Source: Saprospiraceae bacterium
GTDB lineage: Bacteria; Bacteroidota; Bacteroidia; Chitinophagales; Saprospiraceae
DNA length: 64,000 nucleotides
Reading direction: 5' to 3'
NCBI GenBank assembly: GCA_026982695.1
Contig: JALSGS010000021.1
Span: forward strand, 124,001 to 188,000
Shown here: positions 1-64,000 of the stretch, in pieces
How the letters are laid out: every line of letters starts with the position of its first letter
How positions within the stretch are numbered: position 1 is the first letter of the stretch
Made by a program: the position numbers and the translations under genes
The notes under the pieces: generated by a model
The model's input: the letters and a program-made list of their open reading frames with translations, nothing else
Told to the model about the DNA's origin: nothing
Databases searched by the model: none

Positions 1-497
1 CATCAAACTCGATCACATCTCAGTAGCATGCTTTCTTCTTACCGTAAGGTATACACCGGACTAGTGGATAATGGAGAAAACGTCACAGAGCTTTTCTCTA
101 ATTTGCTACAGGCCAAAAGGAGAAAAAGTGTCAAAATACATACTAACGAAACCCCTGCAACGTACTTTTCTGATTGTTGCTTTCGCTTTCGCTTTTCCAG
201 CTCGAGTGCCAAATACGAATCAGAAATATCAGAAATAGAGGCATGAACTTGGGTCTGGGATAGGTCAAAGTGTCTCATAGCTCATGGGATTTATGAAAAA
301 TTTGGATAGTTCATGGGCTGCGTACAACAGTATGTACTATTGCACGCCGGCTGTTGGGATGCTTCGCAAAATTTACCTTGCTAGGGGGCTTTCAATGAAC
401 TGATACGACAAATATATATAAAGGTTTTATTCATATCAAATAAATCATCAAAAACACTAAGCATGGCAATTGTTACCAATCTGAAATTCAATTTGTT
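1..497. other. Left-edge stretch with no convincing gene
   Basis: No reading frame here looks like a real protein. Two overlapping frames of 72 codons (+) and 79 codons (-) exist. The minus one has a hydrophobic segment, but neither has a recognisable family, good composition or a start signal. The stretch is AT-richer than the genes around it, especially 410-500, and should hold the promoter of the PolX gene that starts at 498, but I cannot point to a clean TAnnTTTG box. Confidence 0.5.
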
Positions 498-2183
498 ATG
501 ACAGAAAAAAAAATAGACAACAAGACAATCGCCCAGGCTTTTCGCCTACTTGCCGAATTGATGGAACTGCATGGGGAAGACCCCTACAAGATCAGGGCCT
601 ATCAAAATGCCTACACGCAATTGCGCAGGTTGAGCCAGCCCATTGCGCAGATGAGTGATGAGGAATTGACCAAGCAAAGAGGTGTGGGCAAAGCCATTTT
701 TGCCAAAATCAAAGAGCTTTTGGCTACTGGCACTATGCACAAGTTAGAAGAATACTTATCAATGACTCCTGCGGGCGTAGTGTCTTTGCTACAGATAAAA
801 GGGCTGGGGCCCAAAAAGGTACGCGTGCTTTGGAGCGAACTGGGAATTGAATCGCCAGGTGAGCTGCTATATGCCATTAACGAAAACCGCTTGCTCGAGC
901 TAAAAGGCTTTGGTCCCAAGACCCAAGAAGCCATTCGACAACAATTGGTGTTTTGGTTTCACGCACAAGGCAAATTTCACTATGCCACAGTGGCATTGGC
1001 GTGGGAAGCAATCCAACAAGCCCTTCTCAGAGCTTTCCCCGAAAAGCAAATAGCACCTACAGGCCCCTTTCGACGCAAATGCGATGTATTGGATGGTCTG
1101 GACTTGTTGATAGAAGGCGTGCCACCTACCGATGCAGCCTCATGGGCAGCTGTAGCACAAACTTCTAGCTGGAAGCGGCAAGGCAATAGTTGGCATGGCT
1201 TGTGGAACGAGAGTTTGCCGATACGCGCACACTTCTGCCCCTCTGACTGCTGGGGCACTTGTCAAGTGGAGACTACAGGTGATGACCTCTTCGTACAGGC
1301 ACTGACTCAACGCCTGGGTGGCACCTTACCTCCGATGCCCCAAGAAGATGCACTGTTCGCTCGGGCAAATATAAAACCAGTACCGCCAGAGCTGCGTCAT
1401 GGCAAACAATTTTGGCCCCAAGCCATTACTGGATCTTTACCCCACCTTATCGAAGTAGCAGACATCAAAGGTGTAATTCATGCCCACAGTACTTGGAGCG
1501 ATGGGATACACAGCTTGCAGCAAATGGCTGAAGCTGCCCGAGACAAAGGTTTTGAGTATCTGGTAATTAGTGATCACAGCCGTTCTGCTTTTTACGCCAA
1601 CGGGCTAGATTTAGAGCGGGTGCACCAGCAATGGGAAGAGATCGAGCAGTTAAATGAAGTCTTAGCACCATTCAAGATTTACAAATCGATCGAATCGGAC
1701 ATTCTGCCTGATGGCAGCCTGGACTATCCAGATGAGATATTGGCCCAATTCGACCTTGTCATTGCTAGCGTGCATAGTTACCTGCATATGGATGAAGCAA
1801 AAGCCACACAGCGGCTGTTGCGCGCCATTGCCCATCCTGCTACACGCATTCTAGGACATCCTTCCGGGCGTTTATTGCTGTCGCGCCCCGGTTATCCACT
1901 AGATTACGAGCGCATTATAGCGGCATGTGCCGCACATGGTGTGGCTATAGAGATCAATGCCAACCCGCACCGCTTAGATTTGGAGTGGCGATGGATACAA
2001 CCAGCACTTGCTGCAGGCGTACTTTTGAGCATCAACCCAGATGCCCACTCCATAGAAGGAATCGACGACATCCGCTGGGGAGTAGCCTCAGCTCGAAAAG
2101 GTGGGCTCACGGCAATACACTGCTTATCTGCTTTTGCTCGGTCTGAATTTGAGCGTTGGTTGCAGAAGGAACGCAGGCATTAA
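498..2183 (+). CDS. polX: PolX-family protein: degenerate polymerase plus PHP nuclease
   Basis: 561 residues with the standard bacterial PolX order: an N-terminal DNA-binding 8-kDa-like and helix-hairpin-helix region (about 1-150, with RGVGKAIFAKI and IKGLGPKK), a palm region (about 180-320), then a PHP phosphoesterase domain (about 322-561). PHP metal ligands are visible: HAHSTWSDG at 328-336, VISDHS, ESDILPDG, ASVHS, GHPSGR, EINANPH and NPDAHS. The palm is abnormal. The usual GS...D-x-D reads TGPFRRKCDVLDGLD (188-202), so the first catalytic Asp is Gly200 and the GS serine is Pro190. The third Asp position reads IRAHF (242-246). I infer a protein that keeps 3'-5' exonuclease or other phosphoesterase activity but has probably lost polymerisation. 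PolX normally serves base-excision gap repair. Family assignment is firm; loss of polymerase activity is inferred from sequence. Confidence 0.92.
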   Translation: MTEKKIDNKTIAQAFRLLAELMELHGEDPYKIRAYQNAYTQLRRLSQPIAQMSDEELTKQRGVGKAIFAKIKELLATGTMHKLEEYLSMTPAGVVSLLQIKGLGPKKVRVLWSELGIESPGELLYAINENRLLELKGFGPKTQEAIRQQLVFWFHAQGKFHYATVALAWEAIQQALLRAFPEKQIAPTGPFRRKCDVLDGLDLLIEGVPPTDAASWAAVAQTSSWKRQGNSWHGLWNESLPIRAHFCPSDCWGTCQVETTGDDLFVQALTQRLGGTLPPMPQEDALFARANIKPVPPELRHGKQFWPQAITGSLPHLIEVADIKGVIHAHSTWSDGIHSLQQMAEAARDKGFEYLVISDHSRSAFYANGLDLERVHQQWEEIEQLNEVLAPFKIYKSIESDILPDGSLDYPDEILAQFDLVIASVHSYLHMDEAKATQRLLRAIAHPATRILGHPSGRLLLSRPGYPLDYERIIAACAAHGVAIEINANPHRLDLEWRWIQPALAAGVLLSINPDAHSIEGIDDIRWGVASARKGGLTAIHCLSAFARSEFERWLQKERRH

Positions 2184-2214
2184 CAGGTCGTTAACACCTG
2201 CTCCATACGACCCC

Positions 2215-2246
2215 TTGCAGGAAAAATCTAAGCTCAGCTATCTTTG
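2215..2246 (+). promoter_or_regulatory. Bacteroidota-type promoter for the DUF1573 gene
   Basis: TTG at 2215-2217, a 21-nt spacer, then TATCTTTG at 2239-2246, an exact match to the Bacteroidota -7 consensus TAnnTTTG. The expected start of transcription is about 2253, some 57 nt before the ATG at 2310. The spacing equals that of the trp and tRNA-Leu promoters in this window. Confidence 0.7.
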
Positions 2247-2309
2247 CATAGCTTAAAAGTATCAGGATTGACTATTATATTATTTATGTAAATCAAAAAT
2301 CCCGAAACT

Positions 2310-2849
2310 ATGCTGAAGCGTCTTATTTTTGGTTTGGCAATAGTGCTGTTTGTAGGTGCTATCGTCAGCTGTGGTTCGGAAGGTAGTGATGCTACTGGCG
2401 AAGATGCTGCTCGCCAGAGCGTAACTCCTAACCAGAATGCAGCTCAAACGTCCTCACCCCAACCTGCCACACAAGCTACTCAGGCACCCACTGGGCCTAC
2501 AACGACGATTGCTTTTGAAGAGTCGGAGTACGACTTTGGGACGGTAAAAGCAGGCGAGAAAGTGACACATGTATTTAAGTTCAAAAATACAGGTTCCGAG
2601 CCACTGATCATCAGCAATGCCAAAGGTAGCTGTGGTTGTACAGTGCCCAACTGGCCACGCGAGCCCATTCCGCCTGGCGGCGAGGGCGAAATTGTAGTAG
2701 AGTTCAACTCTAAAGGTAAGCGCGGCAAGCAGAACCGAAAAGTCACCATCACTGCCAATACCGAGCCACCTCAGACCTTCTTGTACGTTAAAGGCGAGGT
2801 GATTCCCGATCAGAGCCAAAGCACGCCAGCTAACAAAGTGACGCAGTAA
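2310..2849 (+). CDS. DUF1573 lipoprotein
   Basis: 179 residues. The signal sequence MLKRLIFGLAIVLFVGAIVSC ends in a lipobox-like IVSC with Cys21 as the likely lipidated residue. A disordered linker rich in Gln, Thr, Ala and Pro (about 25-65) leads to one DUF1573 immunoglobulin-like domain (about 66-168). The domain shows the hallmark YDFGTVKAGE, the Cys pair in GSCGCTVP, the proline-rich PREPIPPGGEGEI and the terminal beta-strands. DUF1573 proteins are abundant in Bacteroidota; their molecular role is not established. A paralogue with the same core lies at 34599-35117. It has its own promoter and is closed by a terminator at 2878-2917, so it is probably monocistronic. Confidence 0.88.
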   Translation: MLKRLIFGLAIVLFVGAIVSCGSEGSDATGEDAARQSVTPNQNAAQTSSPQPATQATQAPTGPTTTIAFEESEYDFGTVKAGEKVTHVFKFKNTGSEPLIISNAKGSCGCTVPNWPREPIPPGGEGEIVVEFNSKGKRGKQNRKVTITANTEPPQTFLYVKGEVIPDQSQSTPANKVTQ

Positions 2850-2877
2850 GTGCCTCGTGTACTTTTTGCTTTTCCAC

Positions 2878-2917
2878 AAAGAAGCTCGCATCAGATTACA
2901 CTGATGCGGGCTTCTTT
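2878..2917 (+). terminator. Intrinsic terminator after the DUF1573 gene
   Basis: An inverted repeat pairs AAAGAAGC..GCATCAG with CTGATGC..GCTTCTTT around a short ATTACA loop, ending in a T-rich end. It lies 28 nt after the stop codon at 2849 and separates this gene from the prenyltransferase. Confidence 0.8.
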
Positions 2918-2969
2918 TATAAAGTCTTGATGTGTGTACGAATCCCTATGGGGCTTTATCTTGGCGCTC

Positions 2970-3848
2970 ATGGAAAAGATCACTACGCTGAAGCATTACC
3001 TTTCGCTGATCAAGTTCAGCCATACCATCTTTGCCATGCCCTTTGCCCTACTGGGTTTTTTTTTAGGTGTGCTGGACGAAGGCTTATTTCAATGGGCTGA
3101 TCTGTTGCTGGTGATAGCTTGTATGGTGTTTGCCCGCAGCGCGGCCATGGCCTTCAACCGATATTTGGACCGAGACATCGATGCACGCAACCCGCGTACG
3201 GCACAAAGAGAAATTCCGGCAGGCATCATTCAGCCAACTCAGGTGCTTCGCTTCGTATGGATCAACGCAGTGCTTTTTATGGCAGCTGCATGGCTGCTCA
3301 ATCCGCTGTGTTTTTATCTATCGCCCATAGCCTTAGCGATCATACTGGGCTATAGCTATACCAAGCGCTTTACAGCGTTATGTCACTTTGTATTGGGTTT
3401 AGGCCTGGCTTTAGCTCCTATAGGCGCTTATTTAGCGGTGACAGGGCATTTTTCCATCTTGCCTATAGTGTATGGGCTGGCGGTGCTGAGTTGGGTGGCA
3501 GGATTCGACATCATTTATGCACTCCAGGATGAAGCCTTCGATCGCCACTACCAGCTACATTCCATACCGGCAGCGTTGGGTAAGGTGCGTGCACTGCAAC
3601 TTGCCCGTGGGCTCCACTTTTTCAGTGCAGTAGCCATTATCTTGGCAGGAATGCTACTGGCCCAGCGCTATGTACAAGTGGGCTGGTTACATTGGGCAGC
3701 AGTAGCCGTTTTCTGTGGTTTACTGGTTTTTCAGCACCGCCTGGTGCGTCCTAACGACCTGAGCCGGGTGAACCTCGCTTTTTTCACCACCAATGGTGTG
3801 GCAAGTCTCGTTTTCGGCCTACTCGTGATTGCGGATTTTTATTTGTAA
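2970..3848 (+). CDS. UbiA-family prenyltransferase
   Basis: 292 residues from the ATG at 2970 (MEKITTLKHYLSLIKFSH). An in-frame start at 2934 would add 12 residues but sits close behind the terminator and lacks family-like sequence. The protein is a polytopic membrane enzyme of about eight or nine helices. Both UbiA aspartate motifs are present: NRYLDRDIDARNPRTAQRE and YALQDEAFDRHY, which bind Mg2+ and prenyl diphosphate. The family attaches polyprenyl chains to aromatic quinone precursors. The sequence resembles 4-hydroxybenzoate-type enzymes, and in a menaquinone organism it could be MqnP of the futalosine route, but the substrate cannot be fixed from sequence. It is followed after 12 nt by a haem-binding protein gene and then a YdiI-like thioesterase gene. 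Confidence 0.85.
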   Translation: MEKITTLKHYLSLIKFSHTIFAMPFALLGFFLGVLDEGLFQWADLLLVIACMVFARSAAMAFNRYLDRDIDARNPRTAQREIPAGIIQPTQVLRFVWINAVLFMAAAWLLNPLCFYLSPIALAIILGYSYTKRFTALCHFVLGLGLALAPIGAYLAVTGHFSILPIVYGLAVLSWVAGFDIIYALQDEAFDRHYQLHSIPAALGKVRALQLARGLHFFSAVAIILAGMLLAQRYVQVGWLHWAAVAVFCGLLVFQHRLVRPNDLSRVNLAFFTTNGVASLVFGLLVIADFYL

Positions 3849-3860
3849 AAAATTGCCTCA

Positions 3861-4313
3861 ATGAAAAAACAAATCATCTATTCAGTTCTTGTATTATTGT
3901 TAGTGCTCCAGTTCTTCCAGCCTGACCGTTCAGTACCTTCCTTTGAGGTGAGACAAGACTTTTTGGTGGAGATGCAGCCCCCCCAAGACATCGCTCGCAT
4001 GTTTCGTACTGCTTGTTACGACTGCCATTCCTATCAGACCTATTGGCCGTGGTATAGCTACATACAGCCCATAGGCTGGTTTTTGGCCAATCACGTCCGA
4101 GAAGCCCGTACACACTTGAACCTTTCAAAGTGGGGACTTATGAGCATAGAAGACCAGCTAGATGCCCTTGAAGAAATGAGTAATGCCATCGAAGAGGGAT
4201 GGATGCCGCTCAATTCATATACCTTTATGCATGCTCAGGCCAACCTAAGCGAGGCACAACGTGCAGCCATCGTCAATTGGCTGCGCCAAACCCAGCCCAC
4301 TGTAGTGGAATGA
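3861..4313 (+). CDS. Haem-binding domain protein with one CxxCH site
   Basis: 150 residues. A single hydrophobic N-terminal segment (MKKQIIYSVLVLLLVLQFF) acts as signal or anchor, so the rest should face the periplasm. One c-type haem motif, CYDCHS, sits at about residues 51-56, followed by an aromatic stretch (YQTYWPWYSYIQPIGWFLANHV). This pattern matches the haem-binding domain family (Haem_bd, PF14376) common in Bacteroidota, and the length fits. The gene begins 12 nt after the UbiA gene and is probably co-transcribed with it and the following thioesterase. The electron-transfer partner is unknown. Confidence 0.82.
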   Translation: MKKQIIYSVLVLLLVLQFFQPDRSVPSFEVRQDFLVEMQPPQDIARMFRTACYDCHSYQTYWPWYSYIQPIGWFLANHVREARTHLNLSKWGLMSIEDQLDALEEMSNAIEEGWMPLNSYTFMHAQANLSEAQRAAIVNWLRQTQPTVVE

Positions 4314-4335
4314 AATAAAAAAATTCCAATTCGCA

Positions 4336-4779
4336 ATGCACCCCATTTGGAAGCAGCCCTTTACTATAGCAGCCCTCAACGATTTGTCCCAACACACGAT
4401 GGTAGCCCACTTGGGCATCCAGATTGTAGAAGTAGGCGACGACTATCTCAAGGCCACCATGCCAGTGGACCGGCGCACTGTCCAACCCATGCGCTTATTA
4501 CACGGCGGCGCATCCGTAGCGTTGGCTGAAACCTTAGGTAGTGTAGCGGGCTTCCTCTGCTTAGATGATGTGGGCCAACAGCAGGTAGTAGGCGTCGATA
4601 TCAATGCTACACATTTGCGTGCGGGTAGAGAAGGTGAAATCGTTACGGGTATAGCTCGCCCGCTGAAGTTGGGGCGACGGCTGCAGATGTGGCAGATTGA
4701 AATTTCCAATCCAGCTGGTGAACTATTATGCGTAAGCCGCATCACATTAGCGGTAATCGAACGAAAGCAAGAAGAATAA
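4336..4779 (+). CDS. Hotdog-fold thioesterase, YdiI/MenI-like
   Basis: 147 residues, a typical length for a single hotdog domain. The active-site loop LLHGGASVALAETLGSVAG is present, with the likely catalytic Glu in LAETLGS, as are VGVDINATHLR and the C-terminal LQMWQIEI..GELLCVSRIT. This resembles the EntH/YdiI branch of PaaI-type acyl-CoA thioesterases, whose member YdiI hydrolyses 1,4-dihydroxy-2-naphthoyl-CoA in menaquinone synthesis. The neighbouring UbiA gene makes a quinone role plausible, but a general acyl-CoA thioesterase cannot be excluded. The gene starts 22 nt after the haem-binding protein gene. Confidence 0.85.
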   Translation: MHPIWKQPFTIAALNDLSQHTMVAHLGIQIVEVGDDYLKATMPVDRRTVQPMRLLHGGASVALAETLGSVAGFLCLDDVGQQQVVGVDINATHLRAGREGEIVTGIARPLKLGRRLQMWQIEISNPAGELLCVSRITLAVIERKQEE

Positions 4780-4814
4780 AAACACCTCCTCTAATCACAG
4801 ACAATACCATTGCA

Positions 4815-4949
4815 ATGAAATGGCTTTTGACATATTGCATATGTAGCTGCCTTTCGGCAAATGTTTGGGCACCGCGCAAACCCTATTTGGAAGGCTGGCT
4901 CAGCAAACTTGTTGTCTATCTAAGGCTAAATCACATCCCCCCACCCTAG
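4815..4949 (+). CDS. Possible small secreted peptide (44 aa)
   Basis: A short frame starting at ATG 4815, in the 215-nt gap between the thioesterase and the VOC gene. The first 20 residues (MKWLLTYCICSCLSANVWAP) look like a cleavable signal sequence, and a 24-residue mature part follows. I recognise no family. The codons for LSANV come from a copy of the dispersed word GCCTTTCGGCAAA (4849-4861), so part of its sequence reflects the DNA word. It may be a chance frame or a gene remnant. Confidence 0.3.
   Translation: MKWLLTYCICSCLSANVWAPRKPYLEGWLSKLVVYLRLNHIPPP
4849..4861 (-). repeat. Copy of 13-bp dispersed word TTTGCCGAAAGGC
   Basis: Exact copy in reverse orientation (plus strand GCCTTTCGGCAAA, continued by TG, so the 15-bp form CATTTGCCGAAAGGC is complete). 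It lies in the possible small ORF at 4815-4949. Confidence 0.7.
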
Positions 4950-4994
4950 CCGATTAGTAATTCATCCTAACTAATTGCCCACTAAAAATAGTTT

Positions 4995-5414
4995 ATGGAG
5001 CATTTCCCCTTTCATTTAGCTTTTCCAGTACGCGATTTGCAGGCCACACGCGACCCTTACGAAGGGTTGTTGGGCTGCACCATTGGACGCATGGATGCCC
5101 GATGGATCGACTTCAACTTTTGGGGGCACCAGCTCACGGCCCATTTAGTCGATGAACCTGTAGGCGATGTACCTGTCAATATAGTAGATGGGCACCAGGT
5201 GCCCGTACGCCATTTTGGATGTATTCTCCCTCGGGAAGCATGGCATCAGCTGGCTGATAAGCTGCAGGCTGAGGGGATTTCATTCATCATAGCACCTTAT
5301 CTACACTTTGAAGGACAAGCAGGTGAACAAGCAACCATGTTTTTACTCGACCCGTCAGGCAATGCCCTGGAATTTAAATCATTCAAAAATCCAGAAAACG
5401 TTTTAGCTAAGTGA
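4995..5414 (+). CDS. VOC (glyoxalase/bleomycin-resistance fold) protein
   Basis: 139 residues, one vicinal-oxygen-chelate unit pair. It shows the usual N-terminal strand [19 protein letters not shown], a central RHFGCIL strand with a His, and the C-terminal [19 protein letters not shown], where His7, His75-like and the final Glu are candidate metal ligands. VOC proteins include glyoxalases, dioxygenases and antibiotic-binding proteins; this one gives no clue to substrate. The stop codon overlaps the region just before the FISUMP lipoprotein gene, which suggests co-transcription. Confidence 0.85.
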
Positions 5415-5425
5415 GTGATATTGGT

Positions 5426-5995
5426 ATGTGGAGGTTAGGACTCTTGATACTGCTGGGAATAAGTGCCTGTCAGCCAGCACAAAAATTCGAGCACACTTTT
5501 GTAGATCTGCGCGATGGGCAAGCCTATCGCATTCGTCGTGTGGGTGAACTGGAATGGATGATGGAAAACCTGCGCTATGCAGTTGATAGCTCTTGGTGTG
5601 TGCCTTCTGATAGCTCCTGCACCCGCTACGGACGCCTGTATCCTTGGCAAATAGCAAAGAAAGCATGCCCGCCAGGCTGGCGCTTGCCTTCTATAGGTGA
5701 GTGGAGCCGATTTGTCGAGCGCCTGAGCCCCGGATGGCATGAGACAAACGGACCACAACGAGCCTACGAAGCGCTTGAACCTCTCATACAAGCAGCGGGC
5801 TTCTACCAGCCCTGGACGGGCCGATTTTTGGGTCGAGATACAGCTGCTACCTATTGGGCTTCTGATCGCTTTGGCCTATCAGCTGCCATGGGGTTAGTTT
5901 GGTCACGTGTACATCGCACTGTAGAACTGACGCCCTTAAGTGCAGAGGCCGGCCATACCTGTCGTTGTGTGCGCAAGCCCATAGAGGCACATTAA
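5426..5995 (+). CDS. FISUMP-domain lipoprotein
   Basis: 189 residues from the ATG at 5426. A GTG at 5411 would overlap the previous stop, but the ATG gives a clean lipoprotein signal (MWRLGLLILLGISAC, lipobox ISAC). The mature part carries the fibrobacter-succinogenes-major-paralogous (FISUMP) signature: DLRDGQAYRIRRVG.LEWMMENLRY near the N-terminus, YGRLYPWQIAKKACPPGWRLPS in the middle, YWASD, and a terminal CRCVR. Four extra Cys residues may form disulfides. FISUMP proteins are surface or periplasmic proteins of unknown function, frequent in Bacteroidota and Fibrobacteres. Confidence 0.82.
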   Translation: MWRLGLLILLGISACQPAQKFEHTFVDLRDGQAYRIRRVGELEWMMENLRYAVDSSWCVPSDSSCTRYGRLYPWQIAKKACPPGWRLPSIGEWSRFVERLSPGWHETNGPQRAYEALEPLIQAAGFYQPWTGRFLGRDTAATYWASDRFGLSAAMGLVWSRVHRTVELTPLSAEAGHTCRCVRKPIEAH

Positions 5996-6055
5996 CGCGC
6001 AATAAGCTACGTGCAAATTGAATTTTGAGTTAAGTATTGGAGTGCTTAGCGAGAA

Positions 6056-6090
6056 TTTGTCGTGGTTTCTATGTGTGGCGCGTATTTTTG
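6056..6090 (+). promoter_or_regulatory. Probable guaA promoter
   Basis: TTTG at 6056-6059 and TATTTTTG at 6083-6090 (exact TAnnTTTG), spacer 23 nt. Transcription would begin near 6097. This excludes an in-frame upstream start at 6062 and supports the ATG at 6122. The -7 box is embedded in a small inverted repeat GCGCG..CGCGC. Confidence 0.55.
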
Positions 6091-6121
6091 CGCGCTCATC
6101 CACTCATATGAAAATATCGGC

Positions 6122-7660
6122 ATGACGGAGAAGGTTGTCATTCTCGACTTTGGATCGCAATACACTCAGCTGATTGCACGGCGCATCCGCGAGCTGAATA
6201 TCTACAGCGAAATCGTGCCCTATCACAAAGTTCCACCACTGACCGAAGAAGTCAAGGCGGTAATACTGTCGGGCAGTCCTTTCTCAGTGTGCGATGAGCA
6301 AGCGCCGCAGGTACCCATAGCAGAGTGGGTGGGGCACAAACCCATACTGGGTATTTGCTATGGCGCGCAATTGCTAGCCCAACACTTCGGTGGTGTAGTT
6401 GAGCGCTCGGAAAAGCGCGAGTACGGCAAAGCCCACCTGCGCGGCTTGCAGGCCGATCCACTGTTTGAAGCTATCGACGAGGGTTCACAAGTGTGGATGT
6501 CGCATGGCGACTCCATCATCGCGCTGCCCAAATCATTTGAGTTAATTGCCAGTACAGATAGTATACCCGTAGCAGCTTTCCGAAGTGCACCTGGCTGTTT
6601 CGCTCAGCCCGTTTATGGCCTGCAGTTTCACCCTGAAGTAGCGCATAGCATCGATGGACTACAGTTGTTGTACAATTTCACCATGCACATTGTTGGATGT
6701 GCTGCCAACTGGACGCCCTCGTCTTTTGTGCAGCAAACCATCGCCGATTTGCGTACGCAAATCGGTTCGGACAAAGTGCTTATGGGCTTATCTGGAGGCG
6801 TGGACTCTACAGTAGCTGCCACATTGATTCATCGGGCTGTAGGCAATCAGCTCACCTGTATTTTTGTAGATAATGGCCTTTTGCGCAAGCACGAATACCA
6901 ACAGGTACTGGATTCGTACCAAGGCATGGGGCTCAATGTGATTGGCGTGGATGCCAGCCAACGCTTTTACCAACAGCTTAAAGGCATCACTGACCCAGAG
7001 CAAAAGCGCAAGATTATCGGCCGCGTGTTTATCGAGGTGTTTGAAGAAGAGGCCCGAAAAGTTGAAAATGTCGTATGGCTGGGGCAAGGCACGATCTACC
7101 CAGACGTGATTGAAAGCGTATCAGTACACGGACCGAGTGTGACGATCAAAAGTCATCACAACGTAGGCGGGCTACCCGACAAGCTGCGACTGAAAATTGT
7201 AGAGCCGCTGCGCATGTTGTTTAAAGACGAAGTGCGCAAGGTCGGACACGAGTTACACATACCACCAGCTATCTTAGGTCGTCATCCCTTTCCAGGGCCA
7301 GGCTTGGCCATACGCATCTTGGGCGAAGTGACGCCCCAACACGTGCACTTGCTGCAAGAAGCTGATGCCATCTTCATTAATGGGTTGCGCGAATGGGGCC
7401 TCTACGACGAAGTATGGCAAGCCGCTACAATCCTTCTGCCCATCTACTCAGTAGGCGTCATGGGTGATGAGCGCACCTACGAACAAGTGGTAGCCTTGCG
7501 TGCAGTTTCTTCCACTGACGGCATGACAGCCGAGTGGAGCCGCTTGCCACACGAGTTTCTTGCCTGGGTAAGTACCGAGATTATCAATCGCGTTAGAGGC
7601 ATTAATCGCGTGGTTTACGATATTAGCACCAAGCCACCAGCAACGATCGAGTGGGAATGA
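6122..7660 (+). CDS. guaA: GMP synthase (glutamine-hydrolysing)
   Basis: 512 residues from ATG 6122 ([21 protein letters not shown]), the normal length. It converts XMP, ATP and glutamine to GMP in the cytoplasm. The N-terminal class I glutamine amidotransferase has Cys79 in LGICYGAQ and the His/Glu pair in QFHPEV. The ATP pyrophosphatase domain has the PP-loop GLSGGVDST, and the C-terminal dimerisation domain ends in the conserved PPATIEWE. It has its own promoter at 6056-6090. A strong GC hairpin follows the stop codon at 7681-7711. Confidence 0.97.
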
Positions 7661-7680
7661 GCTGTGCCGCGCTCAAAGAG

Positions 7681-7711
7681 GCGCAGCCCTCCCCCGCCCG
7701 TCGGGCTGCGC
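7681..7711. other. Strong GC-rich hairpin after guaA
   Basis: GCGCAGCCC at 7681-7689 pairs perfectly with GGGCTGCGC at 7703-7711 around a 13-nt C-rich loop. It lies 20 nt after the guaA stop. No T-run follows on either side, so it is not a canonical intrinsic terminator. It may be an mRNA 3' stabiliser or the remains of one. Confidence 0.5.
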
Positions 7712-7783
7712 GGCTATGCATAGGTGGCTTGCCCCAGTGCACGCAAGCGCTGTTCACAAAAGCTAAAGCACATGCAGCAGAAA

Positions 7784-9301
7784 ATGAAACTTGGCCTTTC
7801 GGCAAATGCTTCCCTGTGCCCATCGCCCCGCCATTTCTACTCAGTACAGTGGCTGTGGGTACTCATGGTAAGCACGTTGACCTTGAGCTCTTGCCACTTG
7901 TTCAAGCCAGTACCCAAAAAAGAGCGACAAGCCGATGAGGAGCTCGGTGAAATTGTGGGAAAACGCATCTGGAACCCCGAAACCCAATCGTGGGAGCCTG
8001 TACGCGAGGTCTCTGGCCCCATGGACACCCTCAAATGGACTCAGTTGCCACCCGAGGCATATCCGCCCATTTTGTCCACACCTGAAGTGCGTCGACGAGC
8101 CGGTCAATCGCTACCCGAAGACACAGAGGTAAAAGATCGATATCGCGTAGCACTTTTGCTCCCTTTCATGACACATCGCAACAATCCAGAACAGATCAAA
8201 ATATACAAACACAGCTATTGGGCGCTGCACTTTTACGCAGGTGCACAACTGGCCGTAGAAGATCTCCAGCAAACGGAACAGGGCGCACCACTCGACCTCT
8301 ATGTACTTGATACCAAAGCTGCTACCCAACACACTCGACAGCTGTTGGCTTCCAACCCTGATTTGGCGAAAGCCGATTTGATCATTGGCCCCTACCGTGC
8401 CCAAAATGTGCGCTTAGCTGCCAAATTTGGCAACGCCCAGGGCAAAGTAGTCGTGGCACCATGGGCTGCAATGCCTGGACTGACAGAAAACAATGAATAT
8501 TTCGTCCAAGCCAACCCCTCGCTACAGCGGCACTGCAGTGCCCTGATATGGCATGCACTCGAGTCACGGACCGACTCATCCGAGATTGTGGTGGTCGTAC
8601 GCGATGATCCAGTCGAGTTGCACTTGCTACCGATTTTTCGCGAAGCCGCATGGGAGTTCGCTGGCACACGCGATACCGTCATGTTTCAAGAGTTTGTCGT
8701 TAAAGATACTACCTCCGACTATCACCAGTTCAAGATTGGGCCTATGATAGCGCCCAAAGGGCAAACAATTTTTATTGTACCCTCATGGTCTGATGAAAAA
8801 TTCGTATACGAGCTGTTGCGACAGCTGCTCATCGCTCAGCAATATACTGGCGATCCACTCAACCCCATTGCACAGGATAGAGAGGTCGTCGTATATGGCA
8901 TGCCACAATGGGCCGATTTCGAACGAATCGATCTGGACTTTTACGAAAAACTACACGTGCGCATCAGTACGCCCTTTTACATAGACAAAGGAAAAGAAGC
9001 TGTGCGCCAATTCAGGCAACGCTACTTCGAACGATTCGGCACATTGCCCACACAAGCTGCTTACTTGGGCTACGACATCACCTATTACTTCTGCAAGCAA
9101 CTCCTCCAATTCGGCACGCGTTTTCAAAAAGTGCTCGACGCCCATCCATGGGAAGGCTTACATATGCGATTTGAGGTAGAACCAGTACCTGCCACGCCTT
9201 TACCTAATATGGAAACACTAGAACGCGTAGATCGATACGAAAACAGTGCGCTCTACTTGTTACAGTTCAAGGAATATCATTTTCAACCGATCGCCCAATG
9301 A
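7784..9301 (+). CDS. Lipoprotein with type 1 periplasmic-binding fold
   Basis: 505 residues from the ATG at 7784; ATGs at 7772 and 7724 are alternatives. The hydrophobic segment before STLTLSSC (Cys at about residue 37) looks like a lipoprotein signal, preceded by a long n-region whose codons for LSANA come from the dispersed word at 7794. From about residue 115 the protein reads as a Leu/Ile/Val-binding-protein-like fold: YRVALLLPF, HFYAGAQLAVEDL, DLYVLDTKA, ADLIIGPYRAQNVRLAA, KVVVAPWA, and a C-terminal GYDITYYF. In Bacteroidota, related proteins often carry LysM domains in front; none is visible here, and a proline-rich region takes its place. No transporter genes flank it, so a role in envelope or peptidoglycan maintenance is as likely as transport. 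It overlaps the next gene by 4 nt. Confidence 0.72.
   Translation: MKLGLSANASLCPSPRHFYSVQWLWVLMVSTLTLSSCHLFKPVPKKERQADEELGEIVGKRIWNPETQSWEPVREVSGPMDTLKWTQLPPEAYPPILSTPEVRRRAGQSLPEDTEVKDRYRVALLLPFMTHRNNPEQIKIYKHSYWALHFYAGAQLAVEDLQQTEQGAPLDLYVLDTKAATQHTRQLLASNPDLAKADLIIGPYRAQNVRLAAKFGNAQGKVVVAPWAAMPGLTENNEYFVQANPSLQRHCSALIWHALESRTDSSEIVVVVRDDPVELHLLPIFREAAWEFAGTRDTVMFQEFVVKDTTSDYHQFKIGPMIAPKGQTIFIVPSWSDEKFVYELLRQLLIAQQYTGDPLNPIAQDREVVVYGMPQWADFERIDLDFYEKLHVRISTPFYIDKGKEAVRQFRQRYFERFGTLPTQAAYLGYDITYYFCKQLLQFGTRFQKVLDAHPWEGLHMRFEVEPVPATPLPNMETLERVDRYENSALYLLQFKEYHFQPIAQ
7794..7806 (-). repeat. Copy of 13-bp dispersed word TTTGCCGAAAGGC
   Basis: Exact copy in reverse orientation (plus strand GCCTTTCGGCAAA, followed by TG). 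It sits inside the N-terminal coding region of the binding-fold lipoprotein, where it encodes LSAN. Confidence 0.7.
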
Positions 9302-9936
9302 AGCCCGAACGCTTGTCACGTATCCGCACTGTAGTACAACGCCGACAAGGCAACATCACTGTAGTATTGGAGAATGTGCATGACCCCCACAATATCGGTG
9401 CGGTGCTGCGTTCGTGTGAATCGGTAGGGCTGGTCGAAATCTTCGTGCTGTATTCCGAGCCCCAGCTCGATCAAGAACGACTACTGCTGGGCAAACGCAC
9501 TGCGGCTGGAGCGCGCAAATGGGTAGACGTGCACTTTTACACCGATGTAGAAGCCTGCTTTGACCATGTACGCACACACTACAAACAGATATGGGGCACA
9601 CACCTAGGCACAAAGGCTGTAGATCTATACGACATAGATCTCACACAATCAGTAGCACTGGTATTTGGCAATGAACACAACGGGCTCAGCCAAGAAGCTC
9701 TGGCTCATTGTGATGACAACTTTGTGATACCCCAAATGGGTTTTGTGCAGAGCCTCAATATCAGTGTAGCGTGTGCTGTGACACTATACGAAGCGCTGCG
9801 ACAACGACGTGCAGCAGGCATGTACGGCCCCGACAACCCCACCATGAGCCCAGAGGCACGCCGTGCTCTGCTCGATGAATACATCCGAAGACACGATGCC
9901 CGATCGAAAAACAGATCGGTGCCAAAGATCAAGTAA
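9298..9936 (+). CDS. TrmH-type tRNA/rRNA 2'-O-methyltransferase (SpoU family)
   Basis: 212 residues, translationally coupled (ATGA overlap) to the lipoprotein gene. All three SPOUT trefoil-knot motifs are clear: ENVHDPHNIGAVLRSCESVG with the catalytic Arg, ALVFGNEHNGLS, and FVQSLNISVACAVTLYE. The short C-terminal tail and N-terminal helix resemble TrmH, the tRNA Gm18 methyltransferase, more than the rRNA enzyme RlmB, which has a larger N-terminal substrate-binding domain. The exact target is inferred, not proved. Confidence 0.88.
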   Translation: MKPERLSRIRTVVQRRQGNITVVLENVHDPHNIGAVLRSCESVGLVEIFVLYSEPQLDQERLLLGKRTAAGARKWVDVHFYTDVEACFDHVRTHYKQIWGTHLGTKAVDLYDIDLTQSVALVFGNEHNGLSQEALAHCDDNFVIPQMGFVQSLNISVACAVTLYEALRQRRAAGMYGPDNPTMSPEARRALLDEYIRRHDARSKNRSVPKIK

Positions 9937-10120
9937 CTCCGAACTCGAGTATGTCCACGACAACCGCCATCATTCCATCACTATTCTTGGATACACCGCC
10001 TCCATCCCAATTTAGCCCTTATACAACTTCTACCAAGGTACATTGCACGACACAATTGCCCCTAAACAAGCTTCTAAGGCCAGGCAAACTGCTATCTTTA
10101 TGGCTCGGAGCAAACGCCAT

Positions 10121-10134
10121 GCGCCATATGGCGC
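10121..10134. repeat. Perfect 14-bp palindrome upstream of ompH
   Basis: GCGCCATATGGCGC reads the same on both strands. It lies 51 nt before the ompH start, inside a 248-nt gap, and is followed by more GCGC. It could be an operator or simply a restriction-like palindrome. No second copy was noticed. Confidence 0.4.
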
Positions 10135-10184
10135 GCGCGCAACAAGAAGCAAGTTATTTTTTAATGACCAGTTACATCAAGTAC

Positions 10185-10706
10185 ATGAAGTACAAAACCA
10201 CGCAATTCATTCTCACCCTCATATGCCTACTGGGTATCACACAAAGCAGTTGGGCTCAAATCAAATTTGGAACATTGAACGCTCAGGCATTACTGGCTGA
10301 GCATCCAAAAATTCAAGCAGCAGACAAAGAGCTGGAAGCCTACTACAACCAACTGGTAGAAGAAGGCAAAAAAAAGGCAGCTGCCTTTGAGCAAGAGTAC
10401 CTAGCATTTATACAACAATACCAAGCTGGTGAACTGGCACCAGCTGAGGCCCAGAAAAAGCAGGAAGCAATAGCAAAAAAACAGCAAGAGCTACAACAGC
10501 TGGAAGCCGAAATCGCACAAAAAGTAGAAGCCCTTCGCCAAGAATTATACGAGCCTGTACTTAAAGAAGTACAAGCTGCTATAGAAGCCGTGGGCAAAAC
10601 ACATGGTTATACATTCATATTCGATACCAGCACCTACCTGAGCGTACTCTTTGCCGACAGTGCTATAGATGTCTCTAGTTTGGTAAAAACTCAGCTAGGC
10701 CTGTAA
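10185..10706 (+). CDS. OmpH/Skp-family periplasmic chaperone
   Basis: 173 residues from the ATG at 10185; a longer in-frame extension back to 9951 has no secretion-like or conserved sequence. The signal peptide MKYKTTQFILTLICLLG..SSWAQ ends in a clean A-x-A-like site. The mature protein opens with IKFGTLNAQALLAEHPKIQAADKEL, the usual OmpH start, and continues as a long Glu/Lys/Gln/Ala-rich coiled coil (about 55-125) before the C-terminal strand region YTFIFDTSTYLSVLFADSAIDVSSLV. OmpH/Skp proteins hold unfolded outer-membrane proteins in the periplasm as trimers. The gene converges with the M50 protease gene with only 12 nt between. Confidence 0.88.
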   Translation: MKYKTTQFILTLICLLGITQSSWAQIKFGTLNAQALLAEHPKIQAADKELEAYYNQLVEEGKKKAAAFEQEYLAFIQQYQAGELAPAEAQKKQEAIAKKQQELQQLEAEIAQKVEALRQELYEPVLKEVQAAIEAVGKTHGYTFIFDTSTYLSVLFADSAIDVSSLVKTQLGL

Positions 10707-10718
10707 GCACTATTGGCC

Positions 10719-11837
10719 TTAGTGGAGCAAGTGCCCCAATACTTTTGCTTTTTCCCAATCCAACACACCCTGCAAGTGCTCGCGTGATATGACGGGCAAC
10801 AGCGGCAGGTGATGCTGCTCCATAAGCTTGAGTGCTTGAGATAATGGCTGATCAGGTTGGAGCACATGGGGTATCACCTGTGCCAAAGATCCTATAGGTG
10901 CTGCACGCATCTGGGGCTGAGTCTGTAGATGCCGCAATAATGCCTTCTCAGAAAGCACCTGCTGAGGCCATCCCTTAGCGTCGGCAATGAGGAAGTTCGA
11001 CTCACCTGTCTGGGCCATGAGATGTAGCACCAAGCCAGCGGGGTCAGTTTGTCGTAGTAATGTGAAACGCCGCCGCATCAACTTACTTACAGGCACTTTA
11101 CGCAGCACTTCCCAATCTTTCACATACGCATACTCCCTCGAAGCAGTAGTGAATATAAACACGGAGATCAGACCCAGTATGAGATCAAACTGAACCAATG
11201 CCAATACCAACAGCCCCATAGCAATACCCTGCCCCAAATAGGCGGCAATGCGCGTAGCAGTAAGGCGCGACCATCTGAAAGAAAGAAGCGCGCGCACTAC
11301 ACGCCCACCATCAAGTGGAAAGGCCGGTAACATGTTGAATGCTGCAACAAACAAATTAGTAAAAGCCAATGCCGGTAGAAAATTGGCTTCGTATAAAAAC
11401 AAAGCCCCTGAAGGATGTATCAGTGAAGCAGCAGCCTGAGCTACCCAATATTCGCGCTGCCACGAGAGCCACATCCACAAACCAAAACCCAAAACTACAT
11501 TTACTGCAGGGCCCGCAATAGCCACTAACAATTCTTCTGTGGGCTTTTCCGGCATATGTGCCAAACGCGCCACACCACCAATAGGCAGCAAAGTGATGTC
11601 GTACGTGCGGATGCCATAATACCGAGCAGTAAGGGCATGTCCGAATTCGTGTAGCACTACACATGCAAATAACGCAATCATAAATAGCCCTAACCACAAG
11701 ATATGGGGCCAGCTCATACCTGCACTAAAGCCTACATAACCCACCCAGGTAAAGAGCAGAAAAAAACTCCAGTGGACGCGCACCGGAATGCCAAATAGTC
11801 GAAAAATATTAAAGGCGCCGCGCATATGTCGTGCCAT
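10719..11837 (-). CDS. Site-2 protease-like M50 metalloprotease with CBS pair
   Basis: 372 residues. The N-terminal half is a polytopic membrane domain with the zinc motif VVLHEFGHA and the second-site motif NMLPAFPLDGGRVVRALL. The C-terminal part from about 255 is soluble and resembles two CBS repeats (KVPVSKLMRRRFTLLRQTDP and GSLAQVIPHVLQPDQPLSQAL..LPVI), which in this subfamily (SpoIVFB-like) sense nucleotides. An intramembrane protease cutting membrane-bound regulators is the family role; the substrate is unknown. Starting at Met5 is equally possible. Confidence 0.87.
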   Translation of the reverse strand: MARHMRGAFNIFRLFGIPVRVHWSFFLLFTWVGYVGFSAGMSWPHILWLGLFMIALFACVVLHEFGHALTARYYGIRTYDITLLPIGGVARLAHMPEKPTEELLVAIAGPAVNVVLGFGLWMWLSWQREYWVAQAAASLIHPSGALFLYEANFLPALAFTNLFVAAFNMLPAFPLDGGRVVRALLSFRWSRLTATRIAAYLGQGIAMGLLVLALVQFDLILGLISVFIFTTASREYAYVKDWEVLRKVPVSKLMRRRFTLLRQTDPAGLVLHLMAQTGESNFLIADAKGWPQQVLSEKALLRHLQTQPQMRAAPIGSLAQVIPHVLQPDQPLSQALKLMEQHHLPLLPVISREHLQGVLDWEKAKVLGHLLH

Positions 11838-11913
11838 TTTTTCCTTTGACGAATCACATTACCACGCACCTAACAGTGGTACGCTAACATCTGTTGATCA
11901 AATTTGAGCTTTT

Positions 11914-11956
11914 CCAAAAAAACAAGCCACTACTCCAACAACACAGTAGTGGCTTA
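11914..11956 (-). terminator. Intrinsic terminator after the acyl-CoA dehydrogenase gene
   Basis: AAGCCACTACT (11924-11934) pairs with AGTAGTGGCTT (11945-11955). On the minus strand the stem is followed by a T-run, as expected for transcripts from the dehydrogenase gene that ends at 11978. Confidence 0.82.
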
Positions 11957-11977
11957 CTCACACAGATGTGCTAGCTA

Positions 11978-13165
11978 TTAAAGTCTCTGTTCGTATTGGG
12001 CACCAAATATAGGAATGTATAGCTGGCCTTTGAGGATATTGCGCGCAATGACCAAGCGCTGAATCTCATTAGTACCTTCATAAATCTGGGTGATCTTGGC
12101 ATCGCGCATGAGCCGCTCTACGTGGTACTCCTTCACATACCCATACCCTCCGTGAATTTGCACTGCCTCCACCGTATGACGCATGGCCACATCCGAGGCA
12201 TACATTTTAGCCATTGCCGCAGCAGGGCCATAGGGCAATCCCTGATCTTTTAGCCAAGCTGCCCGATATACCAACAGGCGAGCTGCTTCAATTTCAGTAG
12301 CCATATCTGCCAACTTGAAAGCAATGGCCTGATGCTCACTAATGGGCCTGCCGAAAGCCTTGCGCACTTTGGAGTAGGCCAAAGCGCGTTCATATGCACC
12401 TGCTGCAATACCTAAGGCCTGTGCCGCAATGCCAATGCGGCCCCCATCAAGCGTTTGCATGGCAAATTTGAAGCCGAAGCCATCCTCAGCAATTCGATTT
12501 TCCTTGGGCACCTGCACATCTTGATACATAATCGAGCAGGTATCAGAAGCGCGAATACCTAACTTGTCTTCCTTAGGACCAATTTGCACACCAGGCCAAT
12601 CTGCTTCTACTATCAGTGCATTGATGCCCCGATGGCGCAATTCCGGATGACTTTGGGCCATGACTAAATGCACCTTCGAAGTCGACCCATTCGTAATCCA
12701 GTTTTTGGTACCGTTGAGCAAGTAGTGATTTCCTCGGTCTTCAGCCGTAGTGCGCTGACTAGTGGCATCACTACCAGCTTCGGGCTCGGAAAGACAAAAC
12801 GATCCGATCCACTCACCCGTAGCTAATTTAGTCAGATACTTTTGCTTTTGTGTCTCAGTGCCATACCGCTCTAGCCCCCAGCATACCAGTGAATTATTGA
12901 CCGACATAATGACGGCACACGATGGATCTACCTTGGAAATTTCTTCCATGGCCAATACATAAGACAGCGTATCCATACCGCCACCACCGTATTCAGGACT
13001 CACCATCATACCCATAAACCCCAATTCGGCCATCATGCGCACTTGCTCGGTAGGAAATTGGGCTTTGGCGTCACGTTCGATTACGCCGGGAAACAACTCA
13101 TTTTGTGCAAAGTCTCGTGCCGCCTCCTTGACGGCTTGTTGCTCTTCTGTCAGTGAGAAAAACAT
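11978..13165 (-). CDS. Acyl-CoA dehydrogenase (short/branched-chain type)
   Basis: 395 residues, full length for the family. It is a flavoenzyme making trans-2-enoyl-CoA and passing electrons to ETF. Visible signatures are the N-terminal LTEEQQAVKEAARDFAQNELFP, the FAD/substrate motif GSFCLSEPEAGSDA, NGTKNWITNG, the mid-domain KLGIRASDT, and the C-terminal QIHGGYGYVKEYHVERLMRDAKITQIYEGTNEIQ, where the Glu of YEGTNE is the catalytic base of short-chain enzymes. Closest in feel to butyryl-CoA or isobutyryl-CoA dehydrogenases; chain-length preference is not certain. Single transcription unit with a terminator at 11914-11956. Confidence 0.92.
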   Translation of the reverse strand: MFFSLTEEQQAVKEAARDFAQNELFPGVIERDAKAQFPTEQVRMMAELGFMGMMVSPEYGGGGMDTLSYVLAMEEISKVDPSCAVIMSVNNSLVCWGLERYGTETQKQKYLTKLATGEWIGSFCLSEPEAGSDATSQRTTAEDRGNHYLLNGTKNWITNGSTSKVHLVMAQSHPELRHRGINALIVEADWPGVQIGPKEDKLGIRASDTCSIMYQDVQVPKENRIAEDGFGFKFAMQTLDGGRIGIAAQALGIAAGAYERALAYSKVRKAFGRPISEHQAIAFKLADMATEIEAARLLVYRAAWLKDQGLPYGPAAAMAKMYASDVAMRHTVEAVQIHGGYGYVKEYHVERLMRDAKITQIYEGTNEIQRLVIARNILKGQLYIPIFGAQYEQRL

Positions 13166-13686
13166 GGCTCGGTTTATTTGGTGAGGAACAGGCTTGCGCC
13201 AAATTGGTCGGCAAATATCTCTATTTATTTCTCAATACACAACGCAAGCGCAAGTCATCAGCCTGACAGGACACACCCCTGATTTATACTTGGCGAGCAT
13301 TACAGGCCGAGCAAACCAAAAGACTATAGGACGCAAAAGAGTAATGCCCATACATGCTGAACAGCTTGTCATCGAAATTTGAGTCAAAAAAGCCCGATCG
13401 CAAATTGGTTGTCTCTTTACTATTGCCAAAATGTTTAGTACTTATCATCTTATTGGGCAATCTGTTTTGTATTTTTACAAAAAACCATCACAACTACTAT
13501 AGACGTACTATGATATAATCTATTTGCATGTAGCGTTGTTCATAAGGCAGAAAAAGTGTAATTAAGGACACCAACTGGCATTTTCACCTAGCCACTACAC
13601 ATTCACCAATTGTTTTCCACACTCACCAGTTCGCCTGATTTTGTACTTTCGAGTAGCAATATTTTATTAGAAAAACGATGTAGCTC
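13166..13686. other. 521-nt intergenic region, divergent promoters expected
   Basis: It lies between the dehydrogenase (minus) and the subtilase (plus). Frames of 62 and 65 codons on the two strands overlap one another and resemble nothing known. The stretch is AT-rich, with a 7-bp A/T hairpin (TTTTGTA at 13465-13471 with TACAAAA at 13476-13482). I find no exact TAnnTTTG box. A near match, TACTTTCG, lies at 13644-13651, 36 nt before the subtilase start. Confidence 0.45.
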
Positions 13687-15225
13687 ATGTGGGCATTTCT
13701 ATACGAAGCTGGATTTTGGCTTACCCTAAGTGCTTTAATGGCTTGGGTGTTTGTCGCTCGTATGACGCATTGGTATCGATTATTGGTGTGGGCATTTATT
13801 ATTGGGTCCATCGCTTGGAGTACAAGTTGGTTGTTGGGCGTGTGGGGCTTGGGATTTAAACTGTGGGTAGCTGCACGCGACCTTTTTGTAATAGGTCTGG
13901 CATTGCTGGCTGCCACTTTCGTAAAAAAGGCGCCTCAGTCATATCACTGGTTGGCCTGGCTCATTGTGCCATTGACCTTTGTCTTTTTCCACGACAATCT
14001 CAAAGCCACTTTTGCCGAAAGGCCACAAGCTGATGCAGACGAAAATTGGGAAAGTGGCATCCCTCTGGATCCCAATGGAGAGTTGTTGGTAGAATTGCGC
14101 GAACCAGCTGATCCAGGTCTACTCGACGATCTTTCAGATCGCTTTAGTTTGCACATCCGGCCGGCATTTGCACCAGCTCAGCCACAACTCACTCATTTAG
14201 ATGCATGGTATCTCGTCGATGTTCCGCCACAGGTTGAGGTGGCAAAAGTCAAAGAGGCCTTGTCGGCGCTCAAAGCTGTAGTTTGGGTAGAAGAAAATGA
14301 ACGAATGCAGCTCGCACCCATAGTAGTGCAGCCTATGGCGACTTTCAAACACAATCTAGTAGTCAACGATCCTGAGGCTTCCAAGCAGTGGGGGCTGAGT
14401 CCTATTGGCGTCCCACGGTTATATGCCTTATTGCACAAAGTCCAACCTCAAAAAAAGGCATTAATCGCCATACTGGATTCAGGGGTAGATGCACGTCATG
14501 AAGACATAAAAGGGCAATACCATTCTCTGGCTCCGCGCCACGATCGCGACCGGCTAGGGCACGGCACACACTGTGCTGGCATTGCTGCGGCAGTGACCAA
14601 CAATCACATCGGCATTGCCAGCCCCGTACCACATCCGCGTTTTGCAGCGCTAATGAGCATCAAGGTGTTATCGGACAATGGCAGTGGCACCCAACGCGAG
14701 ATTATAGCAGGCATTGTGCAAGCTGTAGATGCTGGTGCCGATGTGATCAATCTCTCATTAGGTGGGCCGAGTACTACTGCGCGGCAACGCGCATATAGGC
14801 AAGCAGTGCAATATGCAGATGCTCGAGGCACCATTATAGTGGCTGCAGCGGGTAATGCCAATCGAGATGCTCGCCTGTTTGCCCCTGCCAATGTCAAAGG
14901 CATCATTGCGGTAGCTGCTGTAGATACTACGCTGCACAAAGCTTCCTTTTCCAACTCGGTCGCCCATTTGCAGATGCCCCTTGCTGCACCCGGCACTGCA
15001 ATCTATTCTACGCTGCCCAACAATCGCTATCAGGCATTAAGCGGCACTTCGATGGCTGCGCCTATAGTGACGAGCATCGTGGCGCTGATGAAATCGCTGC
15101 ACCCCCAACTGACCACCTCACAAGCCTGGGAGATCCTTCATCAGACAGGACGCAATACACCTGACGGCAATGCTACAGGCCGCTTGATTCAAGCTGACAA
15201 GGCCTTAGCCCAATTACTCGAGTAA
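13687..15225 (+). CDS. Membrane-anchored subtilisin-like serine protease
   Basis: 512 residues. The first 105 or so residues form about four hydrophobic helices (starting MWAFLYEAGFWLTLSALMAWV) rather than a signal peptide. A propeptide-like region (about 120-220) follows, then a peptidase S8 domain: Asp in AILDSGVD, His in LGHGTHCAGIAA, the oxyanion Asn in VAAAGNAN and Ser in ALSGTSMAAPIV. All three catalytic residues are present, so an active protease tethered to the inner membrane is likely. The multi-helix N-terminus is unusual for subtilases, which are normally secreted. The codons for TFAERP come from a copy of the dispersed word at 14011. The gene converges on the Spo0M-like gene. Confidence 0.88.
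   Translation: MWAFLYEAGFWLTLSALMAWVFVARMTHWYRLLVWAFIIGSIAWSTSWLLGVWGLGFKLWVAARDLFVIGLALLAATFVKKAPQSYHWLAWLIVPLTFVFFHDNLKATFAERPQADADENWESGIPLDPNGELLVELREPADPGLLDDLSDRFSLHIRPAFAPAQPQLTHLDAWYLVDVPPQVEVAKVKEALSALKAVVWVEENERMQLAPIVVQPMATFKHNLVVNDPEASKQWGLSPIGVPRLYALLHKVQPQKKALIAILDSGVDARHEDIKGQYHSLAPRHDRDRLGHGTHCAGIAAAVTNNHIGIASPVPHPRFAALMSIKVLSDNGSGTQREIIAGIVQAVDAGADVINLSLGGPSTTARQRAYRQAVQYADARGTIIVAAAGNANRDARLFAPANVKGIIAVAAVDTTLHKASFSNSVAHLQMPLAAPGTAIYSTLPNNRYQALSGTSMAAPIVTSIVALMKSLHPQLTTSQAWEILHQTGRNTPDGNATGRLIQADKALAQLLE
14011..14023 (+). repeat. Copy of 13-bp dispersed word TTTGCCGAAAGGC
   Basis: Exact forward copy inside the membrane-anchored subtilase gene, encoding FAER(P). Confidence 0.7.
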
Positions 15226-15246
15226 CTGGATCGTGAAAAGCAATTA

Positions 15247-15717
15247 TTACTTCAATACCACGGGTATTGAAACAAAGGGGTTAAGTGCTGTGCCTGCTAC
15301 CGTTGCCTCAACTTCGAGGCGATAATGTGCTTCTACCTTGCTCACCCATTTAGCCAGTTGTATCAAGGGGCGAGCTAAGGGGCTGCGCTGCGCCCACATG
15401 TCTGCGGGGGAAGCAAGGTGTTGGAATGGAAGGGAAAACTCGATTTCCATAACTTCCCCTGGCAGCACCTCAAAGGGGCCGTCGATATTTAGCTCGCCCA
15501 ACAAATGCTCATCCACCAAGCGATCCTTACCTCGCCCTCGTCCATAGCGTTCGATCAATGCCAAGCGGATATGCGTCACTTGCTGAGGGCTCATCGAGGA
15601 TAAGCGAAGAAGCCCTTTTAGCTGGCCGGTGTGAATAGCAATTTCGTCGGGCACCTCTACCTCGATCTTTACTCCCTCGATGCCAAGCCATTGCTTTACT
15701 CTTTCTATCATGGACAT
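15247..15717 (-). CDS. Spo0M-like arrestin-fold protein
   Basis: 156 residues with no signal peptide. It starts MIERVKQWLGIEGVKIEVEVPDEI and continues with alternating beta-strands, including GQLKGLLRLSSMSPQQVTHIRLALIERY and EVLPGEVMEIEFSLPF. This matches the N-terminal arrestin-like part of sporulation-control protein Spo0M, found widely in non-sporulating bacteria, where its role is unclear. It lies downstream of the conserved unknown gene at 15813-16325, and the pair is probably one transcript. A perfect 9-bp hairpin (15251-15259 with 15263-15271) overlaps its stop codon and may help end transcription. Confidence 0.7.
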   Translation of the reverse strand: MSMIERVKQWLGIEGVKIEVEVPDEIAIHTGQLKGLLRLSSMSPQQVTHIRLALIERYGRGRGKDRLVDEHLLGELNIDGPFEVLPGEVMEIEFSLPFQHLASPADMWAQRSPLARPLIQLAKWVSKVEAHYRLEVEATVAGTALNPFVSIPVVLK

Positions 15718-15812
15718 ATGGCTTTTCCTTTTGAGGAAAGGTGACGCCCTCAGGCATCAGCTCTACACCAAATTCGACCAACACGCTCTGGCTACAGCCA
15801 ACTGTAAGGAGA

Positions 15813-16325
15813 TCATACCATTCTGCTGTGCCAGCTTTCTGATAAGGGCTTGACAAAATGCCGGCGCAATGCATCTAACGTAGATACCAGTGTATCAAAT
15901 ACCAGTGTGCGATCGTCGATCTCGCCTTTAGCATAACGTGCAGCAAACTCGTCGCGCAAAGCGGTTTGCACTTGATCTCCATCCCACCAGGCAAAGCGCA
16001 TGCGCTCGAACAGTTGAATGTCAAAATCAGCTTCTACCTGCTTGAGCAATCGCACCGATGCATCGATAGAGCAGCCCCCTACTCCCACATGCCGCTCGTC
16101 GGCCACCAGTACTACAAACTGATTGAGCAACACACCTGCCCAAGCCGGCACGGGTTGGCCATGACTTTTCCAGCTGTGCGCGAAGGTGGCCAATACGTCA
16201 TTTAGCTGTTGGGTCTCCTCGGGGCTTAGTGCCCTATTGGCGAGATATACCCAAACACGACTTTCAGCTGCTAAAGTTACCGGTAATTGAGTTGTTAAAT
16301 CAATACTTTTCAATGAGACATTCAT
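15813..16325 (-). CDS. Conserved Bacteroidota protein of unknown function
   Basis: 170 residues, soluble and slightly acidic. After about 20 residues it reads SRVWVYLANRALSPEETQQL, then an amphipathic helix, WAGVLLNQFVVLVADERHVGVGGCSIDASVRLLKQVEADF and ELF..MRFAWWDGDQVQ. I recall similar Bacteroidota proteins, sometimes mislabelled as ABC transporter ATPase, sharing the GCSIDASVRL-type motif. No Walker motif is present, so that label is not justified. Function unknown. It is upstream of the Spo0M-like gene with 95 nt between. Confidence 0.7.
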   Translation of the reverse strand: MNVSLKSIDLTTQLPVTLAAESRVWVYLANRALSPEETQQLNDVLATFAHSWKSHGQPVPAWAGVLLNQFVVLVADERHVGVGGCSIDASVRLLKQVEADFDIQLFERMRFAWWDGDQVQTALRDEFAARYAKGEIDDRTLVFDTLVSTLDALRRHFVKPLSESWHSRMV

Positions 16326-16336
16326 TCGTTCTGAAT

Positions 16337-16344
16337 TACTTTTG
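16337..16344 (+). promoter_or_regulatory. Possible -7 box for the SDR gene
   Basis: TACTTTTG matches TAnnTTTG exactly, 47 nt before the ATG at 16391. No clear TTG lies at the right distance upstream, so only the -7 element is supported. Confidence 0.35.
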
Positions 16345-16390
16345 CAATGATTAATTACCGTTTTTACGCTACAAATATCGATAGCATTGC

Positions 16391-17191
16391 ATGAAAAACA
16401 TCGACTGGCACAACACGACCGTATGGATTACAGGCGCTTCTTCAGGTATCGGTGCTGCGTTAGCTGTACAATTGGCCCAACGGGGCTGTCGTTTAATTCT
16501 TTCGGCACGCAATAGAAAGGGCTTGGAAAATACCAAAACTTCTTGTCGTCGCGCCAGTGAAATATGGATCGTTCCCTTTGACCAAGCAAACTTCGACGAT
16601 CATCCACTGATTATAAGGGATGTAGTCCATACTTGTGGGGGTATAGACGTCATGATCCTCAATGCTGGTATCTCCCAGCGAGCCTTGGCAAAGGACACGA
16701 GCTTTGAGGTAGATCGGAACATCATCGAAGTCGACTTGTTAGGACCTATCTCTTTGACTAAAGCTATTTTACCTCACTTTCTCGAAAGAGGGCACGGGCA
16801 TTTTGTGGTAGTATCCAGCCTAGTAGGCAAGTTTGAATCGCCCATGCGCTCGACCTATTCGGCTGCCAAACATGGCCTACACGGATTTTTTGACTCCTTG
16901 CGAGCCGAGTTGTACACAGATGGCATCTACGTAACTATACTATGTCCAGGCTTTGTGCGCACACAAGTATCGATCAATGCACTGACAGGTGATGGGACGC
17001 CTCAAGGAAAGATGGATAGGGCTACTCTACGAGGGCTTACAGCTGAAGCCTTTGCTCGAAAAGCAATCAAAGTAATCGAACGACGCAAGGCCGAGGCTTA
17101 CTTTGGGCAAGGCGAGCACATGGCGGTATATCTCAAGCGCTTTTTTCCTTCTTTGTTTCGCTACCTCATCCGCAAGGCCAAAGTCACTTGA
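16391..17191 (+). CDS. Short-chain dehydrogenase/reductase
   Basis: 266 residues with a complete classical SDR core: the cofactor motif TGASSGIG (about 14-21), an adenine-ring region VPFDQANF, the NAG motif ILNAGISQRA, the catalytic Ser in VVVSSLVGK, Tyr-x3-Lys in YSAAKHG, and the PG motif LCPGFVRTQ. The C-terminal basic tail (YLKRFFPSLFRYLIRKAKVT) resembles DHRS7/YqjQ-type members that associate with membranes. Substrate unknown. It is a single gene, converging with fhs. Confidence 0.9.
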   Translation: MKNIDWHNTTVWITGASSGIGAALAVQLAQRGCRLILSARNRKGLENTKTSCRRASEIWIVPFDQANFDDHPLIIRDVVHTCGGIDVMILNAGISQRALAKDTSFEVDRNIIEVDLLGPISLTKAILPHFLERGHGHFVVVSSLVGKFESPMRSTYSAAKHGLHGFFDSLRAELYTDGIYVTILCPGFVRTQVSINALTGDGTPQGKMDRATLRGLTAEAFARKAIKVIERRKAEAYFGQGEHMAVYLKRFFPSLFRYLIRKAKVT

Positions 17192-17321
17192 ATGCACCTC
17201 ATTGCACGATCTCGTTTCTTGCTCTTCTGGCAGCCCTTTATGGTACATTTCCACTTCCGCTCTCATCTCTTCCTGCTTATAGAGTAATTGAGACAAATCG
17301 CGCTACGCTATTAGATGCAGG

Positions 17322-18992
17322 TCAGAACAACCCCGTGATGTTACCCTTATTGTCGATGTCAATCATTTCAGCAGCCGGAAGCTCGGGCAATCCTGGCATG
17401 CGCATGATATTTCCTGTAATAGGCACCAAAAAGCCAGCACCTGCAGCAATTTCGATCTCACGGACTGTGACGACAAAGTCTTTGGGTCGGCCCAGCAGTT
17501 TGGGATTGTCCGAGAGGGATTTTTGCGTCTTGGCAATGCACACGGGCAAACCTTCTAAACCTAGTTGTGTGATCTTTCGCAAATCAGACTTGGCGCGTGG
17601 TGTGTAATCAATAGCTGCTGCCCCGTAAATTTCTTTGGCTACCGTTTCGATTTTCTTCTCTACAGGCCAAGCCCAATCGTATAGCGGCTTGAACGATTCT
17701 TTTGCACGCTCCACGGCAGTAACGACTTCTTGGGCAAGTGCTTCAGCACCTTTGCCACCTTCCGCCCACACGCGCGCTTCTACGGCGCGCACTCCTAGCT
17801 TTTCGCAATGTGTTCGGATGAGCTCGATCTCCTCATCGGTATCAGTAGTAAAATGATTGATAGCAACAATGGGCTCTATGCCAAATTTTCGGATGTTTTC
17901 GAGCTGTTTCTCGAGGTTGGGCAAGCCGCGTCGCAAGCCTTCAAGGTTGGGTTCCTGCAAGGAGGCTAACGACACCTCGCCGTGATACTTCAGTGCCCGC
18001 ACCGTGGCGACGAGCACCACAGCCTTAGGCGATAGCCCTGCCGTCACGCATTTGATGTCGAAAAACTTTTCCGCCCCCAGGTCGAAGCCAAACCCAGCCT
18101 CGGTAACCACGTAGTCGGATAAAGACAGGCCCATGCGCGTGGCGATAATCGAATTAGTGCCTTGTGCAATGTTGGCAAATGGGCCACCGTGGATGATGGC
18201 GGGATTGCCTTCAAGTGTCTGCACCAAGTTGGGTTTGATGGCATGCTTCATTAGTGCAGCCATGGCGCCCTGCGCACGCAGATCGCGCGCAAATACGGGC
18301 TTTTTGTCGTAGGTGAAACCGATAAAGATATTGCCACAACGGCGCTTGAGGTCTTCCAAGTCCTCTGCCAAGCACAAGATCGCCATGATTTCAGAAGCTG
18401 CCGTAATGTCAAAACCCGTTTCGCGGGGCACACCTGAGCTGGTCCCCCCCAGACCGATGACGATATGGCGCAGAGCGCGATCGTTCATGTCCATAGCGCG
18501 CTTCCAGAGCACAGTGCGCGGGTCGATACCCAAAGCACGGCGCTTGCTCTGCAAGTTGTTGTCGATAAGTGCAGCCAGCAGGTTATGTGCCTTTTCGATG
18601 GCAGCAAAGTCGCCGGTGAAGTGCAGGTTAATGTCTTCCATGGGTAGTACTTGGGCATAGCCTCCACCCGTAGCACCACCCTTGATGCCAAAAACGGGGC
18701 CGAGCGAGGGCTCACGCAGCACAACAGTAGTTTGCTTGCCTATGCGATTGAGGCCTTGCGTCAGGCCAATAGACATTGTGGTCTTGCCTTCGCCAGCAGG
18801 AGTAGGCGAGATAGCCGAGACGAGAATGAGGTTGCCACGTGCTGCTTTTTCCTTGTCGATCAAGTGGAGTGGCAGCTTAGCGATGTAGGGGCCAAACTTG
18901 TACAGTTCGGAAGCAGGTATACCTAGCTGCGCTGCAATTTCTTCTATGGGGCGCAGGCGTACCTGTCGGGCGATTTCCAGATCGGTAGGCAT
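17322..18992 (-). CDS. fhs: Formate-tetrahydrofolate ligase
   Basis: 556 residues from the ATG at 18992 (MPTDLEIARQVRLRPIEEIA). A start at 19022 would add ten non-conserved residues. The enzyme makes 10-formyl-THF from formate, ATP and THF, feeding purine synthesis and other one-carbon pathways. The P-loop-like SPTPAGEGKTTMSIGLTQGL is present, as are LREPSLGPVFGIKGGATGGG, the DMNDRALRHIVIGLGG region, ANIAQGTNSIIATR and the C-terminal GAGFLVPITGNIMRMPGLP. The length is standard. Upstream on the same strand are a -7 box, an 11-codon ORF and an intrinsic terminator, suggesting conditional readthrough into the gene. Confidence 0.96.
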   Translation of the reverse strand: MPTDLEIARQVRLRPIEEIAAQLGIPASELYKFGPYIAKLPLHLIDKEKAARGNLILVSAISPTPAGEGKTTMSIGLTQGLNRIGKQTTVVLREPSLGPVFGIKGGATGGGYAQVLPMEDINLHFTGDFAAIEKAHNLLAALIDNNLQSKRRALGIDPRTVLWKRAMDMNDRALRHIVIGLGGTSSGVPRETGFDITAASEIMAILCLAEDLEDLKRRCGNIFIGFTYDKKPVFARDLRAQGAMAALMKHAIKPNLVQTLEGNPAIIHGGPFANIAQGTNSIIATRMGLSLSDYVVTEAGFGFDLGAEKFFDIKCVTAGLSPKAVVLVATVRALKYHGEVSLASLQEPNLEGLRRGLPNLEKQLENIRKFGIEPIVAINHFTTDTDEEIELIRTHCEKLGVRAVEARVWAEGGKGAEALAQEVVTAVERAKESFKPLYDWAWPVEKKIETVAKEIYGAAAIDYTPRAKSDLRKITQLGLEGLPVCIAKTQKSLSDNPKLLGRPKDFVVTVREIEIAAGAGFLVPITGNIMRMPGLPELPAAEMIDIDNKGNITGLF

Positions 18993-19087
18993 GGTTGGTT
19001 TCGCTTTGGCAGAGTGAAACATGTATTTTATGGGCGGAAAATAGGACTTAAACAGTAAGTGAAAGAAGAGATTTTCGTCACCCCTTA

Positions 19088-19123
19088 CCTAAAATAAAAA
19101 TAGGGTAGCCCATTGGCTACCCC
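19088..19123 (-). terminator. Intrinsic terminator in the fhs leader (candidate attenuator)
   Basis: On the minus strand GGGTAGCC and GGCTACCC (19103-19110 and 19115-19122) form a perfect 8-bp stem with a 4-nt loop, followed by TATTTTTATTTTA. No minus-strand gene ends upstream of it, and it points into fhs about 96 nt before the start codon. It therefore fits a conditional terminator in the fhs 5' leader or the end of a small RNA. Confidence 0.65.
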
Positions 19124-19128
19124 CTTTG

Positions 19129-19164
19129 TCACCATCCGAAACCTTTTGCATGCATTATATTCAT
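19129..19164 (-). CDS. Possible 11-aa leader peptide upstream of fhs
   Basis: An ATG about 9 nt after the predicted transcription start opens a frame MNIMHAKGFGW, whose stop codon lies 7 nt before the terminator stem. Position and size fit a leader peptide that couples translation to termination. No run of one regulatory codon is seen (two Met, two Gly, one Trp), so the sensed signal is unclear and the frame may be fortuitous. Confidence 0.35.
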   Translation of the reverse strand: MNIMHAKGFGW

Positions 19165-19179
19165 GCCTTAAGATGTCGA

Positions 19180-19187
19180 CAAAGTTA
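19180..19187 (-). promoter_or_regulatory. -7 box for the fhs leader
   Basis: On the minus strand the sequence is TAACTTTG, an exact TAnnTTTG match, placing transcription start near 19173. No good TTG is found 19-23 nt upstream. No other -7 box lies between the leader terminator and fhs. Confidence 0.45.
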
Positions 19188-19271
19188 AAAGGTAGCATGT
19201 ACCCATAATGTGACTACTATCACGAGCACAGCTGGATCTAGGCCTATAATCCATTCATACAACCAAACGAC

Positions 19272-19916
19272 ATGCAAAGCTTGTGGTTTTTCGCCATCCA
19301 CCTCGTGGCATTCTTTGCAGCGCATAGCCTTTTAGCCGCTCACCGCCTAAAAGAGTGGGCTGCGCATTGGGCGCCACGTTGGGCGCCATGGTATCGCATC
19401 GCCTATAACACGCTTTTTTTATTGTGGTCAATCTGGCTGGTATGGTACTACTTTAATCTACCCAAACAGCAGATCTGGCAACTGCCGCTATGGGCACGTA
19501 TTCCCGGGCTGGGGGTTGCTTGGGCAGGCTGGTACATTATGCGACATGCCTTTCGGCAATACGACTGGGGGGAATTCGTAGGTACGCGCTACTTAGAAGC
19601 AGGCCGCACAGCCATACACACCCAGTTGCAGTTGTCGGGCTTCAACCGTTGTGTGCGACACCCTCTCTATCTGGGCACGTTGCTGCTCATTTGGGGGCTG
19701 TGGTGGCTTTTGCCAAGCGATGCCTTGCTCGTCTTTAGTCTGCTCACTACGTGCTACTTGCCTATCGGCATTTGGTCGGAAGAGCGCAAGCTCGTAGCGA
19801 TATTTGGCGATGAGTATCGCACCTACAAGGCACGCACACCGATGTTGTTCCCACGAATTGGATGCTTACGCCAACACCTCGGCTATCACAAGGAAAGAGT
19901 ACAAAATGCGTTATGA
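19272..19916 (+). CDS. Isoprenylcysteine/NnrU-like membrane methyltransferase
   Basis: 214 residues with about five membrane helices, starting MQSLWFFAIHLVAFFAAHSLLAAH. The C-terminal signature CVRHPLYLGTLLLIWGLW..EERKLVAIFGDEYRTYKARTPMLFP is that of the ICMT/PEMT-like family (RHPxY then EE..L...FG..Y..Y), whose members use S-adenosylmethionine at the membrane face. NnrU proteins share the fold. The substrate is unknown. The codons for AFRQ come from a shortened copy of the dispersed word at 19548. Confidence 0.8.
   Translation: MQSLWFFAIHLVAFFAAHSLLAAHRLKEWAAHWAPRWAPWYRIAYNTLFLLWSIWLVWYYFNLPKQQIWQLPLWARIPGLGVAWAGWYIMRHAFRQYDWGEFVGTRYLEAGRTAIHTQLQLSGFNRCVRHPLYLGTLLLIWGLWWLLPSDALLVFSLLTTCYLPIGIWSEERKLVAIFGDEYRTYKARTPMLFPRIGCLRQHLGYHKERVQNAL
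19548..19559 (-). repeat. 12-bp partial copy of the dispersed word
   Basis: Plus strand GCCTTTCGGCAA, differing from the 13-mer only at the last base (T for A). It encodes AFRQ in the membrane methyltransferase gene. Confidence 0.6.
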
Positions 19917-19955
19917 GGAAAAAGTATAGCCCAATCTCTTTCAGTGGCTAGTCAT

Positions 19956-19963
19956 TACATTTG
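19956..19963 (+). promoter_or_regulatory. -7 box for the alpha-2-macroglobulin gene
   Basis: TACATTTG, an exact TAnnTTTG match. Transcription would start near 19970, which rules out the TTG at 19961 as start codon and supports the ATG at 19991. Confidence 0.45.
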
Positions 19964-19990
19964 ATACAACATACCCAAAAACACCAGCCC

Positions 19991-22900
19991 ATGGCACGTA
20001 TTTTCTTTGGTTTTACTTTGGCAATTTTCCTTCTGTGGGGGCTAGCCAGCTTTCAATCAAAACCTATGCTTACTGACTACGATAAAGCCTGGCATCACAT
20101 CGACAGCCTCATTCGGTACGGCCATTTGCGCACTGCCTATAAAGAGGTGAGACAAATCGAACAACGGGCATGGGAAAGCCAGCACTTGCCCCACTGGGTC
20201 AAAGCTATCAAATACCGCACAAAGCTCGAGGTAAAGCTCCACGACGACGAGCACCGCACTGCACTACGTAGCTATTACGCAGCTGTGGCCCAAGCCCCTC
20301 CTATAGCCCGTGCTGTCTTGCACACGATGCTAGCCAACCACTTAGCCTCATTCCTGCAATATCGAGCGTGGGAGTTGGCCCAACGCAGCCACAACCCCAA
20401 TGTCGATTCGCTCGGTATTCATACTTGGACGCTTCCCTACCTCGTGGAAAAAATTGATCAGCTTCTGAATGCCGCCCTTACCATACCCCAACTCGCCCAA
20501 GCAGCTACTGCTGAATGGCTACCTGTATGCACAGGGCCAAAAGAAACCATCCAGCTGCGTCCTACCTTGTTGGACATTGTGGCAGCACGCAGCACAGCCA
20601 TCTGGCGCCAACTTGAAAACTACGTGCCCCATCCGCCCGAGCCCTTCGAGTTGAAAGGTGATGCACTGTTCGACGATATCCCTCAATTTGTGGATCTTGC
20701 GCTTTCTGAGGCCTGGCAGCCCACGCCGCTGCATCGGGCCACTATTGCTTACCAGCAGTGGTTGCGCCATCGCCTCACTGATTCCAACTTTGAAGCCCTG
20801 CTCGACGCCGATTTGCAGCGCCTGGAATTCATGTACCTCTTTGCACAGGTCTCCCAAAAAGATTCGCTATATCTGGCAGCACTCACACGGTGGGAAAAGC
20901 GCTGCCTCCAGCGCAGGCCCATAGCTACCGTCTGGGCTGCCCAAGCCCGCTATCACTTCACACAGGGACAGGCCCAGCAGCAAGCGCCCACGCCAGATCC
21001 GTGGCAAACAGCAGTGCGCATTTGCCGAAAGGCACAAAACACACATCCCGACACTTGGGGGGCAGAGGTATGTGCAGGTATACTGGCACAAATCGAAGCC
21101 CCTGCGCTGCAAGCCGAAATGGACCAAGTGTGGATTCCCGATATGCTTGCACTGGTGCGCCTCGAATGGCGCAATATCAAGGCCGTGCACGCACACATCA
21201 TTCGCTTCGACGAAGACAGAAGCAAACAATGGCATGAGCTAAAGCGACACCTACACCAGCAAGAACAGCGCGCTATCGAGTGGTTGAAGCAGCTGCCCAC
21301 TGTATATCGCGACAGTTGGGAGCTACCAGGCTACGCCGACTGGCGCCAACACACTACTGAGTTGCCTATGCCTGCTTTGCCTTCCGGCAAATACGTGCTG
21401 CTACTCGAAGCCGAGCACGCCTACGGCCAACAGCATGCCGTATATCTCGAGCCATTCCAAGTATCGGCTATCGCGTGGGTCAACTGGCGCCACCCGCAAG
21501 AGCCCGATTTTCTGTACTTACTGCACCGGGATCAGGGCTATCCGCTCTTTGATGCACGCGTCGAGCTGCTCGCCCGCAATTGGCAAACAGACGGCTGGAG
21601 CCCTCCCAAACTCGTCGCAACCCTCAACCCCGATAAATACGGACAAGTACAGCTGCCCCAATTGAGCTCTTACAATAGTCGCTATCTACTTCGCTTCATC
21701 TGGCGAACCGACACACTCGAACATTCGTACGACTGGTCGCTACAGGAATTGAGCACGCGACAAAAAGACAGTACGAAGCAAGTCGCACTGATCCTGTTAG
21801 ATCGCCCCATATATCGGCCTGGGCAAGTGGTGCATTACAAGGTGATTTTGTACCAAATGGACAAGGTAAAGCGACCTACCCCCATCCCCCATCAAAATGT
21901 AGAGGTCGCACTGCGGGATGCCAACTGGAAAGAGCAAAGCACCCACTCGCATACGACCAATACATTCGGTTCAGCAGCTGGACAGTTCACCTTACCCGAG
22001 GGAAAGCTCACCGGTTCATGGTCGCTACACGTCCGTCCTGGCAACAGCTCAGTGCATTTCCGCGTAGAAGACTACAAACGGCCGCGCTTCGAGGTGAAGC
22101 TCGCCCCCCCTAAACAAGCCATCAGATTAGGCGATGTAGTACATGTACAAGGCTCCGCACGTGCATACGGCGACTACCCCATCAGTAATGCCCAAGTGCG
22201 GTGGCAGATCGAACGCACGCCCGACTACCGAGCGCTGTCGTGGATGGCACGCCGATGGCTGCCCCAGCCCAAAAGCGAACTGGTAGCACAAGGCCGCACC
22301 CATACCGACGCCAATGGCCAGTTTGAGTGGTGGTTTGAGGCAATCCCGCCGCTACATACCAACCCACAAGCCACATACCGCTATCGCATCACGGCTACCG
22401 TTACTGACGGCACTGGTGAGAGCCATCGCGCTACACTGAGTCTGCATTTAGGTGCACGTGCACTACACATGGAGTTGCAGGCCCCTGAAAAAATATTAGC
22501 GGCACAGTGGGACACCGTCGGCATCACCCTGCGCAACCAAGCTGACCAACCGCTGCGTGCTCGCGTAGTTGCCCGCCTCCATCAATTGAAATTGCCACCC
22601 ACCACTTGGCTACCCCGCCCTTGGTCACCTCCCGATCGGCCGGTATTGGATTCAGCAGCCTTTCGGCAAATGTTTCCCCAATGGCCTTGGCAACACGAAA
22701 ATGAGCCACATACCTGGCCCATTGCCAGAACGCATTGGGAAATAGAAACTACTGGCTCAGATTTGCGCCTACCCGTACACCGTGGCAACAGCAGCTTGCC
22801 ACCAGGCGTATATCGGCTCGAAGTGCACAGCACCGACCCCTTCGGTCAGCCTGTGAAGCGCTCGACACACGTCTGGGTGCTCGCACCTGACACTCCTAGC

Positions 22901-25900
22901 CCACTACCCGACCCGCTGCTTATACCTCAAGAAAAAATACAGGTAGCGGCTGGCCAGACTGCCCATCTGCAAGTAGCCACCTCACTGTCCGACCGCCCTG
23001 CCCTAGTCATTTTGGAGCAAGGCGATCGGCTCATATCCAAAGAATGGGTCACCATCGACAAATGGGCGCGACACAGCTACTCCACAACTACCAATAACCG
23101 GGGCGGCCTGCAATGGACCGTCCTCACCTTGCTGCACAACCGATTTTACCTGGCTCGCCAATACGTTGCTATCCCTTGGGCCGACAAACAGTTAAAAATT
23201 CGCTATGGTCAGTTTCGCGATAAGTTGCAACCAGGGCAACCGGCCGAGTGGATCCTCCGCATAGAGGGTGCCGACGGCCAGCCCGCTCATGCTGAAATGG
23301 TCGCCACCTTGTACGATGCCTCGCTCGAGGCCTTCGCTTCACATCGGTGGCCCGACCAGCTGTGGCCCACCTATGGCGGTGCCATTGTCCCTGAGTGGGG
23401 CACTACCAATCAGCCTCAATACATCGACCCCTTGTTGCGCTTCGAAGCGCCTATCCGCTCCATACCTTCATCACGAACCTATCTCGATTTAATGTCTTTG
23501 GACCTCCTGCCTGTAATGAGAGACGAAATGATGCTGTCTATCAGATATCGCAAAGCCGCCCCCATTGTACCCGACTCTTACGCCAAGAAAAGCGCCCCGT
23601 TGCAAAAGGTAGTGGAAGCCTCTCCATCAGCCCGCGAAGAGAGCCCCCCCCCGACTCCACCCAGTACTTCTGCCGATCAGGCAGCGGTCGTCGGTCCGGC
23701 CCTACGCACACAGTTAGACGAACTGGTCTTCTTTAAACCTCAACTCACTACCGATGCTCAAGGACGAGTGACCCTTCACTTTCGCATGAAAGAAGCCATG
23801 ACGAAATGGCGATTTCGCGTTTTTGCACATACCCAGGCACTAGCTACCGCCTATAGCGAACGCGAAGTGATCACAAGCAAAGAGCTGTTCATCGTGCCTC
23901 ATCCTCCGCGTTTTTTGCGCGAAGGCGATCGCATCGAGTTTACGGCCAAGGTGGTCAATCGAAGTGACAAAGTACGGCACGTCAATGCTGCACTGCAATT
24001 GGTCAATGGGGTGAGTGGCCATCCCGTATACAAATGGTTGGACAACCCGCAGTTTAATGTAGAAGTAGAAGTACCTGCACAAGGATCTCGCGATGTGTCG
24101 TGGTGGTTCGAGGTACCTGCTGTCGAAGAAGTGCCCTTTATCGAATACACGGTAGAGGTCAGTTCGGGCCCATTGCTCGACGCCGAGCGTGCGGCACTTC
24201 CAGTGCTACCCAACCGCATGTTGGTTACTGAAACACGAGCTATCTCGATCAAGGGGGGCCAGACTCGCCAGCTTCAGATCGATAAGCTCCGACATCCACC
24301 CACGCACAGCCTCAAGCCCGTAGCATTGACGCTGGAGTTCACGGCCAATCCTGCCTGGCTGGCGATCAAATCACTGCCCTATTTGATGGAATACCCGCAT
24401 GAGTGCAGCGAACAGCTCTTCAGCCGCTTTTATGCCAATGCGCTGGCTGCAGCCCTTGCAAATAGTCAGCCACGCATCCGCGAAGTATTTGCCCAATGGC
24501 AAAAAAATGGCGAAGAGGCACTTTCTAGCCCGCTCAGCCAAAACGAGACGCTCAAAAATGCACTGTTGGAAGAAACGCCATGGGTGTTAGCGGCTGAGTC
24601 AGAAACGGCACAGCGCCAACGCCTGGCACTACTGTTCGACCTTCACAAGATGGCTCAAGCACGTGCACACACCCTCCAGCAGTTGTGCGAAGCACAGCAT
24701 GCCGATGGCGGCTGGCCGTGGTTCAAAGGTGGCTACAGCAGTTGGTTCATCACCCAGTACATTGTAGAAGGGTTCGGGCATTTGCGCAAGCTGGAAGTGC
24801 TGGATCCCGAAGCGGAAGAAGCACTTCAAGAGGCATTACGCACTGCACAACACTTTCTCCAAAGCCAACTCCTTGCCTATTACCACAAGCTCATGGATCA
24901 GCCGTCCAAAGCAGGTGCACAACAGTTCCTAGCCCATCACCTCACGCCTCTGGTAATACACCACCTGTATACCCACTCCTTCTGGGCCGACCAATGGCCG
25001 GAATCGGCAGCCTATGACTCGGCATATGCCTATTTTCTAGAGTTAGCGCACATGCAGTGGCACGCGCAGTCTCCCTATCTGCAGGGCATGATCGCACTGG
25101 TCTTGTATCGCAACGGCCAAAAGTCCAGCGCGCGTACTATACTGCAAAGTTTGCGCGAACGCGCCATACGACACGAGGAAATGGGCATGTACTGGAAACA
25201 CACTGCTGGCTGGCAATGGCATCAGCATCCCATTGAGACGCACAGCCTCCTACTGGAAGCCTTTGCCGAAATAGATCCAAACCCCGATGAAATAGCTGCT
25301 ATGAAGACCTGGCTGCTCCAGCAAAAACGCACACAGGCATGGCCGACCACCAAGGCCACTGTCGAAGCTATCTATGCCCTTCTAGCACACGGCGATAACT
25401 GGCTTATGGAAATCGAGCCTTTAGAGGTATCGGTAGGGGACCCACAAGCACTGGAGTACGCCTCGTGGAACGAGCAGCTGCGCAGTGCACAAGCTGAAGG
25501 CGAAGCCGGCACTGGCACCTTCCAGGTACAATTCGCGGGAGAGTGGCTCGATCCCGCATTAGGACAAGTACAGATCACTAACCCCAATACGCAGTTAGCT
25601 TGGGGTGCCACCTATTTTCAATACTATGAGCAGCTCGACCGCATCGAAGCGCATAGTGATTCGTCTTTGCGGCTCACGCGGCAGTTTTTCCAAAAAGAAC
25701 GCACCGCGATGGGCCACAAGCTGGTGCCACTTAGAAAAGGCACTGTACTTCAGCCAGGAGATGAGGTCGTGTCGCGCATCGTCTTGCACAGCAGCCGTGC
25801 TATGGATTACGTACACCTTAAAGACATGCGCGCCAGTGGCTTGGAGCCCATCCAAGTACTTAGCGGTTACTACTGGCAAAATGGCTTGAGCTACTACCAG

Positions 25901-26083
25901 AGCACACGCGACTTAGCTACGCATTTTTTCATCGAACATTTGCCAAAAGGCACTTTCGTGCTTGAATACACCTTGCGCGCCGCACATCGCGGCACATTCC
26001 AAACAGGTATTAGTAGTATCCAGTGCATGTATGCTCCCGAATTTTCTAGCCACAGCCAGGGTGATATCTTAATAGTGAAATAA
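19991..26083 (+). CDS. Alpha-2-macroglobulin family protein with intact thioester
   Basis: 2030 residues from the ATG at 19991. The N-terminus (MARIFFGFTLAIFLLWGLASF) is a signal peptide or anchor. A helical, tetratricopeptide-like N-terminal half (to about 480) is followed by macroglobulin domains, including an MG2-like segment (YRPGQVVHYKVILYQMDK). A proline-rich, bait-like stretch precedes the A2M domain (FKPQLTTDAQGRVTLHFR..WRFRVFAHT), and a thioester domain carries ECSEQ with Cys at about 1472, matching the CxEQ thioester consensus. Bacterial A2Ms are thought to trap attacking proteases in the periplasm. The usual partner gene for penicillin-binding protein 1C is not adjacent. Four copies or near-copies of the dispersed word lie within it. 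Confidence 0.92.
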   Translation: MARIFFGFTLAIFLLWGLASFQSKPMLTDYDKAWHHIDSLIRYGHLRTAYKEVRQIEQRAWESQHLPHWVKAIKYRTKLEVKLHDDEHRTALRSYYAAVAQAPPIARAVLHTMLANHLASFLQYRAWELAQRSHNPNVDSLGIHTWTLPYLVEKIDQLLNAALTIPQLAQAATAEWLPVCTGPKETIQLRPTLLDIVAARSTAIWRQLENYVPHPPEPFELKGDALFDDIPQFVDLALSEAWQPTPLHRATIAYQQWLRHRLTDSNFEALLDADLQRLEFMYLFAQVSQKDSLYLAALTRWEKRCLQRRPIATVWAAQARYHFTQGQAQQQAPTPDPWQTAVRICRKAQNTHPDTWGAEVCAGILAQIEAPALQAEMDQVWIPDMLALVRLEWRNIKAVHAHIIRFDEDRSKQWHELKRHLHQQEQRAIEWLKQLPTVYRDSWELPGYADWRQHTTELPMPALPSGKYVLLLEAEHAYGQQHAVYLEPFQVSAIAWVNWRHPQEPDFLYLLHRDQGYPLFDARVELLARNWQTDGWSPPKLVATLNPDKYGQVQLPQLSSYNSRYLLRFIWRTDTLEHSYDWSLQELSTRQKDSTKQVALILLDRPIYRPGQVVHYKVILYQMDKVKRPTPIPHQNVEVALRDANWKEQSTHSHTTNTFGSAAGQFTLPEGKLTGSWSLHVRPGNSSVHFRVEDYKRPRFEVKLAPPKQAIRLGDVVHVQGSARAYGDYPISNAQVRWQIERTPDYRALSWMARRWLPQPKSELVAQGRTHTDANGQFEWWFEAIPPLHTNPQATYRYRITATVTDGTGESHRATLSLHLGARALHMELQAPEKILAAQWDTVGITLRNQADQPLRARVVARLHQLKLPPTTWLPRPWSPPDRPVLDSAAFRQMFPQWPWQHENEPHTWPIARTHWEIETTGSDLRLPVHRGNSSLPPGVYRLEVHSTDPFGQPVKRSTHVWVLAPDTPSPLPDPLLIPQEKIQVAAGQTAHLQVATSLSDRPALVILEQGDRLISKEWVTIDKWARHSYSTTTNNRGGLQWTVLTLLHNRFYLARQYVAIPWADKQLKIRYGQFRDKLQPGQPAEWILRIEGADGQPAHAEMVATLYDASLEAFASHRWPDQLWPTYGGAIVPEWGTTNQPQYIDPLLRFEAPIRSIPSSRTYLDLMSLDLLPVMRDEMMLSIRYRKAAPIVPDSYAKKSAPLQKVVEASPSAREESPPPTPPSTSADQAAVVGPALRTQLDELVFFKPQLTTDAQGRVTLHFRMKEAMTKWRFRVFAHTQALATAYSEREVITSKELFIVPHPPRFLREGDRIEFTAKVVNRSDKVRHVNAALQLVNGVSGHPVYKWLDNPQFNVEVEVPAQGSRDVSWWFEVPAVEEVPFIEYTVEVSSGPLLDAERAALPVLPNRMLVTETRAISIKGGQTRQLQIDKLRHPPTHSLKPVALTLEFTANPAWLAIKSLPYLMEYPHECSEQLFSRFYANALAAALANSQPRIREVFAQWQKNGEEALSSPLSQNETLKNALLEETPWVLAAESETAQRQRLALLFDLHKMAQARAHTLQQLCEAQHADGGWPWFKGGYSSWFITQYIVEGFGHLRKLEVLDPEAEEALQEALRTAQHFLQSQLLAYYHKLMDQPSKAGAQQFLAHHLTPLVIHHLYTHSFWADQWPESAAYDSAYAYFLELAHMQWHAQSPYLQGMIALVLYRNGQKSSARTILQSLRERAIRHEEMGMYWKHTAGWQWHQHPIETHSLLLEAFAEIDPNPDEIAAMKTWLLQQKRTQAWPTTKATVEAIYALLAHGDNWLMEIEPLEVSVGDPQALEYASWNEQLRSAQAEGEAGTGTFQVQFAGEWLDPALGQVQITNPNTQLAWGATYFQYYEQLDRIEAHSDSSLRLTRQFFQKERTAMGHKLVPLRKGTVLQPGDEVVSRIVLHSSRAMDYVHLKDMRASGLEPIQVLSGYYWQNGLSYYQSTRDLATHFFIEHLPKGTFVLEYTLRAAHRGTFQTGISSIQCMYAPEFSSHSQGDILIVK
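21021..21033 (+). repeat. Copy of 13-bp dispersed word TTTGCCGAAAGGC
   Basis: Exact forward copy, preceded by CA (15-bp form). It encodes (I)CRKA in the alpha-2-macroglobulin gene, a different frame from other copies. Confidence 0.7.
21379..21391 (-). repeat. One-mismatch copy of the dispersed word
   Basis: Plus strand GCCTTCCGGCAAA, one base from the 13-mer. It keeps the inverted-repeat symmetry and lies in the alpha-2-macroglobulin gene. Confidence 0.45.
22658..22670 (-). repeat. Copy of 13-bp dispersed word TTTGCCGAAAGGC
   Basis: Plus strand GCCTTTCGGCAAA followed by TG (15-bp form). It encodes AFRQM in the alpha-2-macroglobulin gene. Confidence 0.7.
25939..25951 (+). repeat. One-mismatch copy of the dispersed word
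   Basis: TTTGCCAAAAGGC, preceded by CA. It encodes LPKG near the C-terminus of the alpha-2-macroglobulin. Confidence 0.4.
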
Positions 26084-26096
26084 TTTTCACCAACAA

Positions 26097-26149
26097 TGCG
26101 CAAGACCCAAAATACAACATGAATCCATTGGTTTAAAGGGTTTTGCGCA
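26097..26149. other. Long-stem inverted repeat after the alpha-2-macroglobulin gene
   Basis: TGCGCAAGACCC (26097-26108) pairs with GGGTTTTGCGCA (26138-26149) over 12 positions (one G-U) around a 29-nt loop, 14 nt after the stop codon. No T-tract follows. It may mark the 3' end of the upstream transcript before the separate trp promoter. Confidence 0.45.
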
Positions 26150-26214
26150 TAAAAAACATACAAAACTCAAAGATACCCCAAAAATGGTAATCCATTTTTC
26201 TCGTGCTGGCGGTC

Positions 26215-26246
26215 TTGGAAAATTGAATTTGACCTTTTTACCTTTG
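26215..26246 (+). promoter_or_regulatory. Promoter of the trp operon
   Basis: TTG at 26215-26217, a 21-nt spacer, and TACCTTTG at 26239-26246 (exact TAnnTTTG). Transcription would begin near 26253, giving about 15 nt before the leader-peptide ATG at 26268. Confidence 0.68.
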
Positions 26247-26267
26247 GGCACGTCAACTATACGAAAC

Positions 26268-26339
26268 ATGAACTTCACTTTCGTACATACGAATAACTGG
26301 TGGTGGCCCCGTCCTTCTCCGACTTGCCGGGTGAGGTGA
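26268..26339 (+). CDS. trpL: trp operon leader peptide with three consecutive Trp codons
   Basis: A 23-codon frame, MNFTFVHTNNWWWPRPSPTC followed by RVR and TGA. Three adjacent TGG codons at 26298-26306 are very unlikely by chance in such a short frame placed between a promoter and a terminator upstream of trpE. As in classical attenuation, a ribosome lacking charged tRNA-Trp would stall here. It would cover 26285-26296, which otherwise pairs with 26347-26358, and would leave 26323-26332 free to pair with 26383-26392. With ample Trp the ribosome reaches the stop codon and covers 26323-26332, so the terminator can form. Confidence 0.85.
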   Translation: MNFTFVHTNNWWWPRPSPTCRVR

Positions 26340-26399
26340 GGCGCCATTGTTCGTATGTGTTAAGGCGGCTTGTCAGGTTCCAACCCGGCAAGCCGCCTT
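26285..26399 (+). promoter_or_regulatory. trp attenuator: competing RNA helices
   Basis: Three helices can be read directly. Helix A: 26285-26296 (just before the Trp codons) with 26347-26358, 12 pairs including one G-U. Antiterminator candidate: CTTGCCGGGT (26323-26332) with ACCCGGCAAG (26383-26392), 10 perfect pairs. Terminator: 26362-26372 with 26389-26399, 11 perfect pairs. The antiterminator takes 4 bases of the terminator's 3' arm plus its loop, so the two compete only partly; a 7-bp terminator remnant could in principle persist. Confidence 0.72.
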
Positions 26400-26418
26400 T
26401 CTTTTTGTCTTTTTTAAA
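26362..26418 (+). terminator. Attenuator terminator of the trp operon
   Basis: AAGGCGGCTTG pairs perfectly with CAAGCCGCCTT around a 16-nt loop, followed by TTTCTTTTTGTCTTTTTT. It lies immediately before trpE (ATG 26430) and after the leader peptide, so it must be read through for operon expression. Confidence 0.88.
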
Positions 26419-26429
26419 AAAGCAAAAGC

Positions 26430-27842
26430 ATGGACAGCCCTGCTACCACTCGCATTCGCCTACACACTGCCTATCGGCGTCACTTAGCCGACACGCTCAC
26501 CCCCGTAACGGCGTACTTGCGCCTGCGCGACTACTACGATAGCCCCGTACTGCTGGAAAGCAATGATTTTGGCCGCGAAGGCGCCAGCTTCAGCTACATT
26601 GGCTTAGCGCCTTTGGCACGCATACAAGTACAGGCATTACAAATGACCATCCAAACACCTGTAGGCAAAACGACCACTGACGTATATGACTTGTCTACAC
26701 AATTTCAGGACTTTATTGCGCAGTTTGAGGTGGATCTTCCCTCATTTGAAGGGGCCATTAACGGTTTGTTTGGCCACACCACCTTTGATGCAGTGCAGTA
26801 CTTCGATACGATCCGCTTTGACGCGCGCAAACGGCAGCTCGACGTGCCCGCTCTGCACTACTGCCTCTACCGATACGTACTGGCCTTCAATCACCGAAAG
26901 CACGAGCTCTACGTACTCGAGAATTTGCCGGAAGGCGAAATCAGCCGGCTCGACGAGCTGGAGCGCCGCCTATTTCGCCCTGTATTTGCCACTTACCCCT
27001 TTCAGCTAAAAGGCACCGAAGAGAGTACAATGAGTGATGAAGACTTTCTCGAGCTGGTGCGCCTTGGGCAATACCACTGTCAGCGTGGCGATGTCTTCCA
27101 AATCGTCTTCAGCCGCCGCTACATACATGCCTTTGAAGGCGACGAGTTTCAGGTGTATCGCGCACTGCGGTCCATCAACCCTTCTCCCTACCTGTTCTAC
27201 TTCGACTACGGCAGCTACCGCGTTTTTGGCTCTAGCCCAGAATCGCAAATGATTATCCAAAACGGCAAAGCCACCGTCAATCCGATTGCAGGCACTTATC
27301 GCCGCGCCAATGAGCTAGCAGAAGACGCGCGCAGGGCAGCAGCACTGAGCCAGGATCCCAAGGAAAATGCCGAACACATTATGCTAGTGGATCTAGCACG
27401 CAACGATTTGGGGCGCCACTGCACTCAAGTAAAGGTCGAACAATTGCGCGAAGTGCACTACTACAGCCACGTCATGCACTTAGTCAGCAAGGTGAGTGGC
27501 CAAGTATCAGACCACACGCCTTCTATTCGCGTATTTGGCGACACCTTTCCCGCTGGTACGCTCTCGGGGGCTCCAAAGTACCGCGCATTATCACTTATCG
27601 ATCAATACGAACCACACAATCGAAGTTTTTACGGCGGTGCCATTGGCTACATCGGCCTTAATGGCGACATGAATCAGGCCATCGTCATTCGGTCCTTTCT
27701 CAGTCAGCATCACCATTTGTATTATCAGGCTGGTGCTGGCATCGTCATCGACAGTGTACCAGAAAAGGAATTACAGGAAGTACACAATAAGTTGGGCGCA
27801 CTGACTACTGCGCTCAAACGCGCCGAACATATTGACCATTAA
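26430..27842 (+). CDS. trpE: Anthranilate synthase component I
   Basis: 470 residues, full length. With TrpG it converts chorismate and glutamine to anthranilate, the first committed step to tryptophan. The N-terminal domain has the feedback-site motif VLLESNDFG (Trp binding near LLES). The chorismate-binding domain has INPSPYLFYFDYG, FGSSPESQMI, NPIAGTYRRA, VDLARNDLGRHC, GTLSGAPKYRAL and FYGGAIGYIGLNGDMNQAIVIRS. It is the first structural gene after the attenuator, with an arsC-like gene 23 nt downstream. A one-mismatch copy of the dispersed word lies at 26924. Confidence 0.95.
   Translation: MDSPATTRIRLHTAYRRHLADTLTPVTAYLRLRDYYDSPVLLESNDFGREGASFSYIGLAPLARIQVQALQMTIQTPVGKTTTDVYDLSTQFQDFIAQFEVDLPSFEGAINGLFGHTTFDAVQYFDTIRFDARKRQLDVPALHYCLYRYVLAFNHRKHELYVLENLPEGEISRLDELERRLFRPVFATYPFQLKGTEESTMSDEDFLELVRLGQYHCQRGDVFQIVFSRRYIHAFEGDEFQVYRALRSINPSPYLFYFDYGSYRVFGSSPESQMIIQNGKATVNPIAGTYRRANELAEDARRAAALSQDPKENAEHIMLVDLARNDLGRHCTQVKVEQLREVHYYSHVMHLVSKVSGQVSDHTPSIRVFGDTFPAGTLSGAPKYRALSLIDQYEPHNRSFYGGAIGYIGLNGDMNQAIVIRSFLSQHHHLYYQAGAGIVIDSVPEKELQEVHNKLGALTTALKRAEHIDH
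26924..26936 (+). repeat. One-mismatch copy of the dispersed word
   Basis: TTTGCCGGAAGGC, one base from the 13-mer and the reverse complement of the variant at 21379. It encodes LPEG in trpE. Confidence 0.4.
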
Positions 27843-27865
27843 TTGATCGTCAAAAAGCTCATCCG

Positions 27866-28210
27866 ATGAAGATCTATCACAACCCTCGCTGCCGCAAAAG
27901 TCGAGAGACCTTGGAGTTGCTGCGCACCCATGGCATAGAACCCCAAATCGTGGAATACCTCAAAACGCCACCTACTAAAGAAGAGCTACGCGCCCTTTTG
28001 CGCAAACTCGGCATGAAACCCGTCGAGCTGGTACGCAAAAACGAAGCCATCTACAAAGAACTATTCAAGGGCAAGGAGCTCAGCGATGAGGAATGGCTCG
28101 ACGTATTGGTACAACACCCCAAGCTCATCGAACGACCCATCGTCGTAGCAGGCGCTAAAGCCGTCATTGGTCGGCCACCTGAAAATGCACTGCAATTGCT
28201 CGAAGACTAA
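27866..28210 (+). CDS. ArsC/Spx-family thioredoxin-fold protein inside the trp operon
   Basis: 114 residues, the usual length of glutaredoxin-linked arsenate reductases. The N-terminus MKIYHNPRCRKSRETLELL carries the catalytic-type Cys, and EYLKTPPTKEELRALLRKLG, the Arg in KLIERPIVV and AVIGRPPE match ArsC. It may reduce arsenate or, as with YffB-like relatives, do something else with thiols. It sits between trpE and trpG with gaps of 23 and 16 nt, so it must be transcribed with the trp genes. No other arsenic gene is nearby, which makes an arsenic-resistance role less certain. Confidence 0.85.
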   Translation: MKIYHNPRCRKSRETLELLRTHGIEPQIVEYLKTPPTKEELRALLRKLGMKPVELVRKNEAIYKELFKGKELSDEEWLDVLVQHPKLIERPIVVAGAKAVIGRPPENALQLLED

Positions 28211-28226
28211 CGCAAAAAACACTGCC

Positions 28227-28832
28227 ATGAAATTGCTCGTACTCGACAATTACGACTCCTTTACCTACAATCTAGTACAGTACTTCGAAGAGCTACTAGC
28301 GCAGCCTGTGGAGGTCTATCGCAACGACGCCATCAGCATCGGAGAAGTAGCCGCCTACGATGCCGTCGTATTGTCGCCAGGGCCAGGTCTTCCAGCGGAG
28401 GCGGGGATTATGCTGCAACTCATTCGCGCCTTAGCTGGCCAAGTGCCCATTTTGGGCATTTGCCTAGGACATCAGGCCATTGCAGAAGCATTTGGCGGCA
28501 ACCTGCGCAACCTCGACGAAGTGTATCACGGCAAGGAAACCGATATTTTCATCACTGCACCTGATGATCCACTCTTTGCACAAGTACCCAGTCCCTTCCG
28601 AGCGGGGCGTTACCACTCTTGGGTGGTTGATGAGGCCACGCTGCCCGACATACTCGAAGTCACCGCTGTAGATGCACAGGGACGCATCATGGCTTTGCGT
28701 CATCGCCATTACGAGCTATGTGGTATGCAATTTCACCCAGAGAGCATCATGACGACTCACGGCAAGCAACTACTGGCCAACTGGCTACAGGCAATTGGCT
28801 GCGCCAAGATCACCCATTTCGCTACTGTTTAA
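28227..28832 (+). CDS. trpG: Anthranilate synthase component II (glutamine amidotransferase)
   Basis: 201 residues from the ATG at 28227 (MKLLVLDNYDSFTYNLVQYF). It provides ammonia from glutamine to TrpE. The oxyanion motif LSPGPGLP, the nucleophile Cys79 in LGICLGHQAIAE and the HxE pair in MQFHPESIMT are present. It is a stand-alone protein, not fused to TrpD as in enterobacteria. The TrpD gene starts 10 nt later. Confidence 0.95.
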   Translation: MKLLVLDNYDSFTYNLVQYFEELLAQPVEVYRNDAISIGEVAAYDAVVLSPGPGLPAEAGIMLQLIRALAGQVPILGICLGHQAIAEAFGGNLRNLDEVYHGKETDIFITAPDDPLFAQVPSPFRAGRYHSWVVDEATLPDILEVTAVDAQGRIMALRHRHYELCGMQFHPESIMTTHGKQLLANWLQAIGCAKITHFATV

Positions 28833-28842
28833 TTTGTCAAAA

Positions 28843-29829
28843 ATGAAAGCATTACTCGAACGGCTCTTCGCACATGAAAGCCTGAGCCGCGACGAAGCTC
28901 GTCAGGCATTGCTACGCATTACCGAAGGGCAAGTGCCCGATGCACAAATTGCCGCTTTTGCCACAGTCTTTCGCATGCGGCCCCTACAGCGCCAGGAGCT
29001 CGAAGGCTTTCGCGACGCATTGCTCGAGCGCTGCATCCGCATCGACTTGGAAGGGCGTCCTACCATCGATATTGTGGGCACAGGTGGCGATGGCAAAAAC
29101 ACTTTCAATATATCTACTTGCTCGGCCTTTGTCGTAGCGGGTGCCGGTTATGCAGTGAGCAAGCACGGCAACTATGGCGCCAGCTCGGTAAGTGGATCGA
29201 GCAATGTACTCCAACATCTGGGCTATACCTTCACGCAAGATGCCGACCTACTGCGCCAACAACTCGACCAAGCGGGCATTTGCTTTTTTCACGCACCGTT
29301 GTTCCATCCAGCGCTCAAGCATGTAGCCTCCGTGCGCAAAGCATTAGGTGTCAAGACCTTTTTCAACATCCTAGGCCCAATGGTCAATCCTGCCCAGCCT
29401 ACCTATCAGTTGTTGGGTACTTTCTCATTGGAGCTAAGCCGCATGTATCAGTATGTGTTGCAGGGCCAGCGAAAGAAGTTCACCGTAGTACATGCTCTGG
29501 ACGGCTATGACGAGGTATCGCTCACAGGGCCGGTACAGGTGCGCACTCACTTTAGCGAGCAGCGGCTGTCGCCCAAAGAGATGGGCCTGCCTCAATACCG
29601 CACTGAGGAGCTATCGGGAGGGCATAGCGTAGCCGATGCTGCCCGCATCTTCGTGCAGATACTGGAAGGACGCAGCACACCGGCCCAACGCGACGTCGTC
29701 TTGGCCAATGCTGCATGGGCTATCCACACCATCAAGTCCGAGCAATTGCTGGCCGACTGCCTGGCAGAAGCACGCGAAAGCCTCCATTCGGGGCGCGCAC
29801 TACAAGTATTGAAAAAAGTAACTGCTTAG
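28843..29829 (+). CDS. trpD: Anthranilate phosphoribosyltransferase
   Basis: 328 residues from the ATG at 28843 (MKALLERLFAHESLSRDEA). An upstream in-frame start at 28795 would overlap trpG by 38 nt. It transfers phosphoribose from PRPP to anthranilate. The glycine-rich PRPP site is DIVGTGGDGKNTFNIST, followed by VSKHGNYGASSVSGS and the FNILGPMVNPAQP motif with the conserved Asn/Pro. Fourth structural gene of the operon. Confidence 0.95.
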   Translation: MKALLERLFAHESLSRDEARQALLRITEGQVPDAQIAAFATVFRMRPLQRQELEGFRDALLERCIRIDLEGRPTIDIVGTGGDGKNTFNISTCSAFVVAGAGYAVSKHGNYGASSVSGSSNVLQHLGYTFTQDADLLRQQLDQAGICFFHAPLFHPALKHVASVRKALGVKTFFNILGPMVNPAQPTYQLLGTFSLELSRMYQYVLQGQRKKFTVVHALDGYDEVSLTGPVQVRTHFSEQRLSPKEMGLPQYRTEELSGGHSVADAARIFVQILEGRSTPAQRDVVLANAAWAIHTIKSEQLLADCLAEARESLHSGRALQVLKKVTA

Positions 29830-29853
29830 CAAGCACATAAAACATGCTTACTC

Positions 29854-30675
29854 ATGGACATGCTCAATCAGATCGTCGCACACAAGAGGCGAGAAGTCGC
29901 CCACCGCAAGGAACGCTACCCTGTCAAATTGCTGGAAGAACAACTGCATTTTCGTGCGCCCACACTTAGCATGGTGCACTACTTGCGCCGCCCCGACAAG
30001 AGCGGCATTATTGCCGAGTTCAAGCGGCGCTCGCCCTCTAAAGGCGACATCAACCCTTGGGCCGACGTAGAAACAATTACCATCGGCTATATGCAGGCAG
30101 GTGCCAGCGCCCTGTCGGTACTCACTGATGAGCACTTTTTTGGCGGAAGCCTACAGGACCTCAGGCAGGCCAGAGTGCTGAATCTGTGCCCCATTTTGCG
30201 CAAGGATTTTGTCATCGATAGCTATCAAATCGTGGAGGCACGGGCTTGGGGAGCCGACGTGGTGTTGCTCATCGCTGAGTGTTTGGACAAAAAGCAAGTA
30301 AAAGAGTTGGCGGCTTTCGCCAAATCATTGGGCATGGAAGTACTCATGGAGTTGCACAGTGCTGAGCAGCTCGACAAACTCACTTCCGACATCGATATGG
30401 TAGGCGTCAACAACCGAAACTTGAAAGACTTTAGCGTGCAGATAGAGACTTCTCTAGCACTGGCCGAGCTCATTCCCGATCACATGGTGAAGGTATCGGA
30501 GAGTGGCCTGTCGCGTGCTGAAGTCATCGTCCAGCTCAAAGCAGCCGGCTATGAAGGCTTTCTCATCGGTGAATACCTTATGAGCAGTGCTGATCCTGCA
30601 GCTCGCTGCCGCAACCTCATTGCCGACATCCGACAGTTGAGTCTTTCCGAACACCCTCAAAGTCTCACCTCATGA
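29854..30675 (+). CDS. trpC: Indole-3-glycerol phosphate synthase
   Basis: 273 residues, a (beta/alpha)8 barrel. It closes the indole ring from CdRP. Conserved residues are in GIIAEFKRRSPSKGDIN (substrate Lys and Glu), LSVLTDEHFFGGS, LRKDFVIDSYQI (catalytic Lys), MEVLMELHSAEQ, VGVNNRNLKDF and VSESGLS. It is separate from TrpF, unlike the fused E. coli protein. Met at 29860 is an alternative start. The trpF start overlaps its stop by 4 nt. Confidence 0.95.
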   Translation: MDMLNQIVAHKRREVAHRKERYPVKLLEEQLHFRAPTLSMVHYLRRPDKSGIIAEFKRRSPSKGDINPWADVETITIGYMQAGASALSVLTDEHFFGGSLQDLRQARVLNLCPILRKDFVIDSYQIVEARAWGADVVLLIAECLDKKQVKELAAFAKSLGMEVLMELHSAEQLDKLTSDIDMVGVNNRNLKDFSVQIETSLALAELIPDHMVKVSESGLSRAEVIVQLKAAGYEGFLIGEYLMSSADPAARCRNLIADIRQLSLSEHPQSLTS

Positions 30676-31325
30676 AACAGCACCATATCGTCAAGGTTTG
30701 TGGCTTGCGCGAACCCGACAACGTGCGTGCCATCAGCCAACTGCCCGTCGATTGGTTAGGCGTCATCTTTCATCCCGATTCGCCTCGCCATGTACTGCCC
30801 GATGAGCAGCTGGAAAGTGCATTGCGTGAAGCAGCCCAACTAAAGGTAGGCGTATTTGTGCGGCAGTCTCCCTCAGAAGTCGCAGCCACCGCCCAGTACT
30901 GGCAACTCGACATGGTTCAGCTGCACGGTGACCAGTCGGTTTCCTTTTGCCAAGCACTCAAGGCACTCATGCCCGACCTACCGCTGATTAAAGTTTTTCG
31001 CATCGATGCGCATTTTGACTTTACCTCTGTGCTGCCCTTTGCACCCCTGTGCCGCTATGTGCTATTCGACACGCGAGCTACTCAGATGGGTGGCACGGGC
31101 AAGCGCTTCGACTGGTCGTTGCTCCAGCACTACCGCATGGGACCACCTTTTATCCTCAGTGGCGGCATTGGGCCAGAAGCAGTGGCAACGCTGGCACAGG
31201 TAATGGATCACCCACTTGCCATGGGCATTGATCTAAACAGTCGCTTCGAAGTGGCACCCGCCCGCAAGGATGTATCCTTACTCGACCACTTTTTGCAACA
31301 ACTCGGAAAAAAACAATACGCATGA
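30672..31325 (+). CDS. trpF: Phosphoribosylanthranilate isomerase
   Basis: 217 residues, a small barrel enzyme performing the Amadori rearrangement of PRA to CdRP. Family motifs are VKVCGLREPDNVRAI with the catalytic Cys, DWLGVIFHPDSPRHV, VGVFV, VQLHGDQS, LFDTRA..GGTGKRFDW with the catalytic Asp, FILSGGIGPEAV and GIDLNSRFE. It overlaps both neighbours by 4 nt (ATGA), so translation of trpC, trpF and trpBA is coupled. Confidence 0.94.
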   Translation: MKQHHIVKVCGLREPDNVRAISQLPVDWLGVIFHPDSPRHVLPDEQLESALREAAQLKVGVFVRQSPSEVAATAQYWQLDMVQLHGDQSVSFCQALKALMPDLPLIKVFRIDAHFDFTSVLPFAPLCRYVLFDTRATQMGGTGKRFDWSLLQHYRMGPPFILSGGIGPEAVATLAQVMDHPLAMGIDLNSRFEVAPARKDVSLLDHFLQQLGKKQYA

Positions 31326-33400
31326 ACCGCTACAACCATCCCGATGAGGCAGGTTATTACGGCACCTTTGGTGGCGCCTGGATCCCCGAGATGCTACATC
31401 GCAACGTGGAAGAGTTGCGCACGCACTATCAAGACATCATTGCCTCACCAGACTTTCAAGCCGATTTCCACCGGTTGCTGCGCGACTATGTGGGGCGCCC
31501 CACCCCCTTGTGGTTTGCCGAAAGGCTAAGTCAGCACTATGGCACGCGAATCTTTCTGAAAAGAGAAGACCTCAACCACACAGGTGCCCACAAGATCAAC
31601 AACACCATCGGGCAAATACTGCTGGCACAACGCCTGGGCAAAAAGCGCATCATCGCAGAGACAGGTGCTGGCCAGCACGGCGTGGCTACTGCTACCGTCT
31701 GTGCGCTGATGGATATGGAGTGCATAGTATATATGGGTGCCACCGACATGAAACGCCAAGCACCCAACGTGGCACGCATGAAAATGCTGGGCGCTGAGGT
31801 GCGGGCTGTGCACAGCGGTAGCTGCACGCTGAAAGACGCCACCAATGAAGCCATTCGCGACTGGATCGCACATCCCGACGACACACACTACATCATTGGA
31901 TCGGTGGTAGGACCTCATCCCTATCCCGATATGGTGGCCCGTTTTCAGTCGGTCATCAGCAAGGAGCTGCGCACGCAGCTCAAAGCACAGACGGGTCGCG
32001 CCCTACCTGATGCCATCATTGCTTGCGTAGGTGGTGGCAGCAATGCTGCAGGGGCCTTTTATCACTTCCTCGAAGCTCCATCTGTGCGGCTTATTGCTGC
32101 TGAGGCTGCTGGTCTGGGTGTCGACTCGGGCAAGTCGGCAGCGACAAGCGTGCTGGGCAGCGAGGGCATCATTCACGGCAGCCGCACGCTGCTGATGCAA
32201 ACTGCCGATGGGCAAATTGTCGAGCCGCACAGCATTTCGGCAGGACTCGACTACCCGGGCATCGGCCCTTTGCACGCTCACCTGATTCGCACCGGACGCG
32301 CCGAAGTGGCACCCATCACGGATACACAGGCCCTACAAGCTGGCTACTTGCTAACACAGCTCGAAGGCATCATTCCGGCTCTGGAGTCCGCACACGCCCT
32401 GGCCGTACTCGAACAGTGCCACTTTGAGCCCGATGAAGTAGTCGTAGTCAACTTGTCGGGACGGGGCGACAAAGACTTAGACACTTATGTACAGCATATG
32501 GAAACAGCTAAGCCCCATACCACAGCTGCAAATGGCCAACACAAGGCGACGCCTACACGATTAATATGCCCATCCGCAAGCCAGCAACCAACACCAAGCC
32601 GGCAAAGCGACCGGACAACTGGCTTGCTCAACATCTATTTCACGGCTGGTTATCCCAAGCTAAACGATACCGTACCGCTGATTGAGGCGCTCACTGAAGC
32701 AGGCGTAGACCTCATCGAGGTGGGCATGCCCTATAGCGATCCCTTAGCCGATGGACCGACGATACAGCACAGCTCTGCTGTGGCTTTACGCAATGGCATG
32801 ACACTCGACCTGCTATTTGAGCAGATAGCTACTGCACGCCTTCACACCGAGGTACCTCTTATCCTCATGGGATACTACAATCAGGTGATGCAATACGGTG
32901 AAGACCGCTTTTTGGAACGCTGCAAAGAAGTAGGAATCGACGGCTTGATTCTGCCCGACCTACCATTGCCTGAATACGAGCAATCGCTACAGCACAAGTT
33001 GACTGCGCTGGGTCTGGGCATCAGCTTGCTCATTACCCCACATACTAGCGAAGCGCGCATCCGAAAGATCGACGAGCTAACGCGCGGGTTTATCTATATG
33101 GTGAGCACAGCCGCCACGACGGGAGCGCGCAAGGGCATCAGCGCGGAGCAGGAAGCCTATTTTCAGCGCATTGCGGCCATGCAACTGCGCCACCCTTGCC
33201 TCATTGGCTTTGGCATTTCCGACAGTGCCTCCTTCGAAAAGGCGTGCTGCTATGCCGATGGTGCTATTATTGGCAGTGCCTTCATCAATGCACTGACAGA
33301 TGCTTCAGATGTAAAAGCAGCAGCACAGCGCTTCGTGCGCACCATACGACAAAACAAGGGCCCCGGAGCTGCCCATTTGCGTGCAAGCGCCTTCCTATAG
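31322..33400 (+). CDS. trpBA: Tryptophan synthase beta-alpha fusion
   Basis: 692 residues in one uninterrupted frame. Residues 1-391 are a complete TrpB: EMLHRNVEEL, the PLP lysine in NHTGAHKINNTIGQ (Lys91), ETGAGQHGVATAT, GGGSNAAGAFYHF and NLSGRGDKDLDTY. Residues 392-434 are a linker rich in Thr, Ser, Gln and Pro. Residues 435-692 are TrpA: LLNIYFTAGYP, the catalytic Glu in DLIEVGMPYSDPLADGP with the Asp of ADGP, LMGYYNQVMQYG, DGLILPDLPLPE and GFGISD. TrpB and TrpA normally form an alpha2-beta2 complex that channels indole. Fungal fusions have the order alpha-beta; here it is beta-alpha. The first helix of TrpA is replaced by linker. A copy of the dispersed word lies at 31514. Confidence 0.93.
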   Translation: MNRYNHPDEAGYYGTFGGAWIPEMLHRNVEELRTHYQDIIASPDFQADFHRLLRDYVGRPTPLWFAERLSQHYGTRIFLKREDLNHTGAHKINNTIGQILLAQRLGKKRIIAETGAGQHGVATATVCALMDMECIVYMGATDMKRQAPNVARMKMLGAEVRAVHSGSCTLKDATNEAIRDWIAHPDDTHYIIGSVVGPHPYPDMVARFQSVISKELRTQLKAQTGRALPDAIIACVGGGSNAAGAFYHFLEAPSVRLIAAEAAGLGVDSGKSAATSVLGSEGIIHGSRTLLMQTADGQIVEPHSISAGLDYPGIGPLHAHLIRTGRAEVAPITDTQALQAGYLLTQLEGIIPALESAHALAVLEQCHFEPDEVVVVNLSGRGDKDLDTYVQHMETAKPHTTAANGQHKATPTRLICPSASQQPTPSRQSDRTTGLLNIYFTAGYPKLNDTVPLIEALTEAGVDLIEVGMPYSDPLADGPTIQHSSAVALRNGMTLDLLFEQIATARLHTEVPLILMGYYNQVMQYGEDRFLERCKEVGIDGLILPDLPLPEYEQSLQHKLTALGLGISLLITPHTSEARIRKIDELTRGFIYMVSTAATTGARKGISAEQEAYFQRIAAMQLRHPCLIGFGISDSASFEKACCYADGAIIGSAFINALTDASDVKAAAQRFVRTIRQNKGPGAAHLRASAFL
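31514..31526 (+). repeat. Copy of 13-bp dispersed word TTTGCCGAAAGGC
   Basis: Exact forward copy within the TrpB part of trpBA, encoding FAERL. Confidence 0.7.
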
Positions 33401-33407
33401 GGCCGTA

Positions 33408-33420
33408 TTTGCCGAAAGGC
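33408..33420 (+). repeat. Intergenic copy of the dispersed word, extended palindrome
   Basis: Exact forward copy 7 nt after the trpBA stop. Here the right side continues AAA, so TTTGCC and GGCAAA pair as a 6-bp stem with a GAAA tetraloop. It is the only clearly intergenic exact copy in the window. Confidence 0.7.
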
Positions 33421-33432
33421 AAAAAACAGCTC

Positions 33433-33473
33433 AGCGGCGGCGTGCGCTCGTCTCAAGACGCGAGGTAGCCGCT
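33433..33473 (+). other. Structured spacer between trpBA and DAHP synthase
   Basis: AGCGGC (33433-33438) pairs with GCCGCT (33468-33473), and an inner stem CTCG/CGAG (33447-33450 with 33461-33464) sits inside. No T-tract follows. It could stabilise or process the operon mRNA, or modulate readthrough into the last gene. Confidence 0.4.
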
Positions 33474-33509
33474 TGATTTCACACAGATGCTTTCGCAAAA
33501 CAGCAACTT

Positions 33510-34532
33510 ATGGTCATTCAACTTACACCCTACATTACGCAAGAACAATTGCAAACTATTGAAGAGACCTTGCTTCAACATGGATGGAAGAGTATGCCCG
33601 TGCGCACCCAATACCAACAATACTTGGTGGGCATTGGCAAGAAAGACATTGACCTGCGGCACCTGGCGCAGCTACCAGGTATCGCCGATGTGTTTCGCGT
33701 GACGGACAGCTTCAAGTTGGTCAGCCGCAAGTGGCGCATCCAGGAAACCTGTATTGACTTGGGCGACGATGTGCGCATCGGTGCTGGCCACTTTGCCATC
33801 ATGGCAGGGCCGTGCTCTATCGAATCGGAACAGCAAGTAGCCGACACGCTGGCACATCTCAAAGCACATGGCGTGCGCATTATGCGCGGTGGCGTGTACA
33901 AACCACGCTCCTCACCTTACTCCTTTCGCGGCCTAGGTATTGAAGGACTCAAGATGTGGCATGCACAGGCACAAGCACATGGCATCAAGATCATCACAGA
34001 GGTCATGATGCCTGCCCAGATCGAAGCCATGTACCCATATGTAGATATTTTCCAAGTGGGTGCGCGCAATGCGCAAAACTTCAACTTGCTGGATGCCTTG
34101 GGCCAAGTGGATAAGCCCGTGTTGCTCAAGCGTGGCGTATCGGGCACCATAGAAGAGTTGCTCCAGTCAGCCGAATACATCTTTTCAGGAGGCAATGAAC
34201 GCATTTTGCTGTGTGAACGTGGCATACGCACTTATGAATCTGCCTATCGCAACTGCTTTGACATCAATGCCATAGCCATTCTCAAGGCGCGCACTCATCT
34301 ACCTGTCATTGCCGACCCTTCGCACGGTGTAGGCCTACGGGCCTACGTGCCACAAATAGCGCTGGCCGCAACCATAGCTGGTACCGATGGCGTTTTGGTC
34401 GAAGTACATCACTGCCCCGAGAAAGCGTACAGTGATGGGCAACAATCGCTGCACTTCAAAGAAGCTGCGTTGCTCTATGAGCAGCTGTCAGCTGTGCAAG
34501 CTTGCCGACAGCAGTTAGCGCGCATGACCTGA
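33510..34532 (+). CDS. aroF: 3-Deoxy-7-phosphoheptulonate synthase, type I-beta
   Basis: 340 residues. It makes DAHP from PEP and erythrose 4-phosphate, the first step of the shikimate pathway. An N-terminal ferredoxin-like regulatory domain (about 1-75) precedes the barrel, which has HFAIMAGPCSIES, MRGGVYKPRSSPYSFRGLG, ITEVMMPAQ, FQVGARNAQNF, VLLKRGVSGTIEE, LCERGIRTYE, VIADPSHGVG and VEVHHCPEKAYSDGQQ, with the metal-binding Cys/His/Glu/Asp set. It is 109 nt after trpBA on the same strand with no promoter visible in the gap, so it is probably the last gene of the trp operon, coupling chorismate supply to Trp demand. Confidence 0.93.
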   Translation: MVIQLTPYITQEQLQTIEETLLQHGWKSMPVRTQYQQYLVGIGKKDIDLRHLAQLPGIADVFRVTDSFKLVSRKWRIQETCIDLGDDVRIGAGHFAIMAGPCSIESEQQVADTLAHLKAHGVRIMRGGVYKPRSSPYSFRGLGIEGLKMWHAQAQAHGIKIITEVMMPAQIEAMYPYVDIFQVGARNAQNFNLLDALGQVDKPVLLKRGVSGTIEELLQSAEYIFSGGNERILLCERGIRTYESAYRNCFDINAIAILKARTHLPVIADPSHGVGLRAYVPQIALAATIAGTDGVLVEVHHCPEKAYSDGQQSLHFKEAALLYEQLSAVQACRQQLARMT

Positions 34533-34541
34533 AAAGCCCGA

Positions 34542-34576
34542 TTTGGCCTCATGTAGCTTTATTTCACATATATTTG
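34542..34576 (+). promoter_or_regulatory. Promoter of the second DUF1573 gene
   Basis: TTTG at 34542-34545 and TATATTTG at 34569-34576 (exact TAnnTTTG), spacer 23 nt. Transcription would start near 34583, just upstream of the ATG at 34599. Confidence 0.55.
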
Positions 34577-34598
34577 GCCGAATAAAAATCCATGGGCT

Positions 34599-35117
34599 AT
34601 GATGAGATACACGCTTTCGCTTGTTTTGATGTGTACTCCTTTGCTTTTTGGCTGTAGCCAAAATGGCGACGAACGGGAAGCGCAAATCGAAGAGATACCG
34701 GCTACAGGTAAAATTAGTGAGATCATCCGTACGCCGGTTGAGGCTGACGGCACTGTCGACACATTCAATGTGGCGAAGATCGAGTTTGAAGAAGAGATAT
34801 ACGACTTTGGCGAAGTGTATGAGGGTGACATCGTCACGCATGAATTTGTGTTTCGCAATACGGGTCGACAACCGCTTATCATTAGCGATGCACGTAGTAC
34901 GTGTGGCTGTACCGTACCCGAATGGCCTAAAGACCCCATCCCGCCAGGAGGACAAGGCAAGATCGTGGTGAAGTTTAACACTGCCGGCAAAAAAAACAAT
35001 CAGAGCAAGCCTATAACCATCACAGCCAACACCTTTCCCTCTACCACGCGCATCTATTTGCGCGGTTTTGTACATAGCGATGAAAAAGACCATGACCACG
35101 ACACACACGGCCACTGA
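34599..35117 (+). CDS. DUF1573 lipoprotein, second paralogue
   Basis: 172 residues. The signal MMRYTLSLVLMCTPLLFGC ends in lipobox LFGC. After a short linker the single DUF1573 domain (about 64-160) shows YDFGEVYEGDIVTHEFVFRN, CGCTVPEWPKDPIPPGGQG and ITITANTFPS, closely parallel to the protein at 2310-2849. The C-terminal tail is His/Asp rich (KDHDHDTHGH) and could bind metal. It has its own promoter and a convergent terminator at 35143-35174. Function unknown. Confidence 0.87.
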   Translation: MMRYTLSLVLMCTPLLFGCSQNGDEREAQIEEIPATGKISEIIRTPVEADGTVDTFNVAKIEFEEEIYDFGEVYEGDIVTHEFVFRNTGRQPLIISDARSTCGCTVPEWPKDPIPPGGQGKIVVKFNTAGKKNNQSKPITITANTFPSTTRIYLRGFVHSDEKDHDHDTHGH

Positions 35118-35142
35118 TCGAATAAAGGAGACCGTCACAAGG

Positions 35143-35178
35143 AAAAGCCGGCAAGTTGCAACATACCGGCTTTTCGTT
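35143..35178. terminator. Bidirectional terminator between convergent genes
   Basis: AAAAGCCGG (35143-35151) pairs with CCGGCTTTT (35166-35174). Both outer flanks carry A/T runs. It lies between the plus-strand DUF1573 gene and the minus-strand subtilase and can serve both. Confidence 0.72.
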
Positions 35179-35208
35179 TGATACGAGCATTCGGTAAACG
35201 ATACTTTT

Positions 35209-36837
35209 TCAAGCCCCGCCTTTGCGTTTCTTCTTTTTGCCCTTCATCTGAGCGGCATACTGCAGCGCTTTATAGGCATTGACGAGGCCTCCGGTACGGC
35301 AAAGTTCACTCATCGGTACGGTTTCTTCAGTACCGGGCTTGGTGACCATAAAGTGTACTTTATCGACCGAATTGATGATGGCCTCTTTGACCTGTACGGC
35401 GGTGAGATCCGGATAGTAGCTGCGGATCAGTGCTGCTACGCCAGCTACGTTGGGTGCTGCCATACTCGTGCCTGAATGAGCCACATAGCTGTTGTTGATA
35501 GTGGTAGAATAGATGTTCACACCAGGTGCAAAGACATCTACGCTTTCTTTGCCATAGTTGGAAAATGATGCTGGCAGTGTCTCATCGAGGAAGGGGCCGG
35601 CAGCACCCACTTCGATCCAGCCCTTAGCCCTCTTGGGGCCAAACAAGCCTTTCTTTTCGTATACAGGTGTGGGATAGTTACTATTGGATGGATCGTCGTT
35701 GTCCTGGCCGTTGTTGCCGGCAGCGTGTACGAGCAGTACATCGTGCTTTTCGGCATACTTGACTGCCTCATCCACCACTTGCTTGTCCCAGCTATACCCT
35801 TTGCCAAAGCTCATATTAATGACGCTAGCACCATTGTCCACGGCATAGCGGATCGCATTGGCCACATCTTTGTCGCGTTCATCTCCATCGGGCACAGCGC
35901 GAATAGTCATAATACGCACATTGTCGGCCACACCCAAAATGCCTAGGTCATTGTGCCGATTAGCACCCACTATGCCTGCCACATGAGTGCCGTGATCGGC
36001 ATCAGGGCCCTCATAGTGGTTGTTGCCGTAGTAGCGCTCAGAAGAGTCGAAATAGTTGTCACCGACGATAGGACGTGGGTCGAAGTCGGGATTGTAGTGG
36101 TACATGTACTGGCTTTCAAAGTACTTGTACGCCTCTTCGAGCTGTTCTTTGAGGTCGATGATGCTGGCTCCTTGGGCGTATACATTGTCCAAAATGGCTT
36201 TAATGCGCATCAGGTCCTGATCGTCAGTTTCGAATTGAGCCACATCTGCCTGAGTAATTTCTGAGACATCTTTACCTATGGCTTCAATAAAGCGGTTGAG
36301 TGCTTCTTGCACGCTACCGTAAATCATGACGTTTTGCTCGAGTTCTTGGCGTTTTTCCGCGATTTCCTTTTCGAGCTTTTTCATCAATTCGTATTCTTTG
36401 CGCGCTTTCTTCTTGAGCTTTGAAGGATCAGATACATCTTTGAACTTTTGCCGGTAATAGACCAACAAGCGCGTACCTTCCAGTTGGTCAGCAGCTACAT
36501 CGCCATCTTTCCCGCCGATGAAATTCCAGCCATGAATGTCATCTATATAGCCATTGTGGTCATCGTCGATGCCATTGTCGGGAATTTCATCTTCATTGAC
36601 CCACATGACGTCTTTGAGATCTTCGTGATCAACTTCTACCCCCGAGTCAATAATGGCGACAATGACGGGCTGGCCTTTTTTGTCGGCCAACAATTCGCGA
36701 TAGGCCTTTTCCACGCTCATACCGGCAAAGCCCTCTTCTGGGGCACGAAGTTGCCAATCTTGGGGTGCATCTTGTGCTTGTACACCGATGGAAAACCACA
36801 GGCTAAAGCCTAAAGACAAATACTTCAAAAGGTTCAT
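35209..36837 (-). CDS. Secreted subtilisin-like protease (S8)
   Basis: 542 residues from the ATG at 36837 (MNLLKYLSLGFSLWFSIGVQAQ, a signal peptide). A more upstream start gives implausible Cys-rich sequence. The S8 triad is complete: Asp in IIDSGVEVDHEDL, His in ADHGTHVAGIVGA and Ser in AHSGTSMAAPNVAG. Between Asp and His is a long charged, coiled-coil-like insert (about residues 115-260, rich in Lys and Glu), typical of a Bacteroidota subgroup of S8 peptidases. The C-terminus is strongly basic (GKKKKRKGGA) and no T9SS domain is visible, so it may stay periplasmic. It lies 147 nt downstream of lon on the same strand. Confidence 0.9.
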   Translation of the reverse strand: MNLLKYLSLGFSLWFSIGVQAQDAPQDWQLRAPEEGFAGMSVEKAYRELLADKKGQPVIVAIIDSGVEVDHEDLKDVMWVNEDEIPDNGIDDDHNGYIDDIHGWNFIGGKDGDVAADQLEGTRLLVYYRQKFKDVSDPSKLKKKARKEYELMKKLEKEIAEKRQELEQNVMIYGSVQEALNRFIEAIGKDVSEITQADVAQFETDDQDLMRIKAILDNVYAQGASIIDLKEQLEEAYKYFESQYMYHYNPDFDPRPIVGDNYFDSSERYYGNNHYEGPDADHGTHVAGIVGANRHNDLGILGVADNVRIMTIRAVPDGDERDKDVANAIRYAVDNGASVINMSFGKGYSWDKQVVDEAVKYAEKHDVLLVHAAGNNGQDNDDPSNSNYPTPVYEKKGLFGPKRAKGWIEVGAAGPFLDETLPASFSNYGKESVDVFAPGVNIYSTTINNSYVAHSGTSMAAPNVAGVAALIRSYYPDLTAVQVKEAIINSVDKVHFMVTKPGTEETVPMSELCRTGGLVNAYKALQYAAQMKGKKKKRKGGA

Positions 36838-36984
36838 GTTATCTTTTTGATTGATTGGATAAAATACTAAAAAACGCGTGGCAAGATAAATGCTTGCCAT
36901 CATACCTATCTCCAGCTGACAGCAAATGTGGAGAAGACAACCGATAAAAACGCAGCTACACACCAAAATATTTTTGCCATAATC

Positions 36985-39411
36985 TTAGCCCGTCACTTCG
37001 TTTTTTGCGTAAGCTACCGCTAAAACTTCCTCAAACCATTCCACAAAATGGACGTGCAGCCCATCTTTGAGATAATCGGGCAGTTCCTCGAAGTCTTTTC
37101 GGTTCGCTGCAGGCAGAATGACATGAGTGATACCCACTCTTCGGGCGGCAATGATTTTTTCCTTTACCCCTCCAATGGGCAACACTTTACCCGTAAGGGT
37201 CAGTTCACCTGTCATGGCCAAATCATCGCTCACAGCTTCTCCAGTGGCCAGTGAATAGAGTGCCAATGCCATGGTAATGCCGGCCGACGGTCCATCTTTT
37301 GGTGTGGCTCCTGCAGGCACGTGCAGATGGACAAAGTGTTTTTGCAGAAAATCGTTGTCGGGACGCGTTTGGTCGAGCAAGGCACGCACATAGCTGTAGG
37401 CAATCTGGGCCGACTCTTGCATTACATCGCCCAGCTGCCCTGTTTGCTTGAAGCCTGCCGACTTGCTGCGCACGCCAATAGCTTCGATGTAAAGCGTGGC
37501 ACCGCCAAAAGCCGTCCAAGCCAAGCCCAACACTACACCTGGCCGTGGCGTTTTGTACAAGCGCTCTGTAGTGTAAATTGGTTTGCCCAATAGGTCTTCG
37601 ATCATGTCCTTTTTGACCACTTGGGGCACAGCTTCGCCCAATGCTGCCTTGAGGCTGATTTTGCGCACGATGCGGCGAATCTGTTTTTCGAGATTGCGCA
37701 CACCGGCCTCTCGAGCATAGTGTTCTACGATATACGCTATGGCATCGTCCTCTATATGCAGCTCGTCGGTAGCAAAGCCATTTTCTTGTAGCTGGCGCGG
37801 CAGCAGATAGCGCTTGGCAATTTCGACCTTTTCCTGCAAAATATAGCCTGACAGGCGAATTACATCCATGCGGTCGAGCAAGGGGCCGGGAATGGTGTCG
37901 AGCTGATTAGCAGTGGTGATAAACAGCACCTGAGATAGATCGTAGGGGATGTCCAGGTAGTGGTCCAGAAAGTTGTGGTTTTGTTCGGGATCGAGCACTT
38001 CGAGCAGTGCCGAGGCCGGGTCACCGCGAAAGCTAGTGCCAATCTTGTCAATTTCATCGAGCATGATAACGGGGTTAGAAGTCTGCACGCGCTTGAGTGC
38101 TTGAATGAGTTTGCCTGGCATGGCACCAATGTAGGTGCGACGATGGCCCTTGATCTCAGCTTCATCGACCATACCGCCTACAGAAAAGCGGAAAAACTTG
38201 CGGCTCAATGCTTCGGCAATGCTCTTGCCTATCGAGGTCTTGCCCACCCCTGGCGGTCCAACCAAACAGATCACTGTACCAGACACGGTACTCCGCTTGA
38301 CGATGATGCTCAACATTTCAAGTATGCGCTCCTTGACGTCCTTGAGGCCATAGTGGTCGCGATCGAGAATGCTTCGTGCGCGTTCCAAATCGCGGTTGTC
38401 TTTCGAATAGATGCCCCACGGCAGCTCAGCGATGAGATCCAGATAGTTGCGCACTACGTGAAACTCCGGCGACTGGGCATTGAGCATGCGCAACTTGTCG
38501 AGTTCCTCCTCCACTACTTTTTGTGCCTCTTCGGGTAGCTGTTTGCCCTCCAGCTTCTTCTGTATCTTCTCGATCTCTGTCTCGGCCTCATCCTTCTCCA
38601 TGCCCAGCTCGCGCTTGATGGCTTTGAGCTGCTCGCGCAAGAAGAATTCCTTTTGCTGCTTGTTGACTGCTTCGTCTATCTGTTTTTGTATCTTCTGTTT
38701 GAGGCGTGATAGTTCCAGCTCCTCGCGCAATAGTTTGAGCAATAACTGGGCACGCTCTATCAAATCAAAAGTTTCGAGCAGCTCTTGCAACTGGTCGGCA
38801 TCAGCACTAAGGAGGTTGGCAATCAAGTCCATAGTAGGGCCAGGCCGCTCCATGTCCAGCTGGCTCATGATCAGGTTGACTTGCTCTTTCAGTACCGGAT
38901 TGAGTTTGAGCAATTCCTTGATGTCGGCACTAATGGCCAACATATAGGCTTTGAGTTCTTGGCTAGGCCGCTCCTCTGGATCGAGGTGATACTCTACCTC
39001 CCAGCGCAAAGTTGGCTTGACCAGCAAGACATGTTTGCGAATGATACGGCCATAGGCCTGGCCCAATACCTGCATCGTCTCTGGCCCCGTTTGATTCACT
39101 CGGTAGATCTGAAAAATGACCCCTACCTCTCTGAAGTCAAAATCTCGCTCCTCTGCTTGTTCGCTTTCTACTTCTTCGGCATATACCAAGCCTACATAGC
39201 CATTCTCCCGCTCCATCACCTGCTGGATGGCCGTTAAAAACTCTTTCCCCTGAAAGGTGATGGGCAAAGTAAGACCTGGAAACACGGGCCGCTGCAGTAT
39301 AGGCAAAATGGTCAAAATTTTTGGAAACGACTTTTGCGCCACTTCTTTAGACTGACCATCTTGTGCCACTGCAACCACTTCACTCAGGTTTTTCTCTTCA
39401 CTCATAGGCAT
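36985..39411 (-). CDS. lon: ATP-dependent protease La
   Basis: 808 residues, normal length for LonA. The N-terminal substrate-recognition domain (about 30-230) and a coiled-coil (about 230-300) are followed by the AAA+ module with Walker A VGPPGVGKTSIG and Walker B MLDEIDKIG, and the C-terminal protease domain with the Ser of PKDGPSAGITMA and the Lys of GGVKEKIIAARR as catalytic dyad. It degrades misfolded and regulatory proteins in the cytoplasm. The upstream T9SS cargo gene on the same strand is 50 nt away. Confidence 0.97.
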   Translation of the reverse strand: MPMSEEKNLSEVVAVAQDGQSKEVAQKSFPKILTILPILQRPVFPGLTLPITFQGKEFLTAIQQVMERENGYVGLVYAEEVESEQAEERDFDFREVGVIFQIYRVNQTGPETMQVLGQAYGRIIRKHVLLVKPTLRWEVEYHLDPEERPSQELKAYMLAISADIKELLKLNPVLKEQVNLIMSQLDMERPGPTMDLIANLLSADADQLQELLETFDLIERAQLLLKLLREELELSRLKQKIQKQIDEAVNKQQKEFFLREQLKAIKRELGMEKDEAETEIEKIQKKLEGKQLPEEAQKVVEEELDKLRMLNAQSPEFHVVRNYLDLIAELPWGIYSKDNRDLERARSILDRDHYGLKDVKERILEMLSIIVKRSTVSGTVICLVGPPGVGKTSIGKSIAEALSRKFFRFSVGGMVDEAEIKGHRRTYIGAMPGKLIQALKRVQTSNPVIMLDEIDKIGTSFRGDPASALLEVLDPEQNHNFLDHYLDIPYDLSQVLFITTANQLDTIPGPLLDRMDVIRLSGYILQEKVEIAKRYLLPRQLQENGFATDELHIEDDAIAYIVEHYAREAGVRNLEKQIRRIVRKISLKAALGEAVPQVVKKDMIEDLLGKPIYTTERLYKTPRPGVVLGLAWTAFGGATLYIEAIGVRSKSAGFKQTGQLGDVMQESAQIAYSYVRALLDQTRPDNDFLQKHFVHLHVPAGATPKDGPSAGITMALALYSLATGEAVSDDLAMTGELTLTGKVLPIGGVKEKIIAARRVGITHVILPAANRKDFEELPDYLKDGLHVHFVEWFEEVLAVAYAKNEVTG

Positions 39412-39461
39412 TGGTTTTGTGGTTATTTGGCACTTCTATGCCCCCGCCACAGGCAAACAAG

Positions 39462-40496
39462 TTATTGGATAAACACGCGCTGCACCGTAACTCGGCCATC
39501 TCTTTGTCGAGCATGTAGAAAATAGCAGCCTTTCGGCAAATGCGTCACATCAGCTTGCCAGCTCCGGCCAGTGCGTACAAAACGCGTAGGCACGTGCCGA
39601 CCATGCACATCCTTTAGGGTGCAAGATAGTGCTCGTGCATCCACAGAAGCAGGCACCGACACATACAAAAACTGATGAGCTGGGTTGGGCCACACGTGCC
39701 ACCCAACTGCTATGTCCTCTCGTTCGGTAGTGGCAGTAGGCTGCTCGAAGTCATCGGTCTGCGTGGCATTCATCGGCACCCACACTTGCCCTTCTTTTTT
39801 CCACAACACAGCTACTACGATGAGGTTATCATCCGTCCATATTGGATCTGTCAAGGGATGGGAAAATGAAGACATCACGCTAAGGCCAACAGGTGCTCCC
39901 ATATCGGTAATCAATTCACCAAACACATCGTCGGTCAGTGCCGTGCGCAGGAGGCGTTTGTGAATGGCTTCATTGCCCTGATTTGCTTGCGGGGCCACTC
40001 GCTCCTTTTCTACCAAGTACAACCCCAAGCGCCAGGTGCCATCGGCATTTTGGAAAAACTCCACGCGTGCATCGACTTGGAGCATATCTCCTTCAATCCA
40101 TGAGTGGAGGCCCACTGCCGCGATGGGCATCTGCTGCCCCATGGCATCCACTTGCTGAGCAATTTCGGTGCGCTTTTCGCTCATATTAGTGCTATGCACT
40201 TCCTGATCTACCTCATTGAGGTAAAAGATAGGCTGGCTAAACCCCTGAAAGTTATCGGCAATAGCTCCAGAAGTAGTTGTTTCCAGACCACCACTATGAT
40301 GTACCGCCCAGATGACAGCTTTGTCATCATTGTCTTCCAAAAGCCAATGGAAGAACGTCCAACCCCACGAGCCACAGTTGGGGCACCAGTCAGCTGTACG
40401 CTTGGTAATAAGCGGTTTGTATACAGGCTCGACTTGCTGAGCAGAAACGGACATCATTGCCCCGAGCAGGACAAAGAGCAAAAGACATTTTTTCAT
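39462..40496 (-). CDS. Omp28-like thioredoxin-fold protein with T9SS sorting domain
   Basis: 344 residues from the ATG at 40496; an upstream in-frame start would bury the signal peptide. The signal MKKCLLLFVLLGAMMSVSAQ is followed by TADWCPNCGSWGWTFF, a CxxC redox site, and a region resembling Omp28-related outer-membrane proteins. From about 270 the T9SS type A sorting domain begins with WHVWPNPAHQFLYVSVP and ends THLPKGCYFLHARQRDGRVT..VFIQ, so the protein should be exported through the outer membrane. The LPKG codons coincide with a copy of the dispersed word at 39528. Confidence 0.85.
   Translation of the reverse strand: MKKCLLLFVLLGAMMSVSAQQVEPVYKPLITKRTADWCPNCGSWGWTFFHWLLEDNDDKAVIWAVHHSGGLETTTSGAIADNFQGFSQPIFYLNEVDQEVHSTNMSEKRTEIAQQVDAMGQQMPIAAVGLHSWIEGDMLQVDARVEFFQNADGTWRLGLYLVEKERVAPQANQGNEAIHKRLLRTALTDDVFGELITDMGAPVGLSVMSSFSHPLTDPIWTDDNLIVVAVLWKKEGQVWVPMNATQTDDFEQPTATTEREDIAVGWHVWPNPAHQFLYVSVPASVDARALSCTLKDVHGRHVPTRFVRTGRSWQADVTHLPKGCYFLHARQRDGRVTVQRVFIQ
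39528..39540 (-). repeat. Copy of 13-bp dispersed word TTTGCCGAAAGGC
   Basis: Exact copy, reverse orientation (GCCTTTCGGCAAA then TG). It reads as LPKG on the coding (minus) strand of the T9SS cargo gene. Confidence 0.7.
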
Positions 40497-40585
40497 GACA
40501 AACACAGGCGTTTTAGGATTAAAAAACTTCATATTCATTTTGAGGTCTTTGCTAAGATATGGCTTTAGTTCAAAGCCAAGTTGGC

Positions 40586-41914
40586 TCACGCTACCCAAAG
40601 GTGCAAGATGCGTTGCGTATGTGTCTTTATTTTAAAGCGTTCGTCGATGCGATAGCCCACAACCCAACAGATCTGCCCTGCTGATTCCAAAATCCAGGCC
40701 TGTTTTTTTTGCGGCACCGACAGTTTGAGGTCAGTGAAGAAATCTTGCAATTTCTTGCTATGCCCTTGCATCCCCAAAGGATAAAAGCGATCGCCAGCCT
40801 GCCAACGCCGCACGCGCAACGGCCAACGCAATTTGTCGGCATCGAGCCAGGCCTGTGCACCATCAGCAGGAAACTGCTCTGGCGGCAGAAGTGACAACTC
40901 AGCGCAAAGTTTACGGCCATCTGGCAATAATAGCGGCTCGTGAGGCGAAGACCAAAACAAAGATTTCAGTTGTTGCTCAGCGCGCCGACGCAAGATCAAT
41001 TCGTCGCGATGACACCACACTTCCCACTGCCCAGCACAAAAGCATGCACCACTACGCCGCACATGCCACATGTCTGTTACCTGAGCCGAAGAGAAGCCAT
41101 AGGGCTGTAGCCACTCCCACAAGACCACCAAGCCACCGCGTTGCTGGCGCAATGCCCGTAGCGATAGTACTTGCCCTACTGGCGTAATACGTACCCTTTG
41201 ATCGATTTGTTGCTGCACTTGCTGACGCAAAAAGGCACTTCCTGCACGCAAAAAGGTAGCCGACCGGCCAAAGCCTTCCATTAATGAAGGGTTGAGCTGC
41301 CGAAGCAAAGGCACTACTCGATGGCGCAGGTAATTGCGCCGATACTTTACAGAAGCATTCGATGCATCCTCCCGCCAAGTACGCCCATGTTGCTCCATCC
41401 ACTGTTGCAGCTCTTGACGCGACAGCTCAAGCAAGGGCCGGACAATGCGGTCGCGTCGTAGAGGAATGCCTTGCAGCCCCTTCAAGCCTGTACCTTGTAT
41501 CACATTGAGCAGCAGCGTCTCCAAGGCATCGTCGAGCTGGTGTGCCGTAGCGATCCACCCATAGCCCTCCTGTTGGGCTATGGCCTCAAAAAAGCCATAG
41601 CGCAAACGACGCGCAGCCATTTGAATAGATATTCCCCACTCCTGGGCCTGCCGACGGGTTTCAAACCGCTGCACGTGAAAAGGCAACTGATGCGCTTGCG
41701 CAAAAGCTCGTACAAAAGCCTCATCGGCATCGGAAGCAGCTCCGCGCAAGCCAAAATTGCAGTGCGCAATGCCACAAAGCCATCCTCTATCGAGAAAGAG
41801 CCATGCCATGGCCATCGAATCGAGCCCACCACTCACTGCCAGCAAGGTGCGTGCTGTAGGTAGCTCGGGCAATTCCCGCTGTACAAAACGCTCAAATTTA
41901 GCTATGACATCCAT
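40586..41914 (-). CDS. tilS: tRNA(Ile)-lysidine synthase
   Basis: 442 residues from the ATG at 41914 (MDVIAKFERFVQRELPELP). The -7 box at 41938-41945 excludes the start at 41962. It modifies C34 of tRNA-Ile(CAU) to lysidine. The N-terminal PP-loop is LLAVSGGLDSMAMAW, followed by GIAHCNFGLRG.ASDADEAFV, ATAHQLDDALETLLLN and GTGLKGLQGIP. The C-terminal domain has RRWQAGDRFYPLGMQGHSKKLQDFFTDLKL, typical of long TilS forms. Essential in most bacteria. Confidence 0.95.
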   Translation of the reverse strand: MDVIAKFERFVQRELPELPTARTLLAVSGGLDSMAMAWLFLDRGWLCGIAHCNFGLRGAASDADEAFVRAFAQAHQLPFHVQRFETRRQAQEWGISIQMAARRLRYGFFEAIAQQEGYGWIATAHQLDDALETLLLNVIQGTGLKGLQGIPLRRDRIVRPLLELSRQELQQWMEQHGRTWREDASNASVKYRRNYLRHRVVPLLRQLNPSLMEGFGRSATFLRAGSAFLRQQVQQQIDQRVRITPVGQVLSLRALRQQRGGLVVLWEWLQPYGFSSAQVTDMWHVRRSGACFCAGQWEVWCHRDELILRRRAEQQLKSLFWSSPHEPLLLPDGRKLCAELSLLPPEQFPADGAQAWLDADKLRWPLRVRRWQAGDRFYPLGMQGHSKKLQDFFTDLKLSVPQKKQAWILESAGQICWVVGYRIDERFKIKTHTQRILHLWVA

Positions 41915-41937
41915 GCCCCTACATTGAAGTACCCGAC

Positions 41938-41966
41938 AAAGATACATCCGCCACAGGCGCACAAAA
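41938..41966 (-). promoter_or_regulatory. Probable tilS promoter
   Basis: On the minus strand TATCTTTG lies at 41938-41945, with TTTG 17 nt upstream (41963-41966). Predicted start near 41931. Confidence 0.5.
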
Positions 41967-42087
41967 TATACTTGTCATACAAGGGCAAAGCTCACCCAAC
42001 TATTCCCCAGTTAGTGTACACGCTGCACTTGCCAAGTGCTCGTTGTATTATTTGCCATATTTACCTGACATATATTGAATGCGTCAT

Positions 42088-42117
42088 TTTGCCAAAAGAC
42101 TTGCACATCTAACTTTG
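42088..42117 (+). promoter_or_regulatory. Promoter of the lipoprotein/amylase pair
   Basis: TTTG at 42088-42091, spacer 18 nt, and TAACTTTG at 42110-42117 (exact TAnnTTTG). Transcription would begin near 42124. Confidence 0.55.
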
Positions 42118-42158
42118 CCCAACAACCCTCATTTTCATACTAACTAACGAAAAGGATC

Positions 42159-42719
42159 ATGAAGTACGCGCTATTGTTTTTCATTGTGGGGCTCGCTATA
42201 GGATGTGAAAATACACCCACTACCCAAGCATCCGAGCAAGAGAAAACTACTCCCAGCCGACAAATCCCTGGCCAACAGCTCAACGGACAAGTGCGTTTAC
42301 AAGCACGCAACCCCATGGAAGACCCCAACAATCAAAGCGAGCAGAGCAAAAAAGTCCTCCAATTCCTCACCCAAGACTTTTGGGTCATCACGGCATGGGT
42401 CGAACAGCTTGACCCCCAACTCAACCGAAAGAATCAAGGCCGCTACTTCCAGTTCAAACCCGATGGTAGCTTTGTAAGTGGACAATGGGGCCAACAAAAA
42501 GCTCAAGGTACTTGGACATTCAACGGCAAAACTGCGTTGCTATATCTCGACTCATCTACAGACGATGAAGACGGCGAATGGCGCATCCAAATGAGTAAAG
42601 ACGGATCGGTAATGATCTGGGTAGGTACAGAACGCTTCAACACTTCCCATATTCAGGTAAAACTGGAGCATCTCTTGTTTACACCCAAAGACAGAGCAGA
42701 ATTAGGCTTGAAAGATTAA
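42159..42719 (+). CDS. Lipocalin-like lipoprotein of unknown function
   Basis: 186 residues. The signal MKYALLFFIVGLAIGC ends in lipobox AIGC. After a 50-residue Gln/Asn-rich linker the rest alternates short strands and turns: FWVITAWVEQLDPQL, RYFQFKPDGSFVSGQWGQQKAQGTWTFNGKTALLYLD, EWRIQMSKDGSVMIWVG. This reads like the lipocalin-like domains often seen in Bacteroidota lipoproteins (a measure of remaining signal above background, such as DUF4923/5004 types), but I cannot name the family. The amylase gene starts 51 nt later and may share its transcript. Confidence 0.72.
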   Translation: MKYALLFFIVGLAIGCENTPTTQASEQEKTTPSRQIPGQQLNGQVRLQARNPMEDPNNQSEQSKKVLQFLTQDFWVITAWVEQLDPQLNRKNQGRYFQFKPDGSFVSGQWGQQKAQGTWTFNGKTALLYLDSSTDDEDGEWRIQMSKDGSVMIWVGTERFNTSHIQVKLEHLLFTPKDRAELGLKD

Positions 42720-42770
42720 TAAAACTCCGCCTCGTTGTGTTTTTTTTACGAATAATCGAAAATAAAGGCC

Positions 42771-44189
42771 ATGAATCGCAACACGCCCCCTTATCTCTTT
42801 TTTTGGCTCTTTCTACTCTTGCTGGGCATTCCACAAGGCTGCACCAATAGCACACCATCCGATGACAACGCGCCCGCTGCCGATAGCAGCCAACTGCACA
42901 AACCACGCGTACCTAAATGGGCAAAAAATGCGGTGTTGTACGAGGTAAACATCCGACAATTCACACCTGAAGGCACATTTAAAGCATTTGAAGCGCACTT
43001 GCCCCGACTCAAGAAAATGGGAGTAGACATCTTGTGGTTCATGCCCATCCACCCTATTAGCAAACGCAAGCGAAAGGGCAGCCTTGGTAGTCCTTACGCC
43101 GTAGCCGATTACTACAGGGTCAATCCGGAATTCGGCACTCTTGAAGAGTTCAAAGCACTGGTAGCCAAGATTCACAACATGGGCATGTACGTGATCATCG
43201 ACTGGGTGCCCAATCATACGGGATGGGACCACCCCTGGATCGAACAACACCCCGAGTGGTACACCCATCACCCTACCGCTGACACCATCATGCACCCTAC
43301 CGACAGAGGTAAGCCCACCGACTGGTATGACGTAGCCGAACTCGATCACAGCAATCCCGAGCTACGTGCCGAGCTCATCAGGGCCATGAAGTTCTGGGTC
43401 GAAGAAATCGGCGTAGACGGCTTCCGATGTGATACTGCACATAACGTACCTGAAGTTTTCTGGAACGAAATGGGCGATGTACTCTATGCCATCCGCCCTT
43501 TGTTCCTACTGGCCGAAACCGAAGAGCCCTTCCACCGCAATTCGGGCAATTTCGTTGCAGACTATGGATGGACGCTGCACCACCTGATGAATCAAATTGC
43601 TCAGGGGCAAGCATCAGCCTTGGCTATCCCCAAATACCTCAAGGCTGATGCAGAGAAATACTCCCAAGGATACCACGTCTATTTCACCTCTAACCACGAT
43701 GAAAACGCATGGCACGGCAGTGTATTCGAGCGCATGGGCGATGCGCACAAAGTCATGGCAGTACTAGCCGCTACCCTCAATGGCATGCCACTCATTTATG
43801 GCGGTCAAGAGGCGCCACTACGCCGACGCCTGGCCTTCTTTGAAAAAGACTCTATCAACTGGGATGACTACGCCTATGCAAACTTCTACCATACCCTTTT
43901 CGAGCTCAAACACCGCAATAAGGCGCTATGGAATGGAAAGGACGGTGGCCCTGTCGAAGTAATCCATACAGGCAAAGACGACAAAGTTTTTGCCTTCCAA
44001 CGTGAAAAAGACGGCGATAAAGTCGTGGTAGTACTCAACCTCAGCGATGAGATGCAAACAATCCGCCTCGAGGGCGATAGCTTTTCTGGCAGCTACAACA
44101 ACGTATTTGCCAACAGTACCATGCTGCTCACAGGCGATATGGCCGTACAGTTGGGCCCATGGGACTATATCGTGCTATCGAATAAATAG
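42771..44189 (+). CDS. Secreted GH13 alpha-amylase family lipoprotein
   Basis: 472 residues. A hydrophobic N-terminal segment ends at Cys25 (IPQGC, a weak lipobox), followed by a Ser/Asp/Ala linker. The GH13 barrel has VNIRQFTPEGTF, DILWFMPIHPI, VIIDWVPNHTG with the conserved Asn-His, the nucleophile Asp in DGFRCDTAH, the acid/base Glu in LLAETEEP and the transition-state Asp in YFTSNHDEN. All three catalytic carboxylates are present. The C-terminal all-beta domain (VVVVLNLSDEMQTIRL) is standard. It probably degrades alpha-glucans at the cell surface. No SusC/D pair lies nearby. It converges with the DUF4159 gene (7 nt apart). Confidence 0.92.
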   Translation: MNRNTPPYLFFWLFLLLLGIPQGCTNSTPSDDNAPAADSSQLHKPRVPKWAKNAVLYEVNIRQFTPEGTFKAFEAHLPRLKKMGVDILWFMPIHPISKRKRKGSLGSPYAVADYYRVNPEFGTLEEFKALVAKIHNMGMYVIIDWVPNHTGWDHPWIEQHPEWYTHHPTADTIMHPTDRGKPTDWYDVAELDHSNPELRAELIRAMKFWVEEIGVDGFRCDTAHNVPEVFWNEMGDVLYAIRPLFLLAETEEPFHRNSGNFVADYGWTLHHLMNQIAQGQASALAIPKYLKADAEKYSQGYHVYFTSNHDENAWHGSVFERMGDAHKVMAVLAATLNGMPLIYGGQEAPLRRRLAFFEKDSINWDDYAYANFYHTLFELKHRNKALWNGKDGGPVEVIHTGKDDKVFAFQREKDGDKVVVVLNLSDEMQTIRLEGDSFSGSYNNVFANSTMLLTGDMAVQLGPWDYIVLSNK

Positions 44190-44196
44190 TGCGCTC

Positions 44197-44865
44197 TCAA
44201 TGCGAAAAAGCATATTGAATAATGTTGGCCCCCATCTGTAGTGCTTTGCGGCGCAGCTCGGGCGGATCGCGATGCACTTCTGGATCCTCCCAGCCATCGC
44301 CCAAGTCGCACTCATAAGTGTACAAACATACCAATCGGCCTTCCCAAAAAAGGCCAAAGGCCTGGGGAGGCTTGCCATCGTGCTCGTGGATCTTGGGCAA
44401 TCCCTCGGGAAAGTCAAACTTCTGGTGAAAGATCTCATGACTAAAGGGCAAGAGCACAAAATCCAACTCAGGGAACACCTGCTTCATGGCAGGCTGCACA
44501 AAGGGGTCCATGCCGTAGTTGTCGTCGATGTGCAAAAAGCCACCACCGATCAGATAAGCGCGTATATTGGCGGCTTCTTGTTCAGTGAACAAGATATTGC
44601 CATGGCCAGTAGCGTGCACATAGGGATAATCGAAAATTTCGACACTTCCCGATGCTACAGTGGCGTAATTGGGATCAAGGCTGGTGCCTATTTCTTCATT
44701 GCAGAATTTGGACAAATTGGTAAGCGCTGTGGGATCGCTGTACCAGTCTCCTCCACCTCTATACTTCAACAATGCCAGCTTCATAGTAGGTGCAGGCAAG
44801 CGAAAAGAGCTACTGACAAGTAAACACAATCCCAACAAAGGCAAGACAAGCTTCCTTGACCACAT
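44197..44865 (-). CDS. DUF4159 periplasmic protein
   Basis: 222 residues. An N-terminal signal (MWSRKLVLPLLGLCLLVSSS) precedes MKLALLKYRGGGDWYSDPTALTNLSKFCNEEIGT, YPYVHATGHGNILFTEQEAANIRAYLIGGGFLHIDDNYGMD and EIFHQKFDFPEGLPKIHEHDG. These are the core motifs of DUF4159, a glutamine-amidotransferase-like fold of unknown role, often near genes for gliding, aerotolerance or MoxR in other genomes. No such genes are adjacent here. It is followed upstream by rsmE on the same strand with 4 nt between. Confidence 0.85.
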   Translation of the reverse strand: MWSRKLVLPLLGLCLLVSSSFRLPAPTMKLALLKYRGGGDWYSDPTALTNLSKFCNEEIGTSLDPNYATVASGSVEIFDYPYVHATGHGNILFTEQEAANIRAYLIGGGFLHIDDNYGMDPFVQPAMKQVFPELDFVLLPFSHEIFHQKFDFPEGLPKIHEHDGKPPQAFGLFWEGRLVCLYTYECDLGDGWEDPEVHRDPPELRRKALQMGANIIQYAFSH

Positions 44866-44869
44866 GACA

Positions 44870-45604
44870 TCACTTTTTTTGATTTCCCAAATGCTGCAAA
44901 CTGGCCCTTAAGGCAATAGTAGCCACTGCCATCACCCCTGCCGTTTCCGTACGCAATCGCGCCTGACCCAATTGTACGGGCACAAATTTTTTTTTCCGCG
45001 CCAAATGCAACTCCTCTGCCGAAAAGTCACCCTCAGGGCCAATGAGCACACACACATCGCGCCCTGGCCGCCACAGCTCTTGTAGATGCCCTTCGGGCAA
45101 TGGTTGGCAAGTGGCAATAAAACGCTGCGTAGTGTCCTGCAAATGCTGGTCCATAAACTCGCTGAAGGTCATAGGTGCATCCACCTGAGGCAAATACCCG
45201 CGCAGCGATTGCTTCATTGCAGCTATCATCACGCGCTTCAGCCGGTCGGTGCGCACCTTCTTGCGTTCCGATCGGCTACAGATCAACGGAGTGATGCGCT
45301 CAATACCAATCTCTGTGGCCTTTTCGGCAAACCACTCCAACCGATCGAAGTGTTTGGTAGGTGCAATGGCAATATGTAGCCGAAAAGACCGCCGCAAAGG
45401 ATCGGGCCACCGGCTCAGTACCCGTACCACCGCGCGCTTTTTCACAGCCTCCACCAGCTCCCCCTGATAAAAAAAGCCCTTTCCATCTGTCCAATGCACC
45501 TCGTCGCCTGTGCGTCGGCGGAGCACCTGCACACAATGGCGTGCTTCCTCTTCGGGAAATACAATTACCTGCTGCTCACTTTGTGGCACGTAAAACAAGT
45601 GCAT
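44870..45604 (-). CDS. rsmE: 16S rRNA m3U1498 methyltransferase
   Basis: 244 residues. RsmE methylates N3 of U1498 in the decoding region of 16S rRNA. The N-terminal PUA-like part (MHLFYVPQ..EEARHCVQVLRRRTGDEVHWTDG) leads to a SPOUT knot with ATEIGIERITPLICSRSERK, VLIGPEGDFSAEELHLA and QLGQARLRTETAGVMAVATI. Complete. Probably transcribed with the downstream DUF4159 gene. Confidence 0.93.
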   Translation of the reverse strand: MHLFYVPQSEQQVIVFPEEEARHCVQVLRRRTGDEVHWTDGKGFFYQGELVEAVKKRAVVRVLSRWPDPLRRSFRLHIAIAPTKHFDRLEWFAEKATEIGIERITPLICSRSERKKVRTDRLKRVMIAAMKQSLRGYLPQVDAPMTFSEFMDQHLQDTTQRFIATCQPLPEGHLQELWRPGRDVCVLIGPEGDFSAEELHLARKKKFVPVQLGQARLRTETAGVMAVATIALRASLQHLGNQKK

Positions 45605-45715
45605 GGTGGCGAAGGTAGCAAAGCCTCCACAGCTTTTTTAACAAATATACCGGGCCTCTACTCCGACTATGCGCACAACCACGGCATGCATGCAAGTTAC
45701 AATGAGGAAAAAGCA

Positions 45716-45723
45716 TACTTTTG
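45716..45723 (+). promoter_or_regulatory. Possible -7 box for rseP
   Basis: TACTTTTG, an exact TAnnTTTG match 62 nt before the ATG at 45785. No clear -33 element at the right spacing. Confidence 0.35.
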
Positions 45724-45784
45724 CACCTCTAAAGTAGCAGCAAACCCGAGCTGAGCAAATAAATCAATAAACGAACATACCTAC

Positions 45785-47119
45785 ATGGCTATACTCATAA
45801 TGACTGGACAGCTGCTATTGAGCCTGTCCATCTTGGTAGTACTTCACGAACTGGGCCACTTTATCCCTGCCAAGCTCTTTGGCACGCGCGTGGAAAAGTT
45901 TTACCTCTTCTTCAACCCCGGTTTTTCTCTGTACAAAAAACAAATTGGCGAGACAGAATACGGCATCGGCTGGTTGCCCCTGGGCGGTTACGTCAAAATC
46001 GCAGGCATGGTCGACGAAAGCCTCGACATGGAGCAACTCAAAGAACCACCTCAGCCCTGGGAGTTTCGCGCCAAACCGGCTTGGCAACGCCTCATTATCA
46101 TGTTGGGTGGCGTAACGGTCAACTTCTTGCTGGGCTTCTTCCTGTTTAGCATGATCCTATGGCAATGGGGCGAAGAATACCTGCCTAATAGCGAGCTGAA
46201 ATGGGGCATTGCTGTAGACTCAGTAGGCATGGAGCTAGGCTTGCGCGATGGCGACAAAATTCTCCAATTGGGCGATGAACCCTTTGTAGAATTTAGCGTA
46301 CCTAACTTCATCCGTGCCATTGTGTTAGAAGAAGCACAATATGTAGTAGTATCGCGCCAAGGTCAACGCGTGCGCATCGACATCGATCCGAAGTGGGTCA
46401 CACTCCTGTCCAGCCACGAAATACGCCAGTACTGGATCATGATGCCTCGCACGCCCTTTTTCGTAGCCGAAGTAGTGCCTGGCAGCCCTGCCGAACAAGC
46501 TGGCATCCAAAAAGACGACCACATCATCGGCGTGGATACGATTCCTACGCCTTTCTTCATCGACTTTCGACGAGCCATCGTACCCCGATCGGGCCGACGC
46601 GTACAAATCAGCCTGGTGCGCAACCAACGCGACACCCTACAACTACCCCTGCAAGTACCCCAAACAGGCGTCATCGGCGTGTACAACTACGGATGGGATC
46701 ACTATTTCGGCATCAAACGCAAAGAGTATACCCTAGCCCAAGCAATACCTGCAGGCGTAGTAAAAGGGTGGATCTTCCTCAAGGATCAGGTAAAGGCTTT
46801 CTCACTCATGTTCCAGGGCAAGATGAAAGCCAAAGACAACTTGGGAAGCTTTATCTCCATCGGCAAAATGTTTGGCGATTCGTGGAACTGGGAACGCTTC
46901 TGGCGCATGACGGCCCTGCTGTCTTTGGTGTTGGGCTTTGTCAATCTATTGCCCGTACCTGCACTCGATGGAGGACACGTCATGTTCCTACTCTATGAAA
47001 TGGTCAGTGGCCGAAAGCCAAGTGACAAATTCTTGGAATACGCCACCCTCATCGGCTTTATCATCCTAGCGGCCCTGATGCTTTACGTCATCGGGCTTGA
47101 CATATTGCGCTTTTTTTAA
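45785..47119 (+). CDS. rseP: RseP-type site-2 metalloprotease
   Basis: 444 residues with four membrane segments. The zinc motif VLHELGHF is in the first helix, and the third ligand lies in NLLPVPALDGGH near the C-terminus. Two PDZ-like regions occupy the periplasmic loop (about 150-330, with AEVVPGSPAEQAGIQKDDHIIGVD). RseP proteases cut anti-sigma factors and leftover signal peptides in the membrane. In many bacteria the gene lies next to dxr and bamA; here it stands alone before a tRNA pair. Confidence 0.93.
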   Translation: MAILIMTGQLLLSLSILVVLHELGHFIPAKLFGTRVEKFYLFFNPGFSLYKKQIGETEYGIGWLPLGGYVKIAGMVDESLDMEQLKEPPQPWEFRAKPAWQRLIIMLGGVTVNFLLGFFLFSMILWQWGEEYLPNSELKWGIAVDSVGMELGLRDGDKILQLGDEPFVEFSVPNFIRAIVLEEAQYVVVSRQGQRVRIDIDPKWVTLLSSHEIRQYWIMMPRTPFFVAEVVPGSPAEQAGIQKDDHIIGVDTIPTPFFIDFRRAIVPRSGRRVQISLVRNQRDTLQLPLQVPQTGVIGVYNYGWDHYFGIKRKEYTLAQAIPAGVVKGWIFLKDQVKAFSLMFQGKMKAKDNLGSFISIGKMFGDSWNWERFWRMTALLSLVLGFVNLLPVPALDGGHVMFLLYEMVSGRKPSDKFLEYATLIGFIILAALMLYVIGLDILRFF

Positions 47120-47252
47120 TGCGCTCCACATTAGTTTTTTTACTAACAACCTGTTTTTGCAGCAGGCACTATAAAAACGAATGCGTTGTCCATATGTATC
47201 TTTGCCTCATGCATCCCCATATTGCTCAGGCAACTTTTTTTGCGAAAAAGCA

Positions 47253-47285
47253 TTTGGAAAGTAGGCAGAGGTTTGAATAAATTTG
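47253..47285 (+). promoter_or_regulatory. Promoter of the tRNA-Leu pair
   Basis: TTTG at 47253-47256, spacer 21 nt, and TAAATTTG at 47278-47285 (exact TAnnTTTG). Transcription would start near 47292, 38 nt before the first tRNA. This is the best full promoter match in the window. A second -7-like TATCTTTG lies at 47197-47204. Confidence 0.7.
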
Positions 47286-47329
47286 CGTCGCTTTAGCCGA
47301 AAGGGTGAAGGAAAATTACATGACAACTT

Positions 47330-47413
47330 GCCGAAGTGGCGGAACTGGTAGACGCGCTGGACTCAAAATCCAGTGTCCGCAAGGACGTGTGGGTTCGAAT
47401 CCCACCTTCGGTA
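47330..47413 (+). tRNA. tRNA-Leu(CAA)
   Basis: 84 nt. The acceptor GCCGAAG pairs with CTTCGGT (G-U at the first pair). The anticodon stem CTGGA/TCCAG encloses loop CTCAAAA with anticodon CAA (reads UUG). A long class II variable arm and the TTCGAAT T-loop are present. CCA is not encoded. Confidence 0.93.
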
Positions 47414-47446
47414 CTGCGTATTTTCCCCAAGTGAGCACTGCAACCC

Positions 47447-47530
47447 GCCGAAGTGGTGGAACTGGTAGACACGCACGTTTCAGGGGCGTGTGGCCGAAAG
47501 GCCGTGTGGGTTCGAATCCCACCTTCGGCA
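47447..47530 (+). tRNA. tRNA-Leu(CAG)
   Basis: 84 nt, acceptor GCCGAAG/CTTCGGC. The anticodon stem CACGT/GCGTG encloses TTCAGGG with anticodon CAG (reads CUG). The variable arm contains GGCCGAAAGGCC. It lies 33 nt after tRNA-Leu(CAA), is very similar in its arms, and is surely co-transcribed with it. Confidence 0.93.
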
Positions 47531-47544
47531 CTGTAAGCGCATGC

Positions 47545-47581
47545 AAAAGGGCACTTTATAGTAAAGTGCCCTTTTTTCTTT
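47545..47581 (+). terminator. Terminator of the tRNA-Leu operon
   Basis: AAGGGCACTTTA pairs with TAAAGTGCCCTT around a 3-nt loop, followed by TTTTTCTTTT. It ends 50 nt after the second tRNA. Confidence 0.88.
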
Positions 47582-47620
47582 TGCCACACTTGCTAGGTGC
47601 AGTTTACTATCCCCCACTGC

Positions 47621-48190
47621 TCATTGCCCTTGGATGGTACGTCCCCCTGCCCGCTGGCTCGATGCATTGTGCTGCTCATCGTATACAGTCTGTTCCAGGG
47701 CAATCACTTTGTCGATACTCTCTAATGCTTCGCGCAAATACAGCAAGTTGGCTCGATCTCGATCCCTTTTTTGCACAAGCGTAGAGAATTGATACTGTGC
47801 AAAGGCATTGCGCATGCGCTCAATTCGTGTGCGCTGCACGCTGAGCTGTGCCACACAGCGCATCTTTTGTTGCTTTCGCTGGATAGCAGCCTCGCCGCGT
47901 CCCGACTCGGCCATAGTCCATTTATCAAGAGCAGGATGCATACGGGTCATATCTTCCAACATTTCATCTAACAAGCGCACAATCTCCGGCTTAATAGCCT
48001 CCATGCTCTTGATGTCCTGTTGCTCAAAAGCACGTGTAAAACGCTGTTGCAATTGAAGCAATTGATCGCGCATATCTCTGTGTTTCTGTATAGAAGCCAC
48101 CGTAAAAGGTTGTGGCTGCGCGCTGCGCGCTTGCGCGTAAAGGCTACTCGCAAAAACGACACTTAGTAACAAACAAACAAAGTTTTTCAT
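47621..48190 (-). CDS. Periplasmic coiled-coil protein, unknown function
   Basis: 189 residues. The signal peptide MKNFVCLLLSVVFASSLYAQ is clear. The mature part is almost entirely helical with heptad-like spacing (QKHRDMRDQLLQLQQRFTRAFEQQD and QRKQQKMRCVAQLSVQRTRIERMRNAF), ending in a polar disordered tail. I recognise no family. Directly upstream (48202-48315) is a fragment resembling a T9SS sorting domain on the same strand. Confidence 0.7.
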   Translation of the reverse strand: MKNFVCLLLSVVFASSLYAQARSAQPQPFTVASIQKHRDMRDQLLQLQQRFTRAFEQQDIKSMEAIKPEIVRLLDEMLEDMTRMHPALDKWTMAESGRGEAAIQRKQQKMRCVAQLSVQRTRIERMRNAFAQYQFSTLVQKRDRDRANLLYLREALESIDKVIALEQTVYDEQHNASSQRAGGRTIQGQ

Positions 48191-48201
48191 AACAATCCAA
48201 G

Positions 48202-48315
48202 TTACCTCATCACAGACAATTTCAAACAGGCAGGTGTTCCCACTACAAACACTTGCCCAAAGTGAGCAATCAAGGCAAAAAAATATACGCCTTTGGGCAA
48301 AAAGTTGTGCACGCT
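48202..48315 (-). pseudogene. Possible remnant of a T9SS C-terminal sorting domain
   Basis: The last 37 codons of a minus-strand frame read HNFLPKGVYFFALIAHFGQV followed by FVVG and a short tail. This matches the end of a type A sorting domain (compare HLPKGCYFLHARQRDGRV in the cargo protein at 39462). No cargo domain precedes it: upstream codons run into the promoter and start of the ATE-like gene on the other strand. The LPKG codons again overlap a one-mismatch copy of the dispersed word (48289-48301). Confidence 0.35.
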
Positions 48316-48337
48316 GCTTGTCATTTGACTATTTTTG
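48305..48337 (+). promoter_or_regulatory. Promoter of the ATE-like gene
   Basis: TTG at 48305-48307, spacer 22 nt, TATTTTTG at 48330-48337 (exact TAnnTTTG). The start near 48344 leaves ATG 48360 as the first usable start codon and excludes 48234. Confidence 0.6.
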
Positions 48338-48359
48338 GAATCTATACCGCTATTGCGAA

Positions 48360-49577
48360 ATGATGGGAATGCAACACACTGCTCAATCTCCGAATGAATG
48401 TTCAAACAAGTCTTTATCGAGTAAAACCCAGCATTTCGCTTTTGCGTATATGCCCAGAGAAACAAAAAAAGCAGTTACATATCTGCCAAGGATGTTTACC
48501 CAGAAACATTACCCCACAACCATCGCTCCAGAAACGCTGGACAAATACCTGGCCAATGGCTGGCATCCCATGGGGCAAGCCATGTACACGTGCAACTTCA
48601 GTTTTTTCAACAGCAAGTTGCACTCGGCTATCTGGACGCGCACGTGCTTGCGCGACTACACCTTCAGGGGTAGCAATCTGCGACTGATGCGGCGCAACGG
48701 TCGTCGCTTTCGTGTGGAATATCGACCTTTTGAGCTCAGCGAGGCCCATGAAAAGCTCTTCGAACGCTACAGTGCTGCATTTGATGGCCGCCTGGCGCTT
48801 TCGCTCAAGATGTATTTGCTCGACGAACGCGACCGTAACATTTTCCAGACTATGGAAACACGCATATACGATGGTGATCAGTTGATCGCCTACAGCTGTT
48901 TCCATTTGGGTGAAGAGGGTCTGGCCAGTATCATCGGTGTGTACGACCCTGATTATAGACGCTACAGCCTCGGCTACTACACACTTTTACTCGAAGTTGC
49001 CTATGGTATCCGAGAGGGCTTTTCCTATTTCTACCCCGGCTACGTCATTCCCGGCAACCCTCGGTTCGACTACAAATTGCGCACAGGTCACATTGAGTTT
49101 TTTCAATTCGATCGCAATATTTGGCGCCCTTGGGAAGAATTCGGTCCCCAATTTGATCCCCTACAAGTAGCCCTTGAGCGCCTTTATCGCGTGGGCAATA
49201 TCTTGAACAAGCAACTTATTCCCTGGCGCCTGTTGTACAATCCCTTTTTCGAAGGCAACCTCTTTGGCCTACACAGCAACAGCTATTTAGAGCAACCCGT
49301 TATGCTGGAAGTATGGCCCCAAATGCAACCTGACTACCTGGTGGTAGTGTACTACGATCAACGCTACTCGGCCTGGGTAGCCGCTCTATGTGAGTTGGAA
49401 CGCGACTACTTTCTCGCTTTTTGCATTTTGCAAGACATGGGGCTAGACAATACCGATAATATGCTCACCAACTTGCTCAACAAAGTGCATTACCGCTTTG
49501 CCAACCGCCCCGAACAACTGCTTCCTCATTTGGCACAATTTAAACAACAACTCATTTCAGGGCATTTGCCCGAATAG
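48360..49577 (+). CDS. ATE-like aminoacyl-tRNA-protein transferase
   Basis: 405 residues from the ATG at 48360. A central stretch YLANGWHPMGQAMYTCNFSF, SAIWTRTCLRDYTF.GSN and FRVEYRPFELSEAHEKLFERY, followed by the GNAT-like ACSFHLGEEG-type region (YSCFHLGEEGLASIIGVYDPDYRRYSLGYYTLLLEV) and YFYPGYVIPGNPRFDYKLR, resembles arginyl-tRNA-protein transferase. These enzymes add Arg or Leu to protein N-termini to mark them for degradation by ClpAP. The usual N-terminal Cys cluster of eukaryotic ATE is not evident, so the added amino acid and activity are uncertain. The protein has no secretion signal. Confidence 0.72.
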   Translation: MMGMQHTAQSPNECSNKSLSSKTQHFAFAYMPRETKKAVTYLPRMFTQKHYPTTIAPETLDKYLANGWHPMGQAMYTCNFSFFNSKLHSAIWTRTCLRDYTFRGSNLRLMRRNGRRFRVEYRPFELSEAHEKLFERYSAAFDGRLALSLKMYLLDERDRNIFQTMETRIYDGDQLIAYSCFHLGEEGLASIIGVYDPDYRRYSLGYYTLLLEVAYGIREGFSYFYPGYVIPGNPRFDYKLRTGHIEFFQFDRNIWRPWEEFGPQFDPLQVALERLYRVGNILNKQLIPWRLLYNPFFEGNLFGLHSNSYLEQPVMLEVWPQMQPDYLVVVYYDQRYSAWVAALCELERDYFLAFCILQDMGLDNTDNMLTNLLNKVHYRFANRPEQLLPHLAQFKQQLISGHLPE

Positions 49578-49670
49578 CTTACGCCCCTATATCACGCCAT
49601 ACGCTACTTGCTCAGCTTGAGCTATTTCACCTGATAACTGAGTCGAAGACAAGAGGCTTTTGCGAGAAAC

Positions 49671-51599
49671 CTACAGGCGAACCACCTTAAAGGTAAGATG
49701 CTGACTACCTACGCGTAGCACGATCACGAGCACCCCCCTAAAGGCACCAAGAGCCATTTGTGTATGGCCTGCAGGGCCAGAGGCCTGCTGCAGGCATTGG
49801 CCCCCAAGGGTATAAATGCGCATATGCCAAGGTTGACGTACTTCTACTGAAAGGTATTCACCTACAAGATAGCATTTGGCTAAAGGTTGGGACTGAGGTT
49901 GAGTAGTAGCTGTCCAAGCCGGCAAGTACAAAGTAGTATCGCGCAAAGCGATGGGCATGCGATGAGCATTCTCGTACATACTGGCAAAAAGTTGTGCTTC
50001 CTGAGTATACATATCGAACAACGGAGCGACCCATTCAGGTGGCACAGCCTGATACCACACTGAAACAGTAAGTATAATAGGCCCCGTATAGCCCTGGGTA
50101 GCCAGGCGGTAGTACACTTGATCGGCACCTGTACCTTCCACTCCTACATCATCTCGATTGAAGTTGCGATCCCACAGGGCATTGCCTACAATAGCTGTAG
50201 TATCGGCAGTGTAATGCTCCATGCTAAAACCCAATGGTGGAATGCGGTTGTCCTTAAGTGCATAGGCTGCGCTTTTCAGCACAGTAGTCGGCATGCCTGC
50301 TGCATCGGCCATTACCAGCTCATAAATCTGCACTTGGCCAGTAGCTGTGAGGGTATCATAGTGCGGTTCAAACGGCCAATCGACATGCTTAAGGGCAAAG
50401 GTGCTGTCCCACATACCCGAGGCAAAAAGGGTATCGCCCCCTGGCGTACTAGCCACACAGCTGATCCACATTCTACGCGAAGGATAACCTGAAGGCAGTT
50501 TATGTCCTGCTAAGTTCGTGAGGTTGACCTGTAAAAAAGCACTATCCAAAGTGCGCCACAGGGGGTGTACTTCCAGCTGGATCGAACGCTGTTGCAACAT
50601 GTGCAGTGTGGCATCAATAGTTTTTTGAAAATGCTGTGGGCCGGCCGTAAGCCCCAAAGCTTCGATGTGATCCTTCATCAGACGCAACATGAACACATTG
50701 GCTCCCACTAGATCATGCCGATAAAAGGGCTGACGAAATGGAGTGTTGGAGTTGGCTGCGATGTCGATAGGCATCTTCCCTAAGGAGGTCATATGACAAT
50801 CTTGGCAACGCACCTGCTGAGCTGGATAACTGCTGTTAAGCCATTCGTGCCAAGTAGCCTGCTCGACAAATACGTGTCCTGTAGGAGTACCCGAATCATC
50901 GAGCGTATGAGTGAGTAGGGAATGACAAGATCCACAAGCCTCCGCCCGTTTGATGTGCAACCCCATTACAGGTTCAAAGCTGGTAGCTGTAAGCATGGGG
51001 CTGACCAGCGGCTCTGAATAGGGACCATAAATGCGCCGCAGCGTATCCAGGCGCAAAAAGCCCGAGTGAGGTACTGAGAGCGAATCAGGAGCCTGGCTGT
51101 GGCAAGCCATACAACTAACGCCATCCAGCCCTACGGCATCGCCCAACAACTGGTCGAGTGAATACGGGGCCGTTCCCGAATAGTGGGCATTGTAGTGTCC
51201 AAGGGGAGCATGGCAGCTCGTACATTGATGCTCGATCTGCATCGCTTGTTGCGGAAAGGTGGCGGTTTCCATACTGAGCTGTGCCCGCCAAAAAGGATCT
51301 TTTGCCGCATTGGCCATCATAGTACTGCGCCAATCATCGACCACATTGACGTCTTGCCCAAAGGCGTCGACCATCGCCACACCTGCCGTATCCCGCCCAT
51401 GGCACTTGCGGCATACCCCTGAAGCTGCAAAATATAGGTTATACGCTGAGGGCAAAGTGGTATCGGCCCATACCACAGGTGGGGGCCCATAGCCAGCCGA
51501 CAAGCGCTGTGAGGCGTGACGGGGGGCACCCCAAGTACCTAAACCCACGATGAGTATGCCGATCAGAAGAAACCAATATAGCACGAGCCGCATACACAC
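49671..51599 (-). CDS. Five-haem cytochrome c with T9SS sorting domain
   Basis: 642 residues. The N-terminal signal MCMRLVLYWFLLIGILIVGLG is followed by five CxxCH sites: CRKCHG, CTSCHA, CMACHS, CGSCHS and CQDCHM, spread over residues about 60-290. A beta-rich second half (about 330-560) ends in a T9SS type A domain: WHMRIYTLGGQCLQQASG..GAFRGVLVIVLRVGSQHLTFKVVRL. The combination suggests a multihaem electron carrier or oxidoreductase placed outside the outer membrane. The first part resembles the cytochrome c family proteins near nitrite or hydroxylamine metabolism, but the enzyme is not identifiable. It converges with the ATE-like gene. Confidence 0.83.
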   Translation of the reverse strand: MCMRLVLYWFLLIGILIVGLGTWGAPRHASQRLSAGYGPPPVVWADTTLPSAYNLYFAASGVCRKCHGRDTAGVAMVDAFGQDVNVVDDWRSTMMANAAKDPFWRAQLSMETATFPQQAMQIEHQCTSCHAPLGHYNAHYSGTAPYSLDQLLGDAVGLDGVSCMACHSQAPDSLSVPHSGFLRLDTLRRIYGPYSEPLVSPMLTATSFEPVMGLHIKRAEACGSCHSLLTHTLDDSGTPTGHVFVEQATWHEWLNSSYPAQQVRCQDCHMTSLGKMPIDIAANSNTPFRQPFYRHDLVGANVFMLRLMKDHIEALGLTAGPQHFQKTIDATLHMLQQRSIQLEVHPLWRTLDSAFLQVNLTNLAGHKLPSGYPSRRMWISCVASTPGGDTLFASGMWDSTFALKHVDWPFEPHYDTLTATGQVQIYELVMADAAGMPTTVLKSAAYALKDNRIPPLGFSMEHYTADTTAIVGNALWDRNFNRDDVGVEGTGADQVYYRLATQGYTGPIILTVSVWYQAVPPEWVAPLFDMYTQEAQLFASMYENAHRMPIALRDTTLYLPAWTATTQPQSQPLAKCYLVGEYLSVEVRQPWHMRIYTLGGQCLQQASGPAGHTQMALGAFRGVLVIVLRVGSQHLTFKVVRL

Positions 51600-51680
51600 T
51601 TTCTTTTAGGGGAAAGATAGGCAGTGACACACCAGATTGGCTAGTACAATTGTGCGCACAAACGACAAAAGAGAGGTTGC

Positions 51681-51688
51681 TATCTTTG
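51681..51688 (+). promoter_or_regulatory. -7 box for the TauE/SafE gene
   Basis: TATCTTTG, exact TAnnTTTG match, 32 nt before the ATG at 51720. No TTG at the usual distance. Confidence 0.4.
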
Positions 51689-51719
51689 GACCTATCTCAA
51701 TTCAACGCAAATCGGTACT

Positions 51720-52475
51720 ATGGGGGGGAGCATGCCTTGGCCCGAATTGATCGTTTTCTTTTTTCTCATTGCCATGATATACGCTTCAGCTGGCTTTGGC
51801 GGCGGATCGAGCTATTTGGCGATTTTGGCCCTTTATGAGCTGCCTTTTACGGCAATACGCGCCACGGCTTTGCTGTGCAATATAGCCGTCGTATCAAACA
51901 GTGTATGGCTCTATGCCTACAAGGGGTTAGTACCCTGGCGCAAAGCCCTACCGTTGGTAGGTGCAAGTGTCCCGATGGCATTTGTGGGAGGCATGTGGCC
52001 CTTGCAAGCACGCACTTTTTATCTGCTGTTGGGCTTAGCCCTGGCAGCCGCTGCCCTACTGATGGTGTGGAAGGCACTACACCCGAATGAAAGCCAGCTC
52101 TCTAAGCTACCTACATGGGGTTCCCCATTGTTGGGGGCAAGTATTGGCTTACTATCCGGAATGGTAGGCATTGGAGGCGGCATCTTTTTGGCGCCCGTAC
52201 TCCATCTTACAGGATGGGACACGCCCAAGCGCATTGCTGCGACAGCGGCTTTTTTCATCTTAGTCAACTCACTTGCAGGTTTTGTGGGACAAATCCTCCA
52301 TCCCGAGTTCGAAGTGCGCCTGTGGTTCACCATATGGCTAGTAGCTGCTGTAGTAGCAGGTGGGCAAATTGGCACCCGGCTCACCATTTATCGACTTTCA
52401 CCTCGTGCAGTGCGGGGCATTACCGCTGTACTCATTCTAACTATATCTATACGCCTGGTAATAAAACACCTATAA
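51720..52475 (+). CDS. TauE/SafE-family membrane permease
   Basis: 251 residues with about seven or eight membrane helices. The two internal repeats of the family are visible: MIYASAGFGGGSSYLAILALY near the N-terminus and SGMVGIGGGIFLAPVLHL in the second half, with the characteristic glycine-rich GFGGG and GIGGG turns. The family is linked to export or import of sulfite, sulfoacetate and other organosulfur anions; the substrate here is unknown. A Met12 start (MPWPELIVFFF at 51732) is equally possible. Confidence 0.88.
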   Translation: MGGSMPWPELIVFFFLIAMIYASAGFGGGSSYLAILALYELPFTAIRATALLCNIAVVSNSVWLYAYKGLVPWRKALPLVGASVPMAFVGGMWPLQARTFYLLLGLALAAAALLMVWKALHPNESQLSKLPTWGSPLLGASIGLLSGMVGIGGGIFLAPVLHLTGWDTPKRIAATAAFFILVNSLAGFVGQILHPEFEVRLWFTIWLVAAVVAGGQIGTRLTIYRLSPRAVRGITAVLILTISIRLVIKHL

Positions 52476-52584
52476 TCTATTCTCAAACTGACAATATTAG
52501 ATTATGCCCCCTTCAGAGTGCTGCCTTTGCTCGACAGCTCTGAGCAACGACTCAAGCTGCTCAGGCCAAATGCGCAGCGATGTG

Positions 52585-52592
52585 TAGATTTG
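52585..52592 (+). promoter_or_regulatory. -7 box for ppk1
   Basis: TAGATTTG, exact TAnnTTTG match. Transcription would begin near 52599, downstream of an in-frame ATG at 52580, which supports the start at 52688. Confidence 0.42.
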
Positions 52593-52687
52593 CCTCAAAG
52601 TCCGTCTCATGCCCAGCGCCTTTATACTTACGACCTAATTGTTCAACCGCACAGCCCTTTGCTGGCATAAACGACCTACGCCGCCTC

Positions 52688-54784
52688 ATGTCTGAAAAAA
52701 AACTCCCCTACATACACCGCGATATCAGCTGGTTGTCGTTCAACTATCGCGTACTACAAGAAGCCAAAGATCCAGCTGTACCCCTATTAGAGCGCATCAA
52801 GTTTTTGGCTATCTATTCTAACAATTTGGACGAGTTCTTTCGGGTGCGGGTGGCCCAACACCGCAATCTATTGCGCGTAGGAAAGAAGACCAAGCGCGAA
52901 TTGGACTACGACCCCAAGGAGTTGCTCAAACAAATTCTACAAATCGTCAATCGACAACAGGAAGAGTTTAGCTACATCTTTGAAAACCAAATCGTACCGG
53001 AGTTAGCTAACCACCACATTAGGCTACTGCGACGACTCGATCTCAACGAAGAACAACGCACCTTCGTAGAAAACTACTTCAACGATCACATGCTTCCCTT
53101 TGTGCAGCCAGTGCTATTGGTCGCACACAAGGTGCGCCCCTTTCTCAACAACGCTGCACTGTATCTAACCCTCGATATGCGTGACAAGGAAAGTGGTGCA
53201 GTACAATACGCCATTGTAAAAATCCCGTCCGATCACCTGCCTCGCTTTCTGGTACTTCCTTCCGTATCGGGGCAACACGACATTATCATGCTCGACGACG
53301 TAGTGCGTCACAACGTCAGCAAAATGTTTCCTGGCTATGAAATTGAAGACACCTATTCAATTAAACTGACGCGCGATGCCGAACTGTATATCGACGACGA
53401 ATTCTCGGGCGATCTGATCGAAAAGATCAAACAGAGCCTAGCCAAACGACACGTAGGGCCAGCATCTCGCTTTGTCTATGACCGATCCATGCCCCAAGAG
53501 CTACTGGACTTTTTGTGCGAACAGTTCGAACTGGGGCGCTACGACCTACTGGTAGAAGGGCGATACCACAATAATTTCGATTTCTTTCACTTTCCCGACT
53601 TTGGGATGAATCACTTAAAAAACCCACCACTACCCCCTATTGCCTACCGACCACTCGAGGAGGCAGAAGATTTTTTCAAAGCCATTGCTCGGCAAGATCA
53701 TCTCATATACGTGCCTTACCACAGCTATGAGAGCGCAGTGCGCATGTTTGAAGAAGCAGCCAAAGATCCCAGTGTCACTCACATCAAGATCATCTTATAT
53801 CGAGTATCAAAACGGGCACGCATCATGGAGGCCCTAATGGAAGCAGCCCGAAGAGGCAAGCAAGTGTTCGCTTTTATTGAGGTAAAGGCCCGTTTCGACG
53901 AAGAAGCCAATTTGCGATGGGGTGAAAAATTGGAAAAAGCTGGTGTACACGTGCGCTACTCATTTCCAGGCATGAAAGTACACAGCAAAGTGGCACTCAT
54001 CATGCGCCAAGAACGTCAATCACACCGACTATACGCCTACTTCAGCACGGGCAACTTTCACGAAGACACTGCCCGCATCTACTGCGATTACGGGCTATTC
54101 ACAGCTGACAAACGCCTCACCACAGAAGCAGCGCGCCTTTTCGCCTATTTGGAAACGGTACAGCCTCCAGCTCAACCCTTCAAACACCTATTGGTAGGTA
54201 AGTTCAACCTGCGGCATCACCTCATCGAGTTGATCAATTTTGAAATTGACCAAGCCAAACGAGGGCGCAAAGCCTATATACTCATTAAGGTCAATAGCCT
54301 ACAAGCACCAAAAATGGTGGAAAAGCTCTATGAAGCCAGCCAAGCAGGTGTAAAAATCGACATCATCGCCCGCTCTATCTGCTCGTTGGTGCCGGGCATA
54401 CCCAGTCTGAGCGAGAATATCCGTGCCATTAGCATCGTCGATCGATTCTTAGAACACGCACGCGTATTTTTCTTTCACCACGGTGGTCATCAAAAACTCT
54501 ATCTCTCTTCCGCCGATTGGATGGTGCGCAACTTGTATTATCGCATCGAGACGAGCGTTCCCATATTTGACCGAAAACTCATGCGTCAAATCAAGGACGT
54601 AATGAATCTTCAGCTCAAAGACAACGTCAAGGCACGCATACTCGACGAGGAGCAGAGTAATCAATACGTACGTGACCAAAGCGACTTGGCCATACGCTCA
54701 CAAATCGAGACTTACTTTTACTATAAACGGCAAGAAGAATTTTATTCTGTACTGCCCCCCTTGCACGATGAAAAAGAGGAATAG
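52688..54784 (+). CDS. ppk1: Polyphosphate kinase 1
   Basis: 698 residues from the ATG at 52688 (MSEKKLPYIHRDISWLSFNYRVLQEA), the usual PPK1 length. It polymerises the gamma-phosphate of ATP into polyphosphate. The N-domain opens with RDISWLSFNYRVL..LLERIKFLAIYSNNLDEFFRVRV. The catalytic C-terminal domains contain the autophosphorylated His in MKVHSKVALIMR, STGNFHEDTARIY, and the second His in FFHHGGHQKLYLSSADWM. All active-site residues appear intact. A terminator follows at 54854-54889. Confidence 0.96.
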   Translation: MSEKKLPYIHRDISWLSFNYRVLQEAKDPAVPLLERIKFLAIYSNNLDEFFRVRVAQHRNLLRVGKKTKRELDYDPKELLKQILQIVNRQQEEFSYIFENQIVPELANHHIRLLRRLDLNEEQRTFVENYFNDHMLPFVQPVLLVAHKVRPFLNNAALYLTLDMRDKESGAVQYAIVKIPSDHLPRFLVLPSVSGQHDIIMLDDVVRHNVSKMFPGYEIEDTYSIKLTRDAELYIDDEFSGDLIEKIKQSLAKRHVGPASRFVYDRSMPQELLDFLCEQFELGRYDLLVEGRYHNNFDFFHFPDFGMNHLKNPPLPPIAYRPLEEAEDFFKAIARQDHLIYVPYHSYESAVRMFEEAAKDPSVTHIKIILYRVSKRARIMEALMEAARRGKQVFAFIEVKARFDEEANLRWGEKLEKAGVHVRYSFPGMKVHSKVALIMRQERQSHRLYAYFSTGNFHEDTARIYCDYGLFTADKRLTTEAARLFAYLETVQPPAQPFKHLLVGKFNLRHHLIELINFEIDQAKRGRKAYILIKVNSLQAPKMVEKLYEASQAGVKIDIIARSICSLVPGIPSLSENIRAISIVDRFLEHARVFFFHHGGHQKLYLSSADWMVRNLYYRIETSVPIFDRKLMRQIKDVMNLQLKDNVKARILDEEQSNQYVRDQSDLAIRSQIETYFYYKRQEEFYSVLPPLHDEKEE

Positions 54785-54853
54785 CCTCCCATGCACAGCC
54801 CTTTTATCTTAAGGAGCCCCCACGTCGCTGAATAAGTCTTGCATGCCAGGACG

Positions 54854-54889
54854 AAAAAAGGCAACCCTTAAACGATAGTTTCCTTTTTT
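54854..54889. terminator. Bidirectional terminator between ppk1 and nqrF
   Basis: AAAAAAGG.AAC pairs with GTT.CCTTTTTT (one C-T mismatch) between two convergent genes. A/T runs flank both sides, so it can terminate either transcript. Confidence 0.6.
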
Positions 54890-54932
54890 ACTGGACTCAG
54901 CCGCACTGATTCCATATATAAGTAGTTCAAGA

Positions 54933-56219
54933 TCAGCTACCAAAATCGTCAAAAGCAATATTCTCTTCAGGTACACCCAGCTCGTCGAGCATTTTCAATA
55001 CAGCTTGCAGCATAAGCGGCGGGCCACACAGATAGTACTCAATTTCCTCAGGTTCAGGGTGGTTCTTCAGGTATTGCTCGTATACTACCTGGTGAATAAA
55101 GCCCACCGGACCATCCCAATTGTCTTCAGGTCTGGGTTCAGAAAGCGCGATGTGATAGGAGAAGTTGGGGAACTCTTCTTCTATGGCTCGGAAGTCTTCC
55201 GTATAGAACAGCTCGCGCAATGAACGCCCGCCATACCAATACGACACTTTGCGCGTCGTCTTGAGCGTGTGGAACAGGTGGAAAATATGAGAACGCAACG
55301 GCGCCATACCTGCTCCCCCACCGATGTAGACCATTTCTCGATGAGTGGGTTTGATAAAGAACTCGCCGTAAGGGCCCGAAATGGTCACTTTATCACCTGG
55401 TTTGCAGTTAAATATATAACTAGAGCACACCCCTGGATTGACCGGCATCCACTTGTTGTTCTTTCGATCCCATGGTGGTGTAGCAATGCGCACGTTGAGC
55501 ATTACAATGTCGCCCTCTGCAGGGTGATTGGCCATGGAATAAGCGCGAAACTGGGGTTCTTCATTGACCATCTTCAAAGACCACATATCATATTTATCCC
55601 ATTCTTCCTGAAAAGTCTTGGGATCCTTGTGATACTTGGGATGGGCTGTAATGTCAATATTTTTAAAATCAACGGTAATAGGGGGTACATCGACCTGAAT
55701 ATAGCCACCGGGCTCGAAGTTCAGATGTTCGCCCTCCGGCAAAGCCAATACAAACTCCTTGATAAAGGTAGCCACATTGTAGTTGGACTTGACTGTACAC
55801 TCCCATTTCTTAATGCCAAAGATTTCCTCTGGAATGCGGATGCGCATGTCCTGGCGCACCTTCACTTGGCAAGCCAGGCGCACGTGTTCGGCCACATCGC
55901 GACGCGTAAGGTGATTTAGCTCTGTAGGGAGCACCTCGCCTCCACCCTCATCCACCTGGCATTTGCACATAGCGCACGTCCCCCCACCGCCACAAGCCGA
56001 GGGCAAAAAGATATTGTGATCGGCCAAAGCAGCAAGTAAGGAAGTACCTGGTTGCACCTCCAGTGGTTCGTCCTCTCGGCCATTAATGATAATCTTGACT
56101 TTTCCCTGAGGGATAAGGCGCTTCTTTGCAGCGATAAGCATAAAAGACAGGGCCAAAATGACGAGGCTGAACACCACCACCGCCAAAATCAATACTTGAG
56201 TGTCAAAAAGAAGGATCAT
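54933..56219 (-). CDS. nqrF: Na+-NQR subunit F (NADH dehydrogenase)
   Basis: 428 residues. It is the NADH entry subunit of the sodium pump. One N-terminal membrane helix is followed by a [2Fe-2S] ferredoxin domain with Cys in [15 protein letters not shown] and a fourth Cys in LACQ, then a ferredoxin-NADP reductase-like domain with the FAD motif RAYSMANHP and the nucleotide motif [16 protein letters not shown]. The C-terminus ends in IAFDDFG, as usual. Last gene of the nqr operon. Confidence 0.96.
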
Positions 56220-56267
56220 GACAGCTTGCTTGTTTCTTTTGCAAAAGCGCTGAAGAATGAATGTACA

Positions 56268-56879
56268 TTACTTAGCAGCAGCTAAGGCTGCCGGATCGAT
56301 GCCCATCAGGCTCATAAAGGCAATGCCCATCAAACCCGTAAGAATAAAGGCAATACCCAGCCCCCGAAGAGGTGCTGGAATGTTGGAATAGCGGATGCGC
56401 TCTCGAATGGCGGCGATAGCTACGATGGCCAAAAACCAACCAAAGCCACCGCCCAAGCCAAAGGCCACGCTCTCACCAAAAGTGTATTCACGCGACACCA
56501 TAAAGAGTGATCCACCCAAGATGGCGCAATTCACCGTAATGAGCGGCAAGAAAATGCCCAAAGCCGCATACAAGGCAGGCGAAAACTTCTCAACCACCAT
56601 CTCGACAAGCTGCACCATAGATGCAATTACGGCAATGAACAAAATGAGCCGCAGGAAAGTCAGGTCGATATGTAAAAGGCCATTTTCTGACAGCAAATAG
56701 TGATTGATTACCCAGTTAATCGGCATGGTAATGCCCAATACGAAGATCACGGCTAGCCCTAAGCCAAACGCCGTCTTGACGCTCTTCGAAACGGCCAGAT
56801 ACGAGCACATGCCCAGAAAGTAGGCCAGTACCATGTTTTCTATAAAGGCCGATTTGAGAAAAATATTGACGTAATCCAT
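56268..56879 (-). CDS. nqrE: Na+-NQR subunit E
   Basis: 203 residues, six membrane helices, homologous to NqrD and RnfA. It has the conserved Cys-bearing [12 protein letters not shown] segment and the later [17 protein letters not shown], which with NqrD cysteines holds an intramembrane iron-sulfur centre. Full length. It lies between nqrD and nqrF. Confidence 0.95.
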
Positions 56880-56931
56880 GAGGAGCGTTTTTGTCTTGCA
56901 AAATTCAATTCCTGCTCACAAGGCCAAAGGA

Positions 56932-57633
56932 TCAGCTCACATCGATGAGCTTTTTGTTGTAAGTGCGTTGAATCCAAATAATGACCCCAATGACAAACAT
57001 GGCAGCTGCTGGCAACACCATGAGGTTATTGTTCATATAGCCCGTACCCGCAGTATTGATCAGATAGTCGGCTGAAGGACCCACAATTTTCCACTCAAGC
57101 GGACTACCGGCAAAAAGCGTCCCTTTGCCAAACAACTCGCGCATAAAACCGACGATCAACAAAATGGCACCATAACCCAAACCATTGCCAATGCCATCGA
57201 GAAATGAGCGCCAAGGCTTGTTGGCCATGGCAAAAGCCTCTAAGCGACCCATCACTATGCAATTGGTGATGATCAGCCCAATGTATACCGACAGCTGCTT
57301 GTACACCGGATAGTTCAGCGCCTTGAGCGACAACTCTACCACCGTCACTAACGAAGCGATAATGATCAGCTGGGCAATCATACGCACCGACTTGGGAATG
57401 TAGTGACGTAGCAACGAGGTGAACAAACTGGAAAATGCCGTGACGAAAATCACGGATATGGCCATTACCAAAGAAGGATATACCAACGACGTAACGGCCA
57501 GAGCCGAGCAAATGCCCAATACTTGTACGGTAATGGGATTGTTGTCGTTGAGTGGATCGACCAAGAGCTTGCGCTCCTTTTTGCCAAAGAGCGGCTCCTT
57601 CTTTTCCACTTGGGCTACATTCGTTTCTGCCAT
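56932..57633 (-). CDS. nqrD: Na+-NQR subunit D
   Basis: 233 residues from the ATG at 57633 (MAETNVAQVEKKEPLFGKKER). The start at 57681 would add residues that are not conserved. Six helices; the conserved VLGICSALAVTS and IGLIITNCIVMGRLEAFAM segments carry the Cys residues of the membrane Fe-S site. Spaced 52 nt from nqrE. Confidence 0.95.
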   Translation of the reverse strand: MAETNVAQVEKKEPLFGKKERKLLVDPLNDNNPITVQVLGICSALAVTSLVYPSLVMAISVIFVTAFSSLFTSLLRHYIPKSVRMIAQLIIIASLVTVVELSLKALNYPVYKQLSVYIGLIITNCIVMGRLEAFAMANKPWRSFLDGIGNGLGYGAILLIVGFMRELFGKGTLFAGSPLEWKIVGPSADYLINTAGTGYMNNNLMVLPAAAMFVIGVIIWIQRTYNKKLIDVS

Positions 57634-57713
57634 GACAGAGTTTTTTATATAGTACGCGAGGCGGCATGAGTAGCGCCTCAATCAATTAGGCGAATTTAAA
57701 TATTCAAACAAAG

Positions 57714-58445
57714 TCATCCCACCTGGCGCAATTTAGCAAAGTAAGCCTCATAAGCGCGAAGCCCATCGACAAGCATATCGGTCACGCCATTAGAAGTAAT
57801 GGTGGCCCCACTGATGGCATCCACTTCGTGCTCTGGGTCGCGTGCTCCGCCCTTGCGCACGATAACTCCGACAAATCGGCCCTCATCGTCTAAGATGCGC
57901 TTGCCCTTAAACTGAGCGCGAAAAGCGGGATTGTCCTTGATTTCTGCGCCCAGTCCTGGAGTTTCGCCTTTGTGATCAAAAGCTACACCCGCTATCGTAT
58001 TCAAATCCGACTTGAGGGCAACATAGCCCCAGATCTCATCCCACAGGCCATTGCCACGCACGGCCACTATATAGAATTGCTCTGAACCGTTGTTGAAAAT
58101 CCATATGGGATATTTGCGTTGATCAGCGGGCTTTTTTCGCTCTTGGGCAAAATCTACCTCATCGGCTTTCATCTCCTCGATGACATTGCCCTGTGCATCT
58201 ACTACCAGCTGCTGCACCTGGCTTTCAAATATGTTGAGCACCTCCTCGTCTGATAGCTCTGCCATCGTCTTACCACCCAAATAGTCTTCTACTGCCAAGA
58301 GAATGGCTCTTTTTTCAAAGATCTCCTCGTTGCGCTGGGCGAGGGGCTCGGTCACTTGACGCAAGCCGGTAAGGCCAAGCGCTACGACAGAAGTCAAGAC
58401 GAGCATGAATTTTATGATTTGGCTATTGCTTTCCACAGCTCCCAA
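57714..58445 (-). CDS. nqrC: Na+-NQR subunit C
   Basis: 243 residues, one N-terminal membrane helix and a periplasmic FMN-binding domain. The FMN is attached to Thr in DAISGATITSNGV, the SGAT site recognised by the flavin transferase ApbE, whose gene is not in this window. Other motifs are GNGLWDEIWGYVAL and GETPGLGAEI. Confidence 0.95.
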   Translation of the reverse strand: MGAVESNSQIIKFMLVLTSVVALGLTGLRQVTEPLAQRNEEIFEKRAILLAVEDYLGGKTMAELSDEEVLNIFESQVQQLVVDAQGNVIEEMKADEVDFAQERKKPADQRKYPIWIFNNGSEQFYIVAVRGNGLWDEIWGYVALKSDLNTIAGVAFDHKGETPGLGAEIKDNPAFRAQFKGKRILDDEGRFVGVIVRKGGARDPEHEVDAISGATITSNGVTDMLVDGLRAYEAYFAKLRQVG

Positions 58446-58506
58446 AATTTTGGTAGTACGACAATTGTATCAAGAATTTGTTTGCCTCAAAAGGCAAAAA
58501 ATTTTG

Positions 58507-59778
58507 CTATGTACTGGCTTGTTTTGCTCTTGCCATCCTGCGGCCAATATTGCGCTGCAATACCATATAATCGATCAATGAAGCCCACACATTCATAAAC
58601 AAGATTGCCAGCATCCACCCTTCGGGATAGGCAGGGTTGAGCACGCGAATGATCAGCCCAAAGAATCCAATAAAAAAGCCATAGATCCATTTGCCTACAT
58701 TAGTCGAAGCCGCTGTCACTGGGTCAGTAGCCATAAAGGCCATGGCAAACCAAAAACTGCCCATATACAGGTGATAGTACCAAGGCACTTCCATGAACGG
58801 CGTAGCGCTCCATGCGTTGAGCAACATGCCCGTGAAGATCGTACCGAGCAACATGCCCAACATCACGCGCCAGCTGGCTACTTTCGTCAACGCCAAAAAC
58901 AATGCGCCTGCAATGATAAAGGGCTTCATCGTTTCACCTACCGACCCTGGGATGGTGCCCCACCACATTGCTGCGGGGCTATACACCTGTGTGACGGCAT
59001 CCCAACCTCCTTTAGCGGCTAAGGCCAGAGGCGTAGCACCCGTAAACCCATCGATCACGGAAGCAGTAGGATCAAAAGTTGCCCAACCTAAGGACTCGAA
59101 TAGCGGATTGAACAAGCTGAGGTGTGCCCAGCTATAGGTGGCTGCAGCACCCGCTTGCATGCTTTCCAACCCTGCGACCCACACCTCATCGCCCGAGATC
59201 GTAGTGGGGTAAGCAAAAAAGACAAATGCGCGCGCTAAAAGCGCAATATTAAACACGTTCATGCCTGTCCCACCAAAGGCTTCCTTGCCAAGAATCACGG
59301 CAAAAGCTACAGCTACTGCCAAAATCCATAGAGGAATATCGGGCGGCATAATGAGCGGAATGAGCGCACCCGATACCAGAAAACCCTCTTCAACACCATG
59401 GCCGCGCTTGGCTGCATAGTAAATTTCTATGCCCAAACCCACTATATGTGTAACGATAAATATTGGCAAGATCTGGATGAGACCAAAAGCCAGCTTCAGG
59501 TGGATACCTTCCAGAAAGCCCGTGTATTGGCCAATGGCCAAAAAATGTTGGTGACCTATGTTGTAAGTGCCAAATAAATAGCACAGTTGCAAAGCCAATA
59601 CCACCATCACCATCAGGCGCTTGAGGTTCATGCCATCGCGAATGTGCACGCCCTTGCCCGAAGTGACATGGGCTGGCACAAAAAAGAAGGTGAATACTGC
59701 ATCGTAAAACGTATGCAATACCGGACGTTTCTCTTTATCCGGCTCAATGCGTTTCAAAAAGTTCAGTAGGCCTTTCAT
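58507..59778 (-). CDS. nqrB: Na+-NQR subunit B
   Basis: 423 residues with about ten membrane helices. It binds riboflavin and a covalent FMN at the Thr of DGFTGATPLALAA, equivalent to the DG-SGAT site in Vibrio. The cytoplasmic N-terminus (MKGLLNFLKRIEPDKEKRPVLH), GGTGMNVFNIALLARAFVFFAYP and a C-terminal NPAYPEGWMLAILFMNVWA are typical. It forms the Na+ channel with NqrD and NqrE. Confidence 0.95.
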   Translation of the reverse strand: MKGLLNFLKRIEPDKEKRPVLHTFYDAVFTFFFVPAHVTSGKGVHIRDGMNLKRLMVMVVLALQLCYLFGTYNIGHQHFLAIGQYTGFLEGIHLKLAFGLIQILPIFIVTHIVGLGIEIYYAAKRGHGVEEGFLVSGALIPLIMPPDIPLWILAVAVAFAVILGKEAFGGTGMNVFNIALLARAFVFFAYPTTISGDEVWVAGLESMQAGAAATYSWAHLSLFNPLFESLGWATFDPTASVIDGFTGATPLALAAKGGWDAVTQVYSPAAMWWGTIPGSVGETMKPFIIAGALFLALTKVASWRVMLGMLLGTIFTGMLLNAWSATPFMEVPWYYHLYMGSFWFAMAFMATDPVTAASTNVGKWIYGFFIGFFGLIIRVLNPAYPEGWMLAILFMNVWASLIDYMVLQRNIGRRMARAKQAST

Positions 59779-59878
59779 CTGTTTCAGTTGTTGATTGTAC
59801 CTCGTTTGAAAAGGTCTTTATAAGTGTCCATGCTATAAAAATTTAAGGTACAGCACAAAAGCGCTCCTCCACTGTACC

Positions 59879-61516
59879 TTATCCCTGCTCCCACATCATA
59901 TCCAAGCCACGGCGCAAGATCTGCTGCAAGGGCTGTTTAGAGGTGCAAGCAAATTCAGCCAAAGCAATATCCTCTTCGATCAGCTCGTGTATGCCCAAAC
60001 CTTCCATACGCTCATAGTCATTGCTAAGGATGGCCTTCATCAAGTGCTGTGGATAGATATCCATAGGCAGCACTTCTTCGTACTGACCCGTCACGACAAA
60101 GGCACGCCGTTCCCCATGCATATTGGTGTCTACGTCGTATTGTACATTTTTGAAGAAAAAAGATGGGAAAGTAGGCGAAAGGGAAATACGGGGTTTGAAA
60201 GGCAATAGCCAACCTAGCAACTCGTAGTAGCGCCCTTCAGCAATTACCGTTACTTGATCGTCGTAAAAATTGAGAAAGTTATCGGCGCTTTTGGCCTCGC
60301 CACTCAAAACATCTCCCGAAATGATGCGCACTTCTTTTTCTGTATGATAGTTGTCTTTAATTAGCTCACCAATATGGGCACCTACTACAGTGCGCACGTA
60401 ATGCGGTTGCTTCACACATCCACCCGTGATGGCTACCACGCGCTCGGCATTAAAGCGGCCTTCCGTCCATAAGCGGCCCAAAGTAACTACATCCTGCACA
60501 CCCATCGTCCAGACTTTATCACTAGGAGTGATGGGGTCGATGTGGTGGATGTGCACACCGACATTGCCCGATGGATGAGGACCACGCACCCAAAATTTTT
60601 CCACACCTTCTGCCTGTGTGAATTCATCAGCGGGCGGTTGTGCACCACGCGCATCCAAGCCCAAATAGACCTTGCCCGTCGTGAGGTACTGCAATACCTC
60701 GAGGCCTTTTTGAAAGTCCTTCCCCTTGCCTTGAATCACCAGATTGTTGTCGGGTGCTAGAGGTGCCGTATCCAAGGTGCTAACAAAAATCGACTTGGGC
60801 ACGGCATGCCAGTCGGGAATTCGGTCATAAGGGCGCTCACGCAACAGCATCCATCCCCCTGTTTGCAGCAGAAATTCGATCAACTCTTCGCGCTTTGCCG
60901 AACCCAGATGTGGTGGTGTCAGTGCTCGGTAGCGCTGTGTCTTATCCGCCAAAAGCACCACTTCAGTGATGGCGCGTTTGGGGCCACGATTGATCGCCAC
61001 CACTTCACCACTTACTGGCGAGACGAACTTCATCTCGGGGTGCTTTTTGTCTTCAAAAAGCGGATCTCCAGCTTGCACCGAATCGCCTACTTGCACCAAC
61101 ATACGAGGAATAGGAGCCAATCCTCGCCAATTGGGTGGTTGCAAGGCAAAGCGCGTCACTTGACCTTGCCGTATTTCCTTTGCAGCTACACCTGCTATGG
61201 GCAAGTCTGCCCCTCGCTTGATCTCCAACACGGTAAGCTCTTTAGCGTACGCCGGCAGCTTAGGGCGCATGATGTCTTTTAAGGTAGGGAAAAGAGAGAC
61301 TTCGCCAATCTTATCGGCCACACCAAGCTGACGTGCCTCTATCTTAAGCAAATTATCTGCTACTTGCACCAACGCGAAAAAAGCCAACAACACTACTATC
61401 GCTAACAAGATAGTAACCATCGGATTGGTAGTACTATCTCCTGCTTGCGCAAAAAGCCCGGGGCCACTGGTAAGTAGCATCAAAAAAGGAATAGCTCTTC
61501 GCATACTGTCTTTCAT
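59879..61516 (-). CDS. nqrA: Na+-NQR subunit A with signal/transmembrane N-terminal extension
   Basis: 545 residues from the ATG at 61516 (61504 and 61561 are alternatives). From about residue 95 it is a normal NqrA: LEIKRGADLPIAG, FVSPVSGEVVAINRG, VGVHIHHIDPI and a C-terminal PLQQILRRGLDMMWEQG. NqrA from other species is usually about 450 residues, soluble, and starts at that core. Here about 95 residues are added: a signal-like MRRAIPFLMLLTSGPGLFAQ, a polar stretch and a strong membrane helix (MVTILLAIVVLLAFFALVQV). First gene of the operon, 100 nt before nqrB. The extension would tether NqrA to the membrane. Confidence 0.9.
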   Translation of the reverse strand: MKDSMRRAIPFLMLLTSGPGLFAQAGDSTTNPMVTILLAIVVLLAFFALVQVADNLLKIEARQLGVADKIGEVSLFPTLKDIMRPKLPAYAKELTVLEIKRGADLPIAGVAAKEIRQGQVTRFALQPPNWRGLAPIPRMLVQVGDSVQAGDPLFEDKKHPEMKFVSPVSGEVVAINRGPKRAITEVVLLADKTQRYRALTPPHLGSAKREELIEFLLQTGGWMLLRERPYDRIPDWHAVPKSIFVSTLDTAPLAPDNNLVIQGKGKDFQKGLEVLQYLTTGKVYLGLDARGAQPPADEFTQAEGVEKFWVRGPHPSGNVGVHIHHIDPITPSDKVWTMGVQDVVTLGRLWTEGRFNAERVVAITGGCVKQPHYVRTVVGAHIGELIKDNYHTEKEVRIISGDVLSGEAKSADNFLNFYDDQVTVIAEGRYYELLGWLLPFKPRISLSPTFPSFFFKNVQYDVDTNMHGERRAFVVTGQYEEVLPMDIYPQHLMKAILSNDYERMEGLGIHELIEEDIALAEFACTSKQPLQQILRRGLDMMWEQG

Positions 61517-61630
61517 CCTTGTCAATCTTAAAGTGGTTCTTCTTTTGCTGAGGCGGCGCATACAGAAGCACCCACCTGATATTCAGCATATTACCAAAAG
61601 CAGTTATAAAGCTGCCGATTGCACGACGCG

Positions 61631-61638
61631 CAAAGATA
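61631..61638 (-). promoter_or_regulatory. -7 box for the nqr operon
   Basis: On the minus strand TATCTTTG, an exact TAnnTTTG match, places transcription start near 61624, upstream of all nqrA start candidates. No clear -33 element. Confidence 0.45.
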
Positions 61639-61821
61639 AAAAAGCACCTCATTCAGCCACGAGCATCTCGAAAGTGAGAAAAATCATTTCATATGAATAA
61701 TTACGAAATGCAGTGGTACCGACTTCTTTTTCACTACCTTTCCGGGCTCCAACATCAAGAACAGGTGTAAATTGGCCGCTACTTTTTTTTCCTCATCACG
61801 CGATAAACCCACTGGACAGCT

Positions 61822-62088
61822 ATGGACGCACCTAGATGGCCTATCACACTTGCACATCTATTGGGAGCGACAGCCTGCATCGCCATAATTATCGGCTTAG
61901 CCACAGAGCTACCCTTGCTCGTATTTGCTTCACTACCTTTCTCTCTTACAGGGATAATCATGACACTGCGTTTGCGCAAGCGCCGCAAACGCAATTTTTC
62001 AGCCGCACTGATCATGAACAGCTTGGGACTATTGGCATGGTTTGTACTGGTGGGGGGACTAATTTACGCATTGATCACCTTTGCATAG
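61822..62088 (+). CDS. Small membrane protein, unknown
   Basis: 88 residues with two or three hydrophobic helices separated by a very basic loop (LRLRKRRKRNFSAAL). Start MDAPRWPITLAHLLGATACIA. No family recognised. It stands alone between nqrA (divergent) and the helicase gene, with only 2 nt to the end of the latter. Composition and helix pattern support a real gene. Confidence 0.6.
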   Translation: MDAPRWPITLAHLLGATACIAIIIGLATELPLLVFASLPFSLTGIIMTLRLRKRRKRNFSAALIMNSLGLLAWFVLVGGLIYALITFA

Positions 62089-62090
62089 GC

Positions 62091-64000
62091 TCAGGACAAG
62101 ATTTGCAGCTTAGCAAATTTGAGCATAATACGACGTTGAGGCACCTGAGGTAGGTCTTTAAAAAAGATCGTAGCCATGCGCTTGTCGCGCTGTCCATCTA
62201 TAGCCAATACTTTCCCTTCGCCAAATTTGATGTGCAGTACGCGCATACCCACCTGAATCTGATCCGGTGGGCTGGGCTTGAATGTCGAGGGATCGACCCT
62301 ATCGGGCAGCACTTGGGCACGTGGTCTCCGATAGAAAGCTCCTTGAACTTTAGCACCACCACTGGCCGTAGGCGACGAATCCAGGTGCTTAGCCACTGGG
62401 GGAGTTACCAATGATTTGGCTGAACCGATCAGATCCAGATGACGGCTATCTATTTCACTGAGAAAGCGGCTGGGTTCATTAAATCGCTGTTTGCCATACT
62501 GGTAGCGACTGCGCGCATAGCTAAGCGTAAGAAAGCGCTCGGCCCGCGTAATAGCTACGTAAAAAAGACGCCTTTCCTCGTCAATGCCTTCAGCCGACTC
62601 TCTGCTCAAATAAGAGGGGAAAAGGTGCTCCTCTAACCCCACTACAAACACGGAGGCAAATTCCAATCCCTTAGCTGAATGCACCGACATGAGCGTGACA
62701 TAGTCATCATCAGTAGAGCTAGATTCGTCCAGATCAGTCATCAAAGCTACTTGCTGTAGCCAGGTAGCCAAAGACTTATCGGTATGCTCTTGCTCAAACT
62801 CCTGATCTTGGTCTACAAATTGCTGGATGCTGTCGAGCAAGCTGGACACAGTTTCCTGGCGTCCTAAGCCTTCTCGGGTAGTGTCTTGTTGTAACATCCT
62901 AATATAGCCCGACTGATCCAATATATGAAGAGCCGCTTCATAGGCATCTATCTGTTGGACCTTTTGCACAAAGCCTCTCACCATGTTTTTGAACGCTGAG
63001 AGCACTTGAGCAGTACGCGCAGCTACAGGCACCTGATCGAGCACCTCCCACAAAGGCTTTCCTGCTGCCTGAGCCATAGCCGCCACTTTTTCCATCGTCG
63101 TTTGGCCAATACCGCGTTTGGGCAAATTGATCACGCGGCGCAATGCCTCTTCATCCTTGGGATTAATCGCCAAGCGCAAATAGGCAATTACGTCCTTTAT
63201 TTCCTTGCGCTGATAAAAGGACGTGCCGCCAAAGACGCGATAAGGGATATTGTTGTGCCGCAAATATTCTTCGAACACACGCGACTGCGCATTGGTGCGA
63301 TACAAAATGGCAAAGTCACTATTGCGCAAGTGATATCGATTTTTCTGTTCAACTATCAGATTGACTACATGGCGCCCTTCTTCACTCTCGCTCATGGCCT
63401 GAATGACCTTGATGCGCTCACCTTCTCCCTTCTCGGAGCGAATAGTTTTAGGTATTTGGCGTTTGTTGTAGGCAATTAGCTCATTGGCAGCCTCTACGAT
63501 ATGGCCAGTAGAGCGATAGTTTTGCTCCAACTTAAATACCTTGACGCCATGTGCCTTGAAGTCTTTCTGAAAATCGAGAATGTTCTGAATGGTAGCGCCC
63601 CGAAAGGCATAGATGCTCTGTGCATCATCGCCTACCACACATACATTGCGCTGACTACCTTCGTAATGCACTAACTTGCGTATGATGGCATATTGGAGTT
63701 CATTGGTATCCTGAAATTCGTCTACCAAAATATAGCGAAAGCGCTGGCGATATTTTTGACAGACTGAGGGGTAGCTTTGCAAAAGCTCGTACATGCGCAA
63801 CAACAAGTCGTCGAAATCCATCGCACCGGCCTGCTTACAACGCGCCATATAAGTGCGGTATACTTCTGCAAACTGCGGTCGCTTGGCCATTTTATCTTCT
63901 TCGAGCAGCGACGGTAGCGCGGCGTAGCGCTTTGGAGTGATGAGCTTGCTCTTGGCATGTGAGATGCGACTGCGCACTACATTGACATTGTACTGCTCTT
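62091..64000 (-). CDS. UvrD/PcrA-type DNA helicase, 5' part beyond window
   Basis: At least 636 codons remain open to the right edge. The first visible residues read EQYNVNVVRSRISHAKSKLI, which in PcrA/UvrD lie after the Walker A domain, so the start codon and P-loop are missing from the window, not from the gene. Visible are YRTYMARCKQAGAMDFDDLL (motif Ia/Ib), ILVDEFQDTNELQY (Walker B DEFQDT), VVGDDAQSIYAFRGA, LEQNYRST, TLMSVHSAKGLEFASVFVVGLEE and FYVAITRAE. A C-terminal Tudor-like tail has VLHIKFGEGKVLAIDG. It is an SF1A 3'-5' helicase for repair and replication restart. Whether it is PcrA or UvrD cannot be decided here. Confidence 0.93.
   Translation of the reverse strand, partial: EQYNVNVVRSRISHAKSKLITPKRYAALPSLLEEDKMAKRPQFAEVYRTYMARCKQAGAMDFDDLLLRMYELLQSYPSVCQKYRQRFRYILVDEFQDTNELQYAIIRKLVHYEGSQRNVCVVGDDAQSIYAFRGATIQNILDFQKDFKAHGVKVFKLEQNYRSTGHIVEAANELIAYNKRQIPKTIRSEKGEGERIKVIQAMSESEEGRHVVNLIVEQKNRYHLRNSDFAILYRTNAQSRVFEEYLRHNNIPYRVFGGTSFYQRKEIKDVIAYLRLAINPKDEEALRRVINLPKRGIGQTTMEKVAAMAQAAGKPLWEVLDQVPVAARTAQVLSAFKNMVRGFVQKVQQIDAYEAALHILDQSGYIRMLQQDTTREGLGRQETVSSLLDSIQQFVDQDQEFEQEHTDKSLATWLQQVALMTDLDESSSTDDDYVTLMSVHSAKGLEFASVFVVGLEEHLFPSYLSRESAEGIDEERRLFYVAITRAERFLTLSYARSRYQYGKQRFNEPSRFLSEIDSRHLDLIGSAKSLVTPPVAKHLDSSPTASGGAKVQGAFYRRPRAQVLPDRVDPSTFKPSPPDQIQVGMRVLHIKFGEGKVLAIDGQRDKRMATIFFKDLPQVPQRRIMLKFAKLQILS

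Follow-up and report, generated by a model that had tools for sequence, protein, structure and literature searches.

A putative trp operon attenuator in Saprospiraceae with an antiterminator predicted to capture the loop and 3′ arm of the terminator

The 64,000-nucleotide stretch of Saprospiraceae DNA analysed here (the window) contains, before trpE, a leader that in our judgement is likely to be a ribosome-mediated transcription attenuator controlling the trp operon. The antiterminator would be formed by a strand near the end of the leader ORF (strand C) that pairs with the loop and 3′ arm of the terminator (strand D). As judged from the leader sequence and its modelled folds, this RNA switch probably turns on the tryptophan-making genes when tryptophan is short. 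Switches of this general type belong to textbook knowledge.

The trpE leader and its recurrence in relatives

On the forward strand of the window, a promoter-like site, a leader ORF, a terminator with a T-rich tract and trpE follow one another, as read directly from the sequence. The first-pass annotation had listed these parts in this order, and its coordinates were confirmed. The promoter-like site, TTG-N21-TACCTTTG (26215–26246; TTG at 26215–26217 and TACCTTTG at 26239–26246), is similar to the Bacteroidota promoter consensus, and transcription would presumably start from it. Among 76 leader sequences, the window included, TAnnTTTG was present between −140 and −20 relative to the first Trp codon in 38 and absent from the other 38; single-base shuffling would lead one to expect it in 5.15. 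The leader ORF (26268–26339; ATG at 26268, stop TGA at 26337–26339) encodes the 23-residue peptide MNFTFVHTNNWWWPRPSPTCRVR* and includes three consecutive Trp codons, TGG TGG TGG, at 26298–26306, on which the ribosome would stall. The terminator (26362–26399), described earlier as a perfect 11-bp hairpin with a T-rich tail, does pair over 11 bp (26362–26372 with 26389–26399), and its stem lengthens to 13 bp, one U.G included, between a 5′ arm at 26362–26374 and a 3′ arm at 26387–26399. The T-rich tract, TCTTTTTGTCTTTTTT (26400–26415), follows directly after the 3′ arm. The minimum free energy of the whole leader was −70.3 kcal/mol (z −5.5), and none of 200 shuffles was as stable.

Two further helices had been proposed, and both pair at the positions given for them. 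Strand A (26285–26296), which a stalled ribosome would cover, pairs with strand B (26347–26358) over 12 bp, one of them U.G, and the A:B hairpin encloses strand C. Strand C (26323–26332) lies just before the leader stop, is similar to the terminator 5′ arm, and forms 10 Watson-Crick pairs with strand D (26383–26392), which consists of the end of the terminator loop and the start of the 3′ arm. When C was shuffled, the window's helix with the loop and 3′ arm had p=0.007.

A TrpE-like match was found in 143 of 148 related genomes, paralogues counted, and 76 of 83 upstream regions (window and relatives) carried a Trp-run leader and a terminator before trpE. The Trp runs in the relatives were WW, WWW or WWWW, with one WRW. 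Seven regions were omitted: L031 and L083 were too short, L052 was without a WW leader, L023 and L041 had a WW leader further upstream than our 420-nt limit, and L049 and L056 were chosen by automatic selection (78 of 83) and then removed by hand as not credible. Across the 76 sequences, A:B had a mean energy of −6.03 kcal/mol, compared with −3.98 (sd 0.15) for species-swapped partners.

To look for an antiterminator, we paired the end of the leader ORF, without gaps, with the terminator 5′ arm and separately with the loop and 3′ arm, and kept the best helix in each case. Over 67 sequences of the family, pairing with the loop and 3′ arm averaged −8.21 kcal/mol for a sequence's own partner and −5.01 (sd 0.31) for species-swapped partners, and 0 of 200 swaps reached the former; for the 5′ arm, own and swapped values were both −3.43, and 103 of 200 swaps reached the own value. 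Both arms showed some signal in the nine sequences from other families of the order (8/200 and 2/200 swaps). Combined shuffle p values over 68 family sequences were 2e-25 for the loop and 3′ arm and 0.96 for the 5′ arm, figures that kinship keeps from being strict probabilities. Shuffles of individual sequences were modest for the loop and 3′ arm (17 of 68 at p≤0.02, 31 of 68 at 0.05) and weak for the whole terminator (25 of 76 at p≤0.05), and the best helix fell within the loop and 3′ arm in 51 of 76 sequences, a placement that shuffled strands already reached in 46%. Because these per-sequence tests are weak, we relied on the aggregate and on the species-swapped controls.

Compensatory changes were counted in an alignment of 19 sequences (A1). 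Its members were selected by eye, the criterion being an RVR-like end of the leader, and the congener of the window was included as well; this selection favours alignable C strands. In the C:D core, both sides had changed in nine cells, where shuffles gave 2.1 and one shuffle in 500 reached nine, and further pair types showed no excess (7 against 8.0). In the terminator stem, 99.6% of cells were paired and 10 were compensatory, against 1.2. RNAalifold predicted the terminator alone on this alignment, with C:D absent, and it was after this result that C:D was counted, as a named structure. The earlier expectation that Trp leader ORFs with covarying helices would lie upstream of trpE in related genomes is thus borne out by the 76 regions and by the compensatory changes in the alignment. 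The window's own C:D helix is shifted relative to the alignment, having gained CTTG/CAAG and lost two pairs at the opposite end. CTTG/CAAG is absent from most of the 19 sequences, and the positions of the outer four pairs of the window helix do not pair in 12 to 17 of them.

A covariance model (R1) built from 15 relatives, with the window and its congener left out, located the window leader at 26271–26408 (73.2 bits, E 2.7e-16). This was a single place in the window's genome, a second, minus-strand match being the same palindromic terminator. At E≤0.01 the model recognised 82 of the 100 family genomes searched, and many of the family genomes also had weaker matches elsewhere, some of which were the opposite strand of the same place. 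In genome G438 (contig C64), two matches on one strand, at 22520–22657 and 20091–20233, with 67.5 and 50 bits, are separated by about 2.4 kb and are perhaps two attenuators. In genome G116 (locus L046), the attenuator terminator is followed by another hairpin with a run of T, ahead of an N stretch.

Ribosome position and the choice between helices

We folded the leader with the nucleotides under the ribosome blocked, using assumed footprints. With the window RNA exposed to 26392, the probability of C:D was 0.97, 1.00 and 1.00 for a ribosome at each of the three Trp codons, and 0.00 without a ribosome or with one at the stop, where the terminator was already forming. The probability of A:B was 1.0 without a ribosome, 0 with a stalled one and 0.06 to 0.57 with one at the stop. 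The switching logic proposed earlier, in which stalling would free the antiterminator and reaching the stop would block it, is supported by these calculations. The same folding was applied to the 49 of the 67 family sequences whose helix reached −6 kcal/mol or better, with the RNAs truncated where D ends, a design that favours C:D. The median probability of C:D in these relatives was 1.00 when stalled, 0.24 without a ribosome and 0.00 at the stop; the stalled value exceeded that at the stop in 48 of 49 and that without a ribosome in 47 of 49. In 19 of the 49 relatives, C:D exceeded 0.5 without a ribosome, and therefore A:B is not an effective lock everywhere. Four sequences (L029, L037, L042 and L047) deviate from the general pattern. 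Once the complete 3′ arm of the window was exposed, the terminator was the stabler fold in every ribosome state, so C:D would need to act kinetically.

On this model, when charged tRNA-Trp is ample, the ribosome would reach the leader stop and cover C, the terminator would form and transcription would end before trpE. A shortage of charged tRNA-Trp would make the ribosome stall on the three Trp codons and cover A, thereby preventing the A:B hairpin and leaving C free. C could then pair with the emerging loop and the start of the 3′ arm before that arm is complete, and with C:D formed, transcription would run on into trpE. In an untranslated leader, A:B would enclose C and the terminator would form. 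The order of events would be decisive: C:D must form first, presumably with the loop as its toehold.

The same calculations bear on whether C:D is the antiterminator at all. The leader could be a trp attenuator in which C:D instead forms a pseudoknot with the lower stem, or in which readthrough arises through another helix or a nearby ribosome. In most relatives only about 3 bp of the terminator stem are shared with C:D, so that a pseudoknot with an intact lower stem is possible; the complete terminator beats C:D in the calculation, and the RNAalifold consensus is without it. Against this, the 5′ arm gives no competing signal in the window's family, and C:D is kept beyond the species-swapped controls at the very place occupied in the calculation by a ribosome on the stop codon, and we consider such a reading rather unlikely. 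We retain C:D as the probable antiterminator. That the leader is a plain upstream terminator beside a chance Trp-rich ORF, with no regulation, is scarcely credible, as the Trp-run leader, terminator and helices recur before trpE (76 of 83 regions, and 37 of 40 further ones described below) and both C:D and the terminator stem covary.

Known trp leaders and two antiterminator topologies

A trp leader RNA of Bacteroidota was catalogued in 2010 as Bacteroid-trp (Rfam RF01692; Weinberg et al., Table 1, PMC2864571), and Rfam describes it as a tryptophan peptide leader. It has been noted upstream of the Flavobacterium psychrophilum trp operon and compared there with E. coli attenuation (PMC6414381). 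The first-pass annotation had left open whether this architecture had been described in Bacteroidota; the catalogue entry answers this in part. The window leader would be an attenuator of a known kind, that of Bacteroid-trp, and its C:D antiterminator lies outside the catalogued model. The two share the leader start, UGGUGG and then the terminator start, as well as a long hairpin linking the stretch ahead of the Trp codons with the one that follows the stop. The RF01692 model stops at GGCUUGUC, inside the terminator 5′ arm, and is therefore without an antiterminator; the 3′ arm, like C:D, falls beyond its end.

RF01692 (cut-off 49 bits) gave no match in the window, its congener or the window's genome, even at E≤10. 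Among 90 family genomes, one exceeded the cut-off and 39 had a match at E≤1, and many of the matches in the family coincide with trpE leaders at full length, mostly with weak scores. Model R1, built from relatives, finds the window, and common descent of the window leader and RF01692 is likely, as far as sequence comparison goes. Across the phylum, 27 of 296 genomes exceeded the cut-off. The best-scoring 12 of 29 RF01692 loci (L085–L096) showed C:D in the loop and 3′ arm, and in 11 of them C runs exactly up to the leader stop; they are close relatives and therefore not 12 independent cases. Trp_leader, which has the accession RF00513 (PMC3766115), was absent among the Rfam matches around the leader at E≤10. 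Those that did appear up to E 10 were all below their cut-offs and belonged to unrelated families, and we took them as chance. A scan of the window at Rfam gathering cut-offs returned two tRNAs only. With T-box or other Rfam cis-elements thus found neither at cut-off in the window nor with a credible score at the leader (E≤10), control by a TRAP-like Trp-binding protein or a tRNA-binding T-box in place of the ribosome, known for trp genes of other bacteria (B. subtilis TRAP, PMC4027176), is most improbable, and it would explain neither the Trp codons nor the placement of A and C relative to them.

With E. coli trpL the window leader shares a Trp-codon leader peptide, a terminator before trpE, mutually exclusive pairings and ribosome position as the signal. 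In trpL, regions I to IV are distinguished, and the partner of region II is the terminator 5′ arm, region III (II:III/III:IV; PMC1183508). Our helix search, applied to trpL, returned CGGGC/GCCCG in the 5′ arm, in agreement with that scheme. In contrast, strand C of the window is part of the leader ORF, is enclosed by the A:B hairpin and has the loop and 3′ arm as its partner; where the E. coli antiterminator takes the 5′ arm, C imitates that arm and would capture the opposite terminator strand. The earlier coordinates for C:D were right, but this choice of the opposite strand had gone unremarked. The E. coli-type I-II-III-IV topology was not found, the 5′ arm giving no signal in the window (p=0.81) or in the 67 family sequences. 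Actinobacterial trp attenuators, which Seliverstov et al. (2005; PMC1262725) call classical, likewise have a leader with double or triple UGG, an antiterminator and a terminator, with conserved complementary triples gGCC-rGCy-GGCC; an antiterminator in the loop and 3′ arm, as in the window, goes unmentioned in the accessible portion of that paper. A literature search of incomplete coverage returned no earlier account of a ribosome-mediated attenuator with an antiterminator of this type; Lopatovskaya et al. (2010), cited in PMC4833913, is possibly relevant.

We extended the search to a phylum-wide set of 40 genomes, drawn from across the families among the 139 that had a match; the window's own family, Saprospiraceae, is f1. 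Leader and terminator were present in 37 of these 40 further trpE regions (L188 and L189 were without a leader, and L178 without a terminator). Antiterminators in the 5′ arm reached p≤0.02 in families f18 (1/4), f20 (2/5), f23 (2/5), f33 (1/1), f40 (2/2), and f43, f45 and f49 (1/1 each), and antiterminators in the loop and 3′ arm did so outside f1 in f18 (1/4), f20 (1/5), f25 (2/7), f28 (1/4) and f36 (2/3). The other regions reached p≤0.02 for neither arm, and these counts are a pattern, not a census. On balance we lean towards a second attenuator topology in Bacteroidota, in which a C-like strand mimics the 5′ arm and captures both the loop, where it would find a toehold, and the 3′ arm, and which the Bacteroid-trp model, having no antiterminator, does not represent. 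Since both topologies would then occur at the same gene within one phylum, lineages would have switched strand. The Rfam model of this RNA family stops short of the antiterminator; C:D would plausibly supply the switch that it lacks, and trp attenuation would extend to Bacteroidota that the RF01692 model misses. The proposal also raises a question of kinetics, namely whether a short loop-seeded helix can beat a longer and stabler terminator, and the presence of both topologies at the same gene within a single phylum would offer a natural comparison of attenuator evolution.

The presumed operon and its surroundings

The first gene under this control would be trpE (26430–27842, forward strand), which encodes anthranilate synthase component I (Pfam PF00425 and PF04715). 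The presumed remainder of the operon (27866–34532, forward strand) comprises an ArsC-like gene, trpG, trpD, trpC, trpF, a fused trpB-trpA and a DAHP synthase gene; gene order and strand suggest that trpE through DAHP synthase form one transcript. The ArsC-family gene (PF03960; 27866–28210) sits between trpE and trpG. The trpB and trpA genes form a single open frame of 692 aa (31322–33400; PF00291, then PF00290). A full-length trpB-trpA match without a stop was found in this genome only, of 60 searched; in the remaining genomes the match was in two pieces or had stops between. The fused frame is possibly an assembly error. Just upstream of the leader, a 2040-aa ORF (19961–26083) with MG2, A2M and bMG10 domains is, by its predicted domains, a bacterial alpha-2-macroglobulin-like protein. 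Further along the window, at 47330–47531, lies a tRNA-Leu pair, the two adjacent genes having the anticodons CAA and CAG.
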